DNA from: Fimbriimonadaceae bacterium
GTDB lineage: Bacteria > Armatimonadota > Fimbriimonadia > Fimbriimonadales > Fimbriimonadaceae
Reading direction: 5' to 3'
NCBI GenBank assembly: GCA_019638795.1
Contig: JAHBTB010000001.1
Span: 496,001-560,000 of the forward strand
DNA length: 64,000 nt
Part shown: one piece after another, positions 1 through 64,000 of the stretch
How positions within the stretch are numbered: position 1 is the first letter of the stretch
Layout of the letters: every line of letters begins with the position of its first letter
Notes under the pieces: model-generated
Told to the model about the DNA's origin: nothing
The model's database searches: none
Seen by the model: only the letters and a program-made list of their open reading frames with translations
Program-made: the position numbers and the translations under genes

Positions 1-483
1 CCCTTCTTGCTCGTGACCTACACGGGAGACGGCTGGCAACTGGTGCCACTCCTCCTCGGCCTCTTCAAGAAGGAGTGGCGGCCGACGCTCCTGCCCGCCG
101 TGGCCAGCTACCTGCTTGCCGGGGCGGTGCGGATCGTGATCATGCTCGGCGTCAACCGGGAGCGGCCAAGCAACTTGGCCTTCGCCCACCCCCTGGAGCA
201 GATCACCGGCAACACCAGCTTCCCCAGCGGCCACACGACGACGACTTGGGCGATCGCCTTGGCGGTGGTTCTCTTTTGCTCCGGCCCCCGGGCGAACTGG
301 ATCCGGGCCGCAGTGGTCGCCTGGGCCGTTCTTGTCGCGGTGAGCCGGGTGTACATCGGCGTCCATTATCCGACCGACGTGGTGGGCGGGGCCGCCCTAG
401 GGGCCCTGGCCGCCGGTGTCGTCCGCCTCGTGTGGCCCGCCCCCCGACCAACCACGGAAGGCGACTCCGGCATCAAGGCATAG
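1..483 (+). CDS. PAP2-family phosphatase (5' partial)
   Basis: This is the C-terminal part of a membrane phosphatase of the PAP2/lipid phosphatase family, which removes phosphate from lipid or isoprenoid pyrophosphates at the membrane surface. The three family motifs are visible in order: an Arg-Pro element (VNRERPSN), PSGH with the catalytic-site His, and SRVYIGVHYPTD with the second His and the Asp. Hydrophobic helices separate them. The reading frame is open to base 1, so the true start lies upstream of the window; the in-frame TTG at base 7 is unlikely to be the start. The exact substrate (undecaprenyl pyrophosphate or phosphatidic acid) cannot be told from this fragment. Confidence 0.85.
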   Translation, partial: PFLLVTYTGDGWQLVPLLLGLFKKEWRPTLLPAVASYLLAGAVRIVIMLGVNRERPSNLAFAHPLEQITGNTSFPSGHTTTTWAIALAVVLFCSGPRANWIRAAVVAWAVLVAVSRVYIGVHYPTDVVGGAALGALAAGVVRLVWPAPRPTTEGDSGIKA

Positions 484-489
484 GGACGG

Positions 490-732
490 TCAGGTCCTGA
501 ACGTGCAGTCGATGACGACGTCCTTGATGTGCGCCTTCGTCCGCAGGATCTTCGAGATGATCTCGACTTCCTTTCTTGCGTCGGGGGGCCCACCCTTGAT
601 CACCCCGATGGCACCGCGGATATAGCAGACGCCGTGGGTCACGCGCAGGTCGGCGCGGGTCGTGTCGAGCATCCGCTTGCTGAACTCTTGCCGCACCATC
701 TTGTTTGCCGCGACGTCATTCGGATCGGCCAT
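490..732 (-). CDS. Small BON-like protein
   Basis: An 80-residue soluble protein with no signal peptide. The pattern of a beta strand, a Gly, a hydrophobic strand and a helix ending in IKDVVIDC resembles a single BON domain (a fold that binds phospholipid or partner proteins), but the match is by eye and weak. It converges with the PAP2 gene, leaving only 6 bases between the two stops. The ATG is preceded by no Shine-Dalgarno sequence but by a TACAAT box 6 bases upstream. It could equally be an uncharacterised family. Confidence 0.6.
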   Translation of the reverse strand: MADPNDVAANKMVRQEFSKRMLDTTRADLRVTHGVCYIRGAIGVIKGGPPDARKEVEIISKILRTKAHIKDVVIDCTFRT

Positions 733-738
733 GGCGTG

Positions 739-744
739 ATTGTA
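739..744 (-). promoter_or_regulatory. -10 box, leaderless type
   Basis: TACAAT on the minus strand, 6 bases before the ATG of the BON-like gene. The transcript would begin at or next to the start codon. Confidence 0.5.
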
Positions 745-774
745 CTAGCGGCGTCCTTGCGCCGCATGCCCGGG

Positions 775-817
775 AAAAAAAGAAACCGCCCCCTCACCAC
801 GTGGCGAAGGGGCGGTT
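775..817 (-). terminator. Rho-independent terminator of the pyrophosphatase gene
   Basis: A 9-bp stem (784-792 with 809-817) is followed on the minus strand by a T-rich run (775-783). It lies 12 bases after the stop codon of the membrane pyrophosphatase gene, in the right orientation. Confidence 0.85.
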
Positions 818-828
818 CTGGGTCCAGG

Positions 829-3800
829 TCAGGCGCTGGGCTCTTCCGCGGCGGCTGACTGCATGCCCGAGGCCATGCTGCCCCGCTTCGACCAGTAGAT
901 GGCCACGGCCAAGGCGACGGCGGCAATAACGGTCACGGTGATGAGCACGCCTTGCGACCACGGTTGGATGACCTGCGGCGCGATGAGCAACGCGACCAGG
1001 TTCATGACCTTGATGAGCGGGTTCATCGCAGGGCCGGCGGTGTCCTTGAACGGGTCGCCGACCGTGTCGCAGACGACCGCGGCCTTGTGCGCGTCGGTAC
1101 CCTTGCCGCCCCACAGTCCGTCCTCGATCAGCTTCTTGCTGTTGTCCCACATGCCGCCCGAGTTGGCGAGCATGACGGCCAGCAACTGGCCGGAGAGGAT
1201 CGCACCGGCAAGGAAGCCGCCCAAGGCCTGGGCGCCGACGAGGTTGTACTCCACGCCGCCGATGTTGGTCGTCGGCTGGCCGATGGCGAAGCCGAACGCG
1301 ACCAGCACGGGGAAGCCGATAGCCAGGATGCCCGGGCCGATGAGTTCCTTCTGCGCCGCGGCCGTGACGATCGCCACGCACTTGGCGTAGTCGGGCTTGC
1401 TCGTGCCCTCCATGATGCCCTTGTCAGCGTGGAACTGCCGACGGACCTCGTTGATCAACTCGAAGGCCGCCCGGCCCACCGCGTTGATGGAGAACGCGGA
1501 GAACAAGAACGGGGCCGCGCCGCCGATGAGCAGGCCAAGGAAGATCTGCGGGATCTCCAACCTCATGCCGGCCTGGGCCAGCTGGCCTTCTTCGACAAAG
1601 GCATGGAACAACGCGACCGCGGCGACGACCGCCGTCGCGATGGCAAAGCCCTTGGTGAGGGCCTTGGTCGTGTTGCCCGCGGCGTCCAGCAACTGGACGC
1701 GACGCGCACCTTCCGCGTTCTCGTGGCCGGCGCCCGACATCTCGAAGACGCCCTGGGCGTTGTCGCTGATCGGGCCGAAGGTGTCCATCGCGAGGATGAA
1801 CCCGGTGGTGGTCAGCAATCCGAGGCCGACAAGGGCGATGCCGTAGAAGCTCAGGATGTACCCGCCGTACACCGCCGCCGGGAAGACGACGAGCGGGACG
1901 ATCAGTGACAGGACGATGGCGAACAGGCTGAACACCGAGCTCTCTTGGCCGTAGGCAAAGCCAGAGATGATCATCGGGGCCGGGCCCGCGCTCGCCATGT
2001 GGCCGAGTTCGTTGACCGGCTTCTTGTGCAGGCTGACGTAGTAGTCGGTGAGGGCCTCGAAGGCGAACGCCATGAGGACGCCGAAGAGGATGCAGACGAG
2101 GAACGTCCACCAGGGGACGACCTTGCTGTCGACCTTGCCCGTCGTCACCGTGGCCGGCTTGGGCTGGACCGCGTTCGGGTCGGGCTTCTCAAAGAAGCCC
2201 TTCACCTTGTCGACGGAGTCCTTATAGACCTGCAGGTTGGTCCGCAGGTTGAACACCGGGACACCCTTGCCCTGGGTGTCGACGCCAAAGGCGAGGGAAC
2301 CGTCCTTGGCGGCGAAGACCTTGACGGGGAGCGGGGTGCCGACGGGCACGACTTTGTTGCCCGGCGTCATCTTGGTGAAGCTCTCGAACTGGGTGGTCTT
2401 CTCCTTCTCGGTCATCGGCCCGACGAAGGTGTGGATCGTCTGGACGTTGTCGACCGGCTTGGAGTCGGCACCCATGCTCGGGCTGTTTTGGGTCAGTTCG
2501 ACCTCATAGACAAAGAGCGGCTGAGCCTTCAGATACTCGCCCAGCGACTGATAGCTCGGCTTTTCGTTCGGGTTGGCCGGGGGGACGGCGACGGTGTAGG
2601 TGCCCGCGACACCCTTCGTGTCGGAGAGGTCGACCGCCGAGTATTTCGGCTCGTTCTCCGGCACCTTGGGAAGCTGGTCTTCCGACATGCCGAGGATGCT
2701 CGTGACGAGTTGCTCGGTCTGCTCGCGCATGCCGAGGTCTTCGATCGCTTTCTCCTTCAGGATGTCCGTCGCCTTGACGTCCTCGACCTTCTTGCCGTTG
2801 GCCTTGGCATAGTTGGCTCGGGTGTCGCGAATGGTCTTCACCGTGTCGACGACAAGGTGGGCCTGGCTGACGAACTGGTTGGTGTTGACCTTCGAGCCGG
2901 TGCCGCCCATCATCACAAAGGCGAGGGCAAGGGTGCCGACGACGCTGATGACGGCCGAGCTGACAAAACCGCGGCGGATCGACTTCAACGGGTCGTCGTT
3001 GAGGTTGTCGCTGCCTTTGACCATGAAGATGCCGATGATCGAGGCGACGATGCCGATACCACGGGCCATCAGGGCGAAGAGGACGAGTTTCATCCAGGTC
3101 GCTTGGTCGAAGATCACCGCCGTGGCGGCGCCCAAGACGATCGCGGCGACAAGGGTGACCTCGTAGCTCTCGAAAACGTCGGCGGCCATGCCGGCGCAGT
3201 CACCGACGTTGTCACCCACGTTGTCGGCGATGACGGCCGGGTTACGCGGGTCGTCCTCGGGGATGCCCGCCTCGACCTTGCCCACCAAGTCGGCGCCGAC
3301 GTCGGCGGCCTTGGTGTAGATGCCGCCGCCGACGCGCATGAACAGCGCCGCGAGCGAGCCGCCGAAGCCGAACCCGACCAAGAGTTTGGTGGCGTCCGCG
3401 CCGGCAAAGAGGAAGATGAGGGTCGCGCCGAGGAGTCCGAGGCCGACGGTAAGGAGACCGGCGATCGCACCGCTCAAGAACGCCGTCTCAAGGGACGACT
3501 TGTAGCTGGTCAAGGCGGCGTGGGCCGTGCGCATGTTGCCGTTGACCGCCGAGTCCATGCCGACGTATCCCGCGATGTAAGAGGCACCGACGCCAAGGAT
3601 GAAGCAGACGACCATGAGGATGGCCACGGTCTGGCCAAAGGTCGGCTGATACATGAAGAACAGGAGGACCGAAAGTATGAGGATGAAGACACCCATCAAC
3701 CGGGCCTGCTGCCGCAGGTAGGCCAAGGCACCTTCCCGGATCGCCCGGCCGACCTCCTGCATCCTCTCGTCACCGGGCGACTGGTTGAGGATCTTGCCCC

Positions 3801-4002
3801 GGATGTAGAAGGCGGTGGCGATGGCGACGACACCCAAGGCCAACGAGATGTACAGCATCATCTTGTCCTGGGCGGAGAAGACGAGCTTCACGTCGGCTTC
3901 GGACGCACAGGCCATGGCCGGGACAAAGAGCGTCAAAAGGAGGGATAAGAGCCAGGCGAGCGGCTTCCTGCCGGTACGCCCCAATTGGGCCAAGGTCGTC
4001 AT
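829..4002 (-). CDS. hppA: K+-independent H+-pumping membrane pyrophosphatase with a large periplasmic insert
   Basis: Hydrolyses cytoplasmic pyrophosphate and pumps protons out. The substrate-binding motif DVGADLVGKVE, the DNVGDNVGD acidic cluster and the later SDNAQG motif are intact. The cation-selectivity site reads GNTTKALT: Lys and Thr in place of the Ala/Gly of K+-dependent enzymes mark the K+-independent H+ type. It is about 1,057 residues long against roughly 670-800 usual. The excess is a hydrophilic segment of about 260 residues (bases about 2119-2901) between transmembrane helices 8 and 9, on the predicted periplasmic side, plus an N-terminal signal-like segment ending near AMACASEA. 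The start at 4002 is chosen because GGAG lies 9 bases upstream; an in-frame ATG at 4017 has no such site. Confidence 0.95.
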   Translation of the reverse strand: MTTLAQLGRTGRKPLAWLLSLLLTLFVPAMACASEADVKLVFSAQDKMMLYISLALGVVAIATAFYIRGKILNQSPGDERMQEVGRAIREGALAYLRQQARLMGVFILILSVLLFFMYQPTFGQTVAILMVVCFILGVGASYIAGYVGMDSAVNGNMRTAHAALTSYKSSLETAFLSGAIAGLLTVGLGLLGATLIFLFAGADATKLLVGFGFGGSLAALFMRVGGGIYTKAADVGADLVGKVEAGIPEDDPRNPAVIADNVGDNVGDCAGMAADVFESYEVTLVAAIVLGAATAVIFDQATWMKLVLFALMARGIGIVASIIGIFMVKGSDNLNDDPLKSIRRGFVSSAVISVVGTLALAFVMMGGTGSKVNTNQFVSQAHLVVDTVKTIRDTRANYAKANGKKVEDVKATDILKEKAIEDLGMREQTEQLVTSILGMSEDQLPKVPENEPKYSAVDLSDTKGVAGTYTVAVPPANPNEKPSYQSLGEYLKAQPLFVYEVELTQNSPSMGADSKPVDNVQTIHTFVGPMTEKEKTTQFESFTKMTPGNKVVPVGTPLPVKVFAAKDGSLAFGVDTQGKGVPVFNLRTNLQVYKDSVDKVKGFFEKPDPNAVQPKPATVTTGKVDSKVVPWWTFLVCILFGVLMAFAFEALTDYYVSLHKKPVNELGHMASAGPAPMIISGFAYGQESSVFSLFAIVLSLIVPLVVFPAAVYGGYILSFYGIALVGLGLLTTTGFILAMDTFGPISDNAQGVFEMSGAGHENAEGARRVQLLDAAGNTTKALTKGFAIATAVVAAVALFHAFVEEGQLAQAGMRLEIPQIFLGLLIGGAAPFLFSAFSINAVGRAAFELINEVRRQFHADKGIMEGTSKPDYAKCVAIVTAAAQKELIGPGILAIGFPVLVAFGFAIGQPTTNIGGVEYNLVGAQALGGFLAGAILSGQLLAVMLANSGGMWDNSKKLIEDGLWGGKGTDAHKAAVVCDTVGDPFKDTAGPAMNPLIKVMNLVALLIAPQVIQPWSQGVLITVTVIAAVALAVAIYWSKRGSMASGMQSAAAEEPSA

Positions 4003-4062
4003 TGATCGGATCTCCATCGCGGTCGAAAGCTTGTCGGTCCGCCCTCGTCCTTACAACGTGAA

Positions 4063-4080
4063 GGGGCCTGACAAGGCCCC
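4063..4080. terminator. Possible hairpin downstream of the zinc-ribbon gene
   Basis: Perfect 7-bp GC-rich stem with a 4-base loop, between the zinc-ribbon gene and hppA. There is no T-run after it, so termination is uncertain. Confidence 0.35.
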
Positions 4081-4141
4081 CGGGGCGTCCGTTCCGAGGC
4101 ACGATACCCGAACTGAACTTGATCCGACTAGGCGGGCGGCC

Positions 4142-4861
4142 TCAGCCGTTCGACTCTTTGAAAAATGCTTGCGCCCCGTGAGACTCGATCTGCGCCTTGA
4201 GCATCTCGGCCTTCCGTCGGGGGATGCCGCTCAAGAGCGTGACCGGAGCCTCTTCGATGATCTGCTTGACCTGGTTCCGGTTTAGGGCGAGCATGTGTTG
4301 GAGGCAGTTGATCACCTCTTCATGCTTGTTGCCGGGGTCGGCGAGGGTCAGGTCGTACGGCGCGTTGTCGTCACTGGCCGCATACGTCGAGAACGCCTTG
4401 GTCGGACCGTCCTCGTCGTCGGTGGCGATGGGGATGACGCGGTCGCACTCCTCACAAATGAGCCCGGTGCTCTTCTCGCTGTAAAAGTTGAGCGTGTTGC
4501 AGTAGCCGCACCGTACCTGGAACACGCGGAGCATCCGGCCGTCCTGGAGCGGCACCATCCGGTTGCAGTGGACGCAGCGGAAGTCGCTGGTCGGTTGTTC
4601 GACAAGGTGGTTCTTCTTATTACAGAACGGGCACTCGACGGTGATGTCGGGGATCTCGCGCGTCTTGTTGTACTGGACGACGGCGTAGACCACCGCGGCA
4701 AGGCCGGCGACGAGCACCATGATGCCAAAGACCAGCCACAGTTGGAAGTAAGCGAGGATCACGACCGCCGCTCCAATGGCGATGACCCCCGGGATTCCCG
4801 CCATCAGGGCGCGCTGCACGTACTCTTCTTTGATGTCGCTGCTGCGTCGAGACTCCGACAT
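4142..4861 (-). CDS. Membrane zinc-ribbon protein with L7/L12-like C-terminus
   Basis: A 239-residue protein of unknown function. After a charged N-terminus it has two adjacent transmembrane helices (about residues 20-65). A cytoplasmic part follows with four CxxC-type knuckles (CPFC, CVHC, CGYC, CEEC), consistent with two zinc ribbons. The last 65 residues align by eye with the C-terminal domain of ribosomal protein L7/L12: a YDLTL strand, a VI...LALNRNQVKQIIEEAP helix, and a KAEMLKAQIESHGA helix. The start at 4861 is set by AGGAGG 6 bases upstream; an upstream in-frame start at 4978 lacks support and would run over the promoter region. Its partner is unknown. Confidence 0.85.
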   Translation of the reverse strand: MSESRRSSDIKEEYVQRALMAGIPGVIAIGAAVVILAYFQLWLVFGIMVLVAGLAAVVYAVVQYNKTREIPDITVECPFCNKKNHLVEQPTSDFRCVHCNRMVPLQDGRMLRVFQVRCGYCNTLNFYSEKSTGLICEECDRVIPIATDDEDGPTKAFSTYAASDDNAPYDLTLADPGNKHEEVINCLQHMLALNRNQVKQIIEEAPVTLLSGIPRRKAEMLKAQIESHGAQAFFKESNG

Positions 4862-4931
4862 GCTGACCTCCTGCTCCCCGCCCGTAGTATAGCGGGTAGG
4901 GAGCAGAACTGAACTCAATTCGTCGCGCGAC

Positions 4932-5738
4932 TTAGCGGAAGCGCCAGATGGCGTTGCTGGTCGGCGACTTGATCGCACGGACGGACATGGACTTGGCGTG
5001 GCTGTCCCCGAAGATGATCGGGGTCGACCCGTCGTCTTTGCCCGTCTGGCCGTAGCGGGCGTGGATCGGCTTCAACTGGGACGGACTCAGCGACCCGCCA
5101 AGCTCGGCGACCAAGTCCCGGTCGCTGACCAGGGGCCTGGCCAACCTGAGGTCGGTCAGGGTCTCGCCGTTGTAAAGGGTGCCGTTGTCAGGCCCGACGA
5201 CATAGCCGCGGTACTTGTTGGCGGTCGGCCCGTCCGGTGTGTTCGCGAACAGGGCGACCTCGGCCGGCGCCTCCATTTGGCTGAGTGTCGCCGCAGAGGT
5301 GAAGCCCTCGCACCCAAACGAGACGGTGTTGGGAGCGCAACCCAGGCTGTCGATCGCGGTCGTCCCGCTGTAACCGACGCTCTGGGGGCCACGGTTGGCC
5401 CAGCTGTCCGCATACTTGCTGGTGCTCGAACCCGGGGCGATGAAGATCTGCTTGTTCTTCACATAGGCGTACATGGAGGTGGTCCAGATGCGGGCCGGGT
5501 CCGTCGTGCTGGCGTCGTAGTTTGTCGAGGGGACAAAGGTGTCGTCATAGTCCTCGGCGTAAATCTGCACGGCCAATCCTAGCTGGCGCATCTGGGAGAG
5601 GCCGGCCGCCTTCTTGGCGGCTTCCTTGGCCTGGGCAAAGACCGGGAAAAGGATCGCGGCGAGAATCGCGATGATCGCGATGACGACGAGGAGTTCGATC
5701 AGGGTGAACCCCTGGTTCTTGGTGGTCGGCTTGGACAT
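4932..5738 (-). CDS. Type II pseudopilin-like protein (prepilin N-terminal methylation domain)
   Basis: A 268-residue secreted filament-type protein. The class III signal is plain: a short charged leader, Gly, then FTLIELLVV with Glu at mature position 5 and a long hydrophobic helix, followed by FPVFAQAKEAAKK. Near the C-terminus an FGDSHAK element resembles the H-x9-DG tail motif of this protein group, which is expanded in Armatimonadota and Planctomycetota. It is expected to be processed by a prepilin peptidase, and none is encoded here. Function is unknown: a minor pilin, or a surface protein using the pilin anchor. A canonical -35/-10 promoter lies upstream. Confidence 0.9.
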   Translation of the reverse strand: MSKPTTKNQGFTLIELLVVIAIIAILAAILFPVFAQAKEAAKKAAGLSQMRQLGLAVQIYAEDYDDTFVPSTNYDASTTDPARIWTTSMYAYVKNKQIFIAPGSSTSKYADSWANRGPQSVGYSGTTAIDSLGCAPNTVSFGCEGFTSAATLSQMEAPAEVALFANTPDGPTANKYRGYVVGPDNGTLYNGETLTDLRLARPLVSDRDLVAELGGSLSPSQLKPIHARYGQTGKDDGSTPIIFGDSHAKSMSVRAIKSPTSNAIWRFR

Positions 5739-5772
5739 GGCGTGGCTCGGCCCCGCACAGGGGCCCAACACC

Positions 5773-5801
5773 TTTGTAGCACAAATCACGCCGACCGTCA
5801 A
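5773..5801 (-). promoter_or_regulatory. Sigma-70 promoter of the pseudopilin gene
   Basis: TTGACG (5796-5801) and TACAAA (5773-5778) on the minus strand, spaced exactly 17 bases apart. The start codon is 34 bases beyond the -10, so unlike many genes here this transcript has a real leader. It lies just after the stop of the upstream gene at 5809. Confidence 0.7.
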
Positions 5802-5808
5802 GAAAGTG

Positions 5809-6600
5809 TCAAGGAGCTTGGCCCGCGTCAGGCCTGAGTTCCCGGGCCACCGCGCTGTTCCCGACCGCGTTGTCCATCGGGTGGGCGTTGGGGTCCACGG
5901 CAGGGATGACCAAACCCGTGTTCTGGGTCTGTTGCAGGACGGTGAACCCAAAGTTCTTTCCCATGTCCTGCATGACCAGCTTGGCGGGCTGCTGACGATA
6001 ATCCGCTTGGATGTCGATGTCAGGCATACCGGGCCCGAACTCCAGAGAGATACCCGCCTGTGCCGCCACGGCCTGCAACGCGGCCATGAGGGTGGTCCGG
6101 TCGCTGGATATGGTCACCGGCACATCCCACGGGGTTTTGGGCCGCTCGGGCTGGGGTGGGACCGGGTCCTGCACTGGCCCCGTGCCGCCGTTCTTAGGCA
6201 CGACCTCCGCCTGTCCCACCACGGGTGCCTTGTCCTTCGGGGGCATGACCTGAAGCGGAGGGTTCTGGTGGGTGACCACTTCTTTGGCGCGGTTCTGGGC
6301 GTCCATCCACCGCGTGACCGAGACCGTCGCGAACACCAGCGAGCCCAGGACCAAGGTCGCCGCCACCGGCACGGCCCAACGGTTGGTCGTCGGCATGGGC
6401 AAGGGGTCGCTGACCGGGACGAACCGTTCCTTTGCCTTGTTGGCGGGCTTCAACCCCTTCAGGCCCCGCACCATGCGGACGCGCTGGGTCAACTCCTGCA
6501 TGTACTCGGGGTACCGGGCGACGAAGGCGTCGAGTGCGGCCTGGTCGTTTGACTCGGCCAGCTCCCACATCGCGGCGTCGATGGCGGGCGGCAGTTTCAC
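5809..6600 (-). CDS. Membrane-anchored sigma-factor partner with STN-like domain
   Basis: A 263-residue protein with a cytoplasmic N-terminus of about 95 residues, one transmembrane helix (WAVPVAATLVLGSLVFATV), a Pro-rich linker and a periplasmic domain. The last 75 or so residues resemble the short STN/secretin N-terminal fold, found in TonB-dependent signal transducers and secretins. The GTG start overlaps the stop of the ECF sigma gene (GTGA), with GGAGG 6 bases upstream, so the two are translationally coupled. By position and topology it is likely the anti-sigma factor, although the N-terminus does not show an obvious zinc-binding anti-sigma motif. Role inferred from context. Confidence 0.75.
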   Translation of the reverse strand: MKLPPAIDAAMWELAESNDQAALDAFVARYPEYMQELTQRVRMVRGLKGLKPANKAKERFVPVSDPLPMPTTNRWAVPVAATLVLGSLVFATVSVTRWMDAQNRAKEVVTHQNPPLQVMPPKDKAPVVGQAEVVPKNGGTGPVQDPVPPQPERPKTPWDVPVTISSDRTTLMAALQAVAAQAGISLEFGPGMPDIDIQADYRQQPAKLVMQDMGKNFGFTVLQQTQNTGLVIPAVDPNAHPMDNAVGNSAVARELRPDAGQAP

Positions 6601-7160
6601 GACGTGCCTCCTTCGTAGAACGTGCGGAACCGTTCCCGGGCGCGGAACAGCCTTGTCTTGGCCGCGTTGGCGCTGCACCCCAGGCTGTCAGCGATCTCAT
6701 GGAGGCTCAGTTCGTCCCAGTAGAACAGGGTGAGCAGGGCGCGGTCAGAAGGGTGGAGCCTGGCCATGGCCGCGGCGATGGCGGGGTCCTCGGCCTCGAT
6801 CTCGGGAGCGTCCTCCGCCTTGTCGTAGGCTTCGGTCAAGGGCACTTGGTGCCGACGCGAGCGGCCCCGCCTGGCCTGCTGGATGCTCCGGTTGACGGCG
6901 ATGCGGAAAAGCCAGGTGCTGAACTTAGACCGTCGGTCAAACCGGGCCAAGTGCCGGTAAACGAGGGTGAAGATCTCCTGGACGGCGTCGGCGGCCTCTT
7001 CGTGGTCGAGCAAGATGCCGCGGGCGATGGCAAAGACCTTGTCGTGGTAACGCTCGTAGAGCGTCTGGAAAGCGTCCATGTCGCCGGCAGTGGCCCGCTC
7101 GACAAGGCGCAAGTCCTCGTCGTACGGCAGGCTCTTTCCAGGCTCGTAAACCGCTGACAC
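6597..7160 (-). CDS. ECF-type RNA polymerase sigma factor
   Basis: A sigma-70 family ECF factor of about 187 residues. Region 2 spans roughly residues 20-90 (YERYHDKVFAIARGIL, AADAVQEIF, FSTWLFRIAVNR) and region 4 the C-terminal 60 (LHPSDRALLTLFY, LSLHEIADSLGCSANAAKTRLFRARE). There is no region 1.1 or 3. The start is uncertain: a GTG at 7160 sits 6 bases after GAGG, while a TTG at 7172 would add four residues. It is coupled to the downstream membrane protein, its likely regulator. The target promoters cannot be read from this window. Confidence 0.92.
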   Translation of the reverse strand: MSAVYEPGKSLPYDEDLRLVERATAGDMDAFQTLYERYHDKVFAIARGILLDHEEAADAVQEIFTLVYRHLARFDRRSKFSTWLFRIAVNRSIQQARRGRSRRHQVPLTEAYDKAEDAPEIEAEDPAIAAAMARLHPSDRALLTLFYWDELSLHEIADSLGCSANAAKTRLFRARERFRTFYEGGTS

Positions 7161-7217
7161 CACTGACCTCAAAGACGCGCCGCGTGCAAGCGGGTGTTAC
7201 CGACAGGTCCCGGCCGA

Positions 7218-8582
7218 CTAAGCACTGGTCAGCCTCAATGCGAACCCTTCAGTGACCGCGCCGAGGGCCAAGACGTTCAAAGCTAGCAAAAACACCGTGG
7301 CCGCCACCCACCCGTACTTGGCCTTCGACCCACTCCAGTAAACCACCCCCATTCCGAACACCGTCGCCAGAGGGAGCATGGCCGGATAGAGGTAGCGGGC
7401 CTGGCCCTGGAAATACTGGAGGTTGAACCGGACGAACAGGACGGTCACGAGGAGGACGGTCAAGGCATTGAGCATATGGAACGCCTGGGGGTCGCTGGCC
7501 GGACCGTCCCCGACTTCGTCCCGACCTGCCTTTCGCGCCTTGACGAGGGACAGGACCGCCCCGGCGGCGACGAGACCCAACACGGCAAAGACCGCCGCGT
7601 AGAACGTGCCGGACGCTTCCGCCCCACCAGACTCCATGATGAAGATGTCCATGTAGCCGAAAGCCCCGACGAAGCTGCGGGACGTCCACCACAAGACCAT
7701 TTGCGTCCAATAGGCCACCGGCCCAAACCCGTCGATGAACACGCTGGCCTGCGGCGAGTTCTTAAACGCCAGGTTGAACACGTTGACGGCGAAGTAGTCG
7801 CCGTACACCGCCTTGTTCCGCGCCAGCCAGGGTAGGGCGACGACCAGTCCGACCAAGCACGACCACATCCACCCCAACGCCTGGCCCCGTCGGGGGCTCC
7901 GGTACGAGAGATAGGCGGCGGCAAGCAGGACGGGCAAGAGGACCAAGCCGGTGGTCTTGGTCAAGATCGCGAGGCCAGCGCACAGGCCCGCCGACACCCA
8001 TGTCGCCCGAGTGAGGCCGGTCGAGAACCCCTTGGCGACAAACGCGAGGCACCAGGTGCAGAGGCAGTAGAGCAGCGGGTCGTTCGTCACCGCGGCATGC
8101 AGTGCGACGCTCATCGGCATCAACCCGGCGAACGCCGTCGCCGCCAGAGCGACGTCGTCGTCTCCCATGCCCCACCGGACCGCCATAAAGACTCCCCACA
8201 GCGTCACAAGACCGACGAGGAGGTTGGGAAGCCGCGCCACGAACCCGGAGCCGGCCTGGGTCGGGTCGCTCCCGGTCAGCTTGCACCACCCGGCTTCGAC
8301 GATGTAGTAGAGCGGAGGCTGATGTCCCTGGTAGTTCTCGCCTAGGTCGGGGTCGGCGGGGTCGAGCACGGGGAAGCCCTTGCCGTCCATCAGGCGGCGG
8401 ACGTAGTTGGCGTGCTGCCGTTCGTCGGGGGCCCCGACGTCGGGCACCTTGGCCGGCCGCCCGTCTGGCCCTCGCTGATAGCGCAACTGGCCCGGCTGGC
8501 GATAAGGCGTCTTGGCGTTGTAGACGGCGCACAAGCAGGCAAAGAGCGCGGCGATCACCCAGAAGGCGGCAGGGAGGCGCAT
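7218..8582 (-). CDS. GT-C family membrane glycosyltransferase
   Basis: A 454-residue multi-pass protein. It begins with a transmembrane helix and then a large first extracytoplasmic loop carrying an acidic pair (PDVGAPDERQH), as in the ArnT/PMT/DUF2142 group that uses polyprenyl-phosphate sugars. A GHQPPLYY element and about ten further helices follow. It probably glycosylates a lipid or secreted protein on the outer face of the membrane. Acceptor and donor are unknown. The ATG lacks a Shine-Dalgarno sequence and is served by a TACAAT box 8 bases upstream. Confidence 0.82.
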   Translation of the reverse strand: MRLPAAFWVIAALFACLCAVYNAKTPYRQPGQLRYQRGPDGRPAKVPDVGAPDERQHANYVRRLMDGKGFPVLDPADPDLGENYQGHQPPLYYIVEAGWCKLTGSDPTQAGSGFVARLPNLLVGLVTLWGVFMAVRWGMGDDDVALAATAFAGLMPMSVALHAAVTNDPLLYCLCTWCLAFVAKGFSTGLTRATWVSAGLCAGLAILTKTTGLVLLPVLLAAAYLSYRSPRRGQALGWMWSCLVGLVVALPWLARNKAVYGDYFAVNVFNLAFKNSPQASVFIDGFGPVAYWTQMVLWWTSRSFVGAFGYMDIFIMESGGAEASGTFYAAVFAVLGLVAAGAVLSLVKARKAGRDEVGDGPASDPQAFHMLNALTVLLVTVLFVRFNLQYFQGQARYLYPAMLPLATVFGMGVVYWSGSKAKYGWVAATVFLLALNVLALGAVTEGFALRLTSA

Positions 8583-8590
8583 TCCTGGCG

Positions 8591-8596
8591 ATTGTA
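8591..8596 (-). promoter_or_regulatory. -10 box, leaderless type
   Basis: TACAAT on the minus strand, 8 bases before the ATG of the glycosyltransferase gene. Confidence 0.55.
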
Positions 8597-8615
8597 GTCG
8601 GTCCGTCCCAAGAGC

Positions 8616-8653
8616 GGTTACAATGCAGCGTACAGGCCCGTGATCCTGTAACC
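8616..8653. promoter_or_regulatory. Inverted repeat in the leader of the thioredoxin fusion
   Basis: GGTTACA (8616-8622) and TGTAACC (8647-8653) are exact reverse complements 24 bases apart. The first arm overlaps a possible plus-strand -10 (TACAAT, 8619-8624). It could be an operator pair or a leader hairpin. Confidence 0.35.
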
Positions 8654-8677
8654 TTTCTCGTAGGAGTGAATGCAGAA

Positions 8678-9673
8678 ATGAAGAACCGCGCTACGTGGGC
8701 CGCCACCTTGGGCACGATCGGTCTCGCCGCCGTCGTGACCGCCGCCATGACCGGCGCATCGGCCATGGACAAGTTCGACCAGAAGCTGGAGGCCGCCCAA
8801 GGCCTCGACGTCCAGTTCACCGTCCGGGAGTTGGGCGGCGCGCCCGCCAACTACCATGTCACCCTGGCCAAGCCAAACAAGGCGAGGGTCGAGACACCCG
8901 AGAAGTCCGTCGTCGCCGACGGCCAGACGATCACGACCTACCTGAAGAAGGACAAGGTCTACTACAAGCACCCGCAGACCGACTCGGCGCTTCTCGCCGT
9001 CTTCGACGAGCAGGGGCTCTCGGTCTGGAGCGGCTTCTTTGACGCCAAGGCCAAGGCCCGGCACGCCGACGCCAAGAGTGCGGGCACCATCAACCTCGGC
9101 GGCACCAATTTCGACGTCGTCAAGCTCAGCGACAAGACCGGGGAGACCGTGACCACCTTCTACATCGACAAGAGCGACTCGATCGCCAAGAAGGTCGATT
9201 TCCAATCCAAGGTCATGGGCAAGGACGCGAACACGTTGCTCAACACGAGCATGGTCGCCCTGAAGGCCGGCGACGTCTTCGCCTTCAACGCGCCGGACGG
9301 GAGCAAGGAGGTCGCTGAGGCCGACTTGACCGCCGGGCACTGGCTCTATGACTGGGACCAGGCGATGACCGCCGCCAAGGCGACCGGCAAGCTCGTGATG
9401 GTGGACTTCATGGCCAGTTGGTGCGGCCCCTGCAAGATGCTGGAAAAGGAGTCCTTCCATACCAGCGCCTTCAAAGAGGAAGCCAAGGACTTTATCCTGC
9501 TGAAGATCGACATCGACCAAATGCCCGGGCTCGCCCAGCGGTATGGCGTCGAGGCGATCCCGAACGTGCAGTTCTTGGACAGCAACGGCAAGGTCGTGCA
9601 CAAGTGGCTCGGTTACATCCCGCTTAAGGAAGTGCTTGGCCACATGCGCACCGCCAAGTCGGCCCGCCCCTAA
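8678..9673 (+). CDS. Secreted fusion of a LolA/DUF2092-like domain with thioredoxin
   Basis: A 331-residue exported protein. A signal peptide (about 30 residues, ending TGASA) is followed by a beta-rich domain of roughly 190 residues. That domain resembles the lipoprotein-carrier-like DUF2092/LolA fold (VRELGGAPANYHVTLAKPNKARVE, YLKKDKVYYKHP). A thioredoxin domain with the redox motif WCGPC fills the last 110 residues, with a cis-Pro in EAIPNVQF. A TAGGAG site lies 11 bases before the ATG; an in-frame GTG at 8666 overlaps that site and is less likely. It probably acts in the periplasm as a thiol-disulfide protein with a lipid- or hydrophobe-binding partner domain. The coupling of functions is inferred. 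Confidence 0.82.
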   Translation: MKNRATWAATLGTIGLAAVVTAAMTGASAMDKFDQKLEAAQGLDVQFTVRELGGAPANYHVTLAKPNKARVETPEKSVVADGQTITTYLKKDKVYYKHPQTDSALLAVFDEQGLSVWSGFFDAKAKARHADAKSAGTINLGGTNFDVVKLSDKTGETVTTFYIDKSDSIAKKVDFQSKVMGKDANTLLNTSMVALKAGDVFAFNAPDGSKEVAEADLTAGHWLYDWDQAMTAAKATGKLVMVDFMASWCGPCKMLEKESFHTSAFKEEAKDFILLKIDIDQMPGLAQRYGVEAIPNVQFLDSNGKVVHKWLGYIPLKEVLGHMRTAKSARP

Positions 9674-9708
9674 CCCAAGCCGGTCTCGCGACCGAACATA
9701 ACGCATAA

Positions 9709-9737
9709 GCCCGGCGGCCCAATTGGGGCCGCCGGGC
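9709..9737 (+). terminator. Strong hairpin after the thioredoxin fusion
   Basis: A perfect 12-bp GC-rich stem (9709-9720 with 9726-9737) and 5-base loop, 35 bases after the stop. No T-run follows, so it may act as a 3' stabiliser or an imperfect terminator. Confidence 0.6.
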
Positions 9738-9812
9738 CCTAGGTTGGACAAGCTCACTGGTACACTCTGGAGCCACGTCCGCCCGCCTTTCCACAGCGGC
9801 AGGAGCAGCGAT

Positions 9813-10943
9813 TTGGCCACAACATCCCCGACGCGCACCGCAAAGTCTGACAGTGCGTCAGACAATCTTCCCCAACGCCCTGGCGACGCACTTGGTGAGA
9901 AGGAACACCGCGAGCTTCTCAACCAACTCTTTCTCGCCCGTTACTTTGACGTGCGCTTGATCAAAGAGAAGAAGCGCGGCCGCCTGAAGGGGACCTTGTA
10001 TTCGTCCCATAACCAAGAGGCCGTCTTGGTCGGCTCGCTCTTCGGTCTGGAACCAGAAGACTGGATCAGCCCGATCCACCGCGACATGCCCGCCTTCTTC
10101 CTGAAGGACTTTCGCGCCGGTTGGCGCAATCCCGAGCGGATGGGCATGAGCATCCAGGAGGTCTGTGCTCAGGTGTGGGGCAGGACAGGTTCACCCGGGC
10201 GCGCCCGCGACAACTGGAGCCACATCGGCAGCAGCCGCGCCCACATCATCCACTCGACTTCCATGCTGGCCGGCACGATCCCCGCAGCCTGCGGCGTCGT
10301 GCTCGCCGACCGGCTTCGGGGTAAGTCGACCGTCGCCCTCACCTATAACGGAGAAGGTTCGACGGCCCAAGGGGTGTTTCACGAGGCGGTCAACTTCGCC
10401 GCCGTCCACAAGCTCCCGGTGGTCACCATCATCGAGAACAACCAGTGGGCGTATGGCACACCGACCGAGTTGGAGTACTCGTTGCCCGACTTTGCCCGCC
10501 GCGCCGACGGCTACGGCATCCCTGGTCTGATCGCAGACGGCCAAGACGTGGTGGACGTTTACAACAAGGTCATGCAGGCGGTCGACCACGCCCGATCGGG
10601 CAAGGGCCCGAGCATCGTCGAGTGCAAGACGTTCCGTGCCTACGGTCACGGCGACCATGACGACGACCGGGCCGCCAAGTACCGGCCATCCGACGGTGTC
10701 GAGCATGGCCGTCGCCGCGACCCCATCGCGGTGATGAAGGAGCGGATGCTGAAGCTGGGGTACCTGACCCAGGAAGAAGCTGACGCCCACCCGGCCGAGA
10801 ACAAGGGCGCCGGCGAAGTGACCGACGCCGACTTCCCGCCCGAAGTGGTCGCCTACATGACCGAAGGCGTCGAGTTTGCCGTGGCCCAGCCCGTACCGGA
10901 AGCAGAAGAGGGCGGCATGTGGGTCTTTGCGGAGGGAGAGTGA
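9813..10943 (+). CDS. 2-oxoacid dehydrogenase E1, alpha subunit
   Basis: A thiamine-diphosphate enzyme subunit that decarboxylates a 2-oxoacid (pyruvate, acetoin or branched-chain type) in a multienzyme complex. The TPP-binding motif is present as GEGSTAQG ... ENN, with Glu where GDG is usual; the spacing to the Asn pair is normal. The phosphorylation-loop region (SHIGSSRAHIIH) is seen. The TTG start at 9813 follows AGGAG by 8 bases and gives 376 residues, a usual length. An earlier in-frame start would run into the preceding hairpin. It is coupled to E1 beta by a 1-base TGATG overlap. No E2 or E3 gene is adjacent, so the substrate stays open. Confidence 0.9.
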   Translation: MATTSPTRTAKSDSASDNLPQRPGDALGEKEHRELLNQLFLARYFDVRLIKEKKRGRLKGTLYSSHNQEAVLVGSLFGLEPEDWISPIHRDMPAFFLKDFRAGWRNPERMGMSIQEVCAQVWGRTGSPGRARDNWSHIGSSRAHIIHSTSMLAGTIPAACGVVLADRLRGKSTVALTYNGEGSTAQGVFHEAVNFAAVHKLPVVTIIENNQWAYGTPTELEYSLPDFARRADGYGIPGLIADGQDVVDVYNKVMQAVDHARSGKGPSIVECKTFRAYGHGDHDDDRAAKYRPSDGVEHGRRRDPIAVMKERMLKLGYLTQEEADAHPAENKGAGEVTDADFPPEVVAYMTEGVEFAVAQPVPEAEEGGMWVFAEGE

Positions 10944-11956
10944 TGTCGACCGTGGAAGCCCCGACCCGTACCAAGGTCAATTATCTGAACGCGATCAAGT
11001 CGGCGATCTTCGAGGAGTTCGAGCGCGACCCCGACCTGATCGGCATGGGCGAAGACATCGGCCTGCTCGGCGGCGCCTTTGGTGTCACCGAAGGGCTGCT
11101 CGCCAAGTTCGGCCGAGAGCGTGTCTTTGACATGCCGATCAGTGAGGCCGCCATCGTCGGCACCGCGTGCGGCCTGTGCCTGAACGGCAAGCGCGTCATG
11201 GTCGAGATGCAGTTCATCGACTTCATCTCCTGCGGCTTTGACCAGATCGTCAACATGACGGCGACGTACCACTACCGCACGGCCGGTGAAGTGAACATCC
11301 CGATGGTCATCCGCGGCCCGGCCGGAGGCTACGGCGGCGGTGCGCTGTACCACTCGCAAATGAACGAGGCTTGGTTCGCCAACTCTCCGGGCCTGAAGAT
11401 CGTCTGCCCCTCCACCCCGTCGGACGCCAAGGGCCTGATGAAGTCGGCCCTCCGCGACCCCAACCCGGTCATGGTCTACGAGATGAAGGAGTTGTACCGG
11501 CGTCGCGACATCGAAGAGGAAGTCGCCGACGGTGACGACGCCCTGGTGCCGATCGGTAAGGCGCGGGTGCGCCGCGAGGGTGAGGACGTCACCATTGTCA
11601 CCTACGGCAACAACGTCTACCACGCCCTTGCCGCCGCCGACAACCTCGCCAACGAGGGTTACTCCGCCGAGGTCGTCGATATCCGAAGCCTTGTCCCGCT
11701 TGACGAGGCCACGATCAAGGAGTCCTTGGCCAAGACAAACCGACTCCTTGTCGTCAACGAGGCCCCGCGCACCTGCGGGTTCGCCGGTGAGATCCTCGCC
11801 CGCTTGGCCGAAGAGTCCTTCGAACTGCTCGACGCCCCTCCCATGCGCGTGACCCGTCTCGACACGCCCGTCCCGTGGGTGAAGCCGCTTGAAACCTTTG
11901 TCCTCCCCAGTGTGGACAAGGTCACCGAGGCGGCGATGCGCCTCTGCCGGTATTGA
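10943..11956 (+). CDS. 2-oxoacid dehydrogenase E1, beta subunit
   Basis: Partner of the alpha subunit just upstream; the two form the heterotetrameric E1 component. The transketolase pyrimidine-binding domain fills about residues 10-185 (GMGEDIGLLGGAFGVTEGL, FDMPISEAAIVGTACG, the YHYRTAGEVNIPMVIRGPAGG loop). The C-terminal transketolase domain follows (VTIVTYGNNVYHAL, EVVDIRSLVPLDEATI). The length of 337 residues is typical. A GGAGGGAG Shine-Dalgarno lies just before the ATG inside the end of the alpha gene. Sequence features do not separate pyruvate from branched-chain substrates. Confidence 0.93.
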   Translation: MSTVEAPTRTKVNYLNAIKSAIFEEFERDPDLIGMGEDIGLLGGAFGVTEGLLAKFGRERVFDMPISEAAIVGTACGLCLNGKRVMVEMQFIDFISCGFDQIVNMTATYHYRTAGEVNIPMVIRGPAGGYGGGALYHSQMNEAWFANSPGLKIVCPSTPSDAKGLMKSALRDPNPVMVYEMKELYRRRDIEEEVADGDDALVPIGKARVRREGEDVTIVTYGNNVYHALAAADNLANEGYSAEVVDIRSLVPLDEATIKESLAKTNRLLVVNEAPRTCGFAGEILARLAEESFELLDAPPMRVTRLDTPVPWVKPLETFVLPSVDKVTEAAMRLCRY

Positions 11957-11969
11957 CCGGTCTGCGCCC

Positions 11970-12000
11970 AAGCCCGTTTCCGCGCCGCGGAGACGGGCTT
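11970..12000. terminator. Hairpin between convergent genes
   Basis: A long stem (11970-11984 with 11986-12000, a few mismatches) sits between the stop of E1 beta and the stop of comF. It probably serves both directions; T-runs are weak. Confidence 0.6.
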
Positions 12001-12002
12001 CC

Positions 12003-12659
12003 TCATGCCCCGTCTTCAGGTCGGCCGCCGCAAAAGGCCAGCATGACGACCTCGCGGGCCCCGCACCGCTTCAATTCCTGACCGCACGCCACCGCCGTGC
12101 CGCCCGTCGTCACGACGTCGTCGAGCAGGACCACCGACTTTCCCCTGACGTATCCCGGTTCGGCGACGAAGGCGCCGACCAAGTTCCTGAGGCGTTCTGG
12201 GGCAGACAGGCCGACTTGCGGCCGGGTGTGGCGGATCCGGGCGAGCGCCGCAGGCACGACTCTCTCGGGTGGCAATCCACCGGCCAAGAGCTCGCTCTGG
12301 TTGAACCCCCGCTCAAACCGCCGCCTCCGTGAGATAGGTACCGGCACCACCAAGTCGCAGGCCGCCAGGCCGTAGGCCTCGAACGCTTCGGCGACCATGG
12401 TCGCCATGGGGCCGGACAGCGAGGTCACCCGGTCGTACTTCAGCCGTCTGACCGCCTGGGACGCTCTTCCGGCGAAGGCGAACGGGGTGACCAATCGGTC
12501 CACTGCCCCGCCCAAGCGGGCAAGGTCGAAGTCAGTCGGCCCCTCCAAGAACTCCGCCCGGCACAGGGCGCACACCGCTTCGTCGCCTAAGCGGGAGCAC
12601 AGACCGCACCGGCGCGGGAACACCCAGTCCAGGAGACCCTCGACCCACCTTTGCCCCAT
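12003..12659 (-). CDS. comF: ComF-family phosphoribosyltransferase-like protein
   Basis: A 218-residue ComF protein. Near the N-terminus are two zinc-binding pairs (CGLC, CALC). The C-terminal half is a PRPP-binding type I phosphoribosyltransferase fold with the signature VVLLDDVVTTGGT. The RRRRFERGFNQSELLA motif is typical of ComF. In naturally competent bacteria it helps carry incoming DNA from the uptake channel to the recombination machinery; elsewhere its role is less clear. The ATG at 12659 is preferred; a TTG two codons upstream is possible. A TATCCT box lies 11 bases before the ATG. Confidence 0.92.
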   Translation of the reverse strand: MGQRWVEGLLDWVFPRRCGLCSRLGDEAVCALCRAEFLEGPTDFDLARLGGAVDRLVTPFAFAGRASQAVRRLKYDRVTSLSGPMATMVAEAFEAYGLAACDLVVPVPISRRRRFERGFNQSELLAGGLPPERVVPAALARIRHTRPQVGLSAPERLRNLVGAFVAEPGYVRGKSVVLLDDVVTTGGTAVACGQELKRCGAREVVMLAFCGGRPEDGA

Positions 12660-12682
12660 CGTCAAGGGGCAGGATAGCCGGG

Positions 12683-12721
12683 AAAAAGTCGGAGGGCCCG
12701 GCCATCCATGGCCGAGCCCTC
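12683..12721 (-). terminator. Rho-independent terminator of the LuxR-type gene
   Basis: A stem of 13 pairs with one mismatch (12692-12705 with 12708-12721), followed on the minus strand by TTTTT (12683-12687). It lies 24 bases after the stop of the LuxR-type gene. Confidence 0.8.
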
Positions 12722-12745
12722 GTGATTGTTGACGATTGACCTTTG

Positions 12746-13078
12746 TCAGGCGTCGGCCTGCGTATGGCCGAAGAACGGCTCAAACGGGATCAGACCGAGG
12801 CGGGTGGCGGCGCGAAGGGCCTGCACCCGGTTGTTGACCTGCAGTTTTTGATAGATGTTCGCCAGGTGGAAGTCCACCGTGCGCTTCGACACGACCATCC
12901 GGTCGGCCGCTTCTTGACTGCTGTGGCCCTGAGCAATCAAGCTCAAAACCTTGACTTCCGTCGGCGTCAGACGCACGCCGCGGGGTGACTCACTCGAACG
13001 CGTTGTTCCAGGCATTGCCATTAACCCAATTCCTCGCTTCAGACTCTTTGCCGCCTGAGGGTCTTCTTCCACGTCCAT
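12746..13078 (-). CDS. Stand-alone LuxR-type HTH regulator
   Basis: A 110-residue DNA-binding protein. The GerE/LuxR helix-turn-helix covers about residues 36-98 (LTPTEVKVLSLIAQGHSSQEAADRM, SKRTVDFHLANIYQKL, ALRAATRLGLI). There is no receiver or sensor domain in front, only about 35 residues of unstructured sequence. It therefore either lacks a ligand input or works with a partner encoded elsewhere. It has its own terminator. The ATG at 13078 has no clear Shine-Dalgarno; a later ATG (MAMPG, about codon 20) would still keep the HTH. Its target genes are unknown. Confidence 0.88.
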   Translation of the reverse strand: MDVEEDPQAAKSLKRGIGLMAMPGTTRSSESPRGVRLTPTEVKVLSLIAQGHSSQEAADRMVVSKRTVDFHLANIYQKLQVNNRVQALRAATRLGLIPFEPFFGHTQADA

Positions 13079-13144
13079 CCACGGATTTCACATGGCCAGC
13101 CAAAAAACCCGTCGAAAGTTTCCGGCCAGGTGTGTTACCGTCCC

Positions 13145-14272
13145 TCACAACTGCCAGGCCGAGGCTCCTGCCGACGCCTGGCAAGTGGTGAAGGTGCTCC
13201 TAGTCCCTTTGACTCTGCGCGAATAGCTTTGTTCGACAAAACCGACGAAGTCGTCACATTTATCCTTTTCAACCAAGGCGACGCACGCCCCGCCAAAGCC
13301 TCCCCCGGTCATCCGGGCCCCCCACGTGGCCGGATGTTCCCAACAGGACTCGGCCATCACATCGAGTTCCTCGCAAGACACCTCATAGTCGTCCCGGAGG
13401 CTGACGTGGCTCGCCTTCATCAGGTCAAACACGTCTTGTCTCTTCCGAGACTCCAGGGCCAAGGCAAACGCGGGCACCCGGGCGATCTCGGTGACCACGT
13501 GACGGGCACGACGGCGGAGGACCGGATCCTCGAGACGCTCCACGTCGTCGAGACGCGCGGTGTCGAGCATGGGGACGCCGAGTTGGCGGGCCGCCTCCTC
13601 ACTGGCCCGGCGTCGGTCGGGGTAACCCGAGTCGCCCAAGCTGTGCCGGACGCCCGTCTCGCAGACCACGACGGCGACTTCCTCTGGCAGAGGCGTGTAG
13701 GCGATGGCCAGGGTGGCGGTGTCGATCACCATCGCGGAGCCCGCCCGCCCCATCGCGCTCGCCGTCTGGTCCATGATCCCGCACGGCATCCCGACATAGT
13801 CGTTCTCGGCCCTCTGGGCCGCCCTGGCCACGTCCAACTGCGAGATTCCGAGGTCGTCCACCAGGTTCCAAACCAGCGCGGCGGCCACCTCGATCGCGGC
13901 GCTGCTGCTCAGGCCAGTGCCAGTCGGTAGGTCGGAGACGACCGACATGACGAGGTCAGACCGGGCCCCCACAGACCAGGCGGCACCAGCCAGGTACTTC
14001 GACCACGACGCGACCGGTCGGTGCTGGTCCAGCTTGCCGACACGGAACGACGCGCCTTTGCGATACCCCTCCGAGACGGCATGCGTGGCCCCCGTCGACG
14101 GGCCGGCCACAATGGTCACCCCGCGGTCGATCGCCAAGGGAAAGACTGGGCCGCCGTGATAGTCCACGTGCTCGCCGATCAGGTTCACCCGGCCGGGCGC
14201 GTAGGCGGCCCATCGTGGGTCTTGGCCGTAGGCCCGCCGAAACTGGGTTACCGCCCTTTCAAGATTCACCAT
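13145..14272 (-). CDS. galK: Galactokinase
   Basis: Phosphorylates alpha-D-galactose to galactose-1-phosphate, the first step of the Leloir pathway. All GHMP-kinase markers are present: the galactokinase signature GRVNLIGEHVDYHGG near residue 25, the ATP-binding motif LPTGTGLSSSAAIEVA in the middle, and the C-terminal GARMTGGGFGGACVAL. Length of 375 residues is usual. The start at 14272 is chosen because the signature then sits at its usual distance from the N-terminus; the frame stays open far upstream but overlaps the divergent dipeptidase start. The partner gene galT lies about 26 kb away in another operon. Confidence 0.95.
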   Translation of the reverse strand: MVNLERAVTQFRRAYGQDPRWAAYAPGRVNLIGEHVDYHGGPVFPLAIDRGVTIVAGPSTGATHAVSEGYRKGASFRVGKLDQHRPVASWSKYLAGAAWSVGARSDLVMSVVSDLPTGTGLSSSAAIEVAAALVWNLVDDLGISQLDVARAAQRAENDYVGMPCGIMDQTASAMGRAGSAMVIDTATLAIAYTPLPEEVAVVVCETGVRHSLGDSGYPDRRRASEEAARQLGVPMLDTARLDDVERLEDPVLRRRARHVVTEIARVPAFALALESRKRQDVFDLMKASHVSLRDDYEVSCEELDVMAESCWEHPATWGARMTGGGFGGACVALVEKDKCDDFVGFVEQSYSRRVKGTRSTFTTCQASAGASAWQL

Positions 14273-14341
14273 ATCTTTTCCAACTGCTTTTTCTGCCGGT
14301 CTGGTAATTGCCCATGGGTCACGGCGGGATGTAGACGGCAT

Positions 14342-14347
14342 ATTGTA
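14342..14347 (-). promoter_or_regulatory. Possible -10 box of galK
   Basis: TACAAT on the minus strand, about 70 bases before the galK start. No good -35 is seen at the matching distance. Confidence 0.35.
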
Positions 14348-14414
14348 CGTGGTGCTGTCGGGGTCTCTGCCGCCGCCTAGACCCCAGGCGCCGCTCTCCT
14401 GTCTCTTTCGGCGG

Positions 14415-14420
14415 TAACCT
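14415..14420 (+). promoter_or_regulatory. -10 box, leaderless type
   Basis: TAACCT, 9 bases before the ATG of the dipeptidase gene; no Shine-Dalgarno present. Confidence 0.4.
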
Positions 14421-14429
14421 GCGGCCTCC

Positions 14430-15830
14430 ATGGCCGACCCCGACGTCGCCCGCCTCCATGCATGGCTGGCCGAGCACGAGACCGATTTGCTCGACGATTA
14501 CCGCACCCTGTTGCGGTTCCCTTCACTGGAATCCGACCCCGAACCGGGAGCCCCGTTTGGCCGGGCCAACCGAGAGGCGCTCGACTGGATGCTTGGCAAA
14601 GCGGCGGAGGCGGGGATGCGCACCACCGACGTGGAAGGCTACTGCGGGTACGCCGAGTTCGGCGAGGGCGAGAAGATGGTCATGTCCCTCGGCCACCTGG
14701 ACGTGGTCCCCGTCGGAACCGGCTGGAAGCACGATCCCTTTGGCGCGGAGCTCGAGGACGGCTATGTCTACGCCCGCGGCGCGGGCGACGACAAGGGGCC
14801 GACCATGGCGATGTTCTATGCCTGCCGGGCGGTCATGGCCTGTTGCCCCGGACTGGGCGTCCGGATCCGCAATGTCTTTGGCTGTAACGAGGAGAGCGGC
14901 TTCGGCTGCGTGCACCGGTACATGGAGACCGAGGAGGCCCCGACCCTTGGTGTGGCCCCCGACGCCGGGTGGCCCTGCATCTATGCCGAAAAGGGCATCG
15001 CCAACTTCGTGGTCTCCTACCGGCCCGGGCCCGGGAAAGTGACCCTTCTCAGTCTGGACGGCGGCTCGCGACCCAACATCGTCGTCGACAAGGCCACCAT
15101 GCGCGTCAGGGTCAATGCCGATTGGCGTCCGACGGTGGAGTCCCGTCTGGCGGAATGGTTTGACAAGAACCTGACCACGAGTTGGGACGGCGACGTCCTG
15201 ACCGTGGAAGCCTGGGGCAAGGCGTCCCATGGCGCAAACCCCCAGGGGGGCGACAACGCGGCGACCCGCGCCCTCCGCCTCCTGCGGTGGACCGCCCCGA
15301 CGGAACAGGAGCAGACCTTCGACGGCCTCGTCGACCTCCCCGATCTCAGCGGCGCCGGTCTGGGTATCGCCGGGGCCGACGAAATCACCCACCTCACCCT
15401 GAACCTCGGGATCGTCAGGACGGTCGGCGAAGAGGTCCACTTCACCCTGAACGTCCGGTATCCGGTCACCTGGACGGGCGACCAATTGAAGGCACGGGCC
15501 GAGAAGCGGCTGGCCAGGTTGGGCGACTCGTGGCGGCTGGTCGAGTTCACCGACAGCCCGTCACTCTACTTCCCGCTTGACCACCCTCTCGTCAAGACGG
15601 TCTGCGAGGTGCACCGGGCCGAGACCGGCGAGACGATCGAACCGGGCACGATGGGTGGGGGCACATACGCCCGCGCCGTCCCCAACTGCGTCGCCATCGG
15701 GACAGGCTGGGATGGCGACGGCCCGGCCCACGAGCCCGACGAACGGATGAAGGTCGAGCACCTCTACAAGATGAGCCGCATCTACGCCCACCTCATGCTC
15801 CGCTTGGCCCAGGTGGCCAAGGGCCCGTAG
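14430..15830 (+). CDS. M20 family dipeptidase (PepV/Sapep type)
   Basis: A 466-residue cytoplasmic metallopeptidase of the M20A PepV/Sapep group, which cleaves dipeptides with two bound metal ions. The metal-site motifs are in order: GHLDVVPVGTGW (His and Asp-x-x-Pro), ARGAGDDKGP (bridging Asp), CNEESGFG (general base and ligand Glu), DAGWP, and C-terminal GGGTYAR with the late His in PAHEPDE. The lid or dimer domain lies between about residues 190 and 370. There is no signal peptide. It is divergent from galK. The exact dipeptide preference is not readable. Confidence 0.93.
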   Translation: MADPDVARLHAWLAEHETDLLDDYRTLLRFPSLESDPEPGAPFGRANREALDWMLGKAAEAGMRTTDVEGYCGYAEFGEGEKMVMSLGHLDVVPVGTGWKHDPFGAELEDGYVYARGAGDDKGPTMAMFYACRAVMACCPGLGVRIRNVFGCNEESGFGCVHRYMETEEAPTLGVAPDAGWPCIYAEKGIANFVVSYRPGPGKVTLLSLDGGSRPNIVVDKATMRVRVNADWRPTVESRLAEWFDKNLTTSWDGDVLTVEAWGKASHGANPQGGDNAATRALRLLRWTAPTEQEQTFDGLVDLPDLSGAGLGIAGADEITHLTLNLGIVRTVGEEVHFTLNVRYPVTWTGDQLKARAEKRLARLGDSWRLVEFTDSPSLYFPLDHPLVKTVCEVHRAETGETIEPGTMGGGTYARAVPNCVAIGTGWDGDGPAHEPDERMKVEHLYKMSRIYAHLMLRLAQVAKGP

Positions 15831-15834
15831 GGGT

Positions 15835-17418
15835 CTAGTCCGAAGCCACCGCCAGGTCAAAGTCGTAGAGCCCGGCCAACCCAAAGGCGTCGAGTTCGGC
15901 CAACCGGTCGAACCGGCCGAGGACTTCGTGCCGGGTGTCGGCGTCGGCAAAGGCCAGGGCGCCCAGTTTGTCGGCCTTGGTCGCGAGGATCGCCTTGAGG
16001 TCGGCCGTCGTGTTCCGGGCGTGGCCCGCCGGGTACATGACCAGGCCGCTGTCCCACACCCTACCGTCCGCCAGTCCGGCGACCAGCGAAGTCGGGATGC
16101 CGTCCGGATACTTGGCGTCATATTCCGGCCCGCCATGTTCGAACTGGATCTTGGCCATTGTCTCCCGTGTCGCGGGGTCGAACAGCGCCTGGTCACCGTA
16201 GTCCTCGGGCATGAGCATCAACTCCTGCCAGACGGCGTCGTGCGAGCCAGCGGCCGCACCGGCCGCCCACGAGGCGAACGCCTCGGCTCCCATGGCGTGA
16301 CGCTTCTCCGTGGCACGGCGGAGGAAACGGGCGACGATGAAAACCATGGAGTGGTCTGCGCTTTGCCGGGTGCGAGGGTCGCGTTTGGCCGGGTCGCCGA
16401 TGATGCCGAACGCCGGCTCGTAGGCCTTGATCGTCAACCGGTCGACGGCACCATCGGCCAAGGCGTCGGGGAGTTCGGACACCAGGTTGACGACGGCCTG
16501 GAGGGCCCCCGCGCTCTGATGTTCGTAGAGTCCGAGTTTGAAGTGCATCCCCATCACGGCGAAGTCGTCTCCCGAGTGGCTCAAGACCAGGTCAAACGGC
16601 GAGGCGCCGTCGGTCTTGACGAACTGCCGGAACAAGCTCTCGGGGTTGCGGAATATGTCACCGGGGCCGACAAAGCCCGCCATCGCCCGCTTCATGCTCA
16701 GCACGGCGACCTCGGTCGACAGGGCCGCACTCGCTCCCTTGCTGTCGCTGAGCTGCTTCCCAGCCCGGATCGCCCTCCAGGGCACATAGTGGGCCACGAC
16801 CATACCGACCGCGCTCTCGATCTGCTCCGGGGTCGCCCCCATCAGAGCCCCGTACACGGCCGCCGAAGCGACCGCACCGTGGACGACATGGTCGATCTTG
16901 TAAGTCTTGAGCGAGAACACCTCGGCGAGGCGGCCTCGGATCTCGTCGATCAACACCATCGCCTTGAGGGCCGTCGCGCCGTCCAAGCCGCGCTGCTGGC
17001 ACGCGGCGACGGCCACGGGATAAAAGTCGTTGTGTCCGAACTCTCCGGCGGTATAGCCGAGTTCGGGGCGGTAACCAAAGTTGGTGCCGTTGCTGTCCCA
17101 CTCGCGCACCGCCGAGCAATTGGCCACCACCGCCTTTTCCGCCATGACTCCCTGGCTGCTGCCAAAGACGAAGGCGGCGTGGTCGGGGTCTTCGGCCCGG
17201 TAGGACAGGGCCTCCTCGCGCAAGACGGTCGGGGCGTTCGTCCCCAGGGCCAGTGCACTCAGGCCGCACAGGACGGCGTCGGTGTGGAACATGCGGGTGC
17301 GCTCGATGACGGCCTGGCTAGGCCCAGGGCCGAGAGTGCCGGCGAGGAAGTCAATGGCAAACCGCCCGATTCCCAGGGCTTGGTTCGTGTCGCGGGCCAA
17401 GGTGACGGCGTTGTGCAT
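15835..17418 (-). CDS. MmgE/PrpD family protein
   Basis: A 527-residue member of the MmgE/PrpD family, whose known members are 2-methylcitrate dehydratase, cis-aconitate decarboxylase and iminodisuccinate epimerase. Family elements include the FGSSQGV...AVVANCSAVREWDSNGT region, GHNDFYPVAVAACQ and KTYKIDHVVHGAVASAAVYGALMGATPEQIE. The start at 17418 gives a normal family length; a longer frame upstream has low-complexity, shadow-like sequence over the divergent hydrolase. No methylcitrate synthase or lyase is adjacent, so a methylcitrate-cycle role is not supported by context. A TACGAT box lies 11 bases before the ATG. Confidence 0.9.
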   Translation of the reverse strand: MHNAVTLARDTNQALGIGRFAIDFLAGTLGPGPSQAVIERTRMFHTDAVLCGLSALALGTNAPTVLREEALSYRAEDPDHAAFVFGSSQGVMAEKAVVANCSAVREWDSNGTNFGYRPELGYTAGEFGHNDFYPVAVAACQQRGLDGATALKAMVLIDEIRGRLAEVFSLKTYKIDHVVHGAVASAAVYGALMGATPEQIESAVGMVVAHYVPWRAIRAGKQLSDSKGASAALSTEVAVLSMKRAMAGFVGPGDIFRNPESLFRQFVKTDGASPFDLVLSHSGDDFAVMGMHFKLGLYEHQSAGALQAVVNLVSELPDALADGAVDRLTIKAYEPAFGIIGDPAKRDPRTRQSADHSMVFIVARFLRRATEKRHAMGAEAFASWAAGAAAGSHDAVWQELMLMPEDYGDQALFDPATRETMAKIQFEHGGPEYDAKYPDGIPTSLVAGLADGRVWDSGLVMYPAGHARNTTADLKAILATKADKLGALAFADADTRHEVLGRFDRLAELDAFGLAGLYDFDLAVASD

Positions 17419-17429
17419 GGGTAGCGGCG

Positions 17430-17435
17430 ATCGTA
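17430..17435 (-). promoter_or_regulatory. -10 box, leaderless type
   Basis: TACGAT on the minus strand, 11 bases before the ATG of the MmgE/PrpD gene. Confidence 0.35.
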
Positions 17436-17499
17436 CCGCCAGGTGGGCCTCTGGGCACGGTCCAGCGAACTTGGCCAAGGCTCTGCCGTCCCTTGGGAC

Positions 17500-18456
17500 A
17501 TGGCCCCGATTCTCGCCGTCGTCCTGTCCGCCTATGACCCCATGGCGGTTCCCGCCGGGTTCAAGGCGAAAACGGTTGACCTTGTCGTGCACGACACCCG
17601 TCGCGACCGTGACATCCCGGTCTACGTCTATCTGCCCGCCACCGCCGGCAAGGCGCCCGTCGTCCTCTGCAGCCACGGCCTCGGCGGGACGCGGTTCATG
17701 GCGTCCTACCTGGGTCGGCACTGGTCGGCCCGCGGCTACGTCGTCGTCTTCACCCAGCATCCCGGGAGCGACGACTCGGTGTGGCGAGGGCTCCCTCCAC
17801 GCGAGGTCATGCCCGCGATGAAGAAGGCCGCGTCGGGCGAGAACTTCACGCTACGCGTGGCGGACATCCCCGCCGTGCTCGACCAACTGACGGCATGGGA
17901 CAAACAGCCCGGACATCCCCTGGAAGGTCGGCTCGACATGGCCCGTGTCGGCATGTCGGGGCACTCCTTCGGCGCCGTCACCACCCAGGCAGTATCGGGG
18001 CAGTCCTTTGGGGCGGCCGGTCAAAGGTACACCGACCCGCGTATCTTGGCGGCTTGCGCGTTCAGCCCGAGCTCACCCCGGTCGGGCGCGGTCGGGCCGG
18101 CCTTTGGCAGCGTCAAGGTCCCCTGGATGCTCATGACCGGGACGGAGGACGTCTCGCCCATCGGCGACCAGACCGTCGAGACCCGCGAAAAGGTCTATCC
18201 TGCCCTACCGGCGACCATCGACCGGTACGAGGTCGTCCTCGACGGGGCGAGACACTCCGCGTTCACCGACCGGGCTCTGCCCGGAGAAGGTTCACGAAAC
18301 CCAGCCCACCACCGGGCCATCCTGGCCCTCTCCACCGCTTTCTGGGACGCCTACCTCAAGGGCGACAAGGCGGCCAAAGCCTGGCTGACCGGCCCCGGAG
18401 CCAAGTCAATTCTCGGTAAGGCCGACCGATGGCAGTCCGCCACCGCCAAGGGCTAA
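17500..18456 (+). CDS. Secreted alpha/beta hydrolase (chlorophyllase/PET-hydrolase-like)
   Basis: A 318-residue alpha/beta-hydrolase. The oxyanion region (VVLCSHGLGGTR), the nucleophile elbow GHSFGA and the late His in GARHSAF are clear, and the acid is probably the Asp in TGTEDVS. A short hydrophobic N-terminus (MAPILAVVLSA) may be a weak signal peptide. The group includes chlorophyllases, dienelactone hydrolases and polyester hydrolases; the substrate is not known. The start at 17500 is preferred over a GTG at 17443 because it leads straight into the signal-like segment. The 3' end overlaps the convergent DCC gene by 4 bases. Confidence 0.85.
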   Translation: MAPILAVVLSAYDPMAVPAGFKAKTVDLVVHDTRRDRDIPVYVYLPATAGKAPVVLCSHGLGGTRFMASYLGRHWSARGYVVVFTQHPGSDDSVWRGLPPREVMPAMKKAASGENFTLRVADIPAVLDQLTAWDKQPGHPLEGRLDMARVGMSGHSFGAVTTQAVSGQSFGAAGQRYTDPRILAACAFSPSSPRSGAVGPAFGSVKVPWMLMTGTEDVSPIGDQTVETREKVYPALPATIDRYEVVLDGARHSAFTDRALPGEGSRNPAHHRAILALSTAFWDAYLKGDKAAKAWLTGPGAKSILGKADRWQSATAKG

Positions 18457-18851
18457 GGGTCGACTTCGGGGTAGCGGTTGTCAAGGCCGCAGGCGACTCC
18501 GCCAAAGAACGTCTTGGACAGCCAGCCTCGGTTTCGCGCCACCAAACCATAGACGAGCCGGGCCACCCAGACGAGGGGCGGGGACATGAACGGGACGACC
18601 CAGCGCGACCCAGTCTCCCGGAGCGCGAAGAACACTCCGTCGGCACCACGGAGCCGCCGGCCGTCGGCGGTGACGACATAGATGGCGGTCTTGCAACCCT
18701 CGTACAGTTGGTCGTCCATCGGCGGGCGCGGGCAGTTCTGGTAGGTCACGATCTGGAGCTTACGGCCCGGATCTCGGCGTCTGATCGCCGCCGCCGTCGC
18801 CGAGCACAGGCCGCATTCTCCGTCCCATATCATCCAGTGCCGCGTGCTCAT
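18453..18851 (-). CDS. DCC-family thiol-disulfide oxidoreductase-like protein (DUF393)
   Basis: A 132-residue protein with the family signature DGECGLC at residues 10-16, whose two Cys give the DCC family its name. The C-terminal LVARNRGWLSKTFFGG stretch is also typical. The fold is thioredoxin-like. Redox activity is predicted but little proven in this family. Its ATG overlaps the pxpC stop (ATGA), so it is the last gene of the 5-oxoprolinase operon. Why a DCC protein should be co-translated with 5-oxoprolinase is not known. Confidence 0.88.
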   Translation of the reverse strand: MSTRHWMIWDGECGLCSATAAAIRRRDPGRKLQIVTYQNCPRPPMDDQLYEGCKTAIYVVTADGRRLRGADGVFFALRETGSRWVVPFMSPPLVWVARLVYGLVARNRGWLSKTFFGGVACGLDNRYPEVDP

Positions 18852-19735
18852 AGCGATATCGTCCGGATCTTGAGGAACGTGACCAACTGGGCCAGTTCTT
18901 CCTCACGTCGGGCCAAGATCCGCTTCGCCTCACCCAGTTCTACGGCAGCCAAGGTCACCTGGTCGCCGGGCCTCATCTGCGCCATCCGGTCAAGATCCGC
19001 CCGCACCACCGTCCCGATCTTGTCATAACCGCCGATCGTCGGCCCGTCGGGCCCGTGGACAAGCAACTCGCCCCCAGGCGTCGCCTGCACCGCCCCCCAC
19101 ACCGAAGGTTCGCTTTGGGAGAGCCCAGCCCGGGTGAGTCCGGCCCCCTCCAGCCTGACGCCGACCCGGTCGGACCGGGGCGACACGGTGAGGGGTCGTT
19201 CGGGAGACCAGTCAAAGTCGTCGTCTATCGGGATGTAACGGAGGGGCCCGGGGGTCAGGGAGCCGGCCGGGTCACTCAGCGTCGCCTGACCCAGGCGGCC
19301 CGCGTCACCCCTCGACCCATAGACACCGTCTGCTTCGACCGGCGTCCCCGAGACGCTCCCCAGCACGCCCTCGACGTCCCATCCGCCGGGGGCCGCCAGG
19401 TAGCACCGCGCCCCTGACCGGCCCGGAGCGACCGAGAACATGGCCCGCCGGGCCAAGACGGCCCGGCCCGGAAGGCCAGCGGGCTCGCCGCCAAGCCGCG
19501 AGTCAAACGGGGCCCCTGCCATGGCGACGACGCCTCCTTCGAGGCACTCCAAGACGAGGGGGCCTGCGACCTCCATCACCGGCAAATCGAAGTCTTGGCC
19601 AAGGAGGGCGTTGGCCACCGCCATGCTTCCACGGTCAAAGGCCCCGCCAGGCGGGACGCCGTGGGCGCGGTGACCAGGTCTCCCCGCGTCCTGAAAGGTG
19701 GCGGCCCCCAGGATCCGGACGACCCGTACCTTCAT
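18848..19735 (-). CDS. pxpC: 5-oxoprolinase subunit C
   Basis: One of the three subunits of the prokaryotic ATP-dependent 5-oxoprolinase, which opens 5-oxoproline (pyroglutamate) to glutamate. The family is also listed as biotin-dependent carboxyltransferase-like or KipA. Typical elements are FQDAGRPGHRAHGVPPGGAFD at residues 10-30, GGWDVEGVLGS, and the late QATPGGELLVHGPDGPTIGGYDKIG. Length 295 is usual. The ATG overlaps the stop of pxpA by 4 bases. A longer in-frame extension upstream runs over pxpA and is rejected. Confidence 0.93.
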   Translation of the reverse strand: MKVRVVRILGAATFQDAGRPGHRAHGVPPGGAFDRGSMAVANALLGQDFDLPVMEVAGPLVLECLEGGVVAMAGAPFDSRLGGEPAGLPGRAVLARRAMFSVAPGRSGARCYLAAPGGWDVEGVLGSVSGTPVEADGVYGSRGDAGRLGQATLSDPAGSLTPGPLRYIPIDDDFDWSPERPLTVSPRSDRVGVRLEGAGLTRAGLSQSEPSVWGAVQATPGGELLVHGPDGPTIGGYDKIGTVVRADLDRMAQMRPGDQVTLAAVELGEAKRILARREEELAQLVTFLKIRTISL

Positions 19736-20409
19736 GTCCCCACCTCGAATCCCGCCTGCGTCAAGGCTTGCCTCACCGCCCGGGCGGCCTCGACGCAACC
19801 CGGCGTGTCGCCGTGCACACAAATTGAATCGACCCGGCCCACCAGACCGACGGCCTGGCGTCCCATCTCAACCGGGTCGCTATGGACCGCACCGGGCTCT
19901 GTCCGCGGCACCAGGGTTCCGTCATTGCGGTAGAGCCGGTCAGCAAACCCTTCACGCACAAGGGCGACACCGGCCCGGGCCGCGATCTCCTCGTGCCCAG
20001 TGCCTGCCATGCCCATCAGGGGCAGGCCGGTGCGGCGGAGGAGGTCGGTCAGGACGTCGGCAAGCGCCGGGTCGCCGAGGACGTCGTGATAGAAAGCGCC
20101 GTGCGGCTTGATGTAGGCGGCCTCGGGGGCCCACGGAAACACTTGGTCGTCCAGAGCATGAGTCCAGTCCTCCAACGCCGTCGCAAGGCTGGCAAACGAC
20201 CGACGCCCCATGCCCTCCCGGTCGGGGTAGCCCGGGTGCAAGCCCACCCTTACCCGCTGGGCCTGACACAGGTCGATCGTCTTTCGGGTCAGCCCAGGAG
20301 ACCCGGCGTGGGCACCGCAGCACACGTTGGCGCTGGTCGCGACCTGCAACAGGTCATGGTCCCACGAGAACCCTTCGGCGATGTCGACGTTGATGTCGGC
20401 GTGCCTCAC
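19732..20409 (-). CDS. pxpA: 5-oxoprolinase subunit A
   Basis: LamB/YcsF family subunit of 5-oxoprolinase. The N-terminal signature [23 protein letters not shown], the [16 protein letters not shown] motif, [12 protein letters not shown] and the late ICVHGDTPG are all present. At 225 residues it is slightly shorter than the roughly 245-255 usual. The GTG start overlaps the pxpB stop (GTGA). The gene order pxpB-pxpA-pxpC matches the known operon and makes the assignment firm. Confidence 0.94.
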
Positions 20410-21050
20410 AGCCGCTCCCCCTGGAGGTACCCGAACTCATCCTCGTCTATGGCGACGAAGATGACCTCGTCACCCGCCTGGATCGGGAAATATCCGTCGG
20501 CCATGTCGACCAACGTCAGCGGGGTCCGGCCGACCAGGTGCCAACCGCCGGGCCGCGGAAGCGTGTAGACGCCGGTCTGGTCGCCGACGACGGCCACTGT
20601 CCCGGGCTCCACCCGTGGCCGTGGGCTGTCGCGGCGGGCCATTCCGGCCAGTCGGGCGTCCAGGGGCCCCAAGTAGGGAAACCCAGGGCAGAATCCCACC
20701 GCGAAACACTCGTAGGGCCGCCCCGTGTGCAGGGCGACAAACTCACCGGTCTCGAGGCCCAGGGCCTCGCAAAGCGAGGGCAAGTCTTCACCCATGCGGT
20801 AGCAGACCGGCACAGTGTGACGCACACCGGCCGGCGCTTCGGACGGGGTCGACTTCTGGAACCGGGTGAGAAACTTCGCCGGGTCGAACCCGTCGGGGTC
20901 GACATAGACGCCCAGGGCGTCGTGAGCGGGGACGACTTCCAGGACGCCCGGCACGCGCCAAGACCTCACGAGGCGTGCCCAAGTCGCCGCGGTCGCACCG
21001 GTCAGACCGCGGACCAGGAAAGCCGCCTCACCCAACGGCTGCAAGGTCAT
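20406..21050 (-). CDS. pxpB: 5-oxoprolinase subunit B
   Basis: KipI-type subunit B of 5-oxoprolinase, 214 residues. Typical motifs are PLGEAAFLV at the N-terminus, [10 protein letters not shown], the signature [12 protein letters not shown], and [11 protein letters not shown] near the end. The ATG at 21050 is preferred over one at 21062: a TATGAT -10 box lies 7 bases before it and covers the upstream ATG. It heads the operon pxpB-pxpA-pxpC-DCC and is divergent from dut with 21 bases between the start codons. Confidence 0.92.
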
Positions 21051-21057
21051 GCCAACG

Positions 21058-21065
21058 ATCATAAT
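21058..21065. promoter_or_regulatory. Overlapping divergent -10 boxes shared by pxpB and dut
   Basis: Minus-strand TATGAT (21058-21063) is 7 bases before the pxpB ATG, and plus-strand CATAAT (21060-21065) is 6 bases before the dut ATG. The two share four base pairs. Confidence 0.6.
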
Positions 21066-21071
21066 CGGTCC

Positions 21072-21515
21072 ATGTCGTCCTCCCGCGTCACCGTCCCGTT
21101 TGTCCTTGGCGAGGGTGCTTCGCTCCCCGCCTATGCCACCGACGGTTCGGCGGGAATGGACCTGCGGAGTTCGGTCGCCGTCGAACTCGCGCCGATGGAG
21201 CGCAAACTCGTGCCCACCGGACTGCGCCTCGCCATTCCGCCCGGCCACGAAGGTCAAGTCCGGCCCCGCAGCGGCCTTGCCCTGCGCCTCGGCCTGAGCA
21301 TGGTGAACACGCCGGGCACCATCGACAGCGACTATCGGGGCGAAGTGGCCGTGATCCTCATCAACCTGGGGCAAGAACCGGTCAAACTAGAGGCGGGAGA
21401 ACGAATCGCCCAATTGGTCGTCTGCCCCGTCGCCCGGGTGGAGCCGACGGTGGTGGACTCCCTGGACGAGACCGGTCGCGGTGGAGGTGGATTTGGCAGC
21501 ACAGGAACACGATGA
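21072..21515 (+). CDS. dut: dUTP diphosphatase (dUTPase)
   Basis: Hydrolyses dUTP to dUMP and pyrophosphate, keeping uracil out of DNA and feeding dTMP synthesis. All five trimeric dUTPase motifs are visible in 147 residues: [37 protein letters not shown] and the C-terminal Gly-rich [10 protein letters not shown]. The start at 21072 fits the usual length; the frame is open further upstream over pxpB but lacks sense there. It overlaps the next gene by about 23 bases. Confidence 0.96.
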
Positions 21516-22476
21516 CCGCCAGCCCTGCCCCAAGTGCCTCGCTTTGGTGGCCGCCGGAGCGACCTACTGCCCCGAGTGCGGCGCTTCGCTCCAGGAAGGC
21601 ACGGAGGGGAGTGACGAGGCCGTCTACCGGGAGTTGACCCAGGCCAACCTGGCCCGGACGCGCAACAAGCCCGACGAAGGCATCGAGATCTGTCTCGGCG
21701 TCCTCCGGCGCTACCCCAACAACGCCTCGGCCCACGTCCTGCTCGGTGACATCTACTCCGACACGGGAGACTTGGTCAAGGCGGCCGAGTGGTACGAGAT
21801 GGCGATCGACCTCGCCCCGGACTCCATGCCCGCCAAAGAAAAACTGGAGCGCGTGCGCGACCAGTTGGTCAGCAAAGAGGCCGCCGCCACCGCGCGCCAA
21901 CTGGGAATCCCCCAGCACCAGTCCCACGTCGTCCTCTACATCGCCAGCGTCGCCACCCTCATCGTCCTCGTCGGCGTGGCGTCGTTCATGATCGGCAGCC
22001 AGTTCACCGCCGACAAAGACGAGCCCCCGCAGCGGGTCAACTCCCCCGTCGTGATCTCAGGTCAGCGGCCCGCAGTCCAAGCCGACAACATCATGTTGCC
22101 AGGAGAAAGGGCCATCCTCCGGGCCGTCAAAAAGAACTCGAAGATCGCCGACCGGATCGTCTCCGTCTCCGAGGACCCGCGTGAACCCAGCCTGACCGTC
22201 ACGGTCAAAGGACAAAAGGACGTGCCGGTGGAGTTAGACGCGGCGGCGGCCGTCCGCGACGTGTTCGAGGCGGTCCCCTACCGCCGGGTCACCGTCCGCG
22301 TCGTCGTCGGTGACCAGATCGTGATGGTCGCCGACGTGACCCAAGACGCCTACGCGGCGGCCAAGCCCCTGATCACGGGAGACGACCTGGCCCCCTTTGC
22401 CGCCCAGGTGTTCCCAACCCCGTGGACACCGTCCGCGCCGGTCACGCCCAAATTAGGTCCGGCCGTAGGACAATAG
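21493..22476 (+). CDS. Membrane protein with zinc ribbon and TPR
   Basis: About 327 residues, function unknown. An N-terminal zinc ribbon (CPKC...CPEC) is followed by one or two tetratricopeptide repeats ([37 protein letters not shown] and the next helix pair) and a coiled-coil-like stretch. A single transmembrane helix near residues 145-165 leads to an extracytoplasmic C-terminus of 160 residues with no recognised domain. The TTG at 21493 has GGAGG 5 bases upstream and overlaps the end of dut; GTG codons at 21481 and 21487 are alternatives. The 3' end overlaps the convergent purA by 35 bases. It is a second zinc-ribbon membrane protein in this window, unrelated to the one at 4142. Confidence 0.82.
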
Positions 22477-23731
22477 TCTCCGAACGGTCGGGGCCGACGC
22501 TCAAGATCGCCGCCGGGGTGTCGGTGGCCTTTTCGACAAAGCGGACGTAGGCCTGGACGTTCGCGGGGAGGTCGTCCCAAGACCGGGCTCCCCGGATGTC
22601 CTCGTCCCACCCCGGCAACGTCTCGTAAACCGGTGTCGCCGCCTCCCAGTCTTCGGGGGTCGAGGGGACATGGCCGATCGTCACGCCGTCGCACGTGTAG
22701 GCGGTAGCGACCTTGATCGGGCCGACCCCGGCCATCACGTCGAGGCGGGTGAGGACCAGGCCGCTCATCGAATTGATGCGGCTGGAGTGGCCCAGGGCGA
22801 CAAGGTCGAGCCAACCGCACCGGCGCGGCCGGCCGGTCACTGTGCCGAACTCATGGCCTTGGCGTCGGATCTGTTCGCCCACCTCGTCGTGAAGTTCGGT
22901 CGGGAACGGGCCGCTGCCGACCCGGGTCGAGTAGGCCTTGCAGACCCCAAGGACATTGTCGATGGACCGCGGGCCGACACCGGTGCCAAGGCACGCGCCG
23001 CCCGCCGTCGGGTGAGAGCTGGTCACATACGGGTAGGTGCCGTGGTCGAGGTCGAGGAACGTGCCTTGGGCCCCCTCGAAGAGCACCCTTTTGCCGTCTC
23101 GCACGGCCTGCTGGACCACGTGGTCGGTGTCGCGCACCATCGGCCGGATCTGGTCGGCGTAGCCGGCGTACTCCTCGTGCAGCGCCTCAAAGTCCATCGG
23201 CTCTCCGCCGAGGAGCATCATGAGGTTGTTCTTGAACTCGACGACCGTCGCCAGTTTCTCGCGGAACTTGTCGGGTTGGACGAAATCGCCCATGCGGACA
23301 CCCATGCGCTGGACTTTGTCGGTGTAGCACGGCCCGATGCCGCGGCTCGTCGTGCCGATCTTGTTGTCGCCCCGCGCCTTCTCTTCCAGGGCGTCGAGGG
23401 CGCGGTGATAGGGGAAGACGACGTGGGCCGCCGGGCTGATCCACAACTCACCGAGCTCCGGCTGGAGTGCCTTGGTGCGCTGGAGCTCATCAAGCAGGCC
23501 CTTGGGGCAGACGGCCATGCCGCCGCCCAGCACGCTCAGCGTCCCGACATGGAGGATGCCCGCGGGCAAGAGCTGGAACTTGAACGTCTTGCCACCGGTG
23601 ATGACGGTGTGCCCCGCGTTGTTGCCGCCGCTGTAGCGGACGACCACCTCGGCCTCGCTGCCGAGGACGTCGACGATCTTCCCTTTCGCTTCGTCGCCCC
23701 ATTGCGAGCCGACGATGACCAATGTCGCCAT
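22442..23731 (-). CDS. purA: Adenylosuccinate synthase
   Basis: Joins IMP and aspartate using GTP, the first committed step to AMP. The GTP-binding and catalytic N-terminus GSQWGDEAKGKIVD holds the catalytic Asp (Lys is common at the following Ala-Lys-Gly positions, reading EAKGK here). SGGNNAGHT, TSRGIGPCYTDK, the FEGAQGTFLDLDHGTYPYVTSS motif and TGRPRRCGW are all present. Length 429 is normal. AAGGAG lies 8 bases before the ATG, so this gene has an ordinary leader, unlike many neighbours. Confidence 0.97.
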   Translation of the reverse strand: MATLVIVGSQWGDEAKGKIVDVLGSEAEVVVRYSGGNNAGHTVITGGKTFKFQLLPAGILHVGTLSVLGGGMAVCPKGLLDELQRTKALQPELGELWISPAAHVVFPYHRALDALEEKARGDNKIGTTSRGIGPCYTDKVQRMGVRMGDFVQPDKFREKLATVVEFKNNLMMLLGGEPMDFEALHEEYAGYADQIRPMVRDTDHVVQQAVRDGKRVLFEGAQGTFLDLDHGTYPYVTSSHPTAGGACLGTGVGPRSIDNVLGVCKAYSTRVGSGPFPTELHDEVGEQIRRQGHEFGTVTGRPRRCGWLDLVALGHSSRINSMSGLVLTRLDVMAGVGPIKVATAYTCDGVTIGHVPSTPEDWEAATPVYETLPGWDEDIRGARSWDDLPANVQAYVRFVEKATDTPAAILSVGPDRSETIVLRPDLIWA

Positions 23732-23755
23732 GCTTGTGTCTCCTTGGTGGCCCCC

Positions 23756-23800
23756 GGCAAAAAGTTAAGCCGGCGGCTCCCTCGCGAGGATCCGCCGGCC
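23756..23800 (-). terminator. Terminator of the GH20 gene
   Basis: GCCGGCGG arms (23770-23777 with 23793-23800) enclose a smaller CG-rich hairpin. On the minus strand a T-rich run (TTAACTTTTT) follows. It lies between the GH20 stop and the purA leader. Confidence 0.7.
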
Positions 23801-23875
23801 TGTCGGGCCGTTAGCCTTATCTCGACGCGGCGATGATACACCAGGCCGTCCTGGCGGCCTCGCCGGGTCCCGTCG

Positions 23876-25405
23876 TCAGTCGAGCTTCCTGAACTCCACA
23901 CCCGCCGCGCTGAGCCGTTGCAGGTGCTCGGCCAGGCGCACGGTGAAACCCTTGTAGTCCTTCTTGGCCGTGGGGGTCCACACCACTTCGGCGAGGGCGC
24001 ACGCCCGCGGGAAGGCCATGTATTCCAGATGCTCGGGGGTGGCGATGTACTCGGCCCAAAGCTGTCCCTGCGCCCCCAGGACGTGTTTCGCCTGGGCCGG
24101 AGTGAACGTCGCGGGGACCGGGTCGAAGCTGTACACCTTCTCCAAGGGCAGGTATCCGCCGATACCGAAGGGTTCCTTTTCAACCGGCTTGGCCTGGTAG
24201 TAGTCCAGGTAAGTGAACTGGGTCGGAGCCATGACCACGTCGTGACCTTCCTTCGCGGCAGTGATCCCTCCTTCCATGCCGCGCCAACTCATCACCGTCG
24301 CACCCGGGGCCAGACCGCCCTCCAGGATCTCGTCCCAACCCAGGAGCCGACGCCCCTTGCCCGTCAGGTAATGGTCCATCTGGGTGATGAACCAACTCTG
24401 CATGCCGTGTTCGTCCTTGGTGCCGCGCTGCTTGATCAACTCCTGCACCCGTGGACTGGCCTTCCATTGGTCCTTCGGGCATTCGTCGCCGCCGACGTGG
24501 ATGAACTTGCTCGGAAAGACCTGCATGACCTCGTCCAGGACGTTTTGGAGGAACTTGACGGTCGACTCCTCGACGTTGAAGACATTGGGGTTGACCCCCC
24601 ATGTCTCCATGACTTCAAGCCGCTCCTTCAGGTTGCCCAACTCGGGATAGGCGGCGATGGCCGCCTGGGCGTGGCCCGGCATCTCGATCTCGGGGACGAT
24701 GTTGATGTGGCGGGCCGCCGCGTACTTGACGAGGTCCTTCAGTTCCTTCTGGGTGTAGAAGCCGCCGTGGCGTTTGCCGTCGTACTTGCCCGAATTCCTG
24801 CCGATCACGGTCTGCTTGCGCCAGGCACCGATTTCGGTCAGCTTGGGGTAGCGCTTGATCTCAATCCGCCAGCCCTGGTCATCAACTAAGTGCAGGTGCA
24901 GGCTGTTCATCTTATGCATAGCCAGCAGATCGACAAACTTGTACAGTTCTTCCTTGGGCATGAAGTGACGGGCCACGTCGAGCATGAGGCCGCGCCACCG
25001 GAAGCGGGGGACGTCGACGATGTCGACCGACGGCATCTCCCACTTGACCCCGCTGGCCTTGGCCTTACCGAAAGCGGCGGGAGGCAGCAACTGACGCAAT
25101 GTCTGGCCACCGTAGAAGAGCCCGGCGGCAGTCTGGGCGGTGACTTGCACGCCGTCAGGCCGGACTTTCAGGCGATACCCTTCGTCGCCGAGTTCCTTGT
25201 CGTCTTTCAGCGAGAACGTCACCGACTTGCTTGCCCGGTTGGCGGTGACCCGCAAGGTCAGTCCCGTCGGGGCTCGCAGCGACTCCGCGATGAGGCGGGC
25301 CACCGGGGCGGCGTCGCCCGAAGCGTGGAACGCCGTCTTGGCATCGAGGGTGAAGTGGCCGTCGGCAGGGGTCAGGCTCGTCGGCAATGGGACGATGGCG
25401 AACAT
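23876..25405 (-). CDS. Beta-N-acetylhexosaminidase, GH20
   Basis: A 509-residue retaining hexosaminidase that removes terminal GlcNAc or GalNAc by substrate-assisted catalysis. The N-terminal GH20b domain fills about residues 1-125 and the catalytic barrel the rest. The catalytic Asp-Glu pair is in FIHVGGDECPK (residues 307-308). The barrel start MLDVARHFMP and HLHLVDDQGWRIEIK are typical, and the subsite Trp in MSWRG and QLWAEY are seen. No signal peptide is visible, unusual for GH20, so it may act in the cytoplasm on imported chitobiose or muropeptide fragments. It is divergent from the ABC transporter operon, with 53 bases between starts. Confidence 0.94.
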   Translation of the reverse strand: MFAIVPLPTSLTPADGHFTLDAKTAFHASGDAAPVARLIAESLRAPTGLTLRVTANRASKSVTFSLKDDKELGDEGYRLKVRPDGVQVTAQTAAGLFYGGQTLRQLLPPAAFGKAKASGVKWEMPSVDIVDVPRFRWRGLMLDVARHFMPKEELYKFVDLLAMHKMNSLHLHLVDDQGWRIEIKRYPKLTEIGAWRKQTVIGRNSGKYDGKRHGGFYTQKELKDLVKYAAARHINIVPEIEMPGHAQAAIAAYPELGNLKERLEVMETWGVNPNVFNVEESTVKFLQNVLDEVMQVFPSKFIHVGGDECPKDQWKASPRVQELIKQRGTKDEHGMQSWFITQMDHYLTGKGRRLLGWDEILEGGLAPGATVMSWRGMEGGITAAKEGHDVVMAPTQFTYLDYYQAKPVEKEPFGIGGYLPLEKVYSFDPVPATFTPAQAKHVLGAQGQLWAEYIATPEHLEYMAFPRACALAEVVWTPTAKKDYKGFTVRLAEHLQRLSAAGVEFRKLD

Positions 25406-25411
25406 CCTTGG

Positions 25412-25417
25412 ATCGTA
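25412..25417 (-). promoter_or_regulatory. -10 box, leaderless type
   Basis: TACGAT on the minus strand, 6 bases before the ATG of the GH20 gene. Confidence 0.5.
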
Positions 25418-25445
25418 CCCAGCCCAACGGAGAGCCCGGACCGGG

Positions 25446-25451
25446 TACGTT
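25446..25451 (+). promoter_or_regulatory. -10 box, leaderless type
   Basis: TACGTT, 7 bases before the araF ATG. It would drive the six-gene transporter operon. Confidence 0.45.
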
Positions 25452-25458
25452 CGCTGTC

Positions 25459-26484
25459 ATGAAGCGCATTCTCGGCTTCGCCCTCGGGGCCACGCTCCTG
25501 CTGGCAGGATGCACCCCGCCACCCAGTGAGACCAAGAGCAACCCGTCGTCCGACGCGACGACCGTGGCCGCCAAGGACGTCACGATCGGGTTCATTGTCA
25601 AGTCCATGTCCGACACCTGGTTCCCGGTGGAGATCGCCTTTGCCAAGAAGGAGGCCGACAAGCTGGGTTGCAAACTGCTCAGTCAGGAAGCCAAGACGGG
25701 CGAGTCGGTGCTCGCGACAATCGACTCGATGGCCGCGCAAGGCGCCAAGGGCATCATCATCTGCTCCCCCGAGACCCAACTCGGCCCCGCCATCGAGGCC
25801 AAGTGCAAAGAGAAGGGTCTCAAGCTCATGTCCGTCGACGACCAACTGGTCAACGAGGGCAAGCCGATGACGGACATCCCCCACCTCGGCATCAGCGCCG
25901 AGAAGATCGGCAACCTGGTCGGCACCACGATCGCCGACGAGGCCAAGAAGCGGGGATGGAACATGGCCGAGGTCGGTGCCATCGCTGTCCTGAAGGAAGA
26001 CCTCGAGACGGCGCGCCAACGCGTGAACGGTGCCAAGGCCGAACTGCTGAAGGCGGGCCTGCCTGAAGCTAACTTCTTTGTCGCCCCCTGGCTCGGCGCC
26101 GTCGACATCGGCTCGGCCAACGACGCGGCAAACATCGTGCTCACCCAGCACGGCCAGATCAAGAAGTGGGTCTGCCTGAGCAGCAACGACGACGGGATGA
26201 TGGGAGCCGTCCGCGCCATCGAAAGCCATAAGATCCCCGCCGCCGACATTATCGGCGTCGGTATCAACGGCGGGCCGCCGATCAAGGAAGAGTTTGACAG
26301 CGGCAAGGCGAGCGGCGTCTTCGGGTCGATCCTGCTCAGCCCGAGCCAGCACGGCGGCAAGACGGTCGAACTGATGTTTGACTGGCTGACCAAGGGCACC
26401 GTGCCGCCACCGGTCACATTGACCTCAGGCACCGCGATCACCCGCGACAACTATAAGGAAGCGATGGCCAAGGAATCCTCGTGA
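25459..26484 (+). CDS. araF: L-arabinose-binding lipoprotein of an ABC importer
   Basis: The substrate-binding component of a CUT2 sugar importer, 341 residues. A lipoprotein signal with lipobox LLLAGC replaces the plain signal peptide of the Escherichia coli protein. The mature part follows AraF closely by eye: GFIVKSMSDTWF, DSMAAQGAKGIIICSPETQLGPAI, SVDDQLVN, SNDDGMMGAVRAIES and GVGINGG. Positions matching the known arabinose contacts (Lys and Trp near the start, Asp of VDDQ, the Asn of SND and of GING) are kept. Arabinose is therefore the best guess, and a related pentose or galactose remains possible. It overlaps araG by 4 bases (GTGA). Confidence 0.88.
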   Translation: MKRILGFALGATLLLAGCTPPPSETKSNPSSDATTVAAKDVTIGFIVKSMSDTWFPVEIAFAKKEADKLGCKLLSQEAKTGESVLATIDSMAAQGAKGIIICSPETQLGPAIEAKCKEKGLKLMSVDDQLVNEGKPMTDIPHLGISAEKIGNLVGTTIADEAKKRGWNMAEVGAIAVLKEDLETARQRVNGAKAELLKAGLPEANFFVAPWLGAVDIGSANDAANIVLTQHGQIKKWVCLSSNDDGMMGAVRAIESHKIPAADIIGVGINGGPPIKEEFDSGKASGVFGSILLSPSQHGGKTVELMFDWLTKGTVPPPVTLTSGTAITRDNYKEAMAKESS

Positions 26485-27974
26485 GCGGGGCCCGTCTTGT
26501 CGTGCAGGGCGTCGGGAAGTCGTTTCCCGGCGTCCAGGCCCTGTCTGACGTGTCGTTCTCGGTCGCGGGGGGCTCTGTCCATGCCCTTTGTGGCGAAAAC
26601 GGCGCGGGGAAAAGCACCTTGCTTAAGGTGCTGGCGGGCGTCCACCGGCCCGACACCGGGTCCCTCGCCCTGGACGGCAAGACAATCCAACCGCGTTCAC
26701 CTTTGGAGGCCCTTGCCTGCGGGGTGGCCGTCATCTATCAGGAACTCCACCTTGTCCCGGAGGTCAGCGTCGCCGAAAACGTGATGCTGGGTCACCTGCC
26801 GAGCCGGTTCGGAGTGGTCGACCGCGCCACCCTCCGCCAGACCGCCATGCGGGCGCTGGAACAGGTCGGTCTCCCCGTCGACCCCTCGACCAAGCTCAAA
26901 GACCTGTCCCTGGCCCAGCGGCAGATGGTCGAGATCGCCAAGGCCCTGAGCCGAGACGCCCAGGTCATCGCGTTCGACGAACCGACCTCGTCCCTCACCT
27001 CCCGCGAGGTTGACAGTCTGTTCGCCCTCATCCGCCGCCTGCAGGCCGCGGGCAAGGCCATTCTCTACGTCAGCCACCGGATGGACGAGGTCACCACACT
27101 TTGCGACGCCTGCACCGTCCTCCGCGACGGACAGCATGTCACCACGTGGCACGACATGGCGGGCGTGACCGCCGACACCATCGTCAACGCCATGGTCGGA
27201 CGTTCGATCCAAGACGTCTATGGTTACACCCCGCGCGAAGTCGGTGGACCCGTGCTCCAGGTGGACAATGTCACGGGGAAGGGTCTGCGGCACCCGGCTT
27301 CCCTGGAGGTCAAGGCGGGCGAGATCGTCGGTGTCTTCGGGCTTGTCGGCGCCGGGCGGACCGAGCTGCTCAAAGCGGTCTACACCGGCGACGGCGGGAC
27401 GGTGACGGTCGGCGCGACACCCCTCGTCCGCCGAGAGCCCCGAAGTTCCGTCCAAGCCGGTCTGGTCTTTTGCCCCGAGGACCGGAAAAAGGAGGGGATC
27501 ATCCCCCAGATGTCAGTCGAGGAGAACGCCAACCTGAGCGTCCGGCGACGGTTCGACCGGTTCGGGGTGATTGACGGCGCGCGCGAGCGCAAGAACGCCG
27601 AAGAGTACGTCGCGAAGCTGCGGGTGAAGACCGCCTCTCTCCAGACCCTGATCAAGAACCTGAGCGGCGGCAACCAGCAAAAGGTCGTCCTCGCCCGTTG
27701 GCTTGCCGAAGACGTCAAGGTCATCTTGCTGGACGAACCCACCCGCGGGATCGATGTCGGCGCGAAAAGCGAGATTTATGCGATCATCCGAGGTCTGGCC
27801 GAGCAGGGTGTCGGTGTCCTCATGGTGAGTAGCGAGTTGCCAGAAGTCATCGGGGTGTGCGACCGGGTCCTCGTCATGTGCGACGGACGGATCACGGGCG
27901 AGGTCGCCCGGGCCGAGGCGACGGAAGCGGCCCTGCTCCAGTTGGCCCTTCCAAAGACGGAGATGAGCGCGTGA
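26481..27974 (+). CDS. araG: L-arabinose ABC importer ATPase
   Basis: A CUT2-type ATPase with two fused nucleotide-binding domains in 497 residues. Domain 1 has Walker A GENGAGKST, signature LSLAQRQMVEIAK, Walker B VIAFDEPTSS and the switch His in YVSHRMDE. Domain 2 has a degenerate Walker A (GLVGAGRTEL), signature LSGGNQQK and Walker B VILLDEPTRG. The asymmetry is normal for this class. The region after domain 1 (IQDVYGYTPRE) resembles AraG rather than RbsA or MglA. The GTG start overlaps the araF stop and the end overlaps araH, so all three are translated in tandem. Confidence 0.93.
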   Translation: MSGARLVVQGVGKSFPGVQALSDVSFSVAGGSVHALCGENGAGKSTLLKVLAGVHRPDTGSLALDGKTIQPRSPLEALACGVAVIYQELHLVPEVSVAENVMLGHLPSRFGVVDRATLRQTAMRALEQVGLPVDPSTKLKDLSLAQRQMVEIAKALSRDAQVIAFDEPTSSLTSREVDSLFALIRRLQAAGKAILYVSHRMDEVTTLCDACTVLRDGQHVTTWHDMAGVTADTIVNAMVGRSIQDVYGYTPREVGGPVLQVDNVTGKGLRHPASLEVKAGEIVGVFGLVGAGRTELLKAVYTGDGGTVTVGATPLVRREPRSSVQAGLVFCPEDRKKEGIIPQMSVEENANLSVRRRFDRFGVIDGARERKNAEEYVAKLRVKTASLQTLIKNLSGGNQQKVVLARWLAEDVKVILLDEPTRGIDVGAKSEIYAIIRGLAEQGVGVLMVSSELPEVIGVCDRVLVMCDGRITGEVARAEATEAALLQLALPKTEMSA

Positions 27975-28924
27975 ACAAACTCAAAGGTTCGTCAGGCATG
28001 CTCCTCGTGCTGGTGGCGATGGTCATTGTCGCAAGCGTCATGGTCAAAGGCTTCGCGACCGGCGAGAACGCGGTCAGCCTTGGCTTGGCGGTCTCGACGG
28101 TCGGCCTCGTCTCGGCGACGATGCTGTACTGCTTGGCGGGCGGCGACTTTGACCTGTCGGTAGGTTCAAACCTGGCCTTGGGCGGCGTTCTTGCCGCGAT
28201 CGTCACCACCGCGACCAAGAGCGTCTTTCTGGGAATCGCGGCCGCCCTCGCCGCCGGCGCGTTGGTCGGTCTGCTCAACGGTCTGGTGATCGCCAAGCTG
28301 GGCATCAACGCCCTCATCACCACCTTGGCCACGATGCAGATCGTCCGGGGGGTGACCAACATCGTCAGCGGAGGGTCGCCCAAGACGTGCTCGGTCGTCG
28401 GGTTCGACGGCCTAGGCAAGTCGGCCGTCCTCGGAATCCCGTCGCCCATCGCCTTGACCATCCTCTGCTTCCTGGTCTTCGGCTTCCTGCTCAACCGCAC
28501 CGTCTTTGGGCGCGACACCCTGGCGATCGGAGGCAACCCGGAGGCGGCCCGTCTTGCCGGCATCAAGGTCGAGGCCACCAAGGTCTGGGTCTTCGTTTTG
28601 TCGGGCATGGTCGCCGCGTTCGCCGGGTGCGTCCAAGCCAGCCGCCTGCTCGCGGCCAGCAACAACGCCGGTGAGAAGTTGGAGCTCCAGGCCATCAGCG
28701 CCTGCGTCCTCGGGGGAGTCTCCCTGGCGGGCGGAGTGGGTACGATGTCGGGCGTCGTCGTCGGCGTGCTCATCATGGGGGTGGTTCAAAACGCCATGAG
28801 CCTGATGAACATCGACACGTTCTATCAGATGGTGGTGACCGGCGCGATCTTGCTCGCGGCTGTGGTGTTTGACAAGGTGAAAACCGCGCAAAACGAGAAG
28901 CGGAGCTCTCGAGGAACAGCATGA
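27971..28924 (+). CDS. araH: L-arabinose ABC importer permease
   Basis: A 317-residue CUT2 permease with about ten transmembrane helices. The family elements CLAGGDFDLSVGSNLALGGV, GLLNGLVIAKLGINALITTLATM and ISACVLGGVSLAGGVGTMSG are present. The GTG start at 27971 overlaps the araG stop by 4 bases; the longer in-frame extension to 27857 lies inside araG and is rejected. The gene ends with a 4-base overlap into the next transporter's binding protein, so the operon continues past the arabinose system. Confidence 0.92.
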   Translation: MNKLKGSSGMLLVLVAMVIVASVMVKGFATGENAVSLGLAVSTVGLVSATMLYCLAGGDFDLSVGSNLALGGVLAAIVTTATKSVFLGIAAALAAGALVGLLNGLVIAKLGINALITTLATMQIVRGVTNIVSGGSPKTCSVVGFDGLGKSAVLGIPSPIALTILCFLVFGFLLNRTVFGRDTLAIGGNPEAARLAGIKVEATKVWVFVLSGMVAAFAGCVQASRLLAASNNAGEKLELQAISACVLGGVSLAGGVGTMSGVVVGVLIMGVVQNAMSLMNIDTFYQMVVTGAILLAAVVFDKVKTAQNEKRSSRGTA

Positions 28925-30240
28925 AACGTATTTGGACAGGCCTCCTTGCCCTCGTCGTCGTCGCCGGTTGTAGCGGCCCCGCCCCGTCCGGTGGGGGCTC
29001 GGGAGCGGCCAAGACCGACACGCTCAACGTGATGGTCTTTGAAGGAGGGTTTGGCAAAGACTTTTATGAGAGGGCCGCGGCCGACTATGACAAAGAGCAT
29101 CCACCGCTGAAGACGACGGTCACGGGCGACCCCCACATCGACGAGCAGCTCAAGCCCCTGTTTGTCAAAGGGACCCCACCCGACCTCACCTTCCCGGGCT
29201 GGCGGTTTGACAGTTGGGCGGCGGTCACCGAGGGTCAGGTGATGCCGCTCGACGACGCCCTGGCCACCAAGGCGTACAAGAGCGAGACGACCTGGAAGGA
29301 CACCTTTGAACCGGCCCTGCTCAAGCTTGGGCAAAGTGACGGCAAGACATACATGCTGCCGTACTTCTACAGCGTCCTCGGCTGGTGGTACGACCCGGAC
29401 CTCTTCAAGGAAAACGGCTGGACTCCGCCGAAGACTTACGAAGAACTCCTTGCCTTGTGCGCCAAGATCAAGGCCAAAGGTATCGCGCCATTGACCTACC
29501 AGGGCCAATACCCGGACTACGTCATAGCCGGCATGTTGCAACCGTGGGTCATCAGCGCGGGCGGCATCGACCAGTTCGTCCGGATGCAGAACCTTGAGCC
29601 CGGGGCGTGGACCGACCCGAGCGTGGTGAAGGCGGCCAGCATGCTGAAGGAGCTCAAGGACATGGGCTACTTCGAGAACGGCGCCGGTGCCCTCAGCCAC
29701 ACCCAGGCGCAGACCGACTTCCTGACCCGCAAAGCGGCGATGATCCCGTGCGGAACGTGGCTCTACGCCGAAATGCTCAAGTCCATGCCAGAGGGCCGCA
29801 AGATCGAGTTCATGCGCCCGCCCGTGCTCGCCGCCGGCAAGGGCGACCCCACCGCGATCATGATCAAGATCGAGCCGTGGTTCGTCCCGGCGAAGGCCAA
29901 GAACCCGCAAGGCGCGATCGACCTGTTCAAGTACATGACCTCGCTCGACGAGGCCAAGAAGTTCGTGACCGAAAAGGGCACGCTCATGGCGATCAAGGGG
30001 AGCGACGCAGTCGAGCTTCCGCCCTACTTGAAAACCGCGGCGGCGGAGTTCAAGGCCAGCAAGACGGTCTGGGCGTCGCAATGGAAGGACTGGTACTCCG
30101 CCTTTTACAAGGACGTGGAGACCTTGGTCACCCAGCTCCTGAACGGCGACGTGACGCCAGAGCAGTTCGCTGAGAAGGCCGAAGCTGCCGCCGAGAAGTG
30201 CCGCAAGGACCCGGACGTCACCAAGCACAAGGTGTCGTGA
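28921..30240 (+). CDS. CUT1 sugar-binding lipoprotein (possibly NgcE-like)
   Basis: A 439-residue family 1 extracellular solute-binding protein with lipobox VVVAGC. It belongs to the CUT1 class that binds oligosaccharides. The central LPYFYSVLGWWYDPDLFKENGW followed by TPPKTYEELLALCAKIKAKG is typical, and resembles N-acetylglucosamine/chitobiose-binding NgcE by eye. That ligand would suit the GH20 gene just upstream, but neither point is decisive. The ATG overlaps the araH stop (ATGA). Its two permeases follow; no CUT1 ATPase is encoded with them. Confidence 0.88.
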   Translation: MKRIWTGLLALVVVAGCSGPAPSGGGSGAAKTDTLNVMVFEGGFGKDFYERAAADYDKEHPPLKTTVTGDPHIDEQLKPLFVKGTPPDLTFPGWRFDSWAAVTEGQVMPLDDALATKAYKSETTWKDTFEPALLKLGQSDGKTYMLPYFYSVLGWWYDPDLFKENGWTPPKTYEELLALCAKIKAKGIAPLTYQGQYPDYVIAGMLQPWVISAGGIDQFVRMQNLEPGAWTDPSVVKAASMLKELKDMGYFENGAGALSHTQAQTDFLTRKAAMIPCGTWLYAEMLKSMPEGRKIEFMRPPVLAAGKGDPTAIMIKIEPWFVPAKAKNPQGAIDLFKYMTSLDEAKKFVTEKGTLMAIKGSDAVELPPYLKTAAAEFKASKTVWASQWKDWYSAFYKDVETLVTQLLNGDVTPEQFAEKAEAAAEKCRKDPDVTKHKVS

Positions 30241-31130
30241 ACCGGCGCGGATCCCAGCGGGCGCTGTTTGTGGCGTCGTACCTGGCACCGGCGACGGCCC
30301 TGTACGGGCTGTTCGTCCTCGTGCCGTTCTTTCAGACCTTCCAGCTGTCGTTTTTCAGCTTCAGAGGGGTCAGTAGCGAACGGCGTTGGGTCGGATTCCA
30401 GTACTACCAAGTCCTCGCCACCGACGAAGTCGTGCCGAAGGTCTTGGCCCATCTAGGGTTCCTCCTCCTCGGCGGGGGAGTCTGCGCCTTGGTCATGGCC
30501 ATGGTGACGGCCCATGCCCTGCAGGAGAACTCCCGCCTCGCACGGTTTGTGCGCGGGGTGTTCCTGTTCCCCCAGGTGGTCAGCGTCGTGGCCGTCGCGG
30601 TGATGTGGCAGTTCCTCTACGCCCCCAACGCCGGGCTCGTCAACGGCGCCCTGCGCGCGGCCGGCCTCGGTGCCCTCGCCAAGAGTTGGCTGGGCGACAC
30701 GTCATGGGCCTTGCCGGCTGTCGGCGTGGCGTGGGTGTGGTTCGCGGTCGGGTTCTACGTGATGCTGTTCGCGGCCGGCATCAAGGGCATACCTGCCGAA
30801 GTGGGTGAGGCCGCCTCACTCGAAGGCTGCTTCGGGTGGAAGCGGTTTGTCTCCATCACGTGGCCGATGCTGTGGAGTGTCCGCAAAGTGGCGGTCGTCT
30901 ACATCGCCGTCAACGTGTTCAACATCTTTGCTCTGGTCAACGTCATGACCAACGGCGGGCCGGCCCGGTCGACGGAGACGTTCCTGACCTACATTTACGA
31001 GCAAGGGTTCTCCGCGTCGAAGTTTGGCTATGCCGCCGCGTTGGCCATCGTCAACCTTGGGGTGATCTTGGTCGTCACCCTGGCCCTGGGATTCCTGTTC
31101 CGTAAGAACCCCGAAGGAGGCCGCGCGTGA
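30237..31130 (+). CDS. CUT1 sugar ABC permease, MalF/UgpA type
   Basis: A 297-residue inner membrane permease with six helices. The EAA loop for ATPase contact is visible as IPAEVGEAASLEGCFGWKRFVSITWPM. The usual N-terminal motif APATALYGLFVLVPFFQTFQLSFF is present. The GTG start overlaps the binding-protein stop (GTGA), and the end overlaps the second permease. It must borrow an ATPase from elsewhere, since AraG is of the wrong class. Confidence 0.93.
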   Translation: MNRRGSQRALFVASYLAPATALYGLFVLVPFFQTFQLSFFSFRGVSSERRWVGFQYYQVLATDEVVPKVLAHLGFLLLGGGVCALVMAMVTAHALQENSRLARFVRGVFLFPQVVSVVAVAVMWQFLYAPNAGLVNGALRAAGLGALAKSWLGDTSWALPAVGVAWVWFAVGFYVMLFAAGIKGIPAEVGEAASLEGCFGWKRFVSITWPMLWSVRKVAVVYIAVNVFNIFALVNVMTNGGPARSTETFLTYIYEQGFSASKFGYAAALAIVNLGVILVVTLALGFLFRKNPEGGRA

Positions 31131-31942
31131 GAAAGCTTGCCTCCAACGTCTGGTTGACCCTCTTCGGGCTCTCTGTCGTCGTCCCCCTCCTGTGGGTCGC
31201 GATGAGTTCGCTCAAGAAAGGCGCTGACATCCTGGCTTCGCCCTGGAGCCTGCCCACCGAACCGCAGTGGTCGAACTACATGGCCGCGTGGCACCAGGCC
31301 GAGTTCAGCCGGTTCTTTTTGAACTCGTTCATCGCAAGCACGGCGACGTTGCTGATCCTCCTGCCTGTCGGCTCGATGGCCGCCTATGTCCTGGCCCGAT
31401 ACCCGTTCCGGGGCTCAAAGATCGTCCGGGGGGTCTTCCTCTTTGGCATGATGTTCCCCAACTTCCTGGCCATCGTCCCCTTGTATCTGCTCATGTCCCA
31501 ACTCGGCCTGACCGACTCCATGGTCGGCCTCGTCCTCGTCTACGTGGCCTACTCGCTCAGCTTCACGATCTTTGTCATGGGCGGGTTCTTCGAAGCCCTG
31601 CCGGGCGAACTGGCCGAAGCCGCCATGATGGACGGCTGCGGCCATAACGCGACGTTTTGGAAGGTCATGCTGCCCCTCGCCCGGCCCGGCCTGGTCGTCA
31701 CCGGCATATTCAACGGCATCGGCCTGTGGAACGAGTACAACCTCGCGAAAGTCCTCGTCCAGAAGGACGACGTCATGACCCTTCCACTCGGGCTCGCCCG
31801 CCTCACCGCGACGCAGTTCTACCAGTCCGACTGGGGAGCCCTCTTTGCGGGGCTTGTCATCGTGATGGTGCCTGTCCTGGTGATCTATTGGTTCTTCAAG
31901 GAGAAGGTCCAAGACGCCATGCTCGCCGGGGCGATCAAGTAG
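31127..31942 (+). CDS. CUT1 sugar ABC permease, MalG/UgpE type
   Basis: A 271-residue permease, partner of the preceding gene. The EAA loop reads LPGELAEAAMMDGCGHNATFWKVMLPLARPG. The MalG-type start (VVPLLWVAMSSLK) and NSFIASTATLLILLPVGSMAAY are typical. The GTG start overlaps the previous stop. The last base of its stop codon directly abuts the stop of the convergent oxidoreductase gene, with no base between, so the operon ends here without room for its own terminator hairpin. Confidence 0.93.
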   Translation: MRKLASNVWLTLFGLSVVVPLLWVAMSSLKKGADILASPWSLPTEPQWSNYMAAWHQAEFSRFFLNSFIASTATLLILLPVGSMAAYVLARYPFRGSKIVRGVFLFGMMFPNFLAIVPLYLLMSQLGLTDSMVGLVLVYVAYSLSFTIFVMGGFFEALPGELAEAAMMDGCGHNATFWKVMLPLARPGLVVTGIFNGIGLWNEYNLAKVLVQKDDVMTLPLGLARLTATQFYQSDWGALFAGLVIVMVPVLVIYWFFKEKVQDAMLAGAIK

Positions 31943-32941
31943 CTAGGCGGACGCACCGGCCCGGCGCTTGATCTCGTCGACTTCGGCCAAGCACACCCGC
32001 AGGGACTCGCGCGAAGACGCCGGGGTGACCGTCTCGACCGGCAGTCCCTTGGAAACACGGTCGACGAAGTAAGCCAACTCCGCGTAGTACCCGCCGAGGT
32101 CCGAGATGTTGCCACCGCCAGCGGCGCTCATCTTGGGAAACTCGGGGACGACGGGGTCTTTGCCCGTCTCGTAGACCGTCAGGGGGCCGCCGTCCATGAT
32201 CAGGACAGCCCGCTCAAAGACGGCCCGGAAGGCCATCTTGAACGGAGACCCGGCAGGCAGGTTCCAGCCGCCCTCCAAGTGGGCCACGGTGGACCCAAAC
32301 CGCATGGTGGTGAAGGCGTGGCACGCCCCCGTGCCGTCGACGGTGCCGTAGCTGATCGTCTCGTCCGGCGTGCCCAAGAGATACAGGGCAAAGTCAGTGT
32401 CGTGGATGTGCATGTCCAGGACACCGCCCCCGGACTTGGCTTCGTCGGCCAACCAGTTGTCGCTCGCATAGCTGGGGAAGGCACCATAGCGGGTCAGGTT
32501 GACGCTCAGCAACTTTCCATATCGACCGTCTTCCTTGGCCTGCTTAAGAAAGGCGTATTCGGGCCAAAAACGGATGCAGTGGGCGATCATCAACTGCTTG
32601 CCGCTCGCCAAGGCCGCCGCCGCCATCTCGTCGGCCTCGGCCAAGGTGCGGGCCATGGGTTTTTCGCAGACGACGTGCTTGCCCGCCTGCAGGGCCTCGA
32701 TCGCCGCCGCCGCGTGGCGGTGGGTGGGCAGGCAGACGTCGACGATGTCGAGGTCGTGGTCTGCGATCATCCCTTCGAGCGTGGGGTGGAGCTTCAGTCC
32801 GAAGTCTCCGGCAAAGGCGACGCCCCGCTCCGGCTTGTGGTCGACACAGGCGACGAGCTCGGCGTCGTCCAAGAGCCGATAGACGTTGGCGTGCATACGC
32901 CCCATGAACCCACAACCGACGATTCCGACCTTAAGCGGCAT
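31943..32941 (-). CDS. Gfo/Idh/MocA family oxidoreductase
   Basis: A 332-residue NAD(P)-dependent sugar or inositol dehydrogenase-like protein. The Rossmann nucleotide site GIVGCGFMGRMH is at residues 5-16. The EKP motif (HVVCEKPMART) and the substrate-side GGVLDMHIHDTDFALYLLG (His-x-x-x-Asp) match active members. There is no signal peptide. It lies 10 bases after the caspase gene on the same strand, but a TAGACT box overlapping the caspase stop may give it a separate leaderless transcript. The sugar substrate is unknown; the facing sugar transporter operon makes a catabolic role plausible. Confidence 0.9.
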   Translation of the reverse strand: MPLKVGIVGCGFMGRMHANVYRLLDDAELVACVDHKPERGVAFAGDFGLKLHPTLEGMIADHDLDIVDVCLPTHRHAAAAIEALQAGKHVVCEKPMARTLAEADEMAAAALASGKQLMIAHCIRFWPEYAFLKQAKEDGRYGKLLSVNLTRYGAFPSYASDNWLADEAKSGGGVLDMHIHDTDFALYLLGTPDETISYGTVDGTGACHAFTTMRFGSTVAHLEGGWNLPAGSPFKMAFRAVFERAVLIMDGGPLTVYETGKDPVVPEFPKMSAAGGGNISDLGGYYAELAYFVDRVSKGLPVETVTPASSRESLRVCLAEVDEIKRRAGASA

Positions 32942-32948
32942 GCCGCCG

Positions 32949-32954
32949 AGTCTA
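32949..32954 (-). promoter_or_regulatory. -10 box, leaderless type
   Basis: TAGACT on the minus strand, 7 bases before the oxidoreductase ATG. Its first three bases are the stop codon of the caspase gene. Confidence 0.4.
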
Positions 32955-35942
32955 CCGAGGCACGTCGAATTGGAACGTCCACTGGGCGCATTTCTCGTCC
33001 CAGAGCGCCACACGCACTCCCTCCCGGGCGATGTCGGGGCGAAGCTTGGCCACGGCCGGGGGCATCAGCCGGCCCGAGACCACCGTCTTGCCGTCCCCAC
33101 CCCTGAACGCGCCGAACCGCGTGACGACCCCGGGTAGGGTCACTTTGGGCTGACCCCCGCGTTCAATGGTGATCTCCGCCTTCCCGTCGTCGGCGCAGAC
33201 GACCGTCAGGGTCGCGTCCACCGGCTTGGCCCCGTCGTCAAAGCGGGCCGTACCCTTGAGGACGGTCGTCCCGACGAAGTCTTTCACTGTCGACGGGATG
33301 ATCCAAGGGAGGCCGTCAAACACCGGGCTGCCTTCCCGGGCGTCCTGATACCGGAGGACATATTCGTCGCGCTTCACGCGCTCGGGCACAAGGACGGCCT
33401 GGGCCCGCCAGGCGTTGACCAGGACACGCGAACTCATGTCCAAATCGACCGGGTCGAGCATGGACTCGAATTGAGGAAGGAGTCCTTGTAGAGCCACCGG
33501 GTCAGGCTTGTCGCCTTTCTTGACACCAAAGGCGAGCGCCATCTTCGACAACCAGACCAGGCGTTTTGCGACGGGATCGGTCACTCGTGGCGCGTTCTTC
33601 TCGAAATCCTCAAGGTCCTTGTCGGTGCCTCTCGTGATCCGGTTGAAGTGGGCAAGCGCCCACATCTGATGCCGCATCCGCTGGCTGGAAGGGGCTTTGA
33701 TCTTGTTGAACCACTCGATCCCGTCGGCCCAGTCTCCGGACATCCCACGGGCTATCGCGTAGCGCAGGACGACCGAGTCCTCGTCCACTCCCCATCCGCC
33801 CGCCTTGAGCCCGGCCAGGGCCAAATCTAGGCGGCCGACCGCACAAAGCTTGAGAAACCAAGCCAGTCTCAAGGTCTCTTGACCGGCCGGGTCGGCGACG
33901 AGTTGGCCAAGGCTCCGTTCGGCCAAGAGACTCAATTGTCCGGTCGTGTCGCGAAAGGCCGAGAACGCGTAGGCGTGCCCCGCGCCGATCAGACTGGACC
34001 GCAGTTCCGCGAGGTGGTCGAGAAACGGGAGGAACGCGGCTGCGACGACTAGTCTGGCCGCCGACTTGTCCAAGCGCTTCGTCGCCACCGCGTCGGTGGC
34101 CGCGTCATAGACCGCGCCGTAGAGTGAACTGGTCACGTAGAAATCGTCCGTCCAAAGCTTCTCTAAGGCCGGGGGCCGGACAAGCGGAAGTTCGAACTTC
34201 TCCGTCAAGTTCGCGAGCATCGACGCCATGTGGGCGTAGACCGATGTCGGGTTCGCCGTGACGACCTTGGCGATGTCCTCCTTGAGAAGGTAAGCGTCAC
34301 CCCGGAGCAAGGCGACTGCCTTCAGGTAGTTCGGGCCAAAATCCGAGTACTTCAGGGCCAGCCGGGCGACGGTCTTGCGTCGCTCAAGGGGCGCTTCGCG
34401 GAAGCCGAAGGTGAGGTTGAGAATCCACCGGTCCGGCGTGTCGATCAAGATGCCGCGTGTGGCGACCGCAAGCATGCCGTCGTAGTCTCGAAGGTTCTTC
34501 AGCAGCTCGAACTCGAGGTCGAGGAGGAAACGCTCGGGCGGTTCCTTGCCTTCGACGGCTCGGGCTTCCTTCAAAAGGGCAGACGCGGTCTTGTCGTCCT
34601 TCTCGAATTGGGCCAAGCGGGCGGCAAAGTACAGTCCGGCCCGAGAGCGGGCGCCAAAGTGCTTGACTAACTCAGAAGCGACCTCCCTTACTGCGGCTGG
34701 GGCGGCCACGTCGATGTTCGCCCATCGTTGCCAATACAGGTCGGCGGCGGCAAAGTCCCGATCGGCCTCCCAGATGCGCTTACTCGCCTGCCGCCGCACC
34801 TCGGGAGTGACAGACGGATCGTTCCACCAGATCAGAGCACTGTCCCGGACATAACTGTCTGGGCTTGACCGGACTAGCTCGGCACAAAGGCTTTGCGCCT
34901 CTCGCTCACGCCCAAGAAACCGGTACGCCCCCAGCAGGCAACCACGGTCGGCCGGCGTCAGCACACCCAAGCCTTCCAGAGAGCGGGCGACGTCGACGGC
35001 CTTGTCGAAGTGCCTCCCGTCATAGTACGCCCACATCAGGGCGCGAAGCATCTTCGTGTACGGCTCCTTTCCCCGGTCTTGAGCGGTCTTGATGACGCCG
35101 CGCAAAAGCTCTTCGCCCTCGCCGACTGGGGGAGGCACCAGGGCCAGCATGACGTCCTGGTTGGGATCGGCCCACATGTCGGGCACCTGTTTGGCGTCTC
35201 CGAACTGTCTCTCGGTCGTGGACGAAACTTGTTCGACAACCTTGGCGGCGACCGCCGACGCCCAGAGCGCACCGAACTTCTTGTCTCGGACGCTTTCGTC
35301 CTTGAGCACCCGGGCGATCGCGGCGGTGAAGTAGCCATGGCCGGTGCGAGGGTTTTCGTAGGAACGCTGGCCGGGCGCACAGCCCAGGAGGACGGCGATG
35401 TTGGCGCGGCGCCCCAATTCGCGCAGTTCGCGCCCAAAGGGGTTTTTGTCGCCTTCCCGGCAGGCGTCGGCGACGATCAGGACGTTGTGCATCCCGGCGT
35501 CGACGAACCGCTTGACCACCTCCTTGACCGAGACGCCGACCTGGGCGACGTTCTTGGGGTCGGCGTCGGTCGGGCACAAGAAGTCACCCTCGGGGGTGCC
35601 GATACCGTGGCCGGAAAAATAGAAGACAAAGAGATGGCCGGGGTCGAACCGCCGGTCGTGGACCATCTTGTCCAAGGCGTCCACGATCCCCTGGCGGGTG
35701 AGCTTGGCCGAACCGGCGTCGGTCATCGTCCGGACGGTCTTCGGCTCGAACCCTAGGTCGTTCTCCAGGCTGGCCGCGAACATTTGGGCGTCGGACGCGG
35801 CGTACTTGAGGGGGGCCAACGCGGTGTATTTGGTCGCGCCCAGCACAAGCGCCCAACTCCGGGCGGGAGCGAAGGCGCCGGGCTCCTGCCCCCTGCCGAC
35901 GACGGCAAGGAGCAGGAGCAAGGGGGCGGCGAACCGGCGCAT
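32952..35942 (-). CDS. Secreted caspase-like (C14) peptidase with long helical repeat region
   Basis: A 996-residue protein starting with a signal peptide (MRRFAAPLLLLLAVVGRGQE). The caspase/metacaspase p20 domain spans residues 27-250. The catalytic His is in FYFSGHGIG (His112) and the Cys in VLIVADACREG (Cys161), both kept. About 600 helical, TPR-like residues follow (WYQRWANID-type pairs, KAVDVARSLEGLG), then about 120 beta-rich residues. It should act outside the cytoplasm as an Arg/Lys- or Asp-specific cysteine protease. The ATG overlaps the stop of the M48 protease gene by 1 base (TGATG), so the two are co-translated. Target and trigger are unknown. Confidence 0.9.
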   Translation of the reverse strand: MRRFAAPLLLLLAVVGRGQEPGAFAPARSWALVLGATKYTALAPLKYAASDAQMFAASLENDLGFEPKTVRTMTDAGSAKLTRQGIVDALDKMVHDRRFDPGHLFVFYFSGHGIGTPEGDFLCPTDADPKNVAQVGVSVKEVVKRFVDAGMHNVLIVADACREGDKNPFGRELRELGRRANIAVLLGCAPGQRSYENPRTGHGYFTAAIARVLKDESVRDKKFGALWASAVAAKVVEQVSSTTERQFGDAKQVPDMWADPNQDVMLALVPPPVGEGEELLRGVIKTAQDRGKEPYTKMLRALMWAYYDGRHFDKAVDVARSLEGLGVLTPADRGCLLGAYRFLGREREAQSLCAELVRSSPDSYVRDSALIWWNDPSVTPEVRRQASKRIWEADRDFAAADLYWQRWANIDVAAPAAVREVASELVKHFGARSRAGLYFAARLAQFEKDDKTASALLKEARAVEGKEPPERFLLDLEFELLKNLRDYDGMLAVATRGILIDTPDRWILNLTFGFREAPLERRKTVARLALKYSDFGPNYLKAVALLRGDAYLLKEDIAKVVTANPTSVYAHMASMLANLTEKFELPLVRPPALEKLWTDDFYVTSSLYGAVYDAATDAVATKRLDKSAARLVVAAAFLPFLDHLAELRSSLIGAGHAYAFSAFRDTTGQLSLLAERSLGQLVADPAGQETLRLAWFLKLCAVGRLDLALAGLKAGGWGVDEDSVVLRYAIARGMSGDWADGIEWFNKIKAPSSQRMRHQMWALAHFNRITRGTDKDLEDFEKNAPRVTDPVAKRLVWLSKMALAFGVKKGDKPDPVALQGLLPQFESMLDPVDLDMSSRVLVNAWRAQAVLVPERVKRDEYVLRYQDAREGSPVFDGLPWIIPSTVKDFVGTTVLKGTARFDDGAKPVDATLTVVCADDGKAEITIERGGQPKVTLPGVVTRFGAFRGGDGKTVVSGRLMPPAVAKLRPDIAREGVRVALWDEKCAQWTFQFDVPR

Positions 35943-37750
35943 CAGCCTGCGACCGGGGTCACGGTGATTCCGACGATCTTGTCATCCTTGACGCAGACCC
36001 CGAAGTTCAGTTCGGGGAAATAGAGCCAGGTCTCCAGCTGGTTGCCCCGCACAAGCGAGACCTCCTCACCGGAATCGGACGGCACGATCGCGTCCAGTTG
36101 CTTCAGCGAGTCGCCGACACTGATGACCAGCTTTCGGTCGTCGCTGAGGTCGGCGGGCTTGAGGACCAGGACGCCGTCCTTGGCATAGGTGGTCAGGCGC
36201 AGGGCCTGGCCTTCGCTGGCCATGATGGCAAAGTCCCCGTCCAACCAGCGCATTTCCTTGAGGTCCTTGAAGTTCGGGTCGAACAGTTGCTCGACCGGTG
36301 ACGAGCCCAAGGCCTTGGTGAAGTTCTCGACGGGGTCGAAAAGGGAGAACTGCTTGCTCCCGCTCCACAGAGCGACGGCGCGGCAGAGGGCCCCCGGAGC
36401 CGACTCCAACTTGGTGGCCACCAATTTGTTGGCTTCGCAGAAAGCCATGTAGTTCTTGCTGACCTTGGCGTACTTGGGGTTGTCGCTGGAATTCACCCGC
36501 AACCACTTGGCCATGACGGTGGCGGCGATCGCGGCGTCGGTCTTGTCAGCGATGCTGGGGACCTGCTCACCCAAGTTCAATCCGATATAGGTGTTGACAA
36601 GGATCTTGTTGTCCTTGAACGTCGCGCGCTCGGCTTTGACCATGGTGTTGATGGCATCGTTCAAGCTACCGGAACGCTGCTGGCCGACGGCGATGTTGTT
36701 GGCGATCCGCAACTTGTCGGGCCCGGCCATGGTCTTGCCCATCAAGTCGCTGAGGATCTTGACGCCCTGTTGCAGGGCTTCCGGCTTGGCGTCGGGGTCA
36801 AGGACAAGCAGGACGCCCTTGATCTCTTGCACCCTCGGATCGTTGGGAAGCTTAGCTTCGGCCGCGGCGACTCGCTGGGTGGCGGCAAGGTAGTTGCGCC
36901 GGTCCAGCTCGGTGATCGTCGCGCCCCGGCCCGCCACGGAGGCGGACGTGAGCATCGGCCCGAAGTCAGGACGGAACCACGTCGCCTTGATCGTGTCGCT
37001 CAGGTTGTCGTAGTAACCCATTGTCGAAGCAAGGGCGGCGTTGGAGTAGGCCTCCAGGAGCTTCGGTTCCTTGGCGATCGCCCGGTCGAACATCCTGGTG
37101 GCGATCGCGAAGCTCCGTGCCTCCATGAAGGCAAGTCCGGCGTCGAAGTCCATCAGGGCCCGCGACACGGCCGGGTTGTCCTCGATGGCCGCCATCCGGG
37201 CGCGGGAGCTGGGGTGGTCGCCCTGAAGGTTCTCCAGCCAGCCACCCTTGTCGCGCAGTTTGTCGTCCAATGCCTTCAGCATGTCGACCATGTCTTGCTT
37301 GGAGTATCCGGCCCGCTGGAGCAACCAGGCACCGGTGGCGTCGGCCTCCAGCTCTTGGTTGCGGGTGTAGAAAACGTTCAGGTCGTCCGGATGGGCGAAA
37401 GTCGAGTTGTGCCCTTTGCTCAGGTGCGAGATCTCGTGGGCCACGACCGCACGGATCAGCCGTTCGTCGCTGACGACGTCAAGGAGACCGGCGAAGACCA
37501 CCATCTTGGTCTGGGGCTTGTCGCCTTCTTTCGCCGGTTTCTCCAGCGCAGCGTAGGCGTTGGGCTCCTTGTTTTCCTTGTCGTAGACGCACTTGATCGG
37601 ATAGGCGTAGTTCGGGTTCTTGACCGAATAAGCCTCAAGCTCTCGGACCATCTTTTCCAGCTTTTCCTGGCTGAACTCGGCGGCAGACGCAAAAGCGGCC
37701 AACAGGGCCATCAACGGAAGTGTCGTGTTGCGGATGAATTTCGATTTCAT
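35942..37750 (-). CDS. Secreted M48-family metallopeptidase with TPR-like region
   Basis: A 602-residue exported zinc peptidase. A signal peptide (about 23 residues, ending FASAAE) is followed by the M48 domain with HEISH (residues 105-109) and the third ligand in NQELEADATGAW. Helical repeats of TPR type run from about residue 180 to 470, and a small beta-rich domain ends the protein. The layout recalls the BepA/YfgC group that guards outer-membrane proteins, although the C-terminal domain here is extra. The start at 37750 leads directly into the signal peptide. It is the first gene of a pair with the caspase and divergent from the esterase operon. Confidence 0.9.
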   Translation of the reverse strand: MKSKFIRNTTLPLMALLAAFASAAEFSQEKLEKMVRELEAYSVKNPNYAYPIKCVYDKENKEPNAYAALEKPAKEGDKPQTKMVVFAGLLDVVSDERLIRAVVAHEISHLSKGHNSTFAHPDDLNVFYTRNQELEADATGAWLLQRAGYSKQDMVDMLKALDDKLRDKGGWLENLQGDHPSSRARMAAIEDNPAVSRALMDFDAGLAFMEARSFAIATRMFDRAIAKEPKLLEAYSNAALASTMGYYDNLSDTIKATWFRPDFGPMLTSASVAGRGATITELDRRNYLAATQRVAAAEAKLPNDPRVQEIKGVLLVLDPDAKPEALQQGVKILSDLMGKTMAGPDKLRIANNIAVGQQRSGSLNDAINTMVKAERATFKDNKILVNTYIGLNLGEQVPSIADKTDAAIAATVMAKWLRVNSSDNPKYAKVSKNYMAFCEANKLVATKLESAPGALCRAVALWSGSKQFSLFDPVENFTKALGSSPVEQLFDPNFKDLKEMRWLDGDFAIMASEGQALRLTTYAKDGVLVLKPADLSDDRKLVISVGDSLKQLDAIVPSDSGEEVSLVRGNQLETWLYFPELNFGVCVKDDKIVGITVTPVAG

Positions 37751-37817
37751 AGGAATGACTACCTTGTCAGCCAACCATGACGGGTGTCAGCAAAATAGAT
37801 TTCGTCGCTGACCAGGA

Positions 37818-37837
37818 CCCTAGGCCATGTACTAGGG
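37818..37837. promoter_or_regulatory. Inverted repeat between divergent promoters
   Basis: CCCTAG (37818-37823) and CTAGGG (37832-37837) form a 6-8-6 inverted repeat in the gap between the M48 gene and the esterase gene. It may be an operator; no regulator is assigned. Confidence 0.3.
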
Positions 37838-37919
37838 ACTATGGTCGGCGTTTCAACCTACGAAGTACAGACGCAGACCCACCTGGCATGGATTCCTGCG
37901 GGGGCAAGCCGTCGTGGAC

Positions 37920-37925
37920 TATGCT
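37920..37925 (+). promoter_or_regulatory. -10 box, leaderless type
   Basis: TATGCT, 6 bases before the ATG at 37932. It supports that start over the GTG at 37914. Confidence 0.45.
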
Positions 37926-37931
37926 CAGACC

Positions 37932-40337
37932 ATGCTCCGTCCCCTCGGTGTCGGCGTCGCCGTCCTCCTCTTGTCGTCCCTCGGCTTGGCCGGCGAGACA
38001 GTCCTGACCGAGGCCGTCTCGACGCGGGTCCGAGGCGGGGCCCGGTCTCTTGTCCGGGTGGACCCGGTCGAGGCGCAGTTTGTCGCCGGGACAGGCGCGG
38101 CCCAAGGCGATTTCCAAGGATGGACTCCGGTCTCGGCAGGTAAGGACGGCTGGTTCACCGGCCCAGAGGCCCGAGGAGGCTATCTGGCGTTCACCGTCAA
38201 GTCAAGCCGAGACCGTGCGGTCTTCATCGAGGCTCCTGGCTCAGGAACTGTCTATGTCGACGGCCGACCGCGGGCTGGCGACCCCTACGGGTACGGCTAC
38301 ATGTCCCTCCCTGCCCTGCTCAAGGCCGGTGAATCCCACATCGTGGTGCAGGCGGGGCGGGGCCGACTCCAAGTGAAGATTGTCGACGTGGCGAAGCCCG
38401 TCTCGCTCGACATGCGCGACGCGACGTTGCCCGACGTCCTTCCAGGGGAGAAAGCAAAACAGCCCGCGTCGATCGTCGTGCGCAACGCGACGGGTAAGCC
38501 GGCCAAAGTCGTTTTGGACGGGGGCGCCGGTCGCCAGGCACCGACGGCCGTCCCGGCGTGGTCGTTCCGCAAGGTCGCGGTGGACCTGCCCGCCGCCAAG
38601 GACGGCAAGGTCACGGTTAAGCTCCTCGTCGACGGCAAGTCCGTCGACGAGGCCGCCGTCAGCCTTGCGGTGCGGAAGCCGGGCGAAGCGTACAAGGTGA
38701 CCTTTGTCAGCGACATCGACGGGAGCGTGCAGTACTACGGCGTCCGACCTCCGCTCAAGGAGGGCCCGGGTCAAGCGCTGTTCCTCAGCCTGCATGGCGC
38801 AAGCGTCGAGGCCTTGGGCCAGGCACAGGCCTACGGCCCCCATTCGTGGGGGTATGTCATCTGCCCGACCAACCGTCGGCCCTACGGCTTCGACTGGGAA
38901 GACGTCGGCCGCCTGGACGCCCTCGAGGTCTTGCGACACGCCAAGGCCCGGTTCAAGACCGACCCACGCATGACGTACCTGACCGGACACTCGATGGGCG
39001 GCCACGGCACCTGGCAAGTCGGGGGGCACTATCCCGGGCTCTTCGCCGCCATCGCGCCGAGCGCAGGTTGGATCAGCTTCAACACCTACGCGGGAGGATA
39101 TCGCTATGACATGGCCGACCCCGTGCAGGCGATGCTCGCCCGGGCCGGAAACACGAGCGACACGACCCTCCTGAAGCGCAACTATTGGCAAGAAGGGGTG
39201 TATGTCCTGCACGGCGACGCCGACGACAACGTCCCCGTGACCGAAGCCCGTGCCATGGCCAAGCTCCTGGAAGGACATCCTGACTTCACCTTGCACGAAG
39301 TCCCGGGAGTGAGCCACTGGTACGACACCACTCCCGACGCCGGTGCCGACTGCGTCGACTGGCCCGGGATCTTCGACATGTTCGCCCACCACCGGTTGCC
39401 CGCCACCGGCGACCTACGCGACATCGACTTCACCACGGTCTCGACCGGCGTCTCGGCGACGTGCCACTGGGTGACCGTGCTCCAACAGGAGCACGCCCTC
39501 ATGCCCAGCCACGTCGTGCTCCACGTCGACCTGGCGGCCAAGCGGATCACCGGCAGTGTCGACAACGTCGCCCGCTTTGCCGTCGACACCTCGGTGTGGG
39601 GCGGTGGCGAGTGGACGTTGGAGCTCAAGGGCCAAAAGCCCGTGAAGTTCGGCCCGTCTGACCATTTGGTCACCAAGCCCTTACCGCCGCGCACATTTCC
39701 TGCCGGAGCGCCGCAGGCCGACGAGCACTGGGCCGCGGTGCCGGCTTCGTCGGCCCAAGGAGAAAAGTCGCCCGCCCGAAGCGGTGGGTTCAAGTCGGTG
39801 TTCAACCACAAGGTGGTTTTTGTCTACGGCACCCACGGTACGGCGTCTGACAATGAGTGGGCCCTCGCGACGGCGACCTTTGACGCCGAACAGTTCGCCT
39901 ACCGTGGCAACGGTTCCGTCCTCGTCGTTTCCGACGACGAGTTCACCAAGTCGCCCCTTCATGGACGCAACGTCTTGCTCTTCGGACGGCCGGGAGCCAA
40001 CACCGCCTGGTCGAGTTTGGTGGACGCCAAGTCCTTGTCCGTCGCAGCGGGGCGGGTGACCGTCGGCACCCAAGAAGTCTCTGGCGACGACTTGGCCGTC
40101 GTCGGCGTCCTGCCCCGACTTGGTGAGTCGGAGACCGTGGTCGGCTTTGTGTGCGGGTCAGGCATGGCGGGGCAACGCCTATGCGACCGGATGCCTTTCT
40201 TCACCAGCGGTGCGGCGTTCCCCGACCTTGTGGTCGTCAAAGCTTCCATGCTTAAGGACGGCCCGGCGGGTGTCCTGGGGGGTGGGTTCTTCAGCAACCG
40301 GTGGGACGTCGACGGAGGTGACTGGGTTTGGCGATGA
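37932..40337 (+). CDS. Secreted prolyl-oligopeptidase-like serine hydrolase
   Basis: About 801 residues with a signal peptide (MLRPLGVGVAVLLLSSLGLAGE). The first 240 residues form beta-rich domains. The alpha/beta-hydrolase core follows: nucleophile GHSMGGHG, acid in LHGDADDNVP, and His in VPGVSHWYD. About 270 residues of beta-type sequence end the protein. The family holds peptidases and carbohydrate esterases such as feruloyl and acetyl xylan esterases, so substrate choice is open. The neighbouring glycosidases favour an esterase acting on plant polysaccharide; this is inference. It heads a four-gene operon with galT, whose ATG overlaps its stop. Confidence 0.85.
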   Translation: MLRPLGVGVAVLLLSSLGLAGETVLTEAVSTRVRGGARSLVRVDPVEAQFVAGTGAAQGDFQGWTPVSAGKDGWFTGPEARGGYLAFTVKSSRDRAVFIEAPGSGTVYVDGRPRAGDPYGYGYMSLPALLKAGESHIVVQAGRGRLQVKIVDVAKPVSLDMRDATLPDVLPGEKAKQPASIVVRNATGKPAKVVLDGGAGRQAPTAVPAWSFRKVAVDLPAAKDGKVTVKLLVDGKSVDEAAVSLAVRKPGEAYKVTFVSDIDGSVQYYGVRPPLKEGPGQALFLSLHGASVEALGQAQAYGPHSWGYVICPTNRRPYGFDWEDVGRLDALEVLRHAKARFKTDPRMTYLTGHSMGGHGTWQVGGHYPGLFAAIAPSAGWISFNTYAGGYRYDMADPVQAMLARAGNTSDTTLLKRNYWQEGVYVLHGDADDNVPVTEARAMAKLLEGHPDFTLHEVPGVSHWYDTTPDAGADCVDWPGIFDMFAHHRLPATGDLRDIDFTTVSTGVSATCHWVTVLQQEHALMPSHVVLHVDLAAKRITGSVDNVARFAVDTSVWGGGEWTLELKGQKPVKFGPSDHLVTKPLPPRTFPAGAPQADEHWAAVPASSAQGEKSPARSGGFKSVFNHKVVFVYGTHGTASDNEWALATATFDAEQFAYRGNGSVLVVSDDEFTKSPLHGRNVLLFGRPGANTAWSSLVDAKSLSVAAGRVTVGTQEVSGDDLAVVGVLPRLGESETVVGFVCGSGMAGQRLCDRMPFFTSGAAFPDLVVVKASMLKDGPAGVLGGGFFSNRWDVDGGDWVWR

Positions 40338-41350
40338 CGACAGAGGGGCCCCATCGCAGGTTCAACCCGCTCACCGGCGAGTGGGTCTTGGTTTCGCCAC
40401 ACCGCACGCTCCGCCCCTGGCAGGGACAGGTCGAGGAGGCCGCTCCTCGGCCCCCGGCGTATGAGCCGACCTGCTACCTGTGCCCAGGCAACGGTCGGGC
40501 AGGAGGACACGTCAACCCCGCCTATGAATCGACGTTCGTCTTCACCAACGACTTTGCCGCCCTACTCCCCGACCAGCCGGGCGGTGGCCAAGACGACGGC
40601 CTGTTCCAAAGCCAGACCGTGTCTGGTGAATGCCGCGTCCTGTGCTATTCGCCACGCCATGACCTGACGATGGCCGAGATGGATTCTCGTCAAATCCACC
40701 AAGTGGTCGACCTTTGGTGCGACCAGGTCGCCGACCTAGGGACGAAGTACCGTTGGGTACAAGTGTTTGAGAACAAGGGCGCGGCCATGGGCGCGTCGAG
40801 CCCCCATCCCCACGGACAGGTTTGGGCGTGTGATTGGACCCCCCAAGTGTTGGCGCAAGAGGGCGCCCGGCAGTCCGCCTACCAGGCCGAGCACGGCACC
40901 ACGCTCCTTCTCGATGTGGCCAAGGCCGAATCCGGCGGCCCGCGAGTGGTGTGCGAGAACGACGATTGGCTGTTCTTGGTCCCGTTTTGGGCGGTCTGGC
41001 CCTTCGAGGGACTTATGCTTCCTAAGGCTCCTTTGCCTCGGCTGAACGAAGCGACCACCACGCAGCGCGCCGCCCTGGCCGACATGCTTCGTGAGGCCCT
41101 TGTACGTTACGACAACCTGTTCGAGACTTCCTTCCCCTACTCGATGGGCTGGCATTTCGCACCGTTTGGTGAAGAGGCGGGTCACTGGCAGACCCACCTG
41201 CACGTCTACCCCCCGCTCCTCCGTTCGGCAAGTGTACGGAAGTTTTTGGTGGGATTCGAGCTTCTGTCAGAACCGCAGCGGGATCTGACCGCCGAGCAGG
41301 CCGCCGGACGGCTGCGGGACGTGCCCGACGTCCACTACACCAAGCGATGA
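40334..41350 (+). CDS. galT: Galactose-1-phosphate uridylyltransferase
   Basis: Exchanges UDP-glucose and galactose-1-phosphate in the Leloir pathway. The active-site motif SSPHPHGQVWA carries the His nucleophile (middle His of HPH). The N-terminal zinc/iron-site Cys pair is in CYLCPGN, and the late HFAPFGEEAGHWQTHLHVYPP motif holds further His ligands. Length 338 is typical. The ATG overlaps the esterase stop, and the end overlaps the kinase gene by 4 bases. The substrate is prepared by the galactokinase encoded at 13145-14272. Confidence 0.95.
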   Translation: MTTEGPHRRFNPLTGEWVLVSPHRTLRPWQGQVEEAAPRPPAYEPTCYLCPGNGRAGGHVNPAYESTFVFTNDFAALLPDQPGGGQDDGLFQSQTVSGECRVLCYSPRHDLTMAEMDSRQIHQVVDLWCDQVADLGTKYRWVQVFENKGAAMGASSPHPHGQVWACDWTPQVLAQEGARQSAYQAEHGTTLLLDVAKAESGGPRVVCENDDWLFLVPFWAVWPFEGLMLPKAPLPRLNEATTTQRAALADMLREALVRYDNLFETSFPYSMGWHFAPFGEEAGHWQTHLHVYPPLLRSASVRKFLVGFELLSEPQRDLTAEQAAGRLRDVPDVHYTKR

Positions 41351-42276
41351 AGCGCCCGTGGGAAGCGGAGATCGTGGTCACTCCAGCGATCGTGAGGAGA
41401 GTGGTCCAGAGTCAGCTCCCCGACTTGGCGGGCCAAGGGATCGAGTTCATCGGGAGCGGTTGGGACAACGACGCCTATCGGCTTGGCGACATCGTCATCA
41501 GGTTCCCGCGGCGGCACGTCGCCGTCGACATGGTGCGCTTTGAGGCGGCCGTCCTCGACCGTTTGCCGCGAGACCTCCTCCTTCAGGTTCCCCGCCTCCA
41601 CCTTGTCGGCAAGCCTAGCGATGCATACCCCTATCCTTTCCTGGCTTACCAAATGGTGAAGGGGACGCCCGTCTGCGACACTCCTGGTGTGCATTGGGAC
41701 CCTGCCGACGCTAGCGCACTTGGCCAGTTCCTGCGGATGGTCCATCAAGTCCCGGTCTCGGTCGGAAAGGCTTTCAGAGGTGACACGCTGCGCAAAGCCG
41801 ACGTCGCCTTTCGACTCGGCAAGTGCCAGGAGGTGCTTGCCGAACTACCTGAGGACGCCCTTGGCGTACCCAAACCGGACATTCTGAGGGCTGCGGTCGC
41901 CCTCTCACAGACGACGGCGGCTCAAGTGTCGGCCCTTGTCCACGGCGACCTCTATTCCCGTCACGTGCTGGTGGACGGGAGCCGCCTCTCTGGTGTCATC
42001 GACTGGGGGGACTCCCACGTCGGCGACCCGGCCCTCGACCTCTCGATCGCCTACACATTGCTCCCGTCGGAGTGCGAAGGGCCGTTCTTCGACGCATACG
42101 GGGGCGTTGACCAGGGCACGCGGGAGCGGGCGATGTTCCGCGCCGTCTTCTATTGCGTCGTGCTGGCTGATTTCGGTGTCGGCAACGACGACCCGCCGAT
42201 TCTTGAGACTGCCCGGTTCACCGCCCGCAGGATTTTGGAGACAATCGAGTCCTCTCCGGGTAAACCCGGCCCATGA
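41347..42276 (+). CDS. APH-family phosphotransferase
   Basis: A 309-residue aminoglycoside-phosphotransferase-fold kinase. The catalytic loop reads HGDLYSRHVLVD, with His where the usual metal-binding Asn sits, a variant seen in part of the family. The second metal-binding motif is IDWGDSHVGDPALDL. A nucleotide-binding Lys or Arg is expected near DIVIRFPR. Members phosphorylate antibiotics, sugars, choline or homoserine, so drug resistance should not be assumed. Placed between galT and a secreted peptidase with 4-base overlaps on both sides, it may be a small-molecule kinase. Confidence 0.85.
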   Translation: MKRPWEAEIVVTPAIVRRVVQSQLPDLAGQGIEFIGSGWDNDAYRLGDIVIRFPRRHVAVDMVRFEAAVLDRLPRDLLLQVPRLHLVGKPSDAYPYPFLAYQMVKGTPVCDTPGVHWDPADASALGQFLRMVHQVPVSVGKAFRGDTLRKADVAFRLGKCQEVLAELPEDALGVPKPDILRAAVALSQTTAAQVSALVHGDLYSRHVLVDGSRLSGVIDWGDSHVGDPALDLSIAYTLLPSECEGPFFDAYGGVDQGTRERAMFRAVFYCVVLADFGVGNDDPPILETARFTARRILETIESSPGKPGP

Positions 42277-43421
42277 CCATCGCCCTGCTCCTGGCCACCC
42301 AAGCGTCTGCCGGCAGTCTCGACCATTTGGTCGACCGTGCCCGGCTCAAATCTACCGTGGAACGTCTTGCCAGTTGGCACGACCGCAACACGAACAATCC
42401 AACCCTGACGGAAGCGGCCAAATGGCTGGAAAGTGAGTTCAAGAAGGTCCCCGGAGTCCAGGTCGAACTGATGAGGTATCCGGTCAAGAAGGGCCGCCGT
42501 GTCCGTGAGGACAAGGAAGTCGTCGAGGTCGTCGCGGTGTTGCCTGGCTCGGACGACCGCCGCATCCTGGTCGGCGGACACTTTGACACGATCAACATGG
42601 TGCCGCGCGACTTGGAATCGTCACTCCGCTCACGAGCACCAGGGGCGAACGACGACGGCAGCGGCACAGCGCTGACCCTTGAACTGGCCCGGGTCATGGC
42701 GACAAGAAAGTGGAAGCACACCCTGGTCTTCGTCGCCTTCAGCGGCGAGGAGCAGGGGCTGCTCGGTTCGACCGCTTTGGCCAAACGGGCGAAGAGCGAG
42801 GGTTGGAAGCTCGACGCGGTCTTCAACAACGACATGGTCGGCAACAGCAGCAACAATCAGGGGAGGCACGAGACCAAGCTCGTCCGTGTCTTCAGCGAAC
42901 TGTCTGACCAACACCAAAGTCGCGAGTTGGCCCGGTTCGTGGCCTACGCCGGCGGTTCGAAAGACTTTGGAGCCATGCTCGTCTTCCGGCACGACCGGTT
43001 CGGCCGCGGGGGCGACCACACGCCGTTCAACAACGAGGGTTTCACCGCCGTGCGCGTCACCGACGTCGTGGAGGAGTTCAGCCGCCAGCACACGCCTGAC
43101 GACCTTCCAGAGAATGTCGATTTCGACTACCTCAGCAACGTCACCAAGCTCAACTTGAGGTCGATGAGCCTTCTGGCCGACGCGGGTGAGCAACCGACCG
43201 CAGTGCGTGTCGACCGCCGTCAAGGCCACAGCACTCACATCACCTGGCGGTCGACTCCGGGGACGAGCTACACGGTGTACTGGCGCGCGACGACATCACC
43301 GGTATGGCAGGCGCACAAGGACGTCGGCGCCGCTTCGGAGTTCACCATCGCCACGGTCAACAAGGACGACAACATCTTTGGGGTCGGGGCGACGGGCGGC
43401 ATTCCGGTCGAGGCCCGGTGA
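42273..43421 (+). CDS. Secreted M28-family aminopeptidase
   Basis: A 382-residue zinc peptidase with a short signal peptide (MTIALLLATQASAG). The two-zinc site is intact: GGHFDT, GANDDGSGTA, SGEEQGLLGS (Glu-Glu pair), NDMVGN and the late RGGDHTPFN. A C-terminal fibronectin III-like domain of about 75 residues (HITWRSTPGTSYTVYWRA) is attached, as in other secreted M28 enzymes. It probably trims peptides outside the cell. It is the last gene of the esterase-galT-kinase operon and converges with the GGDEF/EAL gene. Confidence 0.92.
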   Translation: MTIALLLATQASAGSLDHLVDRARLKSTVERLASWHDRNTNNPTLTEAAKWLESEFKKVPGVQVELMRYPVKKGRRVREDKEVVEVVAVLPGSDDRRILVGGHFDTINMVPRDLESSLRSRAPGANDDGSGTALTLELARVMATRKWKHTLVFVAFSGEEQGLLGSTALAKRAKSEGWKLDAVFNNDMVGNSSNNQGRHETKLVRVFSELSDQHQSRELARFVAYAGGSKDFGAMLVFRHDRFGRGGDHTPFNNEGFTAVRVTDVVEEFSRQHTPDDLPENVDFDYLSNVTKLNLRSMSLLADAGEQPTAVRVDRRQGHSTHITWRSTPGTSYTVYWRATTSPVWQAHKDVGAASEFTIATVNKDDNIFGVGATGGIPVEAR

Positions 43422-43424
43422 CCA

Positions 43425-46400
43425 TCAGGCGGCGTCCTCGGCTCCGAACACCCAAGTCTCATAGCGGGAGTGTTCGACCGGAGGACTGAAGTAGTAGCCT
43501 TGGCAATAGTCGATGCCTAAGGCATGCAACTGGACAAACTGGCTCTCGCTTTCGATCCCTTCGGCGACGGTTTCCAGCCCCAAGACCTTGGTGAGCGTGA
43601 TAAGCGCGCGCATGATCGCACCAGCCTCGAGGGAATCACCCATCCCCGCGACAAACGCCTTGTCAATCTTGACGATGTCGATGGGAAGGGTTCCCAGGAC
43701 GCCCATCGACGAGTAGCCGGTGCCAAAGTCGTCGACGGCGATCTTGACCCCTCGCTCGCGCAGGGAGTCCAGCTTGGCTCGGTTGGCCTCTAGGTCCATG
43801 ACCAAGGTCGTCTCGGTGATCTCCAGGGTCAAGGCGTCGGCAGGCAGGCCCGTCTCTTCGATGATCTCCAGGACGCGGGGGACGAACCCGGGCGACTTCA
43901 ACTGTTGGCCGGAAACGTTGACCGCCACTCTCAGTCCGGGCGCTGAGGTCCAACGCAGGCGTTGGGTGGCCTCGCAAGCGGTCCGCATGACCCAGAACCC
44001 GACCTTGTCGATCAGGCCGATCTCCTCAAGCAGGCCGATGAACTTGTCGGGCCCGATGATGCCGCGACGGTCATGTTTCCACCTCACGAGGGCCTCGGCC
44101 GCGACGCGGGCGCAAGTCTCCGCCTCGACGACCGGCTGGTAGTAGACCTGGAAGTCGCGGTTCTCCCAGGCCTGGCGGAGATCGGACTCCAACTGGAGCC
44201 GGGCCACCGTTTCCTCTGACATCCAAGACTCGTAGACTTTCCAACAGGACTTGCCCTCCGACTTGGCGTAGTACATCGCCATGTCGGCCTGTTGGAGCAG
44301 GGCCTCGACGCTGGTCTTGCCCCGGGTCGGCGCGACACCGACGCTAAAGCTCGTGGAGAGCACTCGGCCGTCGAGTTCCACGGGCAACTTGATCGCGTCC
44401 ACAATCTCACCAGCGACGGCAGTGGCCCGCGCGATGTCGGCCTCGTAGAGGAACACAGCGAACTCGTCACCACCCAGCCGGGCGACCACCCCGTCAGTGA
44501 CGATTTGACCCAGCCTTTCGGCGATCGTCCGCAACAAGTGGTCGCCGGAGTCGTGCCCCATCGCGTCGTTGACAAACTTGAAGTTGTCGAGGTCGAGGTA
44601 CAGGAGGGCCGCCGACATGGTTGTCTGGGGTCTCGTGACGGCAGCGTCGACGATCTCGACGAATCGCCGCCGGTTGACCAGGTTGGTCAAGGGGTCTCGT
44701 GTCGCCAAGTCGTCGAGTTGGCGGTTCATGTCCATCAACATCGCCGCCTGGGTCCGGATCGCTTCTTCGCGCTTCACTTGCTCGGTCGTGTCCACGGCAG
44801 ACACGAGGACACCGCCCACCGCCCCGTTGTCGAGGTGCCAGGGACGACACTCCCAGCGCAAGTGTCGGTCGCGGATCTCCGGCGTGGGCGACCAAACTTC
44901 ATCGTCGACCGATGTGACGCGCCCGGCCAAGCATTCCCGGAACGCCGACCGCCAGCCCGCGGGGGTCGCGTAGCCGTCACCAAAGAGGGTCTGCTTCTGG
45001 TTGCTCTGATGGTCGAGCCCAAAGAGTGCGCCCCACTGCTCCGAGACCGCAATATAGGTGAAGTCAGAGTCGACCATCGCGATGGCCGCCGGAGCGTGGG
45101 CGACAAACTCCCGGAGCCGAGTCCGTTCACTGGCCAGCCGGTTCTGCGCCTCCTCAAACTCTGTCACGTCGGCAAACGAGCTGACGACACCTTGGACCTT
45201 GCCGTCCCCGTCGTAAACGGGCTCGGTGCTGATCCTGATCCAGCCTCGGCTCCCATCACGGCGTTGGACTCCGGCCAGGAAGTTGCTGACTGCCTGGCCG
45301 GTGTGCAGGGTGTGGGCCGAAGGATAGTCGTCTGGCTCCAGTACTGTGCCGTCACTATGGGTCAGGACCGCCGGAGACTGGCCGAAACTGAAGCCAAGCA
45401 GTTCGTCCCAACCAAGGCCAAGGATTTGGAGGGCCGCCTGGTTGGCGTGGGCGATCGTTCCGTCGGCCATCCGGAGCACCACCCCCTCGGCCATGCTGTT
45501 GAACGTGGCGCGCAGGCGCTGTTCGCTGCCCTCCAGTTGCTGCTGGAGCATGCGCTCCCGAGTCACGTCGCTCATCAGCAGCATGAATCCGGTGTGGCGG
45601 CCCGACGGGTCGAATGACGGCTCCATTTCGATCTTGGCGTCAAACCGGCTTCCGTCTTTCCGGTCCAACCTCAGTTCGATGTCGGTCCGCGTCAGGTTGG
45701 CCATCGCCATGGCCAGTGACTCCGCCCTGATGGGGTCGGTGTCGTCGCCAAACAGAAGGTCAGAGACTCGAGTCCCGGGGACTTCGTCGGCACGGTGGCC
45801 GGTCATCCGGACAAACCCCTCGTTCACCCACTCGATGCACCTGTCCAACCCCGTGACCACCACGGCGCTTGCCGTCCGTCGGGCGATCTCGGCCAGCCTG
45901 ACCGTCTGCCTGTACTCCGCCTCCGCCTTCGCTTGGAGAAGACGGTGCTTGTATCTGAGGACAAAGGTCGCGATGACAAGGACAAGGGAAAGGACCGCCG
46001 CAGGCACGAGCCCTTCGAGAGCCCGGCTGCGGCGCAAGGCCTGCTCCCGCATGAAGTCCCTGGCGTCGATGTCGACGCCCAAGACACCGGCCATCGTGCC
46101 GTCCTTACGCAGGCAGGGTGCGAAACCTGAAATGAAGGTTCCCCACGCGTCCGTGCAAGGTTTCTCGCTCGCCGTCGGATGCGGCTTGGCCCCACTGGTC
46201 AGCGCCTCCGTCAGGGACGCGTCGGTGTTGTCATAGACCTCGCCGACCCGCGACTGGTCTTCGACCCCGTCGTGGTCGTAGTCACCAGGCTTGGTCGCGT
46301 CGAGGACAAATTTGACCTTGCTGTCCTCAAGGCGGACGGTATAGAGGAACCTGAGGCCAGGAGTGGCGTCGAAAGCACGCCGGAGTGGGGCGACCGCCTC

Positions 46401-46676
46401 ATTGAACTCGGGCGTGTTGGTCTGACGGTCGTCGTGGAACTTGTCGAGGACCTCGGCGTCGATCGAAGACGACAGGGCCGAGGCTAGGCGTCTCAGTTCC
46501 GACCGCTTGCTTTGGAGGGCCGACAGGTCGGACTCGAACCAAACGCCATAGATTGCCAAGGCGACAATGAGAAAAACGGCGGCGCCGACCAGCAGGGCCT
46601 CGCACAGGGACGCGACGACCCAAAAGGCCCTGGTCTTCCCCACCTGGTTATCGTGAAGTTTTCCCTGCAAAGCCAT
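43425..46676 (-). CDS. Membrane sensor with PAS domains, GGDEF and EAL
   Basis: A 1,083-residue cyclic-di-GMP enzyme. Helix 1 (about residues 17-45) and helix 2 (about 223-242) flank an extracytoplasmic sensor domain of about 175 residues with a GDYDHDGVED acidic loop that could bind calcium. Three PAS domains follow (about 262-385, 395-515 and 525-640), then GGDEF (signature RLGGDEFAVF, intact) and EAL (signature AAEALVRW, intact, with later ETT and DDFGTGYSS motifs). Both synthesis and breakdown of c-di-GMP are thus possible. The start at 46676 places a charged N-terminus before helix 1; the frame extends to 46736 with a GTG. No cognate regulator is adjacent. Confidence 0.93.
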   Translation of the reverse strand: MALQGKLHDNQVGKTRAFWVVASLCEALLVGAAVFLIVALAIYGVWFESDLSALQSKRSELRRLASALSSSIDAEVLDKFHDDRQTNTPEFNEAVAPLRRAFDATPGLRFLYTVRLEDSKVKFVLDATKPGDYDHDGVEDQSRVGEVYDNTDASLTEALTSGAKPHPTASEKPCTDAWGTFISGFAPCLRKDGTMAGVLGVDIDARDFMREQALRRSRALEGLVPAAVLSLVLVIATFVLRYKHRLLQAKAEAEYRQTVRLAEIARRTASAVVVTGLDRCIEWVNEGFVRMTGHRADEVPGTRVSDLLFGDDTDPIRAESLAMAMANLTRTDIELRLDRKDGSRFDAKIEMEPSFDPSGRHTGFMLLMSDVTRERMLQQQLEGSEQRLRATFNSMAEGVVLRMADGTIAHANQAALQILGLGWDELLGFSFGQSPAVLTHSDGTVLEPDDYPSAHTLHTGQAVSNFLAGVQRRDGSRGWIRISTEPVYDGDGKVQGVVSSFADVTEFEEAQNRLASERTRLREFVAHAPAAIAMVDSDFTYIAVSEQWGALFGLDHQSNQKQTLFGDGYATPAGWRSAFRECLAGRVTSVDDEVWSPTPEIRDRHLRWECRPWHLDNGAVGGVLVSAVDTTEQVKREEAIRTQAAMLMDMNRQLDDLATRDPLTNLVNRRRFVEIVDAAVTRPQTTMSAALLYLDLDNFKFVNDAMGHDSGDHLLRTIAERLGQIVTDGVVARLGGDEFAVFLYEADIARATAVAGEIVDAIKLPVELDGRVLSTSFSVGVAPTRGKTSVEALLQQADMAMYYAKSEGKSCWKVYESWMSEETVARLQLESDLRQAWENRDFQVYYQPVVEAETCARVAAEALVRWKHDRRGIIGPDKFIGLLEEIGLIDKVGFWVMRTACEATQRLRWTSAPGLRVAVNVSGQQLKSPGFVPRVLEIIEETGLPADALTLEITETTLVMDLEANRAKLDSLRERGVKIAVDDFGTGYSSMGVLGTLPIDIVKIDKAFVAGMGDSLEAGAIMRALITLTKVLGLETVAEGIESESQFVQLHALGIDYCQGYYFSPPVEHSRYETWVFGAEDAA

Positions 46677-46811
46677 GACGCGACGCCGGTCGGAGACCCC
46701 TCCAGATTGTCGGTTGTGCAGACAACCCTTCCTCACGCCTAGGGGTCAAAAATGGCGTGTAGAGTGCCGGGACGACGAAGTCGTGCCGCGGGCTCCGGGT
46801 AAGACAGTCGC

Positions 46812-47498
46812 ATGCCCTTCCTGACCCCGGCCCTTGTCTTGGCCACGCTGGCCGCCGGCCCGTCCCTTCCCCTCGATATCCGAGGGATACCGGCCCCACG
46901 CCAAACCCCGCCTTTCGAAGCCGATATCCGCCGGTTTGAAGCGGCGGACAAGAAGTCTATGCCCCAGCCAGGCGGCGTCGTGTTCATCGGTAGTTCGAGC
47001 ATCGTCGGCTGGAGGACGCTGAAGAAAGACTTCCCAGGGGTCAACTGCATCAACCGCGGTTTCGGCGGGTCGTCGATCAGCGACTCAGTCCGCTATGCCC
47101 GGCGGGTGGTCACGAAGTACAAGCCAAGGATGGTCGTCTTCTTCGCAGGGACAAACGACCTTGCCGCGGGCAAGTCGGTCAAGACGGTCGTCGGGGACTT
47201 CAAGAAGTTTGCCGGCATCATCCGCCACGACCTGCCTGACGCCCAACTGGTCTACATCTCGATCACGCCGGCACCGTCGCGCCAAGACTTGTGGCCGGCC
47301 ATGAGGCAAGTCAACGCGGAGGTCTCCGCCCTCTGCCATGAGGGCAAGAACATGCGGTTTGTCGATTTCTTCGACCAGTTCATCGGCCCCAACGGCGAAC
47401 CCAAGCCAGAACTGTTCGTCAAGGACCGGCTCCATATGAACCCTAAGGGCTACGCGATTTGGGCGGCGGGCCTCCGGGACATCGTCACCCGCGGCTGA
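46812..47498 (+). CDS. Secreted SGNH/GDSL hydrolase
   Basis: A 228-residue esterase-type protein with a signal peptide (MPFLTPALVLATLAAG). The SGNH blocks are clear: FIGSSSIVGW (nucleophile Ser, with S in place of the D of GDS), GFGGSSISD, AGTNDLA, and the catalytic Asp-His in KDRLHMNPKGY. Likely substrates are acyl or acetyl groups on carbohydrates or lipids. It stands alone on the plus strand. A TAAGAC sequence 6 bases before the ATG resembles the leaderless -10 pattern but ends in C. Confidence 0.9.
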   Translation: MPFLTPALVLATLAAGPSLPLDIRGIPAPRQTPPFEADIRRFEAADKKSMPQPGGVVFIGSSSIVGWRTLKKDFPGVNCINRGFGGSSISDSVRYARRVVTKYKPRMVVFFAGTNDLAAGKSVKTVVGDFKKFAGIIRHDLPDAQLVYISITPAPSRQDLWPAMRQVNAEVSALCHEGKNMRFVDFFDQFIGPNGEPKPELFVKDRLHMNPKGYAIWAAGLRDIVTRG

Positions 47499-47517
47499 GC
47501 CGCGCGGAGGGCACGAG

Positions 47518-47523
47518 TAGACT
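47518..47523 (+). promoter_or_regulatory. -10 box, leaderless type
   Basis: TAGACT, 9 bases before the ATG of the secreted unknown protein. Confidence 0.4.
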
Positions 47524-47532
47524 GGCCTCGCC

Positions 47533-48804
47533 ATGGTCGCCTCCCTTTGTCTTCTCGCCGCCCTCCAAACCCAACCCGTCCGCACCTTGGTGGTCAAACC
47601 GATCCACCAGGACAGCTTCAACAAGGGTGGCAAGGCCAAGAAGCGCGTCCAAGGCGGCAACCCGCGGATGGTCGGCACCACCCTCCTCTTTGACGGGTCT
47701 CAGGACGGGGACCGGCAGGTCGACCCCCAGATCGCGGTCGGTGGCGGCTACGTCCTCCACGGCACCAACGGCGGGCTGGTCATCTACACCAAGAAGGGCG
47801 AGTACGTCGACGGTGTGCCCCAAGGCGAGTTCAACGACGGAATCGACCCCAAGTTGTTCTACGACGTCCACAACAAGGTCTTTGGGTTTGACCTGTGGTA
47901 CTACTACGACCGCGAGAAGACCAAACCGGTCAATATCTCGGTCTCAGAGACGAGCGACCCCCGCGGGGCTTGGAACACCTATCCGGTCCCTTCACCCGAC
48001 GAGGTCGACGGCGGCGCGGTCGGCTACAGCAAGAAGTGGATCGGCTACTCCTGGCCTGGCGGAAAGGAGCGCACGTTGGTCCTGCGCACCGCGGAGGCCA
48101 AGGCGGGTAGGCCCGCCACCGTCTACTTCTTCTCCGGTTCGCTGGGCAGCCCGGTGATGACCCAAGACCCCGACGACGACCTCCTCTTCGTGCACTTGAC
48201 CGGCGAAGAGATCGTGCTCACGACCGTAGGTGACGGACCAGGCGGCACCCCCGTGGTGAAGCGCGTCGTCCGACGCCCCCACGGCATCACCCACATGGGT
48301 TGGCCGCCTGCATCTCCGATGAAAGGCACCGACAAGAAGACCGCGAGCGGCGACCGTAACCCCAAGAACCTCGTCGTGCAAGGCAAGCACCTGTGGTTCT
48401 CGCAGACGGTGGACGTCGACGGACGGGCGGCGGTGCAGTGGCATGAGTTCACCTTGGACGGGGTGCCCGTCCAGAGTGGTCTGATCGCGTCGGCGACCAA
48501 CAGCTTCATCCAAACCACCGTCGCGGTCAACAAGCGAAACGACCTCTTGGTCGGGTTCCAGGAGACTGGGCCGGACATGTATGTGTCGGGGCGATATGCC
48601 CTGCGGCGCGCGGGGGACAGGGCCGGGACGACGAGGCCTGCCGTGAGGCTCGTCGAGGGCCTTGCCCCGACCCTTGGCGGACCCTGGGGCGACTACAGCG
48701 GCTCCTGCGTCGACGGCGACGACATGACGAGGCTTTGGACGGTCCAAAGCTTTGCCAATGCGCAGGGTCGGGGCGGGACGGTCATCGCCTGCGTCACCCC
48801 CTAG
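47533..48804 (+). CDS. Secreted protein of unknown function
   Basis: A 423-residue protein that I do not recognise. A short hydrophobic start (MVASLCLLAALQTQPV) suggests export. The rest is rich in beta strands with many Asp, Gly and Tyr residues. Elements such as DPQIAVGGGYVLHGTNGGLVIYTKKGE, WYYYDREKTKPVNISVSETSDP and LGGPWGDYSGSCVDGDDM suggest a beta-propeller. It lies between an SGNH hydrolase and a GH127 enzyme, so a carbohydrate-related role is possible. No catalytic motif can be named. Confidence 0.75.
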   Translation: MVASLCLLAALQTQPVRTLVVKPIHQDSFNKGGKAKKRVQGGNPRMVGTTLLFDGSQDGDRQVDPQIAVGGGYVLHGTNGGLVIYTKKGEYVDGVPQGEFNDGIDPKLFYDVHNKVFGFDLWYYYDREKTKPVNISVSETSDPRGAWNTYPVPSPDEVDGGAVGYSKKWIGYSWPGGKERTLVLRTAEAKAGRPATVYFFSGSLGSPVMTQDPDDDLLFVHLTGEEIVLTTVGDGPGGTPVVKRVVRRPHGITHMGWPPASPMKGTDKKTASGDRNPKNLVVQGKHLWFSQTVDVDGRAAVQWHEFTLDGVPVQSGLIASATNSFIQTTVAVNKRNDLLVGFQETGPDMYVSGRYALRRAGDRAGTTRPAVRLVEGLAPTLGGPWGDYSGSCVDGDDMTRLWTVQSFANAQGRGGTVIACVTP

Positions 48805-48887
48805 GTCGGAATCGGACAGAACCGATCCGTTACAGGACAATCACGACTGCTTCAAGGCTCACTGTTCTGGATTCGCCGGGAGGTCGC

Positions 48888-48893
48888 TATAAT
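48888..48893 (+). promoter_or_regulatory. Consensus -10 box of the GH127 gene
   Basis: A perfect TATAAT, 12 bases before the ATG. The -35 region (TTCTGG at 17 bases) is poor. The predicted leader is about six bases. Confidence 0.6.
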
Positions 48894-48905
48894 CCCATTC
48901 TGAGC

Positions 48906-50894
48906 ATGTGGACGTCACTTGCCCTCGCCATGACCATCGTCTCTGCCACTGTCGTCGACCAGCCGCCCACGGCCGGGGCCAACCGCTATTACCACCCCAA
49001 CCGGGCGCCTCTGCACCAGACCCCGCTTGTGCAACTTCCCATCACCAGCTTCAAGCCAGGCGGCTGGCTGAGAAGACAACTGGAGTTGCAACGTGACGGA
49101 CTGACCGGGCACCTCGGAGAGATATCGGTCTGGCTGACCAAGAAGAACAACGCGTGGATGAGCCCGACCGGTCAAGGGGACTACGGCTGGGAAGAGGTGC
49201 CGTATTGGCTTAAGGGCTATGCGCGGGTCGGCTATGTCTTGGACGACCCGGACATGCTCAGGGAGACCAAGGTCTGGGTCGACGGCACTCTGGGCAGCGC
49301 CAGACCAGACGGCGACTTCGGGCCGGTCCGCTACCACAAGCCTGGCAAACGCGATTTGTGGGCGCAGATGCTGATGGTGCAGGTGTTGCAGGGCTGGTAC
49401 GACAAAGTGGGCGACCCACGCGTCCTTCCTTTCCTCACCGCCTACTTTCGCTGGCAGCTCACCGTGCCCGACGAGGACTTCCTGGAAGACTTTTGGGAGA
49501 ACAGCCGTGGCGGTGACAACTTGGCGAGCGTCTACTGGCTCTACAACCGCACCGGCGACGCCTTTCTTCTCGACCTCGCCACCAAGATCGACCGCAACAC
49601 AGCCGACTGGAGGATGAAGGACGGCCTGCCCAACTGGCACAACGTCAATGTCGCCCAGTGCTTCCGCGCTCCGGCCGAATACTGGCAGCAAAGCGGCGAC
49701 AAGGAAGACTTGAGGGCAAGCTACCGGGGATTTGATTGGATCCGGATGAAGTTCGGCCAGGTTCCGGGCGGCATGTTCGGAGCCGACGAAAACGCCCGCG
49801 AAGGCTACGACGACCCCCGCCAAGCGACCGAGACCTGCGGCTTTGTCGAGCAGATCGGGTCGAACAACGTCATGGCGGCCCTCACCGCCAACCCCAAATG
49901 GCCGGCCAACACCGAAAACGTGGCGTTCAACTCGCTTCCGGCCTCGTTCATGCCCGACTATCGGTCGCTGCGATACCTCACCGCGCCGAACATGGCCGTC
50001 AGCGACGCCGCCAACCATGCGCCGGGTATCCAGAACGGCGGGCCGTACCTGCTGATGAACCCGTTTAGCAGCCGGTGCTGCCAGCACAACCACACCAGCG
50101 CGTGGGTCAACTTCTTGGAAGGCACTTGGATGGCGACCCAAGACAACGGCCTGGCCGCCCTCGTCTACACGGAGGGCGAAGTCACCGCACTCGTAGGGAC
50201 GGGGGACAAGGTCACCGTCGCCACCAAGACGCACTATCCCTTCGAAGAAGATGTGCGGATGACAGTGAGGACCGCCAAGGCGACGGACTTCCCCTTGTAC
50301 CTGTTGGTGCCCGCCTGGGCGGACGGGGCGACAGTCTCGTGGCCGGACGGGAAGGTCGACGCGACTCCAGGAAAGTACCTCCGCATCGACCGCACTTGGC
50401 GGAACGGCGACACCGTCTCTCTCCACCTTCCCATGCGCCCGCAAGTCCGGGTCTGGGAGAAGATGAAGGACGCGGTGAGTGTCGACTACGGCCCACTGAC
50501 GCTGAGTCTCAAGATCGGCGAAGAGTTGAAGGCCGTCGACCCCACCACAACGACCCAGGCCGACTCCGGTTGGCAAAAGGGAGTGGACAAGTCACGATGG
50601 CCCGCCTACGAGATCCATCCGAAATCGGCATGGAACTACGGCCTGGACGCCGGGGCCGCGATCACGTGCCGTCGACGGCCTTGGCCGAAAGACAACATGC
50701 CGTTCACCCTTGAGGGGACTCCTCTGGAGTTCTCCGCGACGGGTGCCCTGATCCCCAAGTGGACCCTGGACCAGACCGGCTTGGTCGCCGTCCTGCCGAC
50801 AGGAGACCTTGGGGCCCAGGCCAAGCAACCGGTCACCCTGGTCCCGATGGGGGCGGCCCGTCTCCGCATCAGTTCCTTTCCCCGGTTGGACTGA
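48906..50894 (+). CDS. GH127-type beta-L-arabinofuranosidase (DUF1680)
   Basis: A 662-residue secreted glycosidase. A short signal-like N-terminus (MWTSLALAMTIVSATVV) leads into an (alpha/alpha)6 barrel and C-terminal beta-sandwiches. The zinc and nucleophile cluster of this family is visible: ETC (Glu309, Cys311) and CC (Cys391, Cys392), matching the Glu, Cys and Cys-Cys ligands of Bifidobacterium HypBA1, whose first Cys of the CC pair is the nucleophile. It should release L-arabinose from beta-L-arabinofuranosides of plant glycoproteins or pectin, or be a GH146-type relative. This suits the arabinose importer at 25.5-28.9 kb. Confidence 0.9.
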   Translation: MWTSLALAMTIVSATVVDQPPTAGANRYYHPNRAPLHQTPLVQLPITSFKPGGWLRRQLELQRDGLTGHLGEISVWLTKKNNAWMSPTGQGDYGWEEVPYWLKGYARVGYVLDDPDMLRETKVWVDGTLGSARPDGDFGPVRYHKPGKRDLWAQMLMVQVLQGWYDKVGDPRVLPFLTAYFRWQLTVPDEDFLEDFWENSRGGDNLASVYWLYNRTGDAFLLDLATKIDRNTADWRMKDGLPNWHNVNVAQCFRAPAEYWQQSGDKEDLRASYRGFDWIRMKFGQVPGGMFGADENAREGYDDPRQATETCGFVEQIGSNNVMAALTANPKWPANTENVAFNSLPASFMPDYRSLRYLTAPNMAVSDAANHAPGIQNGGPYLLMNPFSSRCCQHNHTSAWVNFLEGTWMATQDNGLAALVYTEGEVTALVGTGDKVTVATKTHYPFEEDVRMTVRTAKATDFPLYLLVPAWADGATVSWPDGKVDATPGKYLRIDRTWRNGDTVSLHLPMRPQVRVWEKMKDAVSVDYGPLTLSLKIGEELKAVDPTTTTQADSGWQKGVDKSRWPAYEIHPKSAWNYGLDAGAAITCRRRPWPKDNMPFTLEGTPLEFSATGALIPKWTLDQTGLVAVLPTGDLGAQAKQPVTLVPMGAARLRISSFPRLD

Positions 50895-50905
50895 CCGGGG
50901 ACAGG

Positions 50906-51670
50906 CTAGCCCAAGATGAGCCGGGCGACCACAGGGAAATGGTCGCTCGGCATCCGGCCTCCGACGCGGCTCCGGTCGATATTGGCCCATTCACACCGCC
51001 ACTCCTTCGTGTGCAAGACGTGGTCGATCATGTCCCCGTCGGTCTTGGTGTCGTCGAAGCCGTGGAACGTCACGCTGGCTCCCTTGGCAGGCAGAGCTTC
51101 GGCCATGAGTCCGCTTTGGGTCAGGGCAAGGACGGGCGGTTCTTGGGCGGCACAATTGAAGTCACCCATCACCACGGCAGGAAGCCCACGGTCTTGGACG
51201 ACGCCACGCATCATTTCTCCCCCCAGAAGCCGGGCGCGGGGTGACTCGTGGTCAAGATGCGCGTTGGCGACCAAGACGAGCCCGCCGGAGGCGAGGAAGA
51301 ACTCGCCCCAGGTGAAGACGCGGGTGATCCGTGCCTCGAACGCCAGCGAACCCGGCACCTTGGGCGTCGGGCTGATCCACCGGGTGCCGCCCTCCCGCAG
51401 ACCGAGGAGGTTCCGACGGTAGAAGACCGACGAGTGCTCACCTTTGCGCAGTCCGTCGTCGCGGCCCGCCCCCAGAACATCATGCTGGGGCATCCAGGCC
51501 CTCAGGTCGTCAATCTGGTCGGCGAGGGCCTCTTGGACGCCGAGGACGTCGGGGTCATGGTGGCGGATGATGGCGAGGAGGGCGTCGCGACGGTTTGGCC
51601 AGGCGTTCGCCCCGTCGGGTGCGGTGGAGTACCGCAGGTTGAATGTCATCGTGGTCAGGCCGACCGACAT
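50906..51670 (-). CDS. Endonuclease/exonuclease/phosphatase family protein
   Basis: A 254-residue EEP-fold protein. Family elements are the N-terminal TFNLRY (metal-site Asn), VLGVQEAL (metal-ligand Glu), ANAHLDHES, VVMGDFNCAAQEPPV (Asp-x-Asn) and the C-terminal MPSDHFPVVARL (Asp-His). There is no signal peptide. The fold covers nucleases, sphingomyelinases and inositol phosphatases; no feature decides between them. It lies 42 bases after the translesion polymerase gene on the same strand, which makes a DNA-repair link possible. A TAGGCT box is 6 bases before the ATG. Confidence 0.88.
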   Translation of the reverse strand: MSVGLTTMTFNLRYSTAPDGANAWPNRRDALLAIIRHHDPDVLGVQEALADQIDDLRAWMPQHDVLGAGRDDGLRKGEHSSVFYRRNLLGLREGGTRWISPTPKVPGSLAFEARITRVFTWGEFFLASGGLVLVANAHLDHESPRARLLGGEMMRGVVQDRGLPAVVMGDFNCAAQEPPVLALTQSGLMAEALPAKGASVTFHGFDDTKTDGDMIDHVLHTKEWRCEWANIDRSRVGGRMPSDHFPVVARLILG

Positions 51671-51676
51671 GTCGCT

Positions 51677-51682
51677 AGCCTA
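51677..51682 (-). promoter_or_regulatory. -10 box, leaderless type
   Basis: TAGGCT on the minus strand, 6 bases before the ATG of the EEP-family gene. Confidence 0.45.
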
Positions 51683-51712
51683 CTCTTTCGCCAGGACGGC
51701 TGGCTGACAGCG

Positions 51713-54700
51713 TCACCTCATCAGGAAGTCTCCGATGGTCAAGGGCATCGGGACGGACGACGAGGCCTCGGAGATGTTCGGACGGTAGGGATAGATCCGC
51801 CGCGCCATGAAAGCGATGTGCCCGTCACGGTTCTGGGCGACGCCACGAACGGTGACAAACGGGTGGCAGACCACCTTGTGCCCGTCTCGCTGGTAGACGT
51901 CGTCAAAGCAGGTCACATTGAGGAGGCCGGTCTCGTCCTCGAGGTCAAAGAAGAGGACGCGCCGGCCACTCTCGGTCGGAGGGAACCTCAACCGGATCGG
52001 GTTGCCGACGACAAACACCGGCTCGGTGGTGGTCAAGCACGAGGCCTCGGCGGCGGTGAGCCCACCACGGGCGGTGACCCGGTCGCGCTCGAACGCCATC
52101 AGATGGCGGGCGACGTCGAGCCCCATCAACCGACGCTCCGCGACGGCCCTCTCGACTACGTTGAAGTCGTCGATTTCCAGAGGGAGCGGAGGGTCTTCGA
52201 ATTGGAGCGGGAGGCAATCCTCGGTGACCGGCGACCGCGCCAGGCCCAAAGCGTGGTCGACCATCCACAGAAGGGCGCGGCGATGGGGGGTCAGGCTGTC
52301 GAACGCACCGGCATGCACCAGGTTGCGGAGTTCGTCCTTCTCGGGCCGTACCCGGACGACAAAGTCAAAGAAAGAGTGGTACGGACGGCCTCGCAGTGAC
52401 CGGTCGACCGTCGCCACCGATAGGCCCGCGATCTGTCTGAGCGGGACACGCACGCCGCCGGCCGGGACCATGATCTTGGGGTCCTCGGTCGCTTTGACGT
52501 CCTCGACAGAGAAGCCCGCCTCACTCTTGTTGACGTCGGGTTGAAGGACCTGCACCCCCCGGACACGGGCTTCGTTACAAAGGGTGGCCGGGCCGTAGTA
52601 ACCAGCGGGTTGGGCGTCGAGAAGGGCGGCGAAGTACTGGGACGGGTAGTTCTGCTGGCAATAGATCGAGCGAACCGACACCTCGGCGAACGCGAGGGCA
52701 TGCCCCTCGGCGAAGCCATATCCCTTGAAACCCGAAACGAGGGCGTGGACCTCTTGAGCGACTTGGCGGCTGTACCCACGGGCGACGATCCGGGCGACGA
52801 CATCCTCGCACACCTGTCCGTCCCGGTGTCGGTCGTGGTGCTTCTGCACCGCTTCGCGGATCTCCTCGGCCTCGTCCCCGGTGTATCCGCCGAACTTCTC
52901 CAACAATTGGTCGATTTGTTCTTGGAAGACGACAATCCCCAAGGTCGGGCCAAGGATCACCTCAAGGTCAGGATGGACAAAGACAAACGGCTTACCCTGG
53001 CGGCGGGCGATGAACTCGTTGAGTTTCACGGCGCCACCGACCCCAGGCCTGATCCCCGCCTGGACGATACCGGCGTCCTTGAGGTTCCTCGTGCCGATGC
53101 GGATATGGGCTTGCCGCATCGCTGGCGATGCGGACTGGGGGACACCGACCAACTGTCCCGACCGCATCGCCCGGTACACACCGTCGTCGTCGAGGGGAAG
53201 GTCGCAGACGTCGAGTCCGTCGACCCGGCGCATCGTGCCACCCAGGACGTCGTTGCCACGCAGGCACAGTAAGTCGAACTTGTCGAAGGAGTGCTTCGCG
53301 CTCCGCTTGTCCCACTGCATGATCTTCACACCGTCCGCACCGGACAACTGGACGGGCACTGTGTCCGCGACGGGGCTCTTGGAGACGACGACGCCTGACG
53401 AGTGGGCACGCATGTTGCGCGGCAAGTCGGCAAGACGCTCGGCAAACTCGAAGACCCAGTGGTATCTCTCCCGCGGGATGTCGCTGTCGCGCAGTTCAGG
53501 GCGACTGTCCAAGGCCATGACAAGGCGCTCCGGCGAGACGCCGCCGTGGAGACGCTTCGAGAGATAGGAAAGGTGACTCTCGGGGATCCCCATCACCTTG
53601 CCGACCTCGCGCACGATGCCGCGGGTGCGGTACGTGCCGACCGCGGCGACCGTCGCGACATGGTCGTCTCCGTAACGCCGCACGAGGTGCTGGCGGACGT
53701 CCTCCCGGCGCGACGCCTCGAAATCGATGTCGATGTCCGGGCGTTTACCCCCGTCAGGGGGGAGGAACCGGTCGAAGTGCAGGTTGAACTCGAACGCGTC
53801 GATGCGCGAGATGCCCAGGCAATACGCGACCATGGAGTCGACCACAGAACCACGGCCGCTGAAAAGGATCCCCTCTCCTCTCGCCCACTCGCACATCTCC
53901 CATGCGATGAGGAAGTGCCGCGACCATCCGAGTTTGACCATCCGGTCAAGTTCGCGGCGGACTCTGGCCTTCTGTTGCCTTGAGAGCGCTCCATACCGGC
54001 ACCAAGCACCGTGCTCGACCACCTGGCGTAGGGCGGTGTCTTCGTCGGCACAGAACTGGGGAAGTTCGACCCGGCCGGGCAAGACGTCGCTGTCGCACCG
54101 GTCGGCGATGCGGCGGGACTCATCGATGAGACAAGGCTCGTCAGCGTAGACGGAAACGGCCTCCGAGCTGTGGCGCATGTGCCGCTCCCGGTTCAGTGAG
54201 CGCCTCGGTAGCCCACGGACCTGAGGCTGGGTCGGGTCACGCGCCGGTTTGCGTCCCTCGACCTCCTCGACCTTGCAAAGGGTGTCCACACACACCAGGA
54301 TGTCGTGGGCGGGATAGTGCGCCCGCTCGGCGGTCAACACCGGGCCGCCGGCCACACAGGTGACGCCAGTCTTGTCGGCCAATTGGTGGAGAAGCCGTCC
54401 GACATGAGGTTGCCATGGCAGTGACGTCCTTTCGACCTGCACCACGACGCTTTCTCTGCCGTAGAGGCTGACCAAACGGTCAATGCACTTCTTGGCGGAG
54501 CCATACTCCTTTCGTGCGACAAGGAGGTCGACGGGGCCGTTGCTTCCTCCCGTCAAACACAAGACGCCGTCTGTGTGACGGGCGAGGCGGTCCCAACTGG
54601 CCAAGGGGTATGTCCTCGGCTCACCCAGGCAACATTCGGTGACGAGCCGCGACAAGGAACGGTAACCGTCCGGGCATGTGGCGACCAAGACAAGGTCGCC

Positions 54701-55078
54701 GCCCTCGGCCAGTTCCACAGTCACACCGACCATCGGTCGCACCCCAGCTTCCTGCGCTGCCCGACAGAACTCGCGTGCTCCCGACAGCGAGAACCGGTCG
54801 GCAAGGAGCACCGCGCCATACCCCTTCTCGGCCGCCAACGCGGGGATCTGGGCGGCGATCATCGTCCCCCCTCGGGAATAGGCGCTGAGGGCATGGAGAA
54901 GGACCGCGTCACCCCTCGCGCTCGGGATGCTCGTGCCCGTCTCTACGACCGGCGTGACTGTCTCGCGGCGGACTCCCCGCTGGTCGATAAACCGGTGGAC
55001 CTCAATGTCGGGCCCGCCCTTCCACCACTCGCCCGCCTCACGCCATCGGGAGAGGGTCTCAGTTCCAGCCGGTCGCAT
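51713..55078 (-). CDS. dnaE2: DnaE2-type error-prone DNA polymerase III alpha subunit
   Basis: A 1,121-residue C-family polymerase. The catalytic PDIDIDFE acids, SGRGSVVDSMVAYCLGI and the FKGYGFAEGHALAFAE thumb motif are intact, and an OB-type domain (LRFPPTESGRRVLFFDLEDETGLLNVTC) ends it. The N-terminal PHP domain (about residues 58-130) has lost metal ligands: the usual His-x-His reads HAL and the later Asp-His reads Asp-Arg, so PHP proofreading is unlikely. About 57 residues of unknown sequence precede it. Pairing with an ImuB-like gene, overlapping by 20 bases, marks it as the DnaE2/ImuC mutasome polymerase rather than the replicative DnaE. Confidence 0.9.
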   Translation of the reverse strand: MRPAGTETLSRWREAGEWWKGGPDIEVHRFIDQRGVRRETVTPVVETGTSIPSARGDAVLLHALSAYSRGGTMIAAQIPALAAEKGYGAVLLADRFSLSGAREFCRAAQEAGVRPMVGVTVELAEGGDLVLVATCPDGYRSLSRLVTECCLGEPRTYPLASWDRLARHTDGVLCLTGGSNGPVDLLVARKEYGSAKKCIDRLVSLYGRESVVVQVERTSLPWQPHVGRLLHQLADKTGVTCVAGGPVLTAERAHYPAHDILVCVDTLCKVEEVEGRKPARDPTQPQVRGLPRRSLNRERHMRHSSEAVSVYADEPCLIDESRRIADRCDSDVLPGRVELPQFCADEDTALRQVVEHGAWCRYGALSRQQKARVRRELDRMVKLGWSRHFLIAWEMCEWARGEGILFSGRGSVVDSMVAYCLGISRIDAFEFNLHFDRFLPPDGGKRPDIDIDFEASRREDVRQHLVRRYGDDHVATVAAVGTYRTRGIVREVGKVMGIPESHLSYLSKRLHGGVSPERLVMALDSRPELRDSDIPRERYHWVFEFAERLADLPRNMRAHSSGVVVSKSPVADTVPVQLSGADGVKIMQWDKRSAKHSFDKFDLLCLRGNDVLGGTMRRVDGLDVCDLPLDDDGVYRAMRSGQLVGVPQSASPAMRQAHIRIGTRNLKDAGIVQAGIRPGVGGAVKLNEFIARRQGKPFVFVHPDLEVILGPTLGIVVFQEQIDQLLEKFGGYTGDEAEEIREAVQKHHDRHRDGQVCEDVVARIVARGYSRQVAQEVHALVSGFKGYGFAEGHALAFAEVSVRSIYCQQNYPSQYFAALLDAQPAGYYGPATLCNEARVRGVQVLQPDVNKSEAGFSVEDVKATEDPKIMVPAGGVRVPLRQIAGLSVATVDRSLRGRPYHSFFDFVVRVRPEKDELRNLVHAGAFDSLTPHRRALLWMVDHALGLARSPVTEDCLPLQFEDPPLPLEIDDFNVVERAVAERRLMGLDVARHLMAFERDRVTARGGLTAAEASCLTTTEPVFVVGNPIRLRFPPTESGRRVLFFDLEDETGLLNVTCFDDVYQRDGHKVVCHPFVTVRGVAQNRDGHIAFMARRIYPYRPNISEASSSVPMPLTIGDFLMR

Positions 55079-56708
55079 GACGCCATGCCCTCAAGACTTG
55101 CTCTCGACGTGGGGTTTCCACCTGGCTGGCCAGGACGACCGCACCGCTACCAAGCGACGAGCGCACCGCCGCCAGCGCGACGTCTTGGCCAGTCTGGACG
55201 GAAGCGGCAATGAGACTTTGTTGGGTGCTTTTGATCGGTTCCAGCCTGTCGAGCCGGGCGGTGAGGCGCACGATGTCCGGGCACTGGCGTTGTAGCTCCC
55301 CGACCAAATAGTCAAGTGACGCCGCGATGCGGTCCAGGTTGTGGACGGGGCGGTTGTATGTCCGGCTCAGTGTCCGCAGTCCCCCTCCCTCCTGCTCGGC
55401 GGTGATGACGACAAGCCCGGCCTGTCGTCCGGCGGAACGCTGGGCAAGCCCCCGCGACAACTCGGCAGCGGCTTCATGGAGCACCAAGGTGTCGTTCACC
55501 GGGGTGTCAAAGTGGACAGACTGTGCGACCGACTGAGGGGGGTATGACGCCACAACCTGGTCGCACGCCATGCCCCTGGCGGCGCGGACGATCTTATGGG
55601 CGTCATCACCAAACTGTGTGGTGAGCCATGCAGGGTCGACCGAACGGAGCGACCCGATGGTCTGGAAACCCAGTTCACGAAGACGCCCCCTATGCTCGAC
55701 GGTCGCCACGAGCAGGTTGTCCACCGGTTGGTCAGACAACGCGGCGATGGCGTCACTGTCATAGCCATAGGGGTCACCCTGGCGCGAGGCCAGGCGAGCT
55801 AGCCAGACCGACGGCCCGGTCCCGTATCGGAGCGACCCACACCCCGCCGCAGAGAGATCGGTGACGATCTTCGCGGCGATGTCGGCCGGGTCGGGGTGCG
55901 CCCCCAGACCGACGACCGCACGGTGGGAGTCGACCGGCTGGATGACGTCGCTGTAAGGGACGATGCGGTCGAGCCATCGCGCCTGCCTGAGGGGGTCATG
56001 GACAAGCTCCTTCACCTGGCAGCCGGGGACTAGGGGGAGGACGTGCTGTAGCCGTGTCCCCACCACGACGCCCCGCGCCTTCGCGGCAAAGTTCAGGTCC
56101 ACGACCACCCCACCGTCGACGACGACTTGGGGAGACGCGACCTGGTCGGCGTAGTACTGCTCCCACTCCAGCCAAAGGACAAACGGTCGTCGTCCCCTCC
56201 GTTCACCGGACCGCAGGTCCGCCAAACTCTTGCCGCTGAGCACCGACCGCGCCCCGGTGTGGGGCAGCGGCCCCGAAAGTCGTTTGACAAACCAACGCCC
56301 CCCACCACCGGACAGACGGAACCGTCCGCACAGCCGGACACCGAGGAGGTCGATCTCGAGCGTCCCCCGCTCAAGGCGGCCATATACCTCGCGCTGCCCC
56401 CCCGCGTCGGAGCGGTAGAGCCCGTGGTCCCACACGACCGACGCCCCTTTAGGTGACATTCCCTCAGCAAACAAGTCTGCTACTCTGGCGTCCTGGGCCC
56501 GTGCCGCCTCGACCGTCGCGTCCCACCTCGTTCGGGAGTGCGTGGTCGCGAGTACGAAGACCCGCCCCATGAGCGCCAGCCCCAGTTCGTAGTGGAGCCC
56601 ACCCTGCTCGGTCAGCTTGACGACATAGGGCCAAGCCGCACAGTCGTCTGGCGCGTCGAGGCCGGGTTCAAATCCCGGCGAAAAGGGTTGCCCATCGGGC
56701 GATAGCAT
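55059..56708 (-). CDS. imuB: ImuB-like inactive Y-family polymerase fused to a LigD-type phosphoesterase domain
   Basis: A 549-residue protein with two parts. Residues 28-145 resemble the LigD 3'-phosphoesterase fold (YVVKLTEQGGLHYELGLAL, SVVWDHGLYRSD, LLGVRLCGRFRL...WFVKRL), but only one active-site His is kept; the others read Thr, Glu and Gly. Residues 175 onward follow Y-family architecture (FVLWLEWEQYY, VDLNFAAKARGVVVGT, a helix-hairpin-helix near LRELGFQTIGSL). The palm Asp is Glu181 and the Ser-x-Asp-Glu motif reads VDSH, so it is probably not a polymerase, as in ImuB. The tail (TQQSLIA ... LRAWRHATGW) matches ImuB C-termini, with a possible beta-clamp motif. It is coupled to dnaE2; no imuA is adjacent. 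Confidence 0.8.
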   Translation of the reverse strand: MLSPDGQPFSPGFEPGLDAPDDCAAWPYVVKLTEQGGLHYELGLALMGRVFVLATTHSRTRWDATVEAARAQDARVADLFAEGMSPKGASVVWDHGLYRSDAGGQREVYGRLERGTLEIDLLGVRLCGRFRLSGGGGRWFVKRLSGPLPHTGARSVLSGKSLADLRSGERRGRRPFVLWLEWEQYYADQVASPQVVVDGGVVVDLNFAAKARGVVVGTRLQHVLPLVPGCQVKELVHDPLRQARWLDRIVPYSDVIQPVDSHRAVVGLGAHPDPADIAAKIVTDLSAAGCGSLRYGTGPSVWLARLASRQGDPYGYDSDAIAALSDQPVDNLLVATVEHRGRLRELGFQTIGSLRSVDPAWLTTQFGDDAHKIVRAARGMACDQVVASYPPQSVAQSVHFDTPVNDTLVLHEAAAELSRGLAQRSAGRQAGLVVITAEQEGGGLRTLSRTYNRPVHNLDRIAASLDYLVGELQRQCPDIVRLTARLDRLEPIKSTQQSLIAASVQTGQDVALAAVRSSLGSGAVVLASQVETPRREQVLRAWRHATGWN

Positions 56709-56715
56709 ATAAAAC

Positions 56716-56735
56716 TAGTATACATCAGTATACTA
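56716..56735. promoter_or_regulatory. Perfect palindromic operator over the imuB-dnaE2 promoter
   Basis: An 8-4-8 perfect inverted repeat, TAGTATAC then ATCA then GTATACTA. The minus-strand -10 box TATACT (56717-56722), 8 bases before the ATG at 56708, lies inside one arm, so a bound repressor would block transcription. LexA control of an SOS mutasome is the obvious candidate, but this exact motif is not one I can assign. Confidence 0.75.
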
Positions 56736-56745
56736 CAATCACCAC

Positions 56746-57549
56746 TCAAACCAAGGCACGGCGCTGGCCCGACACAAAGCCGCTCAGGGCAAGGACGACG
56801 GCGGCGACAACGACCAGCACCACCGACAGACCCTCGGCCTGACGCAGGTCTGTCTCGAAACCCAGGAAGATCGCCAGGGGCATGGTCCTCGTCGACCCCA
56901 TCATGCTCCCCGCGAACAGGATCGTCGCGCCAAACTCGCCGAGTGCCCGTGCCCAAGCGAGCATCGCCCCCGAAAGCAATTGCGGGCCGCATAGAGGGAG
57001 GGTGACCCACCACGCCACCTGCACCGGGGAACAACCGTCGATCACGGCGTTTTCCTCCAGCGAGACGTCCCTGGTCGCAAACGCGGACTCAGCCTGCAGC
57101 ACATAGAATGACGAAGCGACAAACACCTGTGCCATGACGACGGCGGCGGGCTGAAACGCGACGACGACACCGTGCGAACTTAGCCACTCCCCCAGGGCAC
57201 CCGCCCGACCAAAGGTGAGCAGGAGCGCGATCCCTGCCGCGGCGGGAGGCAAGACTACCGGCAGAGCGACCAACGAACGGGCCGCCGAGGAAAGCCGTCC
57301 CGTGCCTCTCGAAAGCGCCATGGCGAGCGGTGTGCCGAAGACGAGCACCACCACCATGCACGCGGCCGACGTCCGTAGGCTCACCCCCATGGCGGCCTGG
57401 GTCGCCTCCGTCGCCAACTGTCGGCCAAGGCCCGGCAGGTCGGCCCGCGCCGCCAAGACGAGCACCGGCAAAAGGAGAAACGCCAGGAGCGGCGAGCCTG
57501 CCAGCCAAGACAGCCAGAGGGGTGTTCGCTTCACGGTGCCCCACATCAT
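56746..57549 (-). CDS. modB: Molybdate ABC transporter permease
   Basis: A 267-residue inner membrane permease with five or six helices. The binding-protein-dependent transport motif is present, including the EAA-type loop ENAVIDGCSPVQVAWWVTLPLCGPQLLSG and ARALGEFGATILFAGSM typical of ModB and CysT/W. The ATG overlaps the modA stop (ATGA). No modC ATPase gene follows; the next gene downstream on this strand is the imuB-like gene 37 bases later, with its own promoter. Confidence 0.92.
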   Translation of the reverse strand: MMWGTVKRTPLWLSWLAGSPLLAFLLLPVLVLAARADLPGLGRQLATEATQAAMGVSLRTSAACMVVVLVFGTPLAMALSRGTGRLSSAARSLVALPVVLPPAAAGIALLLTFGRAGALGEWLSSHGVVVAFQPAAVVMAQVFVASSFYVLQAESAFATRDVSLEENAVIDGCSPVQVAWWVTLPLCGPQLLSGAMLAWARALGEFGATILFAGSMMGSTRTMPLAIFLGFETDLRQAEGLSVVLVVVAAVVLALSGFVSGQRRALV

Positions 57550-58376
57550 CGTCTGGACTGGACACGGCTCGCGAGCGGGGCGCCGAAGCCATGGTCCCGA
57601 AGGATAGACTGCGACATCCCGCTGAGAAGGAACCGGACAAACTCTCTCGCCACCGCGAGGCGTCCGCTCGTCCTGACCGCCGAGACAGGATACTCGGCGA
57701 CCGGGCTCATCGTGTCGGGGACCGCGACAGTCCGCACCTTGGAGCCGCCCTTGCGGGCGTCGGTGGCGTAGACGACCCCCGCGTCAGCCTCGCCCAGCTG
57801 GACTTTCGCCAAGACCGACCGGACGTCCTGCTCCTGCGACACCACATGGCCGAGCACGTCATTCAGCCAACCCGCCCCGAAGACCTTGCTGGCCGAGTCC
57901 AGCATCGTCCGGGTGTACTTCCCCGCCGGCACCGCGTCGGCGGCGACGACCAGGTGCTTGGCCCGGACAAGGCTCCTGAGGTCGGTGACGGTGGTCGAAC
58001 GTGGCGGCGTCACGACGACCAACCGGTTTGTCGCGAACATGGTGGGCGGGTCGACCATGTCGGACAACTTCGCCATGTTGCGCGAGTCTGCGCTGGCAAA
58101 GACGTCCGCGGGCGCACCGTTCCGGATCTGGGCCGCCAGCTGTTGGCTTCCCGCAAACGAGCAGACGACCTTCACTCCCGGGTTTGACCGCTCAAACTGC
58201 TCGCCAATCGCTTCAAAGGACTCGTGCAAGGACGCTGCGGCGAAGACGGTCAGCGTGGTGGGAGCGTGGGCTTCAGGCTCTGCCCTCGACAGGGACGCCG
58301 CAAACAGGACGACGCTCAACAGCACCGGTCCAACATACCCGGGCCAGTTTTCCCCCAAGGCCCGACGCACCGCCAC
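57546..58376 (-). CDS. modA: Molybdate-binding periplasmic protein
   Basis: A 276-residue solute-binding protein for molybdate or tungstate. The N-terminal hydrophobic segment (YVGPVLLSVVLFAASLSRAEP) is a signal peptide. The mature start LTVFAAASLHESFEAIGEQFE and SFAGSQQLAAQIRNGAPADVFASAD are characteristic and hold the oxyanion-binding Ser residues. VVYATDARKG near the end is also typical. The GTG at 58376 is used; other GTG or TTG codons nearby are possible starts. It heads the modAB pair. No ModE-type operator was recognised. Confidence 0.92.
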   Translation of the reverse strand: MAVRRALGENWPGYVGPVLLSVVLFAASLSRAEPEAHAPTTLTVFAAASLHESFEAIGEQFERSNPGVKVVCSFAGSQQLAAQIRNGAPADVFASADSRNMAKLSDMVDPPTMFATNRLVVVTPPRSTTVTDLRSLVRAKHLVVAADAVPAGKYTRTMLDSASKVFGAGWLNDVLGHVVSQEQDVRSVLAKVQLGEADAGVVYATDARKGGSKVRTVAVPDTMSPVAEYPVSAVRTSGRLAVAREFVRFLLSGMSQSILRDHGFGAPLASRVQSRR

Positions 58377-58418
58377 GGCCGGACAGCCTGGCGGTATTCA
58401 GACCATGTAACATTTGAT

Positions 58419-58430
58419 CAACGGTCGTTG
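58419..58430. promoter_or_regulatory. Candidate HipB operator, distal
   Basis: CAACG-GT-CGTTG, with the arms extending to TCAACG/CGTTGA. Its centre is 125 bases from the second copy, close to twelve helical turns. It lies in the modA-hipB gap. Confidence 0.65.
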
Positions 58431-58535
58431 ACTTTTTGTCGCACCAAGCGACTCTTCGCCCCCTTTTGCGGCGCAATTTGTAAGCGATCTTTGTCTTTGA
58501 GCCGTCTATTGGCGCGGAACCTGGCCCGAATGGCA

Positions 58536-58543
58536 CATAATAT
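58536..58543 (+). promoter_or_regulatory. Possible -10 region of hipBA
   Basis: CATAAT and TAATAT overlap here, immediately before the proximal operator. No good -35 was found. Confidence 0.4.
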
Positions 58544-58555
58544 CAACGATCGTTG
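58544..58555. promoter_or_regulatory. Candidate HipB operator, proximal
   Basis: Perfect 12-bp palindrome CAACGATCGTTG, between the -10 region and the hipB ATG at 58561. Binding would cover the transcription start. Confidence 0.7.
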
Positions 58556-58560
58556 CCATT

Positions 58561-58776
58561 ATGAATGCAAAGGACATCGGGGATATGATTCGACAGCGCC
58601 GTAAACTGCTGAAGATCACTCAGAGCGACGTCGCTCGCCTCGCGTCTTGCTCCAAGCCTTCGGTGATCGCTGCTGAAAGCGGAAAACCGACGCTTCGCCT
58701 CGAGATCCTGCTTTCGATCCTCCACGTGTTGGGCTTGTCAATTCACTTGAATGATGTAGGGGCCGGGCGCAAATAA
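58561..58776 (+). CDS. hipB: HipB-type antitoxin, XRE-family HTH
   Basis: A 71-residue protein made almost wholly of one Cro/C1-type helix-turn-helix (IGDMIRQRRKLLKITQSDVARLASCSKPSVIAAESGK, then LRLEILLSILHVLGLSIHLN). It should bind and neutralise the HipA kinase and repress its own operon through the paired CAACG palindromes upstream. The stop overlaps the hipA start by 1 base (TAATG), the normal antitoxin-first order. The sequence is visibly less GC-rich than its neighbours, which suggests gain by transfer. Confidence 0.9.
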   Translation: MNAKDIGDMIRQRRKLLKITQSDVARLASCSKPSVIAAESGKPTLRLEILLSILHVLGLSIHLNDVGAGRK

Positions 58777-59933
58777 TGGCCGATGCAGACGTCTATCAGG
58801 GAAGTCAGTTAGTTGGCCATCTGGAGAGGCTGTCAACCGGTGTCCGGCTGTCGTTTGTCGAGGGAGTGTCGCTTCGACAGGGTTGGCTGGCCACTACATT
58901 GCCACATGAAACGGCGGACTTCATCGACCTGCCCTCCTTCTTTATGAACCTTCTTCCCGAAGGCGCGCGGCTCCAACTACTGCTTGAAAGCTCGAGATCG
59001 CGTGACGACTCGCTCGAACTACTGATGCGGGTCGGTTGGGACACGATTGGAGATGTAGCCGTCGTACCGGAAGGCAGATCTCCAGAAGATCAAGTAGCGC
59101 GAGTCAAAGCTACCGACCTCGGCAACGTCAGCTTCTGGCAGCTCTTCCACACGGGAGTTACTGAGTATCCGGACAGTGCAGTTCCCGGAGTACAAGAAAA
59201 GATATCTGCATCTACTGTCGCATTTGGTGTGAGGGCAGCAGGCATTCCGTCAGCAATCTTGAAGCTGAATCCGCCTAAGTATCCTCGACTTGTTCATAAC
59301 GAGGAGTTCTTCCTGCGCATGGCAAAAGCATGTCGCCTTGAGGTCAATCGAGCCGAGGTTGTTCACGACCGTGACGGAGAGCCTGGGTTGCTGGTCACCC
59401 GGTTCGACCGAGCGAAACGCGGGGGCGAGAAGTTGCACCAAGAGGACGGATGTCAGCTACTGAACAGCCCGCCCGCGCACAAATATCATCCACCCTTGCG
59501 AGCTATTGCCGATCGGGTGGCTGACGTTTGCACCTCAGGAGTCGTTGAAGTTGAGCGATTGCTGCGTCTCACCGCCTTCAGCTATCTCATCGGCAACTGT
59601 GATCTGCATGCGAAGAACATCAGCGTGCTGTGGGATGACGTCGTGCGCCTGAGTCCGGGATATGACCTGCTGAGCACACTTCCCTACGCGTTCTTGGATC
59701 GTCACATGGCTTTGAAGCTCCAAGGTAAGGATGATAATTTACGCAAGGGAGATTTTGTTGACTTCGGCAAAATCTACGGTCTATCAGACAAGGCAATTCT
59801 GCAAATGCTCGACACCCTCTGCGATCACGCTGAACCTTGGATCAGTCGAGTACCCGAAATCGGTTTTGACCTCGAAACGACGGAAGCCTTACAACGGGAG
59901 ATCGCCAAACGCATCTCGCAATTGCGGAAGTAA
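58776..59933 (+). CDS. hipA: HipA-type Ser/Thr kinase toxin
   Basis: A 385-residue kinase. The N-terminal subdomain (TTLPHETADFIDLPSFFMNLLPEGARL) is the HipA N1 domain. The ATP-binding and catalytic features follow: GVQEKISAS loop, LKLNPPKYPRLVHNEEFFLRMAKA, RFDR, the catalytic GNCDLHAKNIS and the metal-binding SPGYDLLS. HipA kinases inactivate glutamyl- or other aminoacyl-tRNA synthetases, or other targets, and slow growth. The kinase residues look intact, so the toxin may be active. Codon use is more AT-rich than in flanking genes. The 3' end lies 71 bases from the 3' end of tRNA-Ala. Confidence 0.92.
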   Translation: MADADVYQGSQLVGHLERLSTGVRLSFVEGVSLRQGWLATTLPHETADFIDLPSFFMNLLPEGARLQLLLESSRSRDDSLELLMRVGWDTIGDVAVVPEGRSPEDQVARVKATDLGNVSFWQLFHTGVTEYPDSAVPGVQEKISASTVAFGVRAAGIPSAILKLNPPKYPRLVHNEEFFLRMAKACRLEVNRAEVVHDRDGEPGLLVTRFDRAKRGGEKLHQEDGCQLLNSPPAHKYHPPLRAIADRVADVCTSGVVEVERLLRLTAFSYLIGNCDLHAKNISVLWDDVVRLSPGYDLLSTLPYAFLDRHMALKLQGKDDNLRKGDFVDFGKIYGLSDKAILQMLDTLCDHAEPWISRVPEIGFDLETTEALQREIAKRISQLRK

Positions 59934-60004
59934 GGCAGTCCGGATCCCCATGTCCGTGGCTGGTCACTCGGACTGGGAGTGAGCCTGATTCTGCACGGGA
60001 ACGG

Positions 60005-60080
60005 TGGTGGAGATAAGGGGATTCGAACCCCTGGCCTCTTCCATGCCATGGAAGCGCTCTACCAACTGAGCTATATCCCC
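60005..60080 (-). tRNA. tRNA-Ala (GGC anticodon), CCA encoded
   Basis: A complete 76-base cloverleaf. The acceptor stem GGGGATA pairs with TATCTCC and includes the alanine identity pair G3-U70. The D arm (GCTC/GAGC), anticodon stem (CTTCC/GGAAG) with loop ATGGCAT giving GGC, T arm (AGGGG/CCCCT) with TTCGAAT, discriminator A and genomic CCA are all present. Confidence 0.98.
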
Positions 60081-60188
60081 ACGCGGCGCCGACCCGAGGC
60101 GAGTCGGGAGCCCATTTAACCATGTCGGCCGGCGCCGGGGCAAGCACGATGGGACCCGGGGGCGAATATAGGCCCGTCGCACCACGGT

Positions 60189-60935
60189 TCAGTCTTCGGG
60201 CATGAGGCGCGCATAGTCCACGTCGCTGTTGCTCCAGCCACCGTCGATCTGCAGCACCTGACCGGTCATGTAGGGCACTCGGCCTTCGACGAGCGACACG
60301 ACGGCCGCGGCCACCTCGGCGGCCTCGGCGACGCGGCGGATCGGCAGGCGGCGCTCCACCATCTTCAGGCGTTCACCGACCAAAGAGTTGCGGCTCATTT
60401 CGGTGAACGTGAAGCCGGGGGCTACCGCGTTGACATAGATGCCGTACTGCCCCAGTTCGACGGCGCAGTTCCGCGTGAAGGCCTCGATGGCGGCCTTGCT
60501 CGCCGCATAAGCCGAGCGGTTGTAACCGCCGATCTTGGCATGGCCCGAGGAGATATTGACGATGTGGCCGCCCACGCCCGCGTCCACCCAGTGTCTGGCC
60601 ATGATCCGGCTTCCCGAGAACACGCCGCCCAAGTTGGTGTCCACGACCTGGTGGAACGTCTCGGGGTCGGTGTCCAGCACGCTACTGCGATGGATGACCC
60701 CGGCGTTGTTGACGATGGCGGCGGGCATGCCGAGGTCGCGGACGACTTCGCCGACCACCCTTTCCATGGCCGCGTAGTCACCGACGTCGACCGCCCAGGC
60801 CGGGCCCTCCGCTTCGCGTAAGCCCTCGGCATCAATGTCGAGCCGGGCGACGTCCCATGGCCCCTGGGCGAACGCCTCGGCGATGGCCCGGCCGATCCCC
60901 TTCGCCGCCCCCGTCACGACTACCACGCGGTGCAC
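60189..60935 (-). CDS. Short-chain dehydrogenase/reductase
   Basis: A 248-residue classical SDR using NAD(P). The cofactor motif VVTGAAKGIG is at the N-terminus, with NNAG at mid-sequence and the catalytic Ser (NISSGH) and YAASK (Tyr-x-x-x-Lys) in place. VNAVAPGF and the end GQVLQIDGGWS are also normal. An acidic residue after strand 2 (ARLDIDAEGL) favours NAD over NADP. The GTG start at 60935 gives the normal length and has a CATAAT box 6 bases upstream; longer upstream frames are shadows of the divergent gene. Substrate unknown. Confidence 0.92.
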   Translation of the reverse strand: MHRVVVVTGAAKGIGRAIAEAFAQGPWDVARLDIDAEGLREAEGPAWAVDVGDYAAMERVVGEVVRDLGMPAAIVNNAGVIHRSSVLDTDPETFHQVVDTNLGGVFSGSRIMARHWVDAGVGGHIVNISSGHAKIGGYNRSAYAASKAAIEAFTRNCAVELGQYGIYVNAVAPGFTFTEMSRNSLVGERLKMVERRLPIRRVAEAAEVAAAVVSLVEGRVPYMTGQVLQIDGGWSNSDVDYARLMPED

Positions 60936-60941
60936 CCGCCC

Positions 60942-60947
60942 ATTATG
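60942..60947 (-). promoter_or_regulatory. -10 box, leaderless type
   Basis: CATAAT on the minus strand, 6 bases before the GTG start of the SDR gene. Confidence 0.5.
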
Positions 60948-60999
60948 GGGGGCCGGACCGGCGTCGTGCGACCGTGTGGCCGACCCGGCCGTTCGGCCG

Positions 61000-61005
61000 C
61001 ATAAT
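61000..61005 (+). promoter_or_regulatory. -10 box, leaderless type
   Basis: CATAAT, 6 bases before the ATG of the CCA-adding enzyme gene. Identical in sequence and spacing to the divergent SDR box 53 bases away. Confidence 0.5.
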
Positions 61006-61011
61006 CTCATC

Positions 61012-62382
61012 ATGAGGACCGTGCCCGTCCCCGCGGTGGCCCGTACCGTCGCACAGGCCCTGCATGGCACGGCGTTCGAGGGCAGAGTCCACATGGTGGG
61101 GGGTGCCGTGCGCGACCTGCTGCTTGGCATGCCTGCCCCAAAGGACGTGGACCTGGTCGTCGAAGGCGACGCGACGGCTTTGGCCCAGACCTTGTGGGAA
61201 CGAGGGGTGGCCGAGCACCCGCCCACCCTGTACGCAAACTTCGGCACCGCCCAAGTCAAGGTGGAAGGGGTCGTCGTCGAAGCGGTGACCGCCCGAAAGG
61301 AGTCATACCGGGGTGACTCGCGCAAACCCACGGTCGAACCCGCGTCGCTCCTGGAAGACGCCCAGCGGCGCGATTTCACCGTCAACGCCTTGCTCTTAGA
61401 CCCGGAAACGGGCGAGGTAACCGACCCTCTGGGCCAAGGCTTGGCCGACTTGGAGTCCCGGACCCTGCGCACTCCCCTCGGACCGGCCGAGACGTTCAGC
61501 CAAGACCCACTCCGCATGCTCCGGGCGGTCAGGTTCCGGTGGCAGGTCGGCCTGACACCAGCCCCTGGCCTGGTCGAGGCGGTGCGTGAGTCCGCGCCTC
61601 GACTGGCGATCATCAGCGTCGAGCGAATTGCCGCAGAGCTCGGCACGATGCTGGGCCGGACAACCGCGTCCGACGCGCTCCGTGACCTGATGGACTGGGG
61701 TCTGCTCGACCAGTTCTGGCCCGAGTTCGGGGCGACGCGAGGCGTCGACCAAGGCTCCTACCACCACCTCGACGTATGGGAGCACACGTTGTTGGTCGTC
61801 CGGTCGGCCCAGATCGACGACCTGGTCACGAACCTGGGTTGCCTGTTCCACGACGTCGGTAAACCGGCGACGCGGAGCGTCGAGCCGGGAGGCAAAGTGC
61901 GCTTCTTCGACCACGAGAACGTCGGGGCGGAGACGGCCCGGGAGATGCTGCAACGACTCCGGTTCCCCGGCGAGACGGTCACCCGCGTCTGCCGCCTCGT
62001 CAAGAACCACATGAGGCTGGGGTCCGCGGCCGTCTTCACCCCGTCGGCGGCCCGGCGGGTGGTCCGCGACCTTGGAGAAGACGTGGGGCGCCTCCTGGAC
62101 TTGGTCGACGCCGACGTGCGTTCCCTCCGTCCAGGGGTGGACGTGCACTTGAACTTAGGGAAAGTGCGCCAGACCGTCGCCATGGTGCAGCAGGCGACAC
62201 CGGCCGACCGCCTTGTCAGCCCCCTGGACGGCCGCGAGATCATGGCTGTCGCTGGGGTCGGGCCCGGCCCTGAAGTCGCCCACCTGAAGCGTCGCCTGAC
62301 CGAAGAGGTGCTCGAGGGGCGCATCCAGACCGGAGACAAGGCGGCGGCCAGGGCGTTTTTGCGGTCGATCAAGTCAAACTGA
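61012..62382 (+). CDS. cca: CCA tRNA nucleotidyltransferase with HD domain
   Basis: A class II tRNA nucleotidyltransferase/poly(A) polymerase-family enzyme of 456 residues. The head domain has MVGGAVRDLLLG followed by KDVDLVV (catalytic Asp pair) and RRDFTVNALLLD. The neck and body follow with TFSQDPLRMLRAVRF and ISVERIAAEL. A C-terminal HD domain (HHLDVWEHTLLVV, CLFHDVGKPATR) may add phosphatase or phosphodiesterase activity. It repairs or adds the 3' CCA of tRNAs. Since the tRNA-Ala encoded nearby already carries CCA, repair is a likely role; a split A-adding versus CC-adding enzyme cannot be excluded. Confidence 0.93.
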   Translation: MRTVPVPAVARTVAQALHGTAFEGRVHMVGGAVRDLLLGMPAPKDVDLVVEGDATALAQTLWERGVAEHPPTLYANFGTAQVKVEGVVVEAVTARKESYRGDSRKPTVEPASLLEDAQRRDFTVNALLLDPETGEVTDPLGQGLADLESRTLRTPLGPAETFSQDPLRMLRAVRFRWQVGLTPAPGLVEAVRESAPRLAIISVERIAAELGTMLGRTTASDALRDLMDWGLLDQFWPEFGATRGVDQGSYHHLDVWEHTLLVVRSAQIDDLVTNLGCLFHDVGKPATRSVEPGGKVRFFDHENVGAETAREMLQRLRFPGETVTRVCRLVKNHMRLGSAAVFTPSAARRVVRDLGEDVGRLLDLVDADVRSLRPGVDVHLNLGKVRQTVAMVQQATPADRLVSPLDGREIMAVAGVGPGPEVAHLKRRLTEEVLEGRIQTGDKAAARAFLRSIKSN

Positions 62383-62392
62383 TCTGGCAACC

Positions 62393-63478
62393 ATGGGACC
62401 CCGCGAACGCCAGTCCGGCCAAAGGTTCTTGTTCTGGGGATTTGTCGTCGCCGTCATCGTGCTGGGTGCGCTCATTGTCGCGCCGTTTGTGCCTGCGTTG
62501 ACTCTGGCGACCGTCCTCGCCGTTCTGCTGGCCCCTTGGCGAGACCGACTCCTGGCCAGGGGCAAATCGGTCACCGCGTCGTCGCTCGTCCCCGTCCTGC
62601 TTGCCACCGCCTTGGTGTTCACGCCGCTTGTCACCGCGGTCGGGGTGGCCGGTGCCCAGGCATTCGGCTACGTCCAGTCGCTCAGCGACGACCCTGCCGA
62701 GAGCGAGACGACACCGGTCCTCGACCGGATCGCCGCCGATATGGACCACACTCTGGCCCCGGTGTTCAAGCAGGTCGGGGCATCGAACTTCTCCGTCCAG
62801 GCCTGGCTTGCCGAGAACCGACCGCAACTCATCCAGACCGTCCGCGGCCCGGTGGTCGACGGGTTAGGCCGGTTCCTCAACGGAATCTTGCAAGTCGTCG
62901 TCGCGGTGATGACCGCATTCTTCGGCCTGCGCGACGGCAAAAACCTGGTCGGGCCGGTTTGCGAGTGCGTCCCCCTGCCCCCTGAGCAGACCCGGGAGAT
63001 CCTCAACCGGACAGCCCAGACGATCCGGTCGGTCTTCGTCGGCGTCGTCGCGGTCGCGTTCGTCCAAGGGGCGTTGGCCGGGGTCGCCTATCTGGTCGCC
63101 GGCGTGCACGGCTGGTTGCTGTGGACCTTGGCCACGTGCTTCTTTGCCATGGTCCCCCTCTTGGGCCCGCCGATCGTCTACGTGCCCGTCGCCGCTTTCC
63201 TTGCCGTGCAGGGACGGGTCGGCCCCGCCGTCGGCGTCTTGGCGTGGGGGTTCCTCGTCGTCTCCAACATCGACAACTTTCTGCGCCCACTGATTGTAGG
63301 GGCCCAAACCAAGCTCCATCCCATGGCGATCTTCTTCGCCCTTGTCGGCGGGGTGCTGTTCATGGGGCCCAGTGGTCTGATGGCCGGTCCGGTGGTGCTC
63401 ACTCTCCTCATCGGGCTCTCCGAGATAGTCCGTGAGGTCAAGTCGAACCAAACCCAGCCGGTAGACTCGCCCGCATGA
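62393..63478 (+). CDS. AI-2E family transporter (PerM/YdiK-like)
   Basis: A 361-residue membrane protein of the AI-2E exporter family. It has about eight helices, with the typical DUF20 features: N-terminal hairpin helices, a mid-protein amphipathic region (PVLDRIAADMDHTLAPVFKQ), the MTAFFGLRDGK segment and a C-terminal YVPVAAFLAV ... NIDNFLRPLIVGAQTKLHPMAIFFALVGG block. Members export autoinducer-2, Na+ or other solutes, and the substrate is uncertain. It starts 10 bases after cca and its stop overlaps the next gene by 4 bases, so the three form a likely operon. Confidence 0.92.
   Translation: MGPRERQSGQRFLFWGFVVAVIVLGALIVAPFVPALTLATVLAVLLAPWRDRLLARGKSVTASSLVPVLLATALVFTPLVTAVGVAGAQAFGYVQSLSDDPAESETTPVLDRIAADMDHTLAPVFKQVGASNFSVQAWLAENRPQLIQTVRGPVVDGLGRFLNGILQVVVAVMTAFFGLRDGKNLVGPVCECVPLPPEQTREILNRTAQTIRSVFVGVVAVAFVQGALAGVAYLVAGVHGWLLWTLATCFFAMVPLLGPPIVYVPVAAFLAVQGRVGPAVGVLAWGFLVVSNIDNFLRPLIVGAQTKLHPMAIFFALVGGVLFMGPSGLMAGPVVLTLLIGLSEIVREVKSNQTQPVDSPA
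63462..63467 (+). promoter_or_regulatory. -10 box, leaderless type
   Basis: TAGACT inside the end of the AI-2E gene, 7 bases before the GH172 ATG. It could add a separate transcript to read-through from upstream. Confidence 0.35.
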
Positions 63479-64000
63479 GCCACGGCCCTCTGGCCCACAT
63501 CAGCACGATCGTCAACGCCCGCTCCAAGCGCGTCTCCAGCTACGACCGTAGCGGCGGAAACGGAGACAACATTCAGGTTCCCGTCGGGGAGACCGCCGTC
63601 TTGGCGGACATCAAGGGCGCCGGGACGATCAAGCACATATGGATCACGATCGCCAGCAAGGACGAACTCCATCGCCGTAACCTCGTGTTGCGCATGTATT
63701 GGGACGGGCAGAGCCACCCGTCGGTGGAAGCCCCGATCGGGGAGTTCTTCGGCCAGGGCTGGGGTCTCAAGTACAACTTCGTGTCGTTGCCTCTGGCCGC
63801 CGCCCCGGCAGGCGGCAACGCCCTTGTCAGCTACTTCCCGATGCCGTTTGGCGACGGGGCCCGGGTGACGGTCGAGAACCAGGGCACCGAACCGGTCGAC
63901 GCCTTCTACTACTACATCGACTACGAGGAGCATGAAACGACACCGGCCGACCAAGGCCGGTTCCACGCGTGGTACCACCAAGAGATGACCAGCCCGGAAA
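63475..64000 (+). CDS. GH172 / DUF2961 glycoside hydrolase (3' partial)
   Basis: The first 175 residues of a DUF2961 protein; the frame is open at the window edge. Family elements are clear: SKRVSSYDRSGGNGDNI, GAGTIKHIWITI, LVLRMYWDGQSHPSVEAPIGEFFGQGWG, YFPMPFGDGARVTVENQG and AFYYYIDYEE. The family includes difructose dianhydride I synthase/hydrolase and exo-alpha-D-arabinofuranosidases. The catalytic Glu pair lies partly in this region. No signal peptide is present, so it may work inside the cell. The ATG overlaps the AI-2E stop (ATGA). Together with GH127 and the arabinose importer it adds a second arabinoside-linked gene. Confidence 0.9.
   Translation, partial: MSHGPLAHISTIVNARSKRVSSYDRSGGNGDNIQVPVGETAVLADIKGAGTIKHIWITIASKDELHRRNLVLRMYWDGQSHPSVEAPIGEFFGQGWGLKYNFVSLPLAAAPAGGNALVSYFPMPFGDGARVTVENQGTEPVDAFYYYIDYEEHETTPADQGRFHAWYHQEMTSPE

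Follow-up and report, generated by a model that had tools for sequence, protein, structure and literature searches.

Two exported-looking proteases, an M48 metallopeptidase and a caspase (family C14) encoded by overlapping genes in a Fimbriimonadaceae bacterium, are inherited jointly within one order of the Armatimonadota and occur together again in a class outside the phylum set that was examined. We consider it probable, at about 0.65, that the two serve a single process outside the cytoplasm as dedicated partners. Their catalytic residues are intact, and their folds, their export and an acidic S1 pocket in the caspase are supported by prediction. Each half is of a known kind and the pairing is new; our searches of the open-licence literature turned up no account of the pair, and one may exist elsewhere.

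An overlapping gene pair

The pair lies in a stretch of 64,000 nucleotides (the window) on contig C1 of a genome of 2.7 Mb. The gene structure in the preliminary description, an M48 metallopeptidase and a 996-residue caspase whose genes are joined by a TGATG, was confirmed from the sequence. The longest M48 frame begins at a TTG at 37774. The oxidoreductase gene that comes after the caspase gene is possibly a third cistron of the local transcription unit and lies outside the module as we count it. A promoter scan around the pair found no site, and a terminator scan there yielded no more than it did in shuffles.

Table 1. Genes of the pair and their junction in the window, and segments of the two proteins.
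Feature	Location	Strand	Details
M48 metallopeptidase gene	37750-35942	minus	ATG 37750, stop 35944-35942, 602 aa
Caspase (C14) gene	35942-32952	minus	ATG 35942, 996 aa
TGATG junction	35940-35944	minus	M48 stop and caspase start, one shared base (sequence)
GFO/IDH/MocA oxidoreductase gene	31943-32941	minus	start ~10 bases past caspase stop
M48 protein: signal peptide	residues about 1-24		predicted, hydrophobicity rule
M48 protein: M48 domain	residues about 28-191		HEISH 105-109, E133, plug H179/R185
M48 protein: TPR helices	residues 194-440		AlphaFold model
M48 protein: C-terminal beta region	residues 460-602		AlphaFold model
Caspase: signal peptide	residues about 1-19		predicted, hydrophobicity rule
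Caspase: catalytic domain	residues 28-270		H112, C161; putative S1-pocket acids D51, D159, E196
Caspase: TPR-like solenoid	residues 276-877		AlphaFold model
Caspase: C-terminal beta domain	residues 891-992		AlphaFold model

The M48 protein resembles BepA in architecture

The M48 protein scores 64.9 bits against Pfam PF01435 (cut-off 20.3), a family matched by all 26 of its relatives (E<=0.01), and neither it nor the caspase matches any second Pfam family at E<=1. Residues H105, E106, H109, E133, H179 and R185 are invariant in 26/26 aligned full-length sequences. The AlphaFold model (20 sequences, pLDDT 88, pTM 0.86) places the protease first, followed by helices up to residue 440 and then the beta-rich end. 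The top Foldseek match of this model was E. coli BepA (E 2e-6). VIA-align superimposed the model on BepA (6ait/6sar) with Z 15.3 over 286 aligned residues in the range 27..437 and an rmsd of 18.4, a value so large that the domains must be placed differently in the two proteins. The remaining VIA-align matches at Z 12-15 are TPR proteins of no relation, so similarity in the TPR part does not by itself argue for kinship.

Like BepA (YfgC), a periplasmic M48 protease of E. coli that acts on BamA/LptD, the window protein combines a signal peptide with an HExxH M48 domain, a glutamate as third ligand and, after these, TPR helices. It also has the His and Arg of the HPx4R motif, which, according to the available part of PMC7950410, belongs to the active-site plug through which BepA regulates itself. 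The window protein itself carries all three motif residues (H179, P180 and R185); among the 26 family members the His and the Arg are each present in 26/26, whereas the Pro is found in only 10/26. The family departs from BepA in further respects: the window protein scores 32.7 bits on the equivalog NF052400, for which the cut-off is 570, it has an added C-terminal beta region of ~140 residues that falls outside the BepA match, and its family is co-inherited with a caspase. From its BepA-like architecture an envelope role for the M48 protein is plausible, but its equivalog score falls far short of the BepA cut-off.

Two candidate readings of the M48 protein were not borne out. A proposal of two BamE-like repeats in the C-terminal part was unsupported by hhalign, which gave probabilities of 4.9, 0.2 and 0.2 when the C-terminal halves were compared with each other and with the C-terminal domain of the caspase. 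Nor is this the sole M48 protein of its genome, which has seven M48 matches. Separately, the M48 gene of G029 (L103:6722-8305) has an in-frame TAA in its C-terminal part and is either a degrading gene or a sequence error; the caspase frame of that genome is full-length.

The caspase has an intact dyad and a predicted basic specificity

The caspase scores 78.7 bits against Pfam PF00656 (cut-off 21.4). H112, C161, D159 and E196 are present in 34/34 aligned caspases, and position 51 is D in 31 rows and E in 3. That the catalytic residues of both enzymes look intact, as initially reported, is thus borne out, with the caspase dyad H112/C161 in every caspase row and H105-E106-H109 plus E133 in every M48 row. 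The caspase alignment includes one protein, L063:11198-14887, that the signal-peptide and distance work excludes. This 1229-aa caspase-like protein is encoded just upstream of the M48 gene in G006, a genome with several further long caspases, and is probably a WD40-caspase outside the family; one of the 34 members matches WD40, and the match was assigned to this protein by length and divergence.

The caspase was modelled from 11 sequences (pLDDT 82, pTM 0.68). Its catalytic domain shares the fold of the paracaspase MALT1 and plant metacaspase 4 (Z 22-23, ~215 aligned; Z 23.0, rmsd 2.4 and 216 aligned for metacaspase 4, Z 22.6 for MALT1), two proteins that, unlike the window caspase, are eukaryotic and carry other accessory domains; both are intracellular. 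Residues 28..271 of the model align with metacaspase 4 and with procaspases over their entire caspase domains, which suggests that a p10-like part, the part that orthocaspases lack, may be present. No obvious activation (zymogen) loop is visible in the sequence of the short stretch between the two domain halves. The helical repeats described behind both catalytic domains are found as helices in both models (Table 1), and TPR families match several relatives.

The dyad and the putative acidic S1 pocket align with MALT1 in a weak phmmer alignment (E 0.018), in which D159 pairs with the Asp two before the MALT1 Cys and E196 stands opposite a later MALT1 Glu. Both MALT1 residues are, we assume, S1-pocket residues, and the caspase, an enzyme of the metacaspase/paracaspase type, is therefore predicted to prefer Arg/Lys and to cut after these residues. 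The part of PMC8283722 available to us supports basic P1 specificity for bacterial caspases.

Against the EACC1-associated caspases (NF047832), with which it shares a bacterial-type caspase domain, the window protein scores 58.1 bits, below the cut-off of 140. When the two proteins were scanned with the anti-phage defence models of PADLOC, the caspase matched PDLC02987 (4e-15) over residues 29-206 only and the M48 protein had no match. In the available part of PMC3501461, a survey of prokaryotic metacaspases, TPR repeats and N-terminal hydrophobic segments (possible signal peptides) are common, and 23 operons are reported with other proteolysis domains; that part names no M48 partner or co-inherited pair. 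The window caspase is like the metacaspases and orthocaspases covered there in its C14 domain with a His/Cys dyad and its TPR repeats, and unlike them, as far as that part of the survey goes, in that predicted export, a length of ~1000 aa and a C-terminal beta domain are family-wide.

The window genome has a second exported-looking caspase homologue of 466 aa (L093:3312-4712; C1 about 131311-132711, outside the window), with 25.3 bits against PF00656 and no visible SGHG or DAC motif, which gives it the look of a pseudo-caspase. In many genomes of the order, frames of ~440-515 aa also give weak caspase matches.

Both families are predicted to be exported

Signal peptides were called by a home-made hydrophobicity rule applied to any candidate start within the first 60 codons, a crude rule that is generous in the choice of start. 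By it, 31/33 caspases and 27/27 M48 proteins have a signal peptide, as do 111/351 other ORFs of at least 250 aa in the same loci. The two caspases that fail have a caspase domain beginning ~220-250 codons into the frame, past the 60 codons examined. The signal peptides first ascribed to both window proteins are thus predicted for 58/60 family members. A lipobox-like match occurs in two relatives per family and in neither window protein, and soluble export of both proteins is likely, in a bacterial group that presumably has an outer membrane.

The two families are present together

Full-length profiles (E<=1e-40) were run against 291 genomes of the phylum, which is Armatimonadota to judge by record titles. 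The M48 family was found in 29 and the caspase family in 30, with 29 common to both and no genome carrying the M48 protein without the caspase. The caspase profile had matched 32 genomes; two, G203 (11-292) and G214 (25-286), match in the catalytic domain only and were left out of the count. The sole caspase-only genome, G011, is 74% complete and in about 420 contigs. All 30 caspase genomes fall within one order (113 genomes), where Fisher's test of joint presence gives 4e-26 with kinship ignored, and one genus (code g6, 20 genomes) is split between 10 genomes with both and 10 with neither.

In a class outside the phylum set, the two families occur in the same 3/154 genomes. One of them is G291 (locus L129, deposited as uncultured bacterium), the single positive among 392 genomes in an M48 search of a sample of its phylum. 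The preliminary description had asked about conservation beyond this genome, and the pair is indeed conserved: 29 genomes of the phylum carry it, as do 3 genomes from another class. Because it recurs, it is not a chance juxtaposition. Overall both proteins are found in 32/33 of the examined genomes with either, where the G062 caspase frame, which has no catalytic domain, and genes truncated at contig ends (G006, G011, G033, G074, G075) count as present.

The matching contigs are deposited as Armatimonadetes, Fimbriimonadaceae, Fimbriimonas, Chthonomonadaceae, Chthonomonas and, in some cases, merely as 'bacterium'. One M48 locus (L120, JADZEW010000031.1) is titled Methanoregulaceae archaeon and corresponds to G064 of this bacterial family; the archaeal title is probably wrong. 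In G062 (L106 about 1769-2542 and 2340-4607) the caspase-family frame without a catalytic domain abuts, as read by eye, an apparent truncated epimerase on the opposite strand, pointing to either a rearrangement or a contig that is chimeric, and we rejected this locus as evidence for a catalytically dead caspase. A viral or plasmid origin of the pair was likewise rejected: no viral contig encodes a relative, and none of the 34 matching plasmid records covers 80% of the protein; among the matches listed, only the caspase domain region is matched.

Joint inheritance exceeds shared descent

The rpoB tree has 58 rows, comprising 57/113 genomes of the order, chosen as the pair-bearing genomes and part of the others, together with G291; G011 and G034, for which no rpoB match was obtained, are absent from it. 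The two traits are coded identically on this tree and agree in all 58 rows, G011, the sole disagreement, being absent. The tree requires 15 changes of the pair, 11 of which are forced by well-supported branches, and all 11 independent contrasts are joint gains or losses (sign test p 0.00098).

Protein distances were compared in 23 genomes in which the caspase, the M48 protein and rpoB were all available as aligned rows. The linked copy was used where a genome has several caspases, and G020 and G032 were represented by one copy and rerun with the alternatives. Caspase and M48 distances correlate with r 0.77, and with a partial r of 0.74 given rpoB (p 0.0001). The partial r is 0.86 in the 12 linked genomes and 0.53-0.69 (p 0.004-0.043) in the 11 others, where it falls to 0.19-0.40 (p 0.016-0.16) once G037 is removed. 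Because the correlation is weak among non-neighbours, part of the distance signal reflects co-transfer of linked genes. Linkage alone does not explain joint presence, since in 13/32 genomes the genes are not neighbours; presence and absence are strong evidence even where the genes are apart, and the rate coupling there is weak.

Gene arrangement varies

Among the 32 genomes with both genes, 5 have them co-directional with the M48 gene first (G000, G052, G013, G091, G023), 11 tail-to-tail (G009, G010, G018, G028, G029, G063, G069, G070, G006, G291, G344; the status of G006 is inferred across a contig border) and 13 apart, with 3 left unassigned (G062, G075, G342). Two of the 13, G027 and G035, carry both genes on a single contig, at a distance of at least hundreds of kilobases; the remaining 11 (G019, G020, G025, G032, G033, G037, G064, G065, G071, G074, G078) have them on different contigs, with one gene at a contig end in G033 and G074. 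The co-directional genes overlap in G000, its sibling G052 and G013, and are separated by 3 bases in G091 and ~900 bases in G023. Co-translation, as originally proposed, therefore holds for the window, where the genes overlap, and not in general, most genomes having the genes tail-to-tail or apart; as a defining feature of the pair it was rejected, with overlap in three genomes only and near-overlap in G091. The tail-to-tail order occurs in both bacterial groups, which suggests that it is an old arrangement and that the window operon is derived.

Within the order, five of the 30 genomes with a caspase (G006, G020, G023, G032, G063) have at least two long caspases beside one M48 protein, and only G062 has two M48 proteins, so that an M48 protein serving caspases fits better than the reverse.

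ORF clustering around the pair found no third family generally accompanying it. The largest neighbour clusters, of 19 and 18 genomes, were taken, by their coordinates, for antisense frames of the pair itself; after these, one cluster reaches 10 genomes and the rest are smaller. An S9-type (prolyl-oligopeptidase-like) hydrolase gene at 37914-40337 (+) is divergent from the M48 gene in the window, and an M28 peptidase is encoded at 42273-43421. In G032, whose M48 gene is not adjacent to the caspase, a 42% identical relative of the hydrolase is encoded two genes away from the caspase, and G025 has part of such a relative close to its caspase, making 4 genomes in all (window, G052, G025, G032).

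Discussion

We propose that the two enzymes form a two-protease module that would act beyond the cytoplasm, the periplasm being the likeliest site, with the M48 protein and the caspase exported separately and serving the same process. We infer that they interact physically; the TPR parts may bind envelope clients or each other. One shared process outside the cytoplasm is considerably likelier than the further step in which the M48 protein would be devoted to regulating the caspase as part of envelope surveillance, acting from M48 to caspase. We put that step forward tentatively, at less than even odds. By it, the M48 protein would control the caspase or caspases by processing or clearing, caspase cleavage would be confined to a particular envelope condition, and regulation might be achieved by construction, through the plug in the M48 protein and perhaps through the solenoid in the caspase. 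More specifically still, and in our judgement rather unlikely, the pair might be a previously undescribed extracytoplasmic relay present in two distant bacterial groups: the BepA-like M48 protein, regulated by its plug, would use its TPR and C-terminal beta parts to sense a fault in the envelope and would then switch on the exported caspase.

Both proteases might instead be exported to act in parallel, sharing a substrate or catalysing consecutive steps of one catabolic or envelope-turnover route, with no mutual regulation. Such an arrangement would fit with joint inheritance in the face of an unconserved gene order, with a caspase that has no obvious zymogen loop and with the other hydrolases near the pair, the S9-type and M28 enzymes. 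Joint presence in 32/33 genomes is, however, tighter than expected of interchangeable digestive enzymes, and each family carries elaborate TPR and beta parts; we regard this account as doubtful. The pair could also serve as a secreted weapon in fratricide, with the caspase released or surface-exposed to attack neighbour cells and matured by the M48 protein. A patchy distribution of this kind, in which the two change jointly at least 11 times on the tree, is what accessory conflict genes typically show, and extracellular metacaspases acting on neighbours are proposed in the available part of PMC3501461. Against this stand the lack of any observed immunity gene or third conserved neighbour around the pair, of relatives in viral contigs, and of plasmid matches beyond the caspase domain region among the matches listed, and we think a weapon improbable.

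That the genes merely travelled together and were kept by chance, with no shared function, would agree with the distance correlation being strongest in linked genomes (partial r 0.86, n=12) and weaker in others. It is nevertheless the account to which we give the least credence, as very improbable: 13/32 genomes keep both genes without adjacency, joint presence and joint absence recur over the tree, and the absence of both genes from different places would be left unexplained. Partnership in one process outside the cytoplasm thus stays our favoured reading, and it preserves part of what was read from the window at the outset: both proteins look exported, look active from their sequences and are probably partners. 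Co-translation has not proved general, and the proteolytic cascade or envelope quality-control system first suggested would be a further, putative step.

To our knowledge, bacterial caspases are mostly discussed as cytoplasmic enzymes of cell death or defence, and exported ones are without a known pathway. A strictly co-inherited partner is a concrete biochemical lead for an exported caspase. If the M48 protein controlled a caspase, the role of BepA-like M48 proteases would reach beyond outer-membrane assembly to governing another protease, and the relay, if true, would be a bacterial counterpart of the initiator-executioner cascade, placed in the envelope.

Follow-up and report, generated by a model that had tools for sequence, protein, structure and literature searches.

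Why should a degraded 3'-phosphoesterase (PE) of the LigD type be joined to an inactive Y-family polymerase directly beside a dnaE2-type gene? The question is raised by one open reading frame in a 64,000-nucleotide stretch of DNA from a Fimbriimonadaceae bacterium (the window; C1:496001-560000 of genome G000, which is 2.7 Mb in size and 99% complete). The original prediction for this locus described an ImuB-like protein with an N-terminal PE fold, both catalytic centers degraded, acting as a structural adaptor for DnaE2 and perhaps replacing ImuA. Table 1 lists the features concerned. Elsewhere in the window, a HipA-type kinase gene with a fused HipA N-terminal domain lies near mod genes (58776-59933, + strand).

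Table 1. Features of the fusion locus and of related operator loci
Feature	Coordinates	Strand	Remark
Fusion ORF, pseudo-PE and inactive Y-family polymerase (iPolY), 549 aa	55059..56708	-	Intact in the window
N-terminal leader, residues 1-25	56634..56708	-	Shared in part with standalone PE of G124 (SPGFE)
LigD-type 3'-phosphoesterase (PE) domain, residues 26-164	56217..56633	-	H48 the sole catalytic residue left
iPolY, residues ~172-549	55062..56195	-	Catalytic carboxylates replaced
QQSLI, candidate beta-clamp motif, residues 496-500	55209..55223	-	Alignment reading; QSDLF in G050
RecA-NT-like motif DVALAAVRSSLGSGAVVLAS, residues 509-528	55125..55184	-	Alignment reading
DnaE2-type polymerase gene	51713..55078	-	20 bp overlap with fusion stop
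Perfect palindrome TAGTATAC-TGAT-GTATACTA, SOS-like box	56716..56735	.	-27 of fusion ATG
CCA-type nucleotidyltransferase	60835..62382	+	45% identical homologue adjoins standalone PE of G050
AI-2E-type membrane protein	62393..63478	+	Next gene in synteny shared with G050
Candidate SOS operator copies, Fimbriimonadaceae	Loci L143, L153, L155, L136, L093, L092		

The two halves of the fusion protein

General models recognized the N-terminal part weakly: Pfam LigD_N matched residues 58-132 of the fusion ORF at E 8e-4, under the cut-off, and NCBIfam LigD_PE matched residues 28-132 at E 7.5e-4. A profile built on nine standalone PEs from within the family, with the window sequence left out, matched residues 26-164 at E 3e-15 (52.7 bits) and found nothing in 2000 shuffled copies or in any other window ORF. 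The standalone PE of G124 alone aligned to residues 7-141 with 69 bits. Residues 1-172 were modeled with AlphaFold (mean pLDDT 79), and the model matched only PE structures at significance when compared with the PDB, including the Pseudomonas aeruginosa PE (3n9b; Z 17.3, 2.0 A over 136 residues); the model is confirmatory and not independent, since its input alignment consisted of PEs. Profile and model together place residues ~26-164, by descent, in the LigD-type 3'-phosphoesterase superfamily as a predicted pseudoenzyme and not a PE enzyme, so the fold proposed in the original prediction held up. The domain ends in ARSVLSGKSLAD, a tail typical of standalone PEs, and its net charge is only +4.

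We surveyed the active-site residues defined for the P. aeruginosa PE, which is inactivated by alanine at H42, H48, D50, H84 or Y88 (PMC8656161). The window PE carries H42T, D50E, R52G, S61V, E82Q, H84A and Y88D, leaving H48 as the only one of the catalytic residues H42, H48, D50, R52, H84 and Y88, in agreement with the single surviving residue originally proposed. H42, H48, D50, R52, S61, H84 and Y88 are all present in the standalone PEs of G124 and G059. In the PEs of G007, G017 and G112, Y88 is the one catalytic residue of the six that is lost, replaced by C, C and L, respectively (L079, L081, L125); Y88 is essential in the P. aeruginosa enzyme, and the activity of these three PEs is uncertain. 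The standalone PE of G050 is partly degraded (D50Y, H84D, Y88F). Another standalone PE, in G121 (L128 6438-6980, - strand), looks degenerate, with FVLEQRTEQMCWDLR in the H42/H48 region, suggesting that PE decay may have occurred more than once. Identity between the window PE and that of G124 is 50% in the barrel half and 28% in the active-site half (permutation p 0.015, for a single comparison chosen after the alignment was seen).

The polymerase half matched Pol IV models at E values down to 4e-13. It has E181, and D260-S261-H262-R263 where S-I-D-E is expected, which bears out the claim that the second catalytic center is degraded as well. The catalytic carboxylates are also replaced in all aligned iPolY relatives; the DinB of the same genome differs in this respect. 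Since these carboxylates are gone throughout while the PE sites are graded, polymerase inactivity is a trait of the family and the loss of the PE site is recent and graded. Two sequences gave a structural model of the iPolY half that was of low quality (pLDDT 57, low global TM) and was used only for its Foldseek matches, all of which were Y-family proteins.

The polymerase half was less readily reconciled with ImuB. The protein stops about 20 residues past the RecA-NT-like sequence ALAAVRSSLGSGAVVLA, and no ImuB-C domain was found in it among C-terminal Pfam domains at E<=1, contrary to the ImuB-type tail that had been proposed. The upstream regions inspected in about 24 genomes, and the window itself, contained no recognizable imuA, and G000 had no second RecA-like protein at E<=0.1, although ImuA could escape the Pfam RecA model used in that search. 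We therefore use the name iPolY rather than ImuB: of the ImuB-like designation, the inactive Y-family core stands and ImuB sensu stricto does not. The RecA-NT-like tail, a motif described in PMC6511836, can be made out clearly on visual inspection of every aligned relative, whether or not a PE is present. Replacement of ImuA by the PE domain is accordingly not needed to account for the locus, and we dropped it as unnecessary.

DnaE2 systems that do without ImuA and ImuB have been described (PMC12926913, PMC6511836); in them, DnaE2 is paired with an inactive PolY that carries a RecA-NT motif. The polymerase half is best classed, from its sequence features, as an inactive PolY of this DnaE2-iPolY-RecA type. 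The window protein resembles the DnaE2B-iPolY-RecA systems (scDinB2/gbDinB2 type) of those papers in its inactive Y-family subunit, its RecA-NT-like tail, the lack of ImuA and ImuB-C and the adjoining dnaE2 gene; it differs in its N-terminal pseudo-PE. The candidate clamp motif in Table 1 follows the definition of PMC12926913. The locus is similar to the ImuA-ImuB-DnaE2 mutasome in that an inactive PolY scaffold is encoded next to dnaE2 in an operon apparently under damage control, but it has neither imuA nor the ImuB-C beta-barrel and carries the extra PE domain. Relative to the PE domain of LigD and to standalone archaeal and bacterial PEs (3n9b, 5dmp), the window PE has the same fold, length and RSVLTGR-type tail; unlike them, it has lost its catalytic residues, is fused to iPolY and lies behind an SOS-type box instead of in an NHEJ context. 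The small subunits UmuD' (Pol V) and YqjX offer only an analogy, as small non-catalytic beta domains on a Y-family mutasome, their fold and origin being unrelated to those of the window PE.

Standalone relatives and the origin of the fusion

We found iPolY in about 60 genomes of the order, mostly at 25-35% identity and with the PE segment absent; these proteins begin where the window protein is at residue ~165-190. The fusion itself was seen only in the window genome, and a scan of genome contigs with the full-length fusion protein gave no match. The related-genome search suggested in the original prediction thus produced no second fusion but did uncover separate PE genes beside iPolY-dnaE2. 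In Armatimonadetes bacterium 55-13 (G007), a 174-aa PE is followed by iPolY (4-bp overlap) and dnaE2 (20-bp overlap), and in G112 the PE gene is divergent from iPolY-dnaE2, about 230 bp apart. At the joint in the window protein, the PE C-terminal tail ARSVLSGKSLADL corresponds to DRSVLTGRQIGDL in the 55-13 PE, and the iPolY N-terminus RRPFVLWLEWEQYY to MRRHILFVALDRFY in the 55-13 iPolY. Because the RSVLTGR tail of the window PE is also the ending of standalone PE genes, and because PE adjoins iPolY-dnaE2 in 55-13 and G112, comparison of these sequences shows that in the window protein a PE that was once a separate, SOS-boxed gene has been truly fused to the iPolY of an iPolY-DnaE2 pair. Two observations from other genomes concern standalone genes: in G017, iPolY is broken by several stops and the PE gene is open and has a box (L088 / G017:C1:29402-29923), and in G101 about 2.4 kb separates the PE gene from a radical SAM gene of SPL/Rv2578c-like type (L126 6626-7210, 9633-10481).

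In a PE tree, the window sequence grouped with G124 and G050 (98/94), both standalone, apart from all LigD PEs, and formed the longest branch (3.81). A joint full-length alignment split iPolY and was dropped. The best iPolY match to the window was that of G050, whose PE gene is cut short by the end of its contig and has CCA-nucleotidyltransferase and AI-2E genes as neighbors; these share 45% and 35% identity, respectively, with their counterparts in the window (60835-63478). Their relative orientation is the same; five genes intervene in the window, unlike in G050. The iPolY-dnaE2 pair of G050 is located elsewhere than its PE gene. It is plausible, judging from this gene order, that iPolY-dnaE2 moved behind the PE gene and that the two were then fused.

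The association of PE with the mutasome is not general, since 24 loci with standalone PEs from Nitrospira, Bacteroidota and others had no DnaE2 or iPolY nearby, and 274 kb of sequence from such loci contained no copy of the box with <=2 mismatches. Elsewhere in the phylum, none of the PEs for which 1.5 kb flanks were included lay beside iPolY or dnaE2.

The SOS-like box and its predicted regulon

The SOS-like palindrome TAGTAGACNNNNNTATACTA, the family form of the box, was present whole or as its left half upstream of most iPolY-dnaE2 operons. Its best match beat shuffled sequences (0-4 of 300) before eight of ten standalone PE genes and the window gene. Among the standalone PE genes, boxes were located at -24 to -54; those of G059, G110 (Fimbriimonadaceae ACE_ARM7), G017, G112, G124 and G050 had 0-2 mismatches, and those of G113, G101 and G007 matched less well. 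No box preceded the LigD gene of G000 itself or the LigD-type PE of G016. The position in the window, -27, is the same in G050 and G124. Near copies of the box in G000 were few, and control matches none.

Other genes preceded by the box include recN and an HTH-S24 LexA-like repressor in G059 (Fimbriimonadaceae ACE_ARM8), NrdB and an Rv2578c-like radical SAM protein in G000, the latter a homologue of the G101 gene mentioned above, and a B12 ribonucleotide reductase in G050. By gene content, this set is an SOS-type regulon, with binding by a LexA-like repressor predicted. The box also occurs before a sigma70-r4-like HTH protein beside gcvT, where it is kept in G000 and G018, and before DinB-superfamily proteins. 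In many iPolY operons, a TATAAT sequence located 10-20 bp ahead of the ATG overlaps the box, and no obvious Shine-Dalgarno sequence is present (window 56690-56740 and the upstream regions of relatives), which suggests that these operons may give leaderless mRNA.

Possible roles of the degraded phosphoesterase domain

We judge it an even call that the pseudo-PE works without catalysis in an iPolY-DnaE2-RecA mutasome, as a module for docking or for holding DNA ends, which makes the structural adaptor of the original prediction our leading reading; the overlap of the dnaE2-type gene with the fusion stop agrees with the DnaE2 partnership proposed there. Upon DNA damage, a LexA-like repressor would leave the palindrome, and the fusion protein and DnaE2 would be made together. 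The iPolY half would act as a scaffold, binding the beta clamp through its QxxL motif, RecA through the RecA-NT-like tail, and DnaE2. The pseudo-PE would no longer trim 3' ends. Its rigid barrel might have been retained for putative contacts with DnaE2, the clamp, RecA or DNA, either docking on another component of the mutasome or keeping the primer 3' end or DNA close to DnaE2, or doing both. The PE-iPolY-dnaE2 operon in 55-13 and the divergent pair in G112 suggest that such a role could have been inherited from a PE once working alongside the mutasome. The better-kept barrel half, the intact frame, the confident fold and a codon-position GC content (0.72/0.53/0.76) like that of the remainder of the fusion gene count for this reading. 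Against it stand the restriction of the fusion to one genome, the longest branch, which fits relaxed constraint, the low net charge of the domain (+4), and the roughly 60 relatives that use iPolY-DnaE2 with no PE attached.

These same points, the long branch, the single fusion and the many relatives without PE, bring a second account close behind, and we regard it as quite possible, if less probable. Here, iPolY-dnaE2 moved behind an SOS-boxed standalone PE gene that was already losing function, the benefit being the promoter and the PE remaining as a translated, decaying leader. G050, the closest iPolY relative, fits this sequence of events well: its standalone PE already lacks D50, H84 and Y88 and sits beside the same CCA and AI-2E genes, with iPolY-dnaE2 elsewhere, and the box position is identical in the window, G050 and G124. 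A decaying leader is harder to square with 165 codons in an intact frame of normal codon-position composition, with a barrel half conserved better than the active-site half, or with the confident PE fold.

It is improbable that iPolY is made alone from an internal start and that the upstream PE frame is incidental. The iPolY of relatives does start at that point, but in the window gene that point offers no ATG, GTG or TTG in frame (the nearest are GTG156 and TTG162), and the box and the PE homology put the start at 56708. The original prediction had allowed for homologues lacking the segment through such a start; homologues do lack the PE, but not for this reason, because homology to the G124 protein begins at residue 7 and the upstream ATG has the box at -27. 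Continued action of the window PE on 3' ends through an altered metal site is very unlikely: H48 and a conservative D50E remain, but H42, R52, H84 and Y88 are gone, alanine at H42, H48, D50, H84 or Y88 inactivates the P. aeruginosa PE (PMC8656161), and G000 also retains a LigD with an intact-looking PE. Least likely of all is an assembly artefact joining two loci, for although only a single genome has the fusion and G001, from the same genus, is interrupted by a contig edge and so offers no confirmation, the locus is deep in a 703 kb contig and the genome is 99% complete, with an in-frame join exactly at the domain boundary and the promoter at standalone-PE spacing.

As the original prediction had supposed, we found no description of this fusion: no paper in the open literature joined PE with ImuB or DnaE2 (subscription journals and supplements lie outside that coverage), no such PE domain was found in the main texts of PMC12926913 and PMC6511836, and no experimental study of an ImuA-less mutasome of this kind was found in the open literature. 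The operon, the shared operator and the fusion tie an NHEJ-type 3'-end-processing fold to DnaE2 mutagenesis, and the box provides a candidate SOS operator for the Fimbriimonadaceae. A naturally dead PE, together with intact-looking homologues, offers a means to test whether the mutasome needs 3'-end handling. Returning to the docking or end-holding reading, we tentatively suggest for the family as a whole that a damage-induced standalone PE may be a subunit of the iPolY-DnaE2-RecA mutasome that cleans or holds 3' ends for error-prone synthesis, and that in the window lineage it may have been fused to iPolY and made purely structural. If so, this lineage would have arrived at a small mutasome subunit by a route independent of UmuD', YqjX and ImuB-C.
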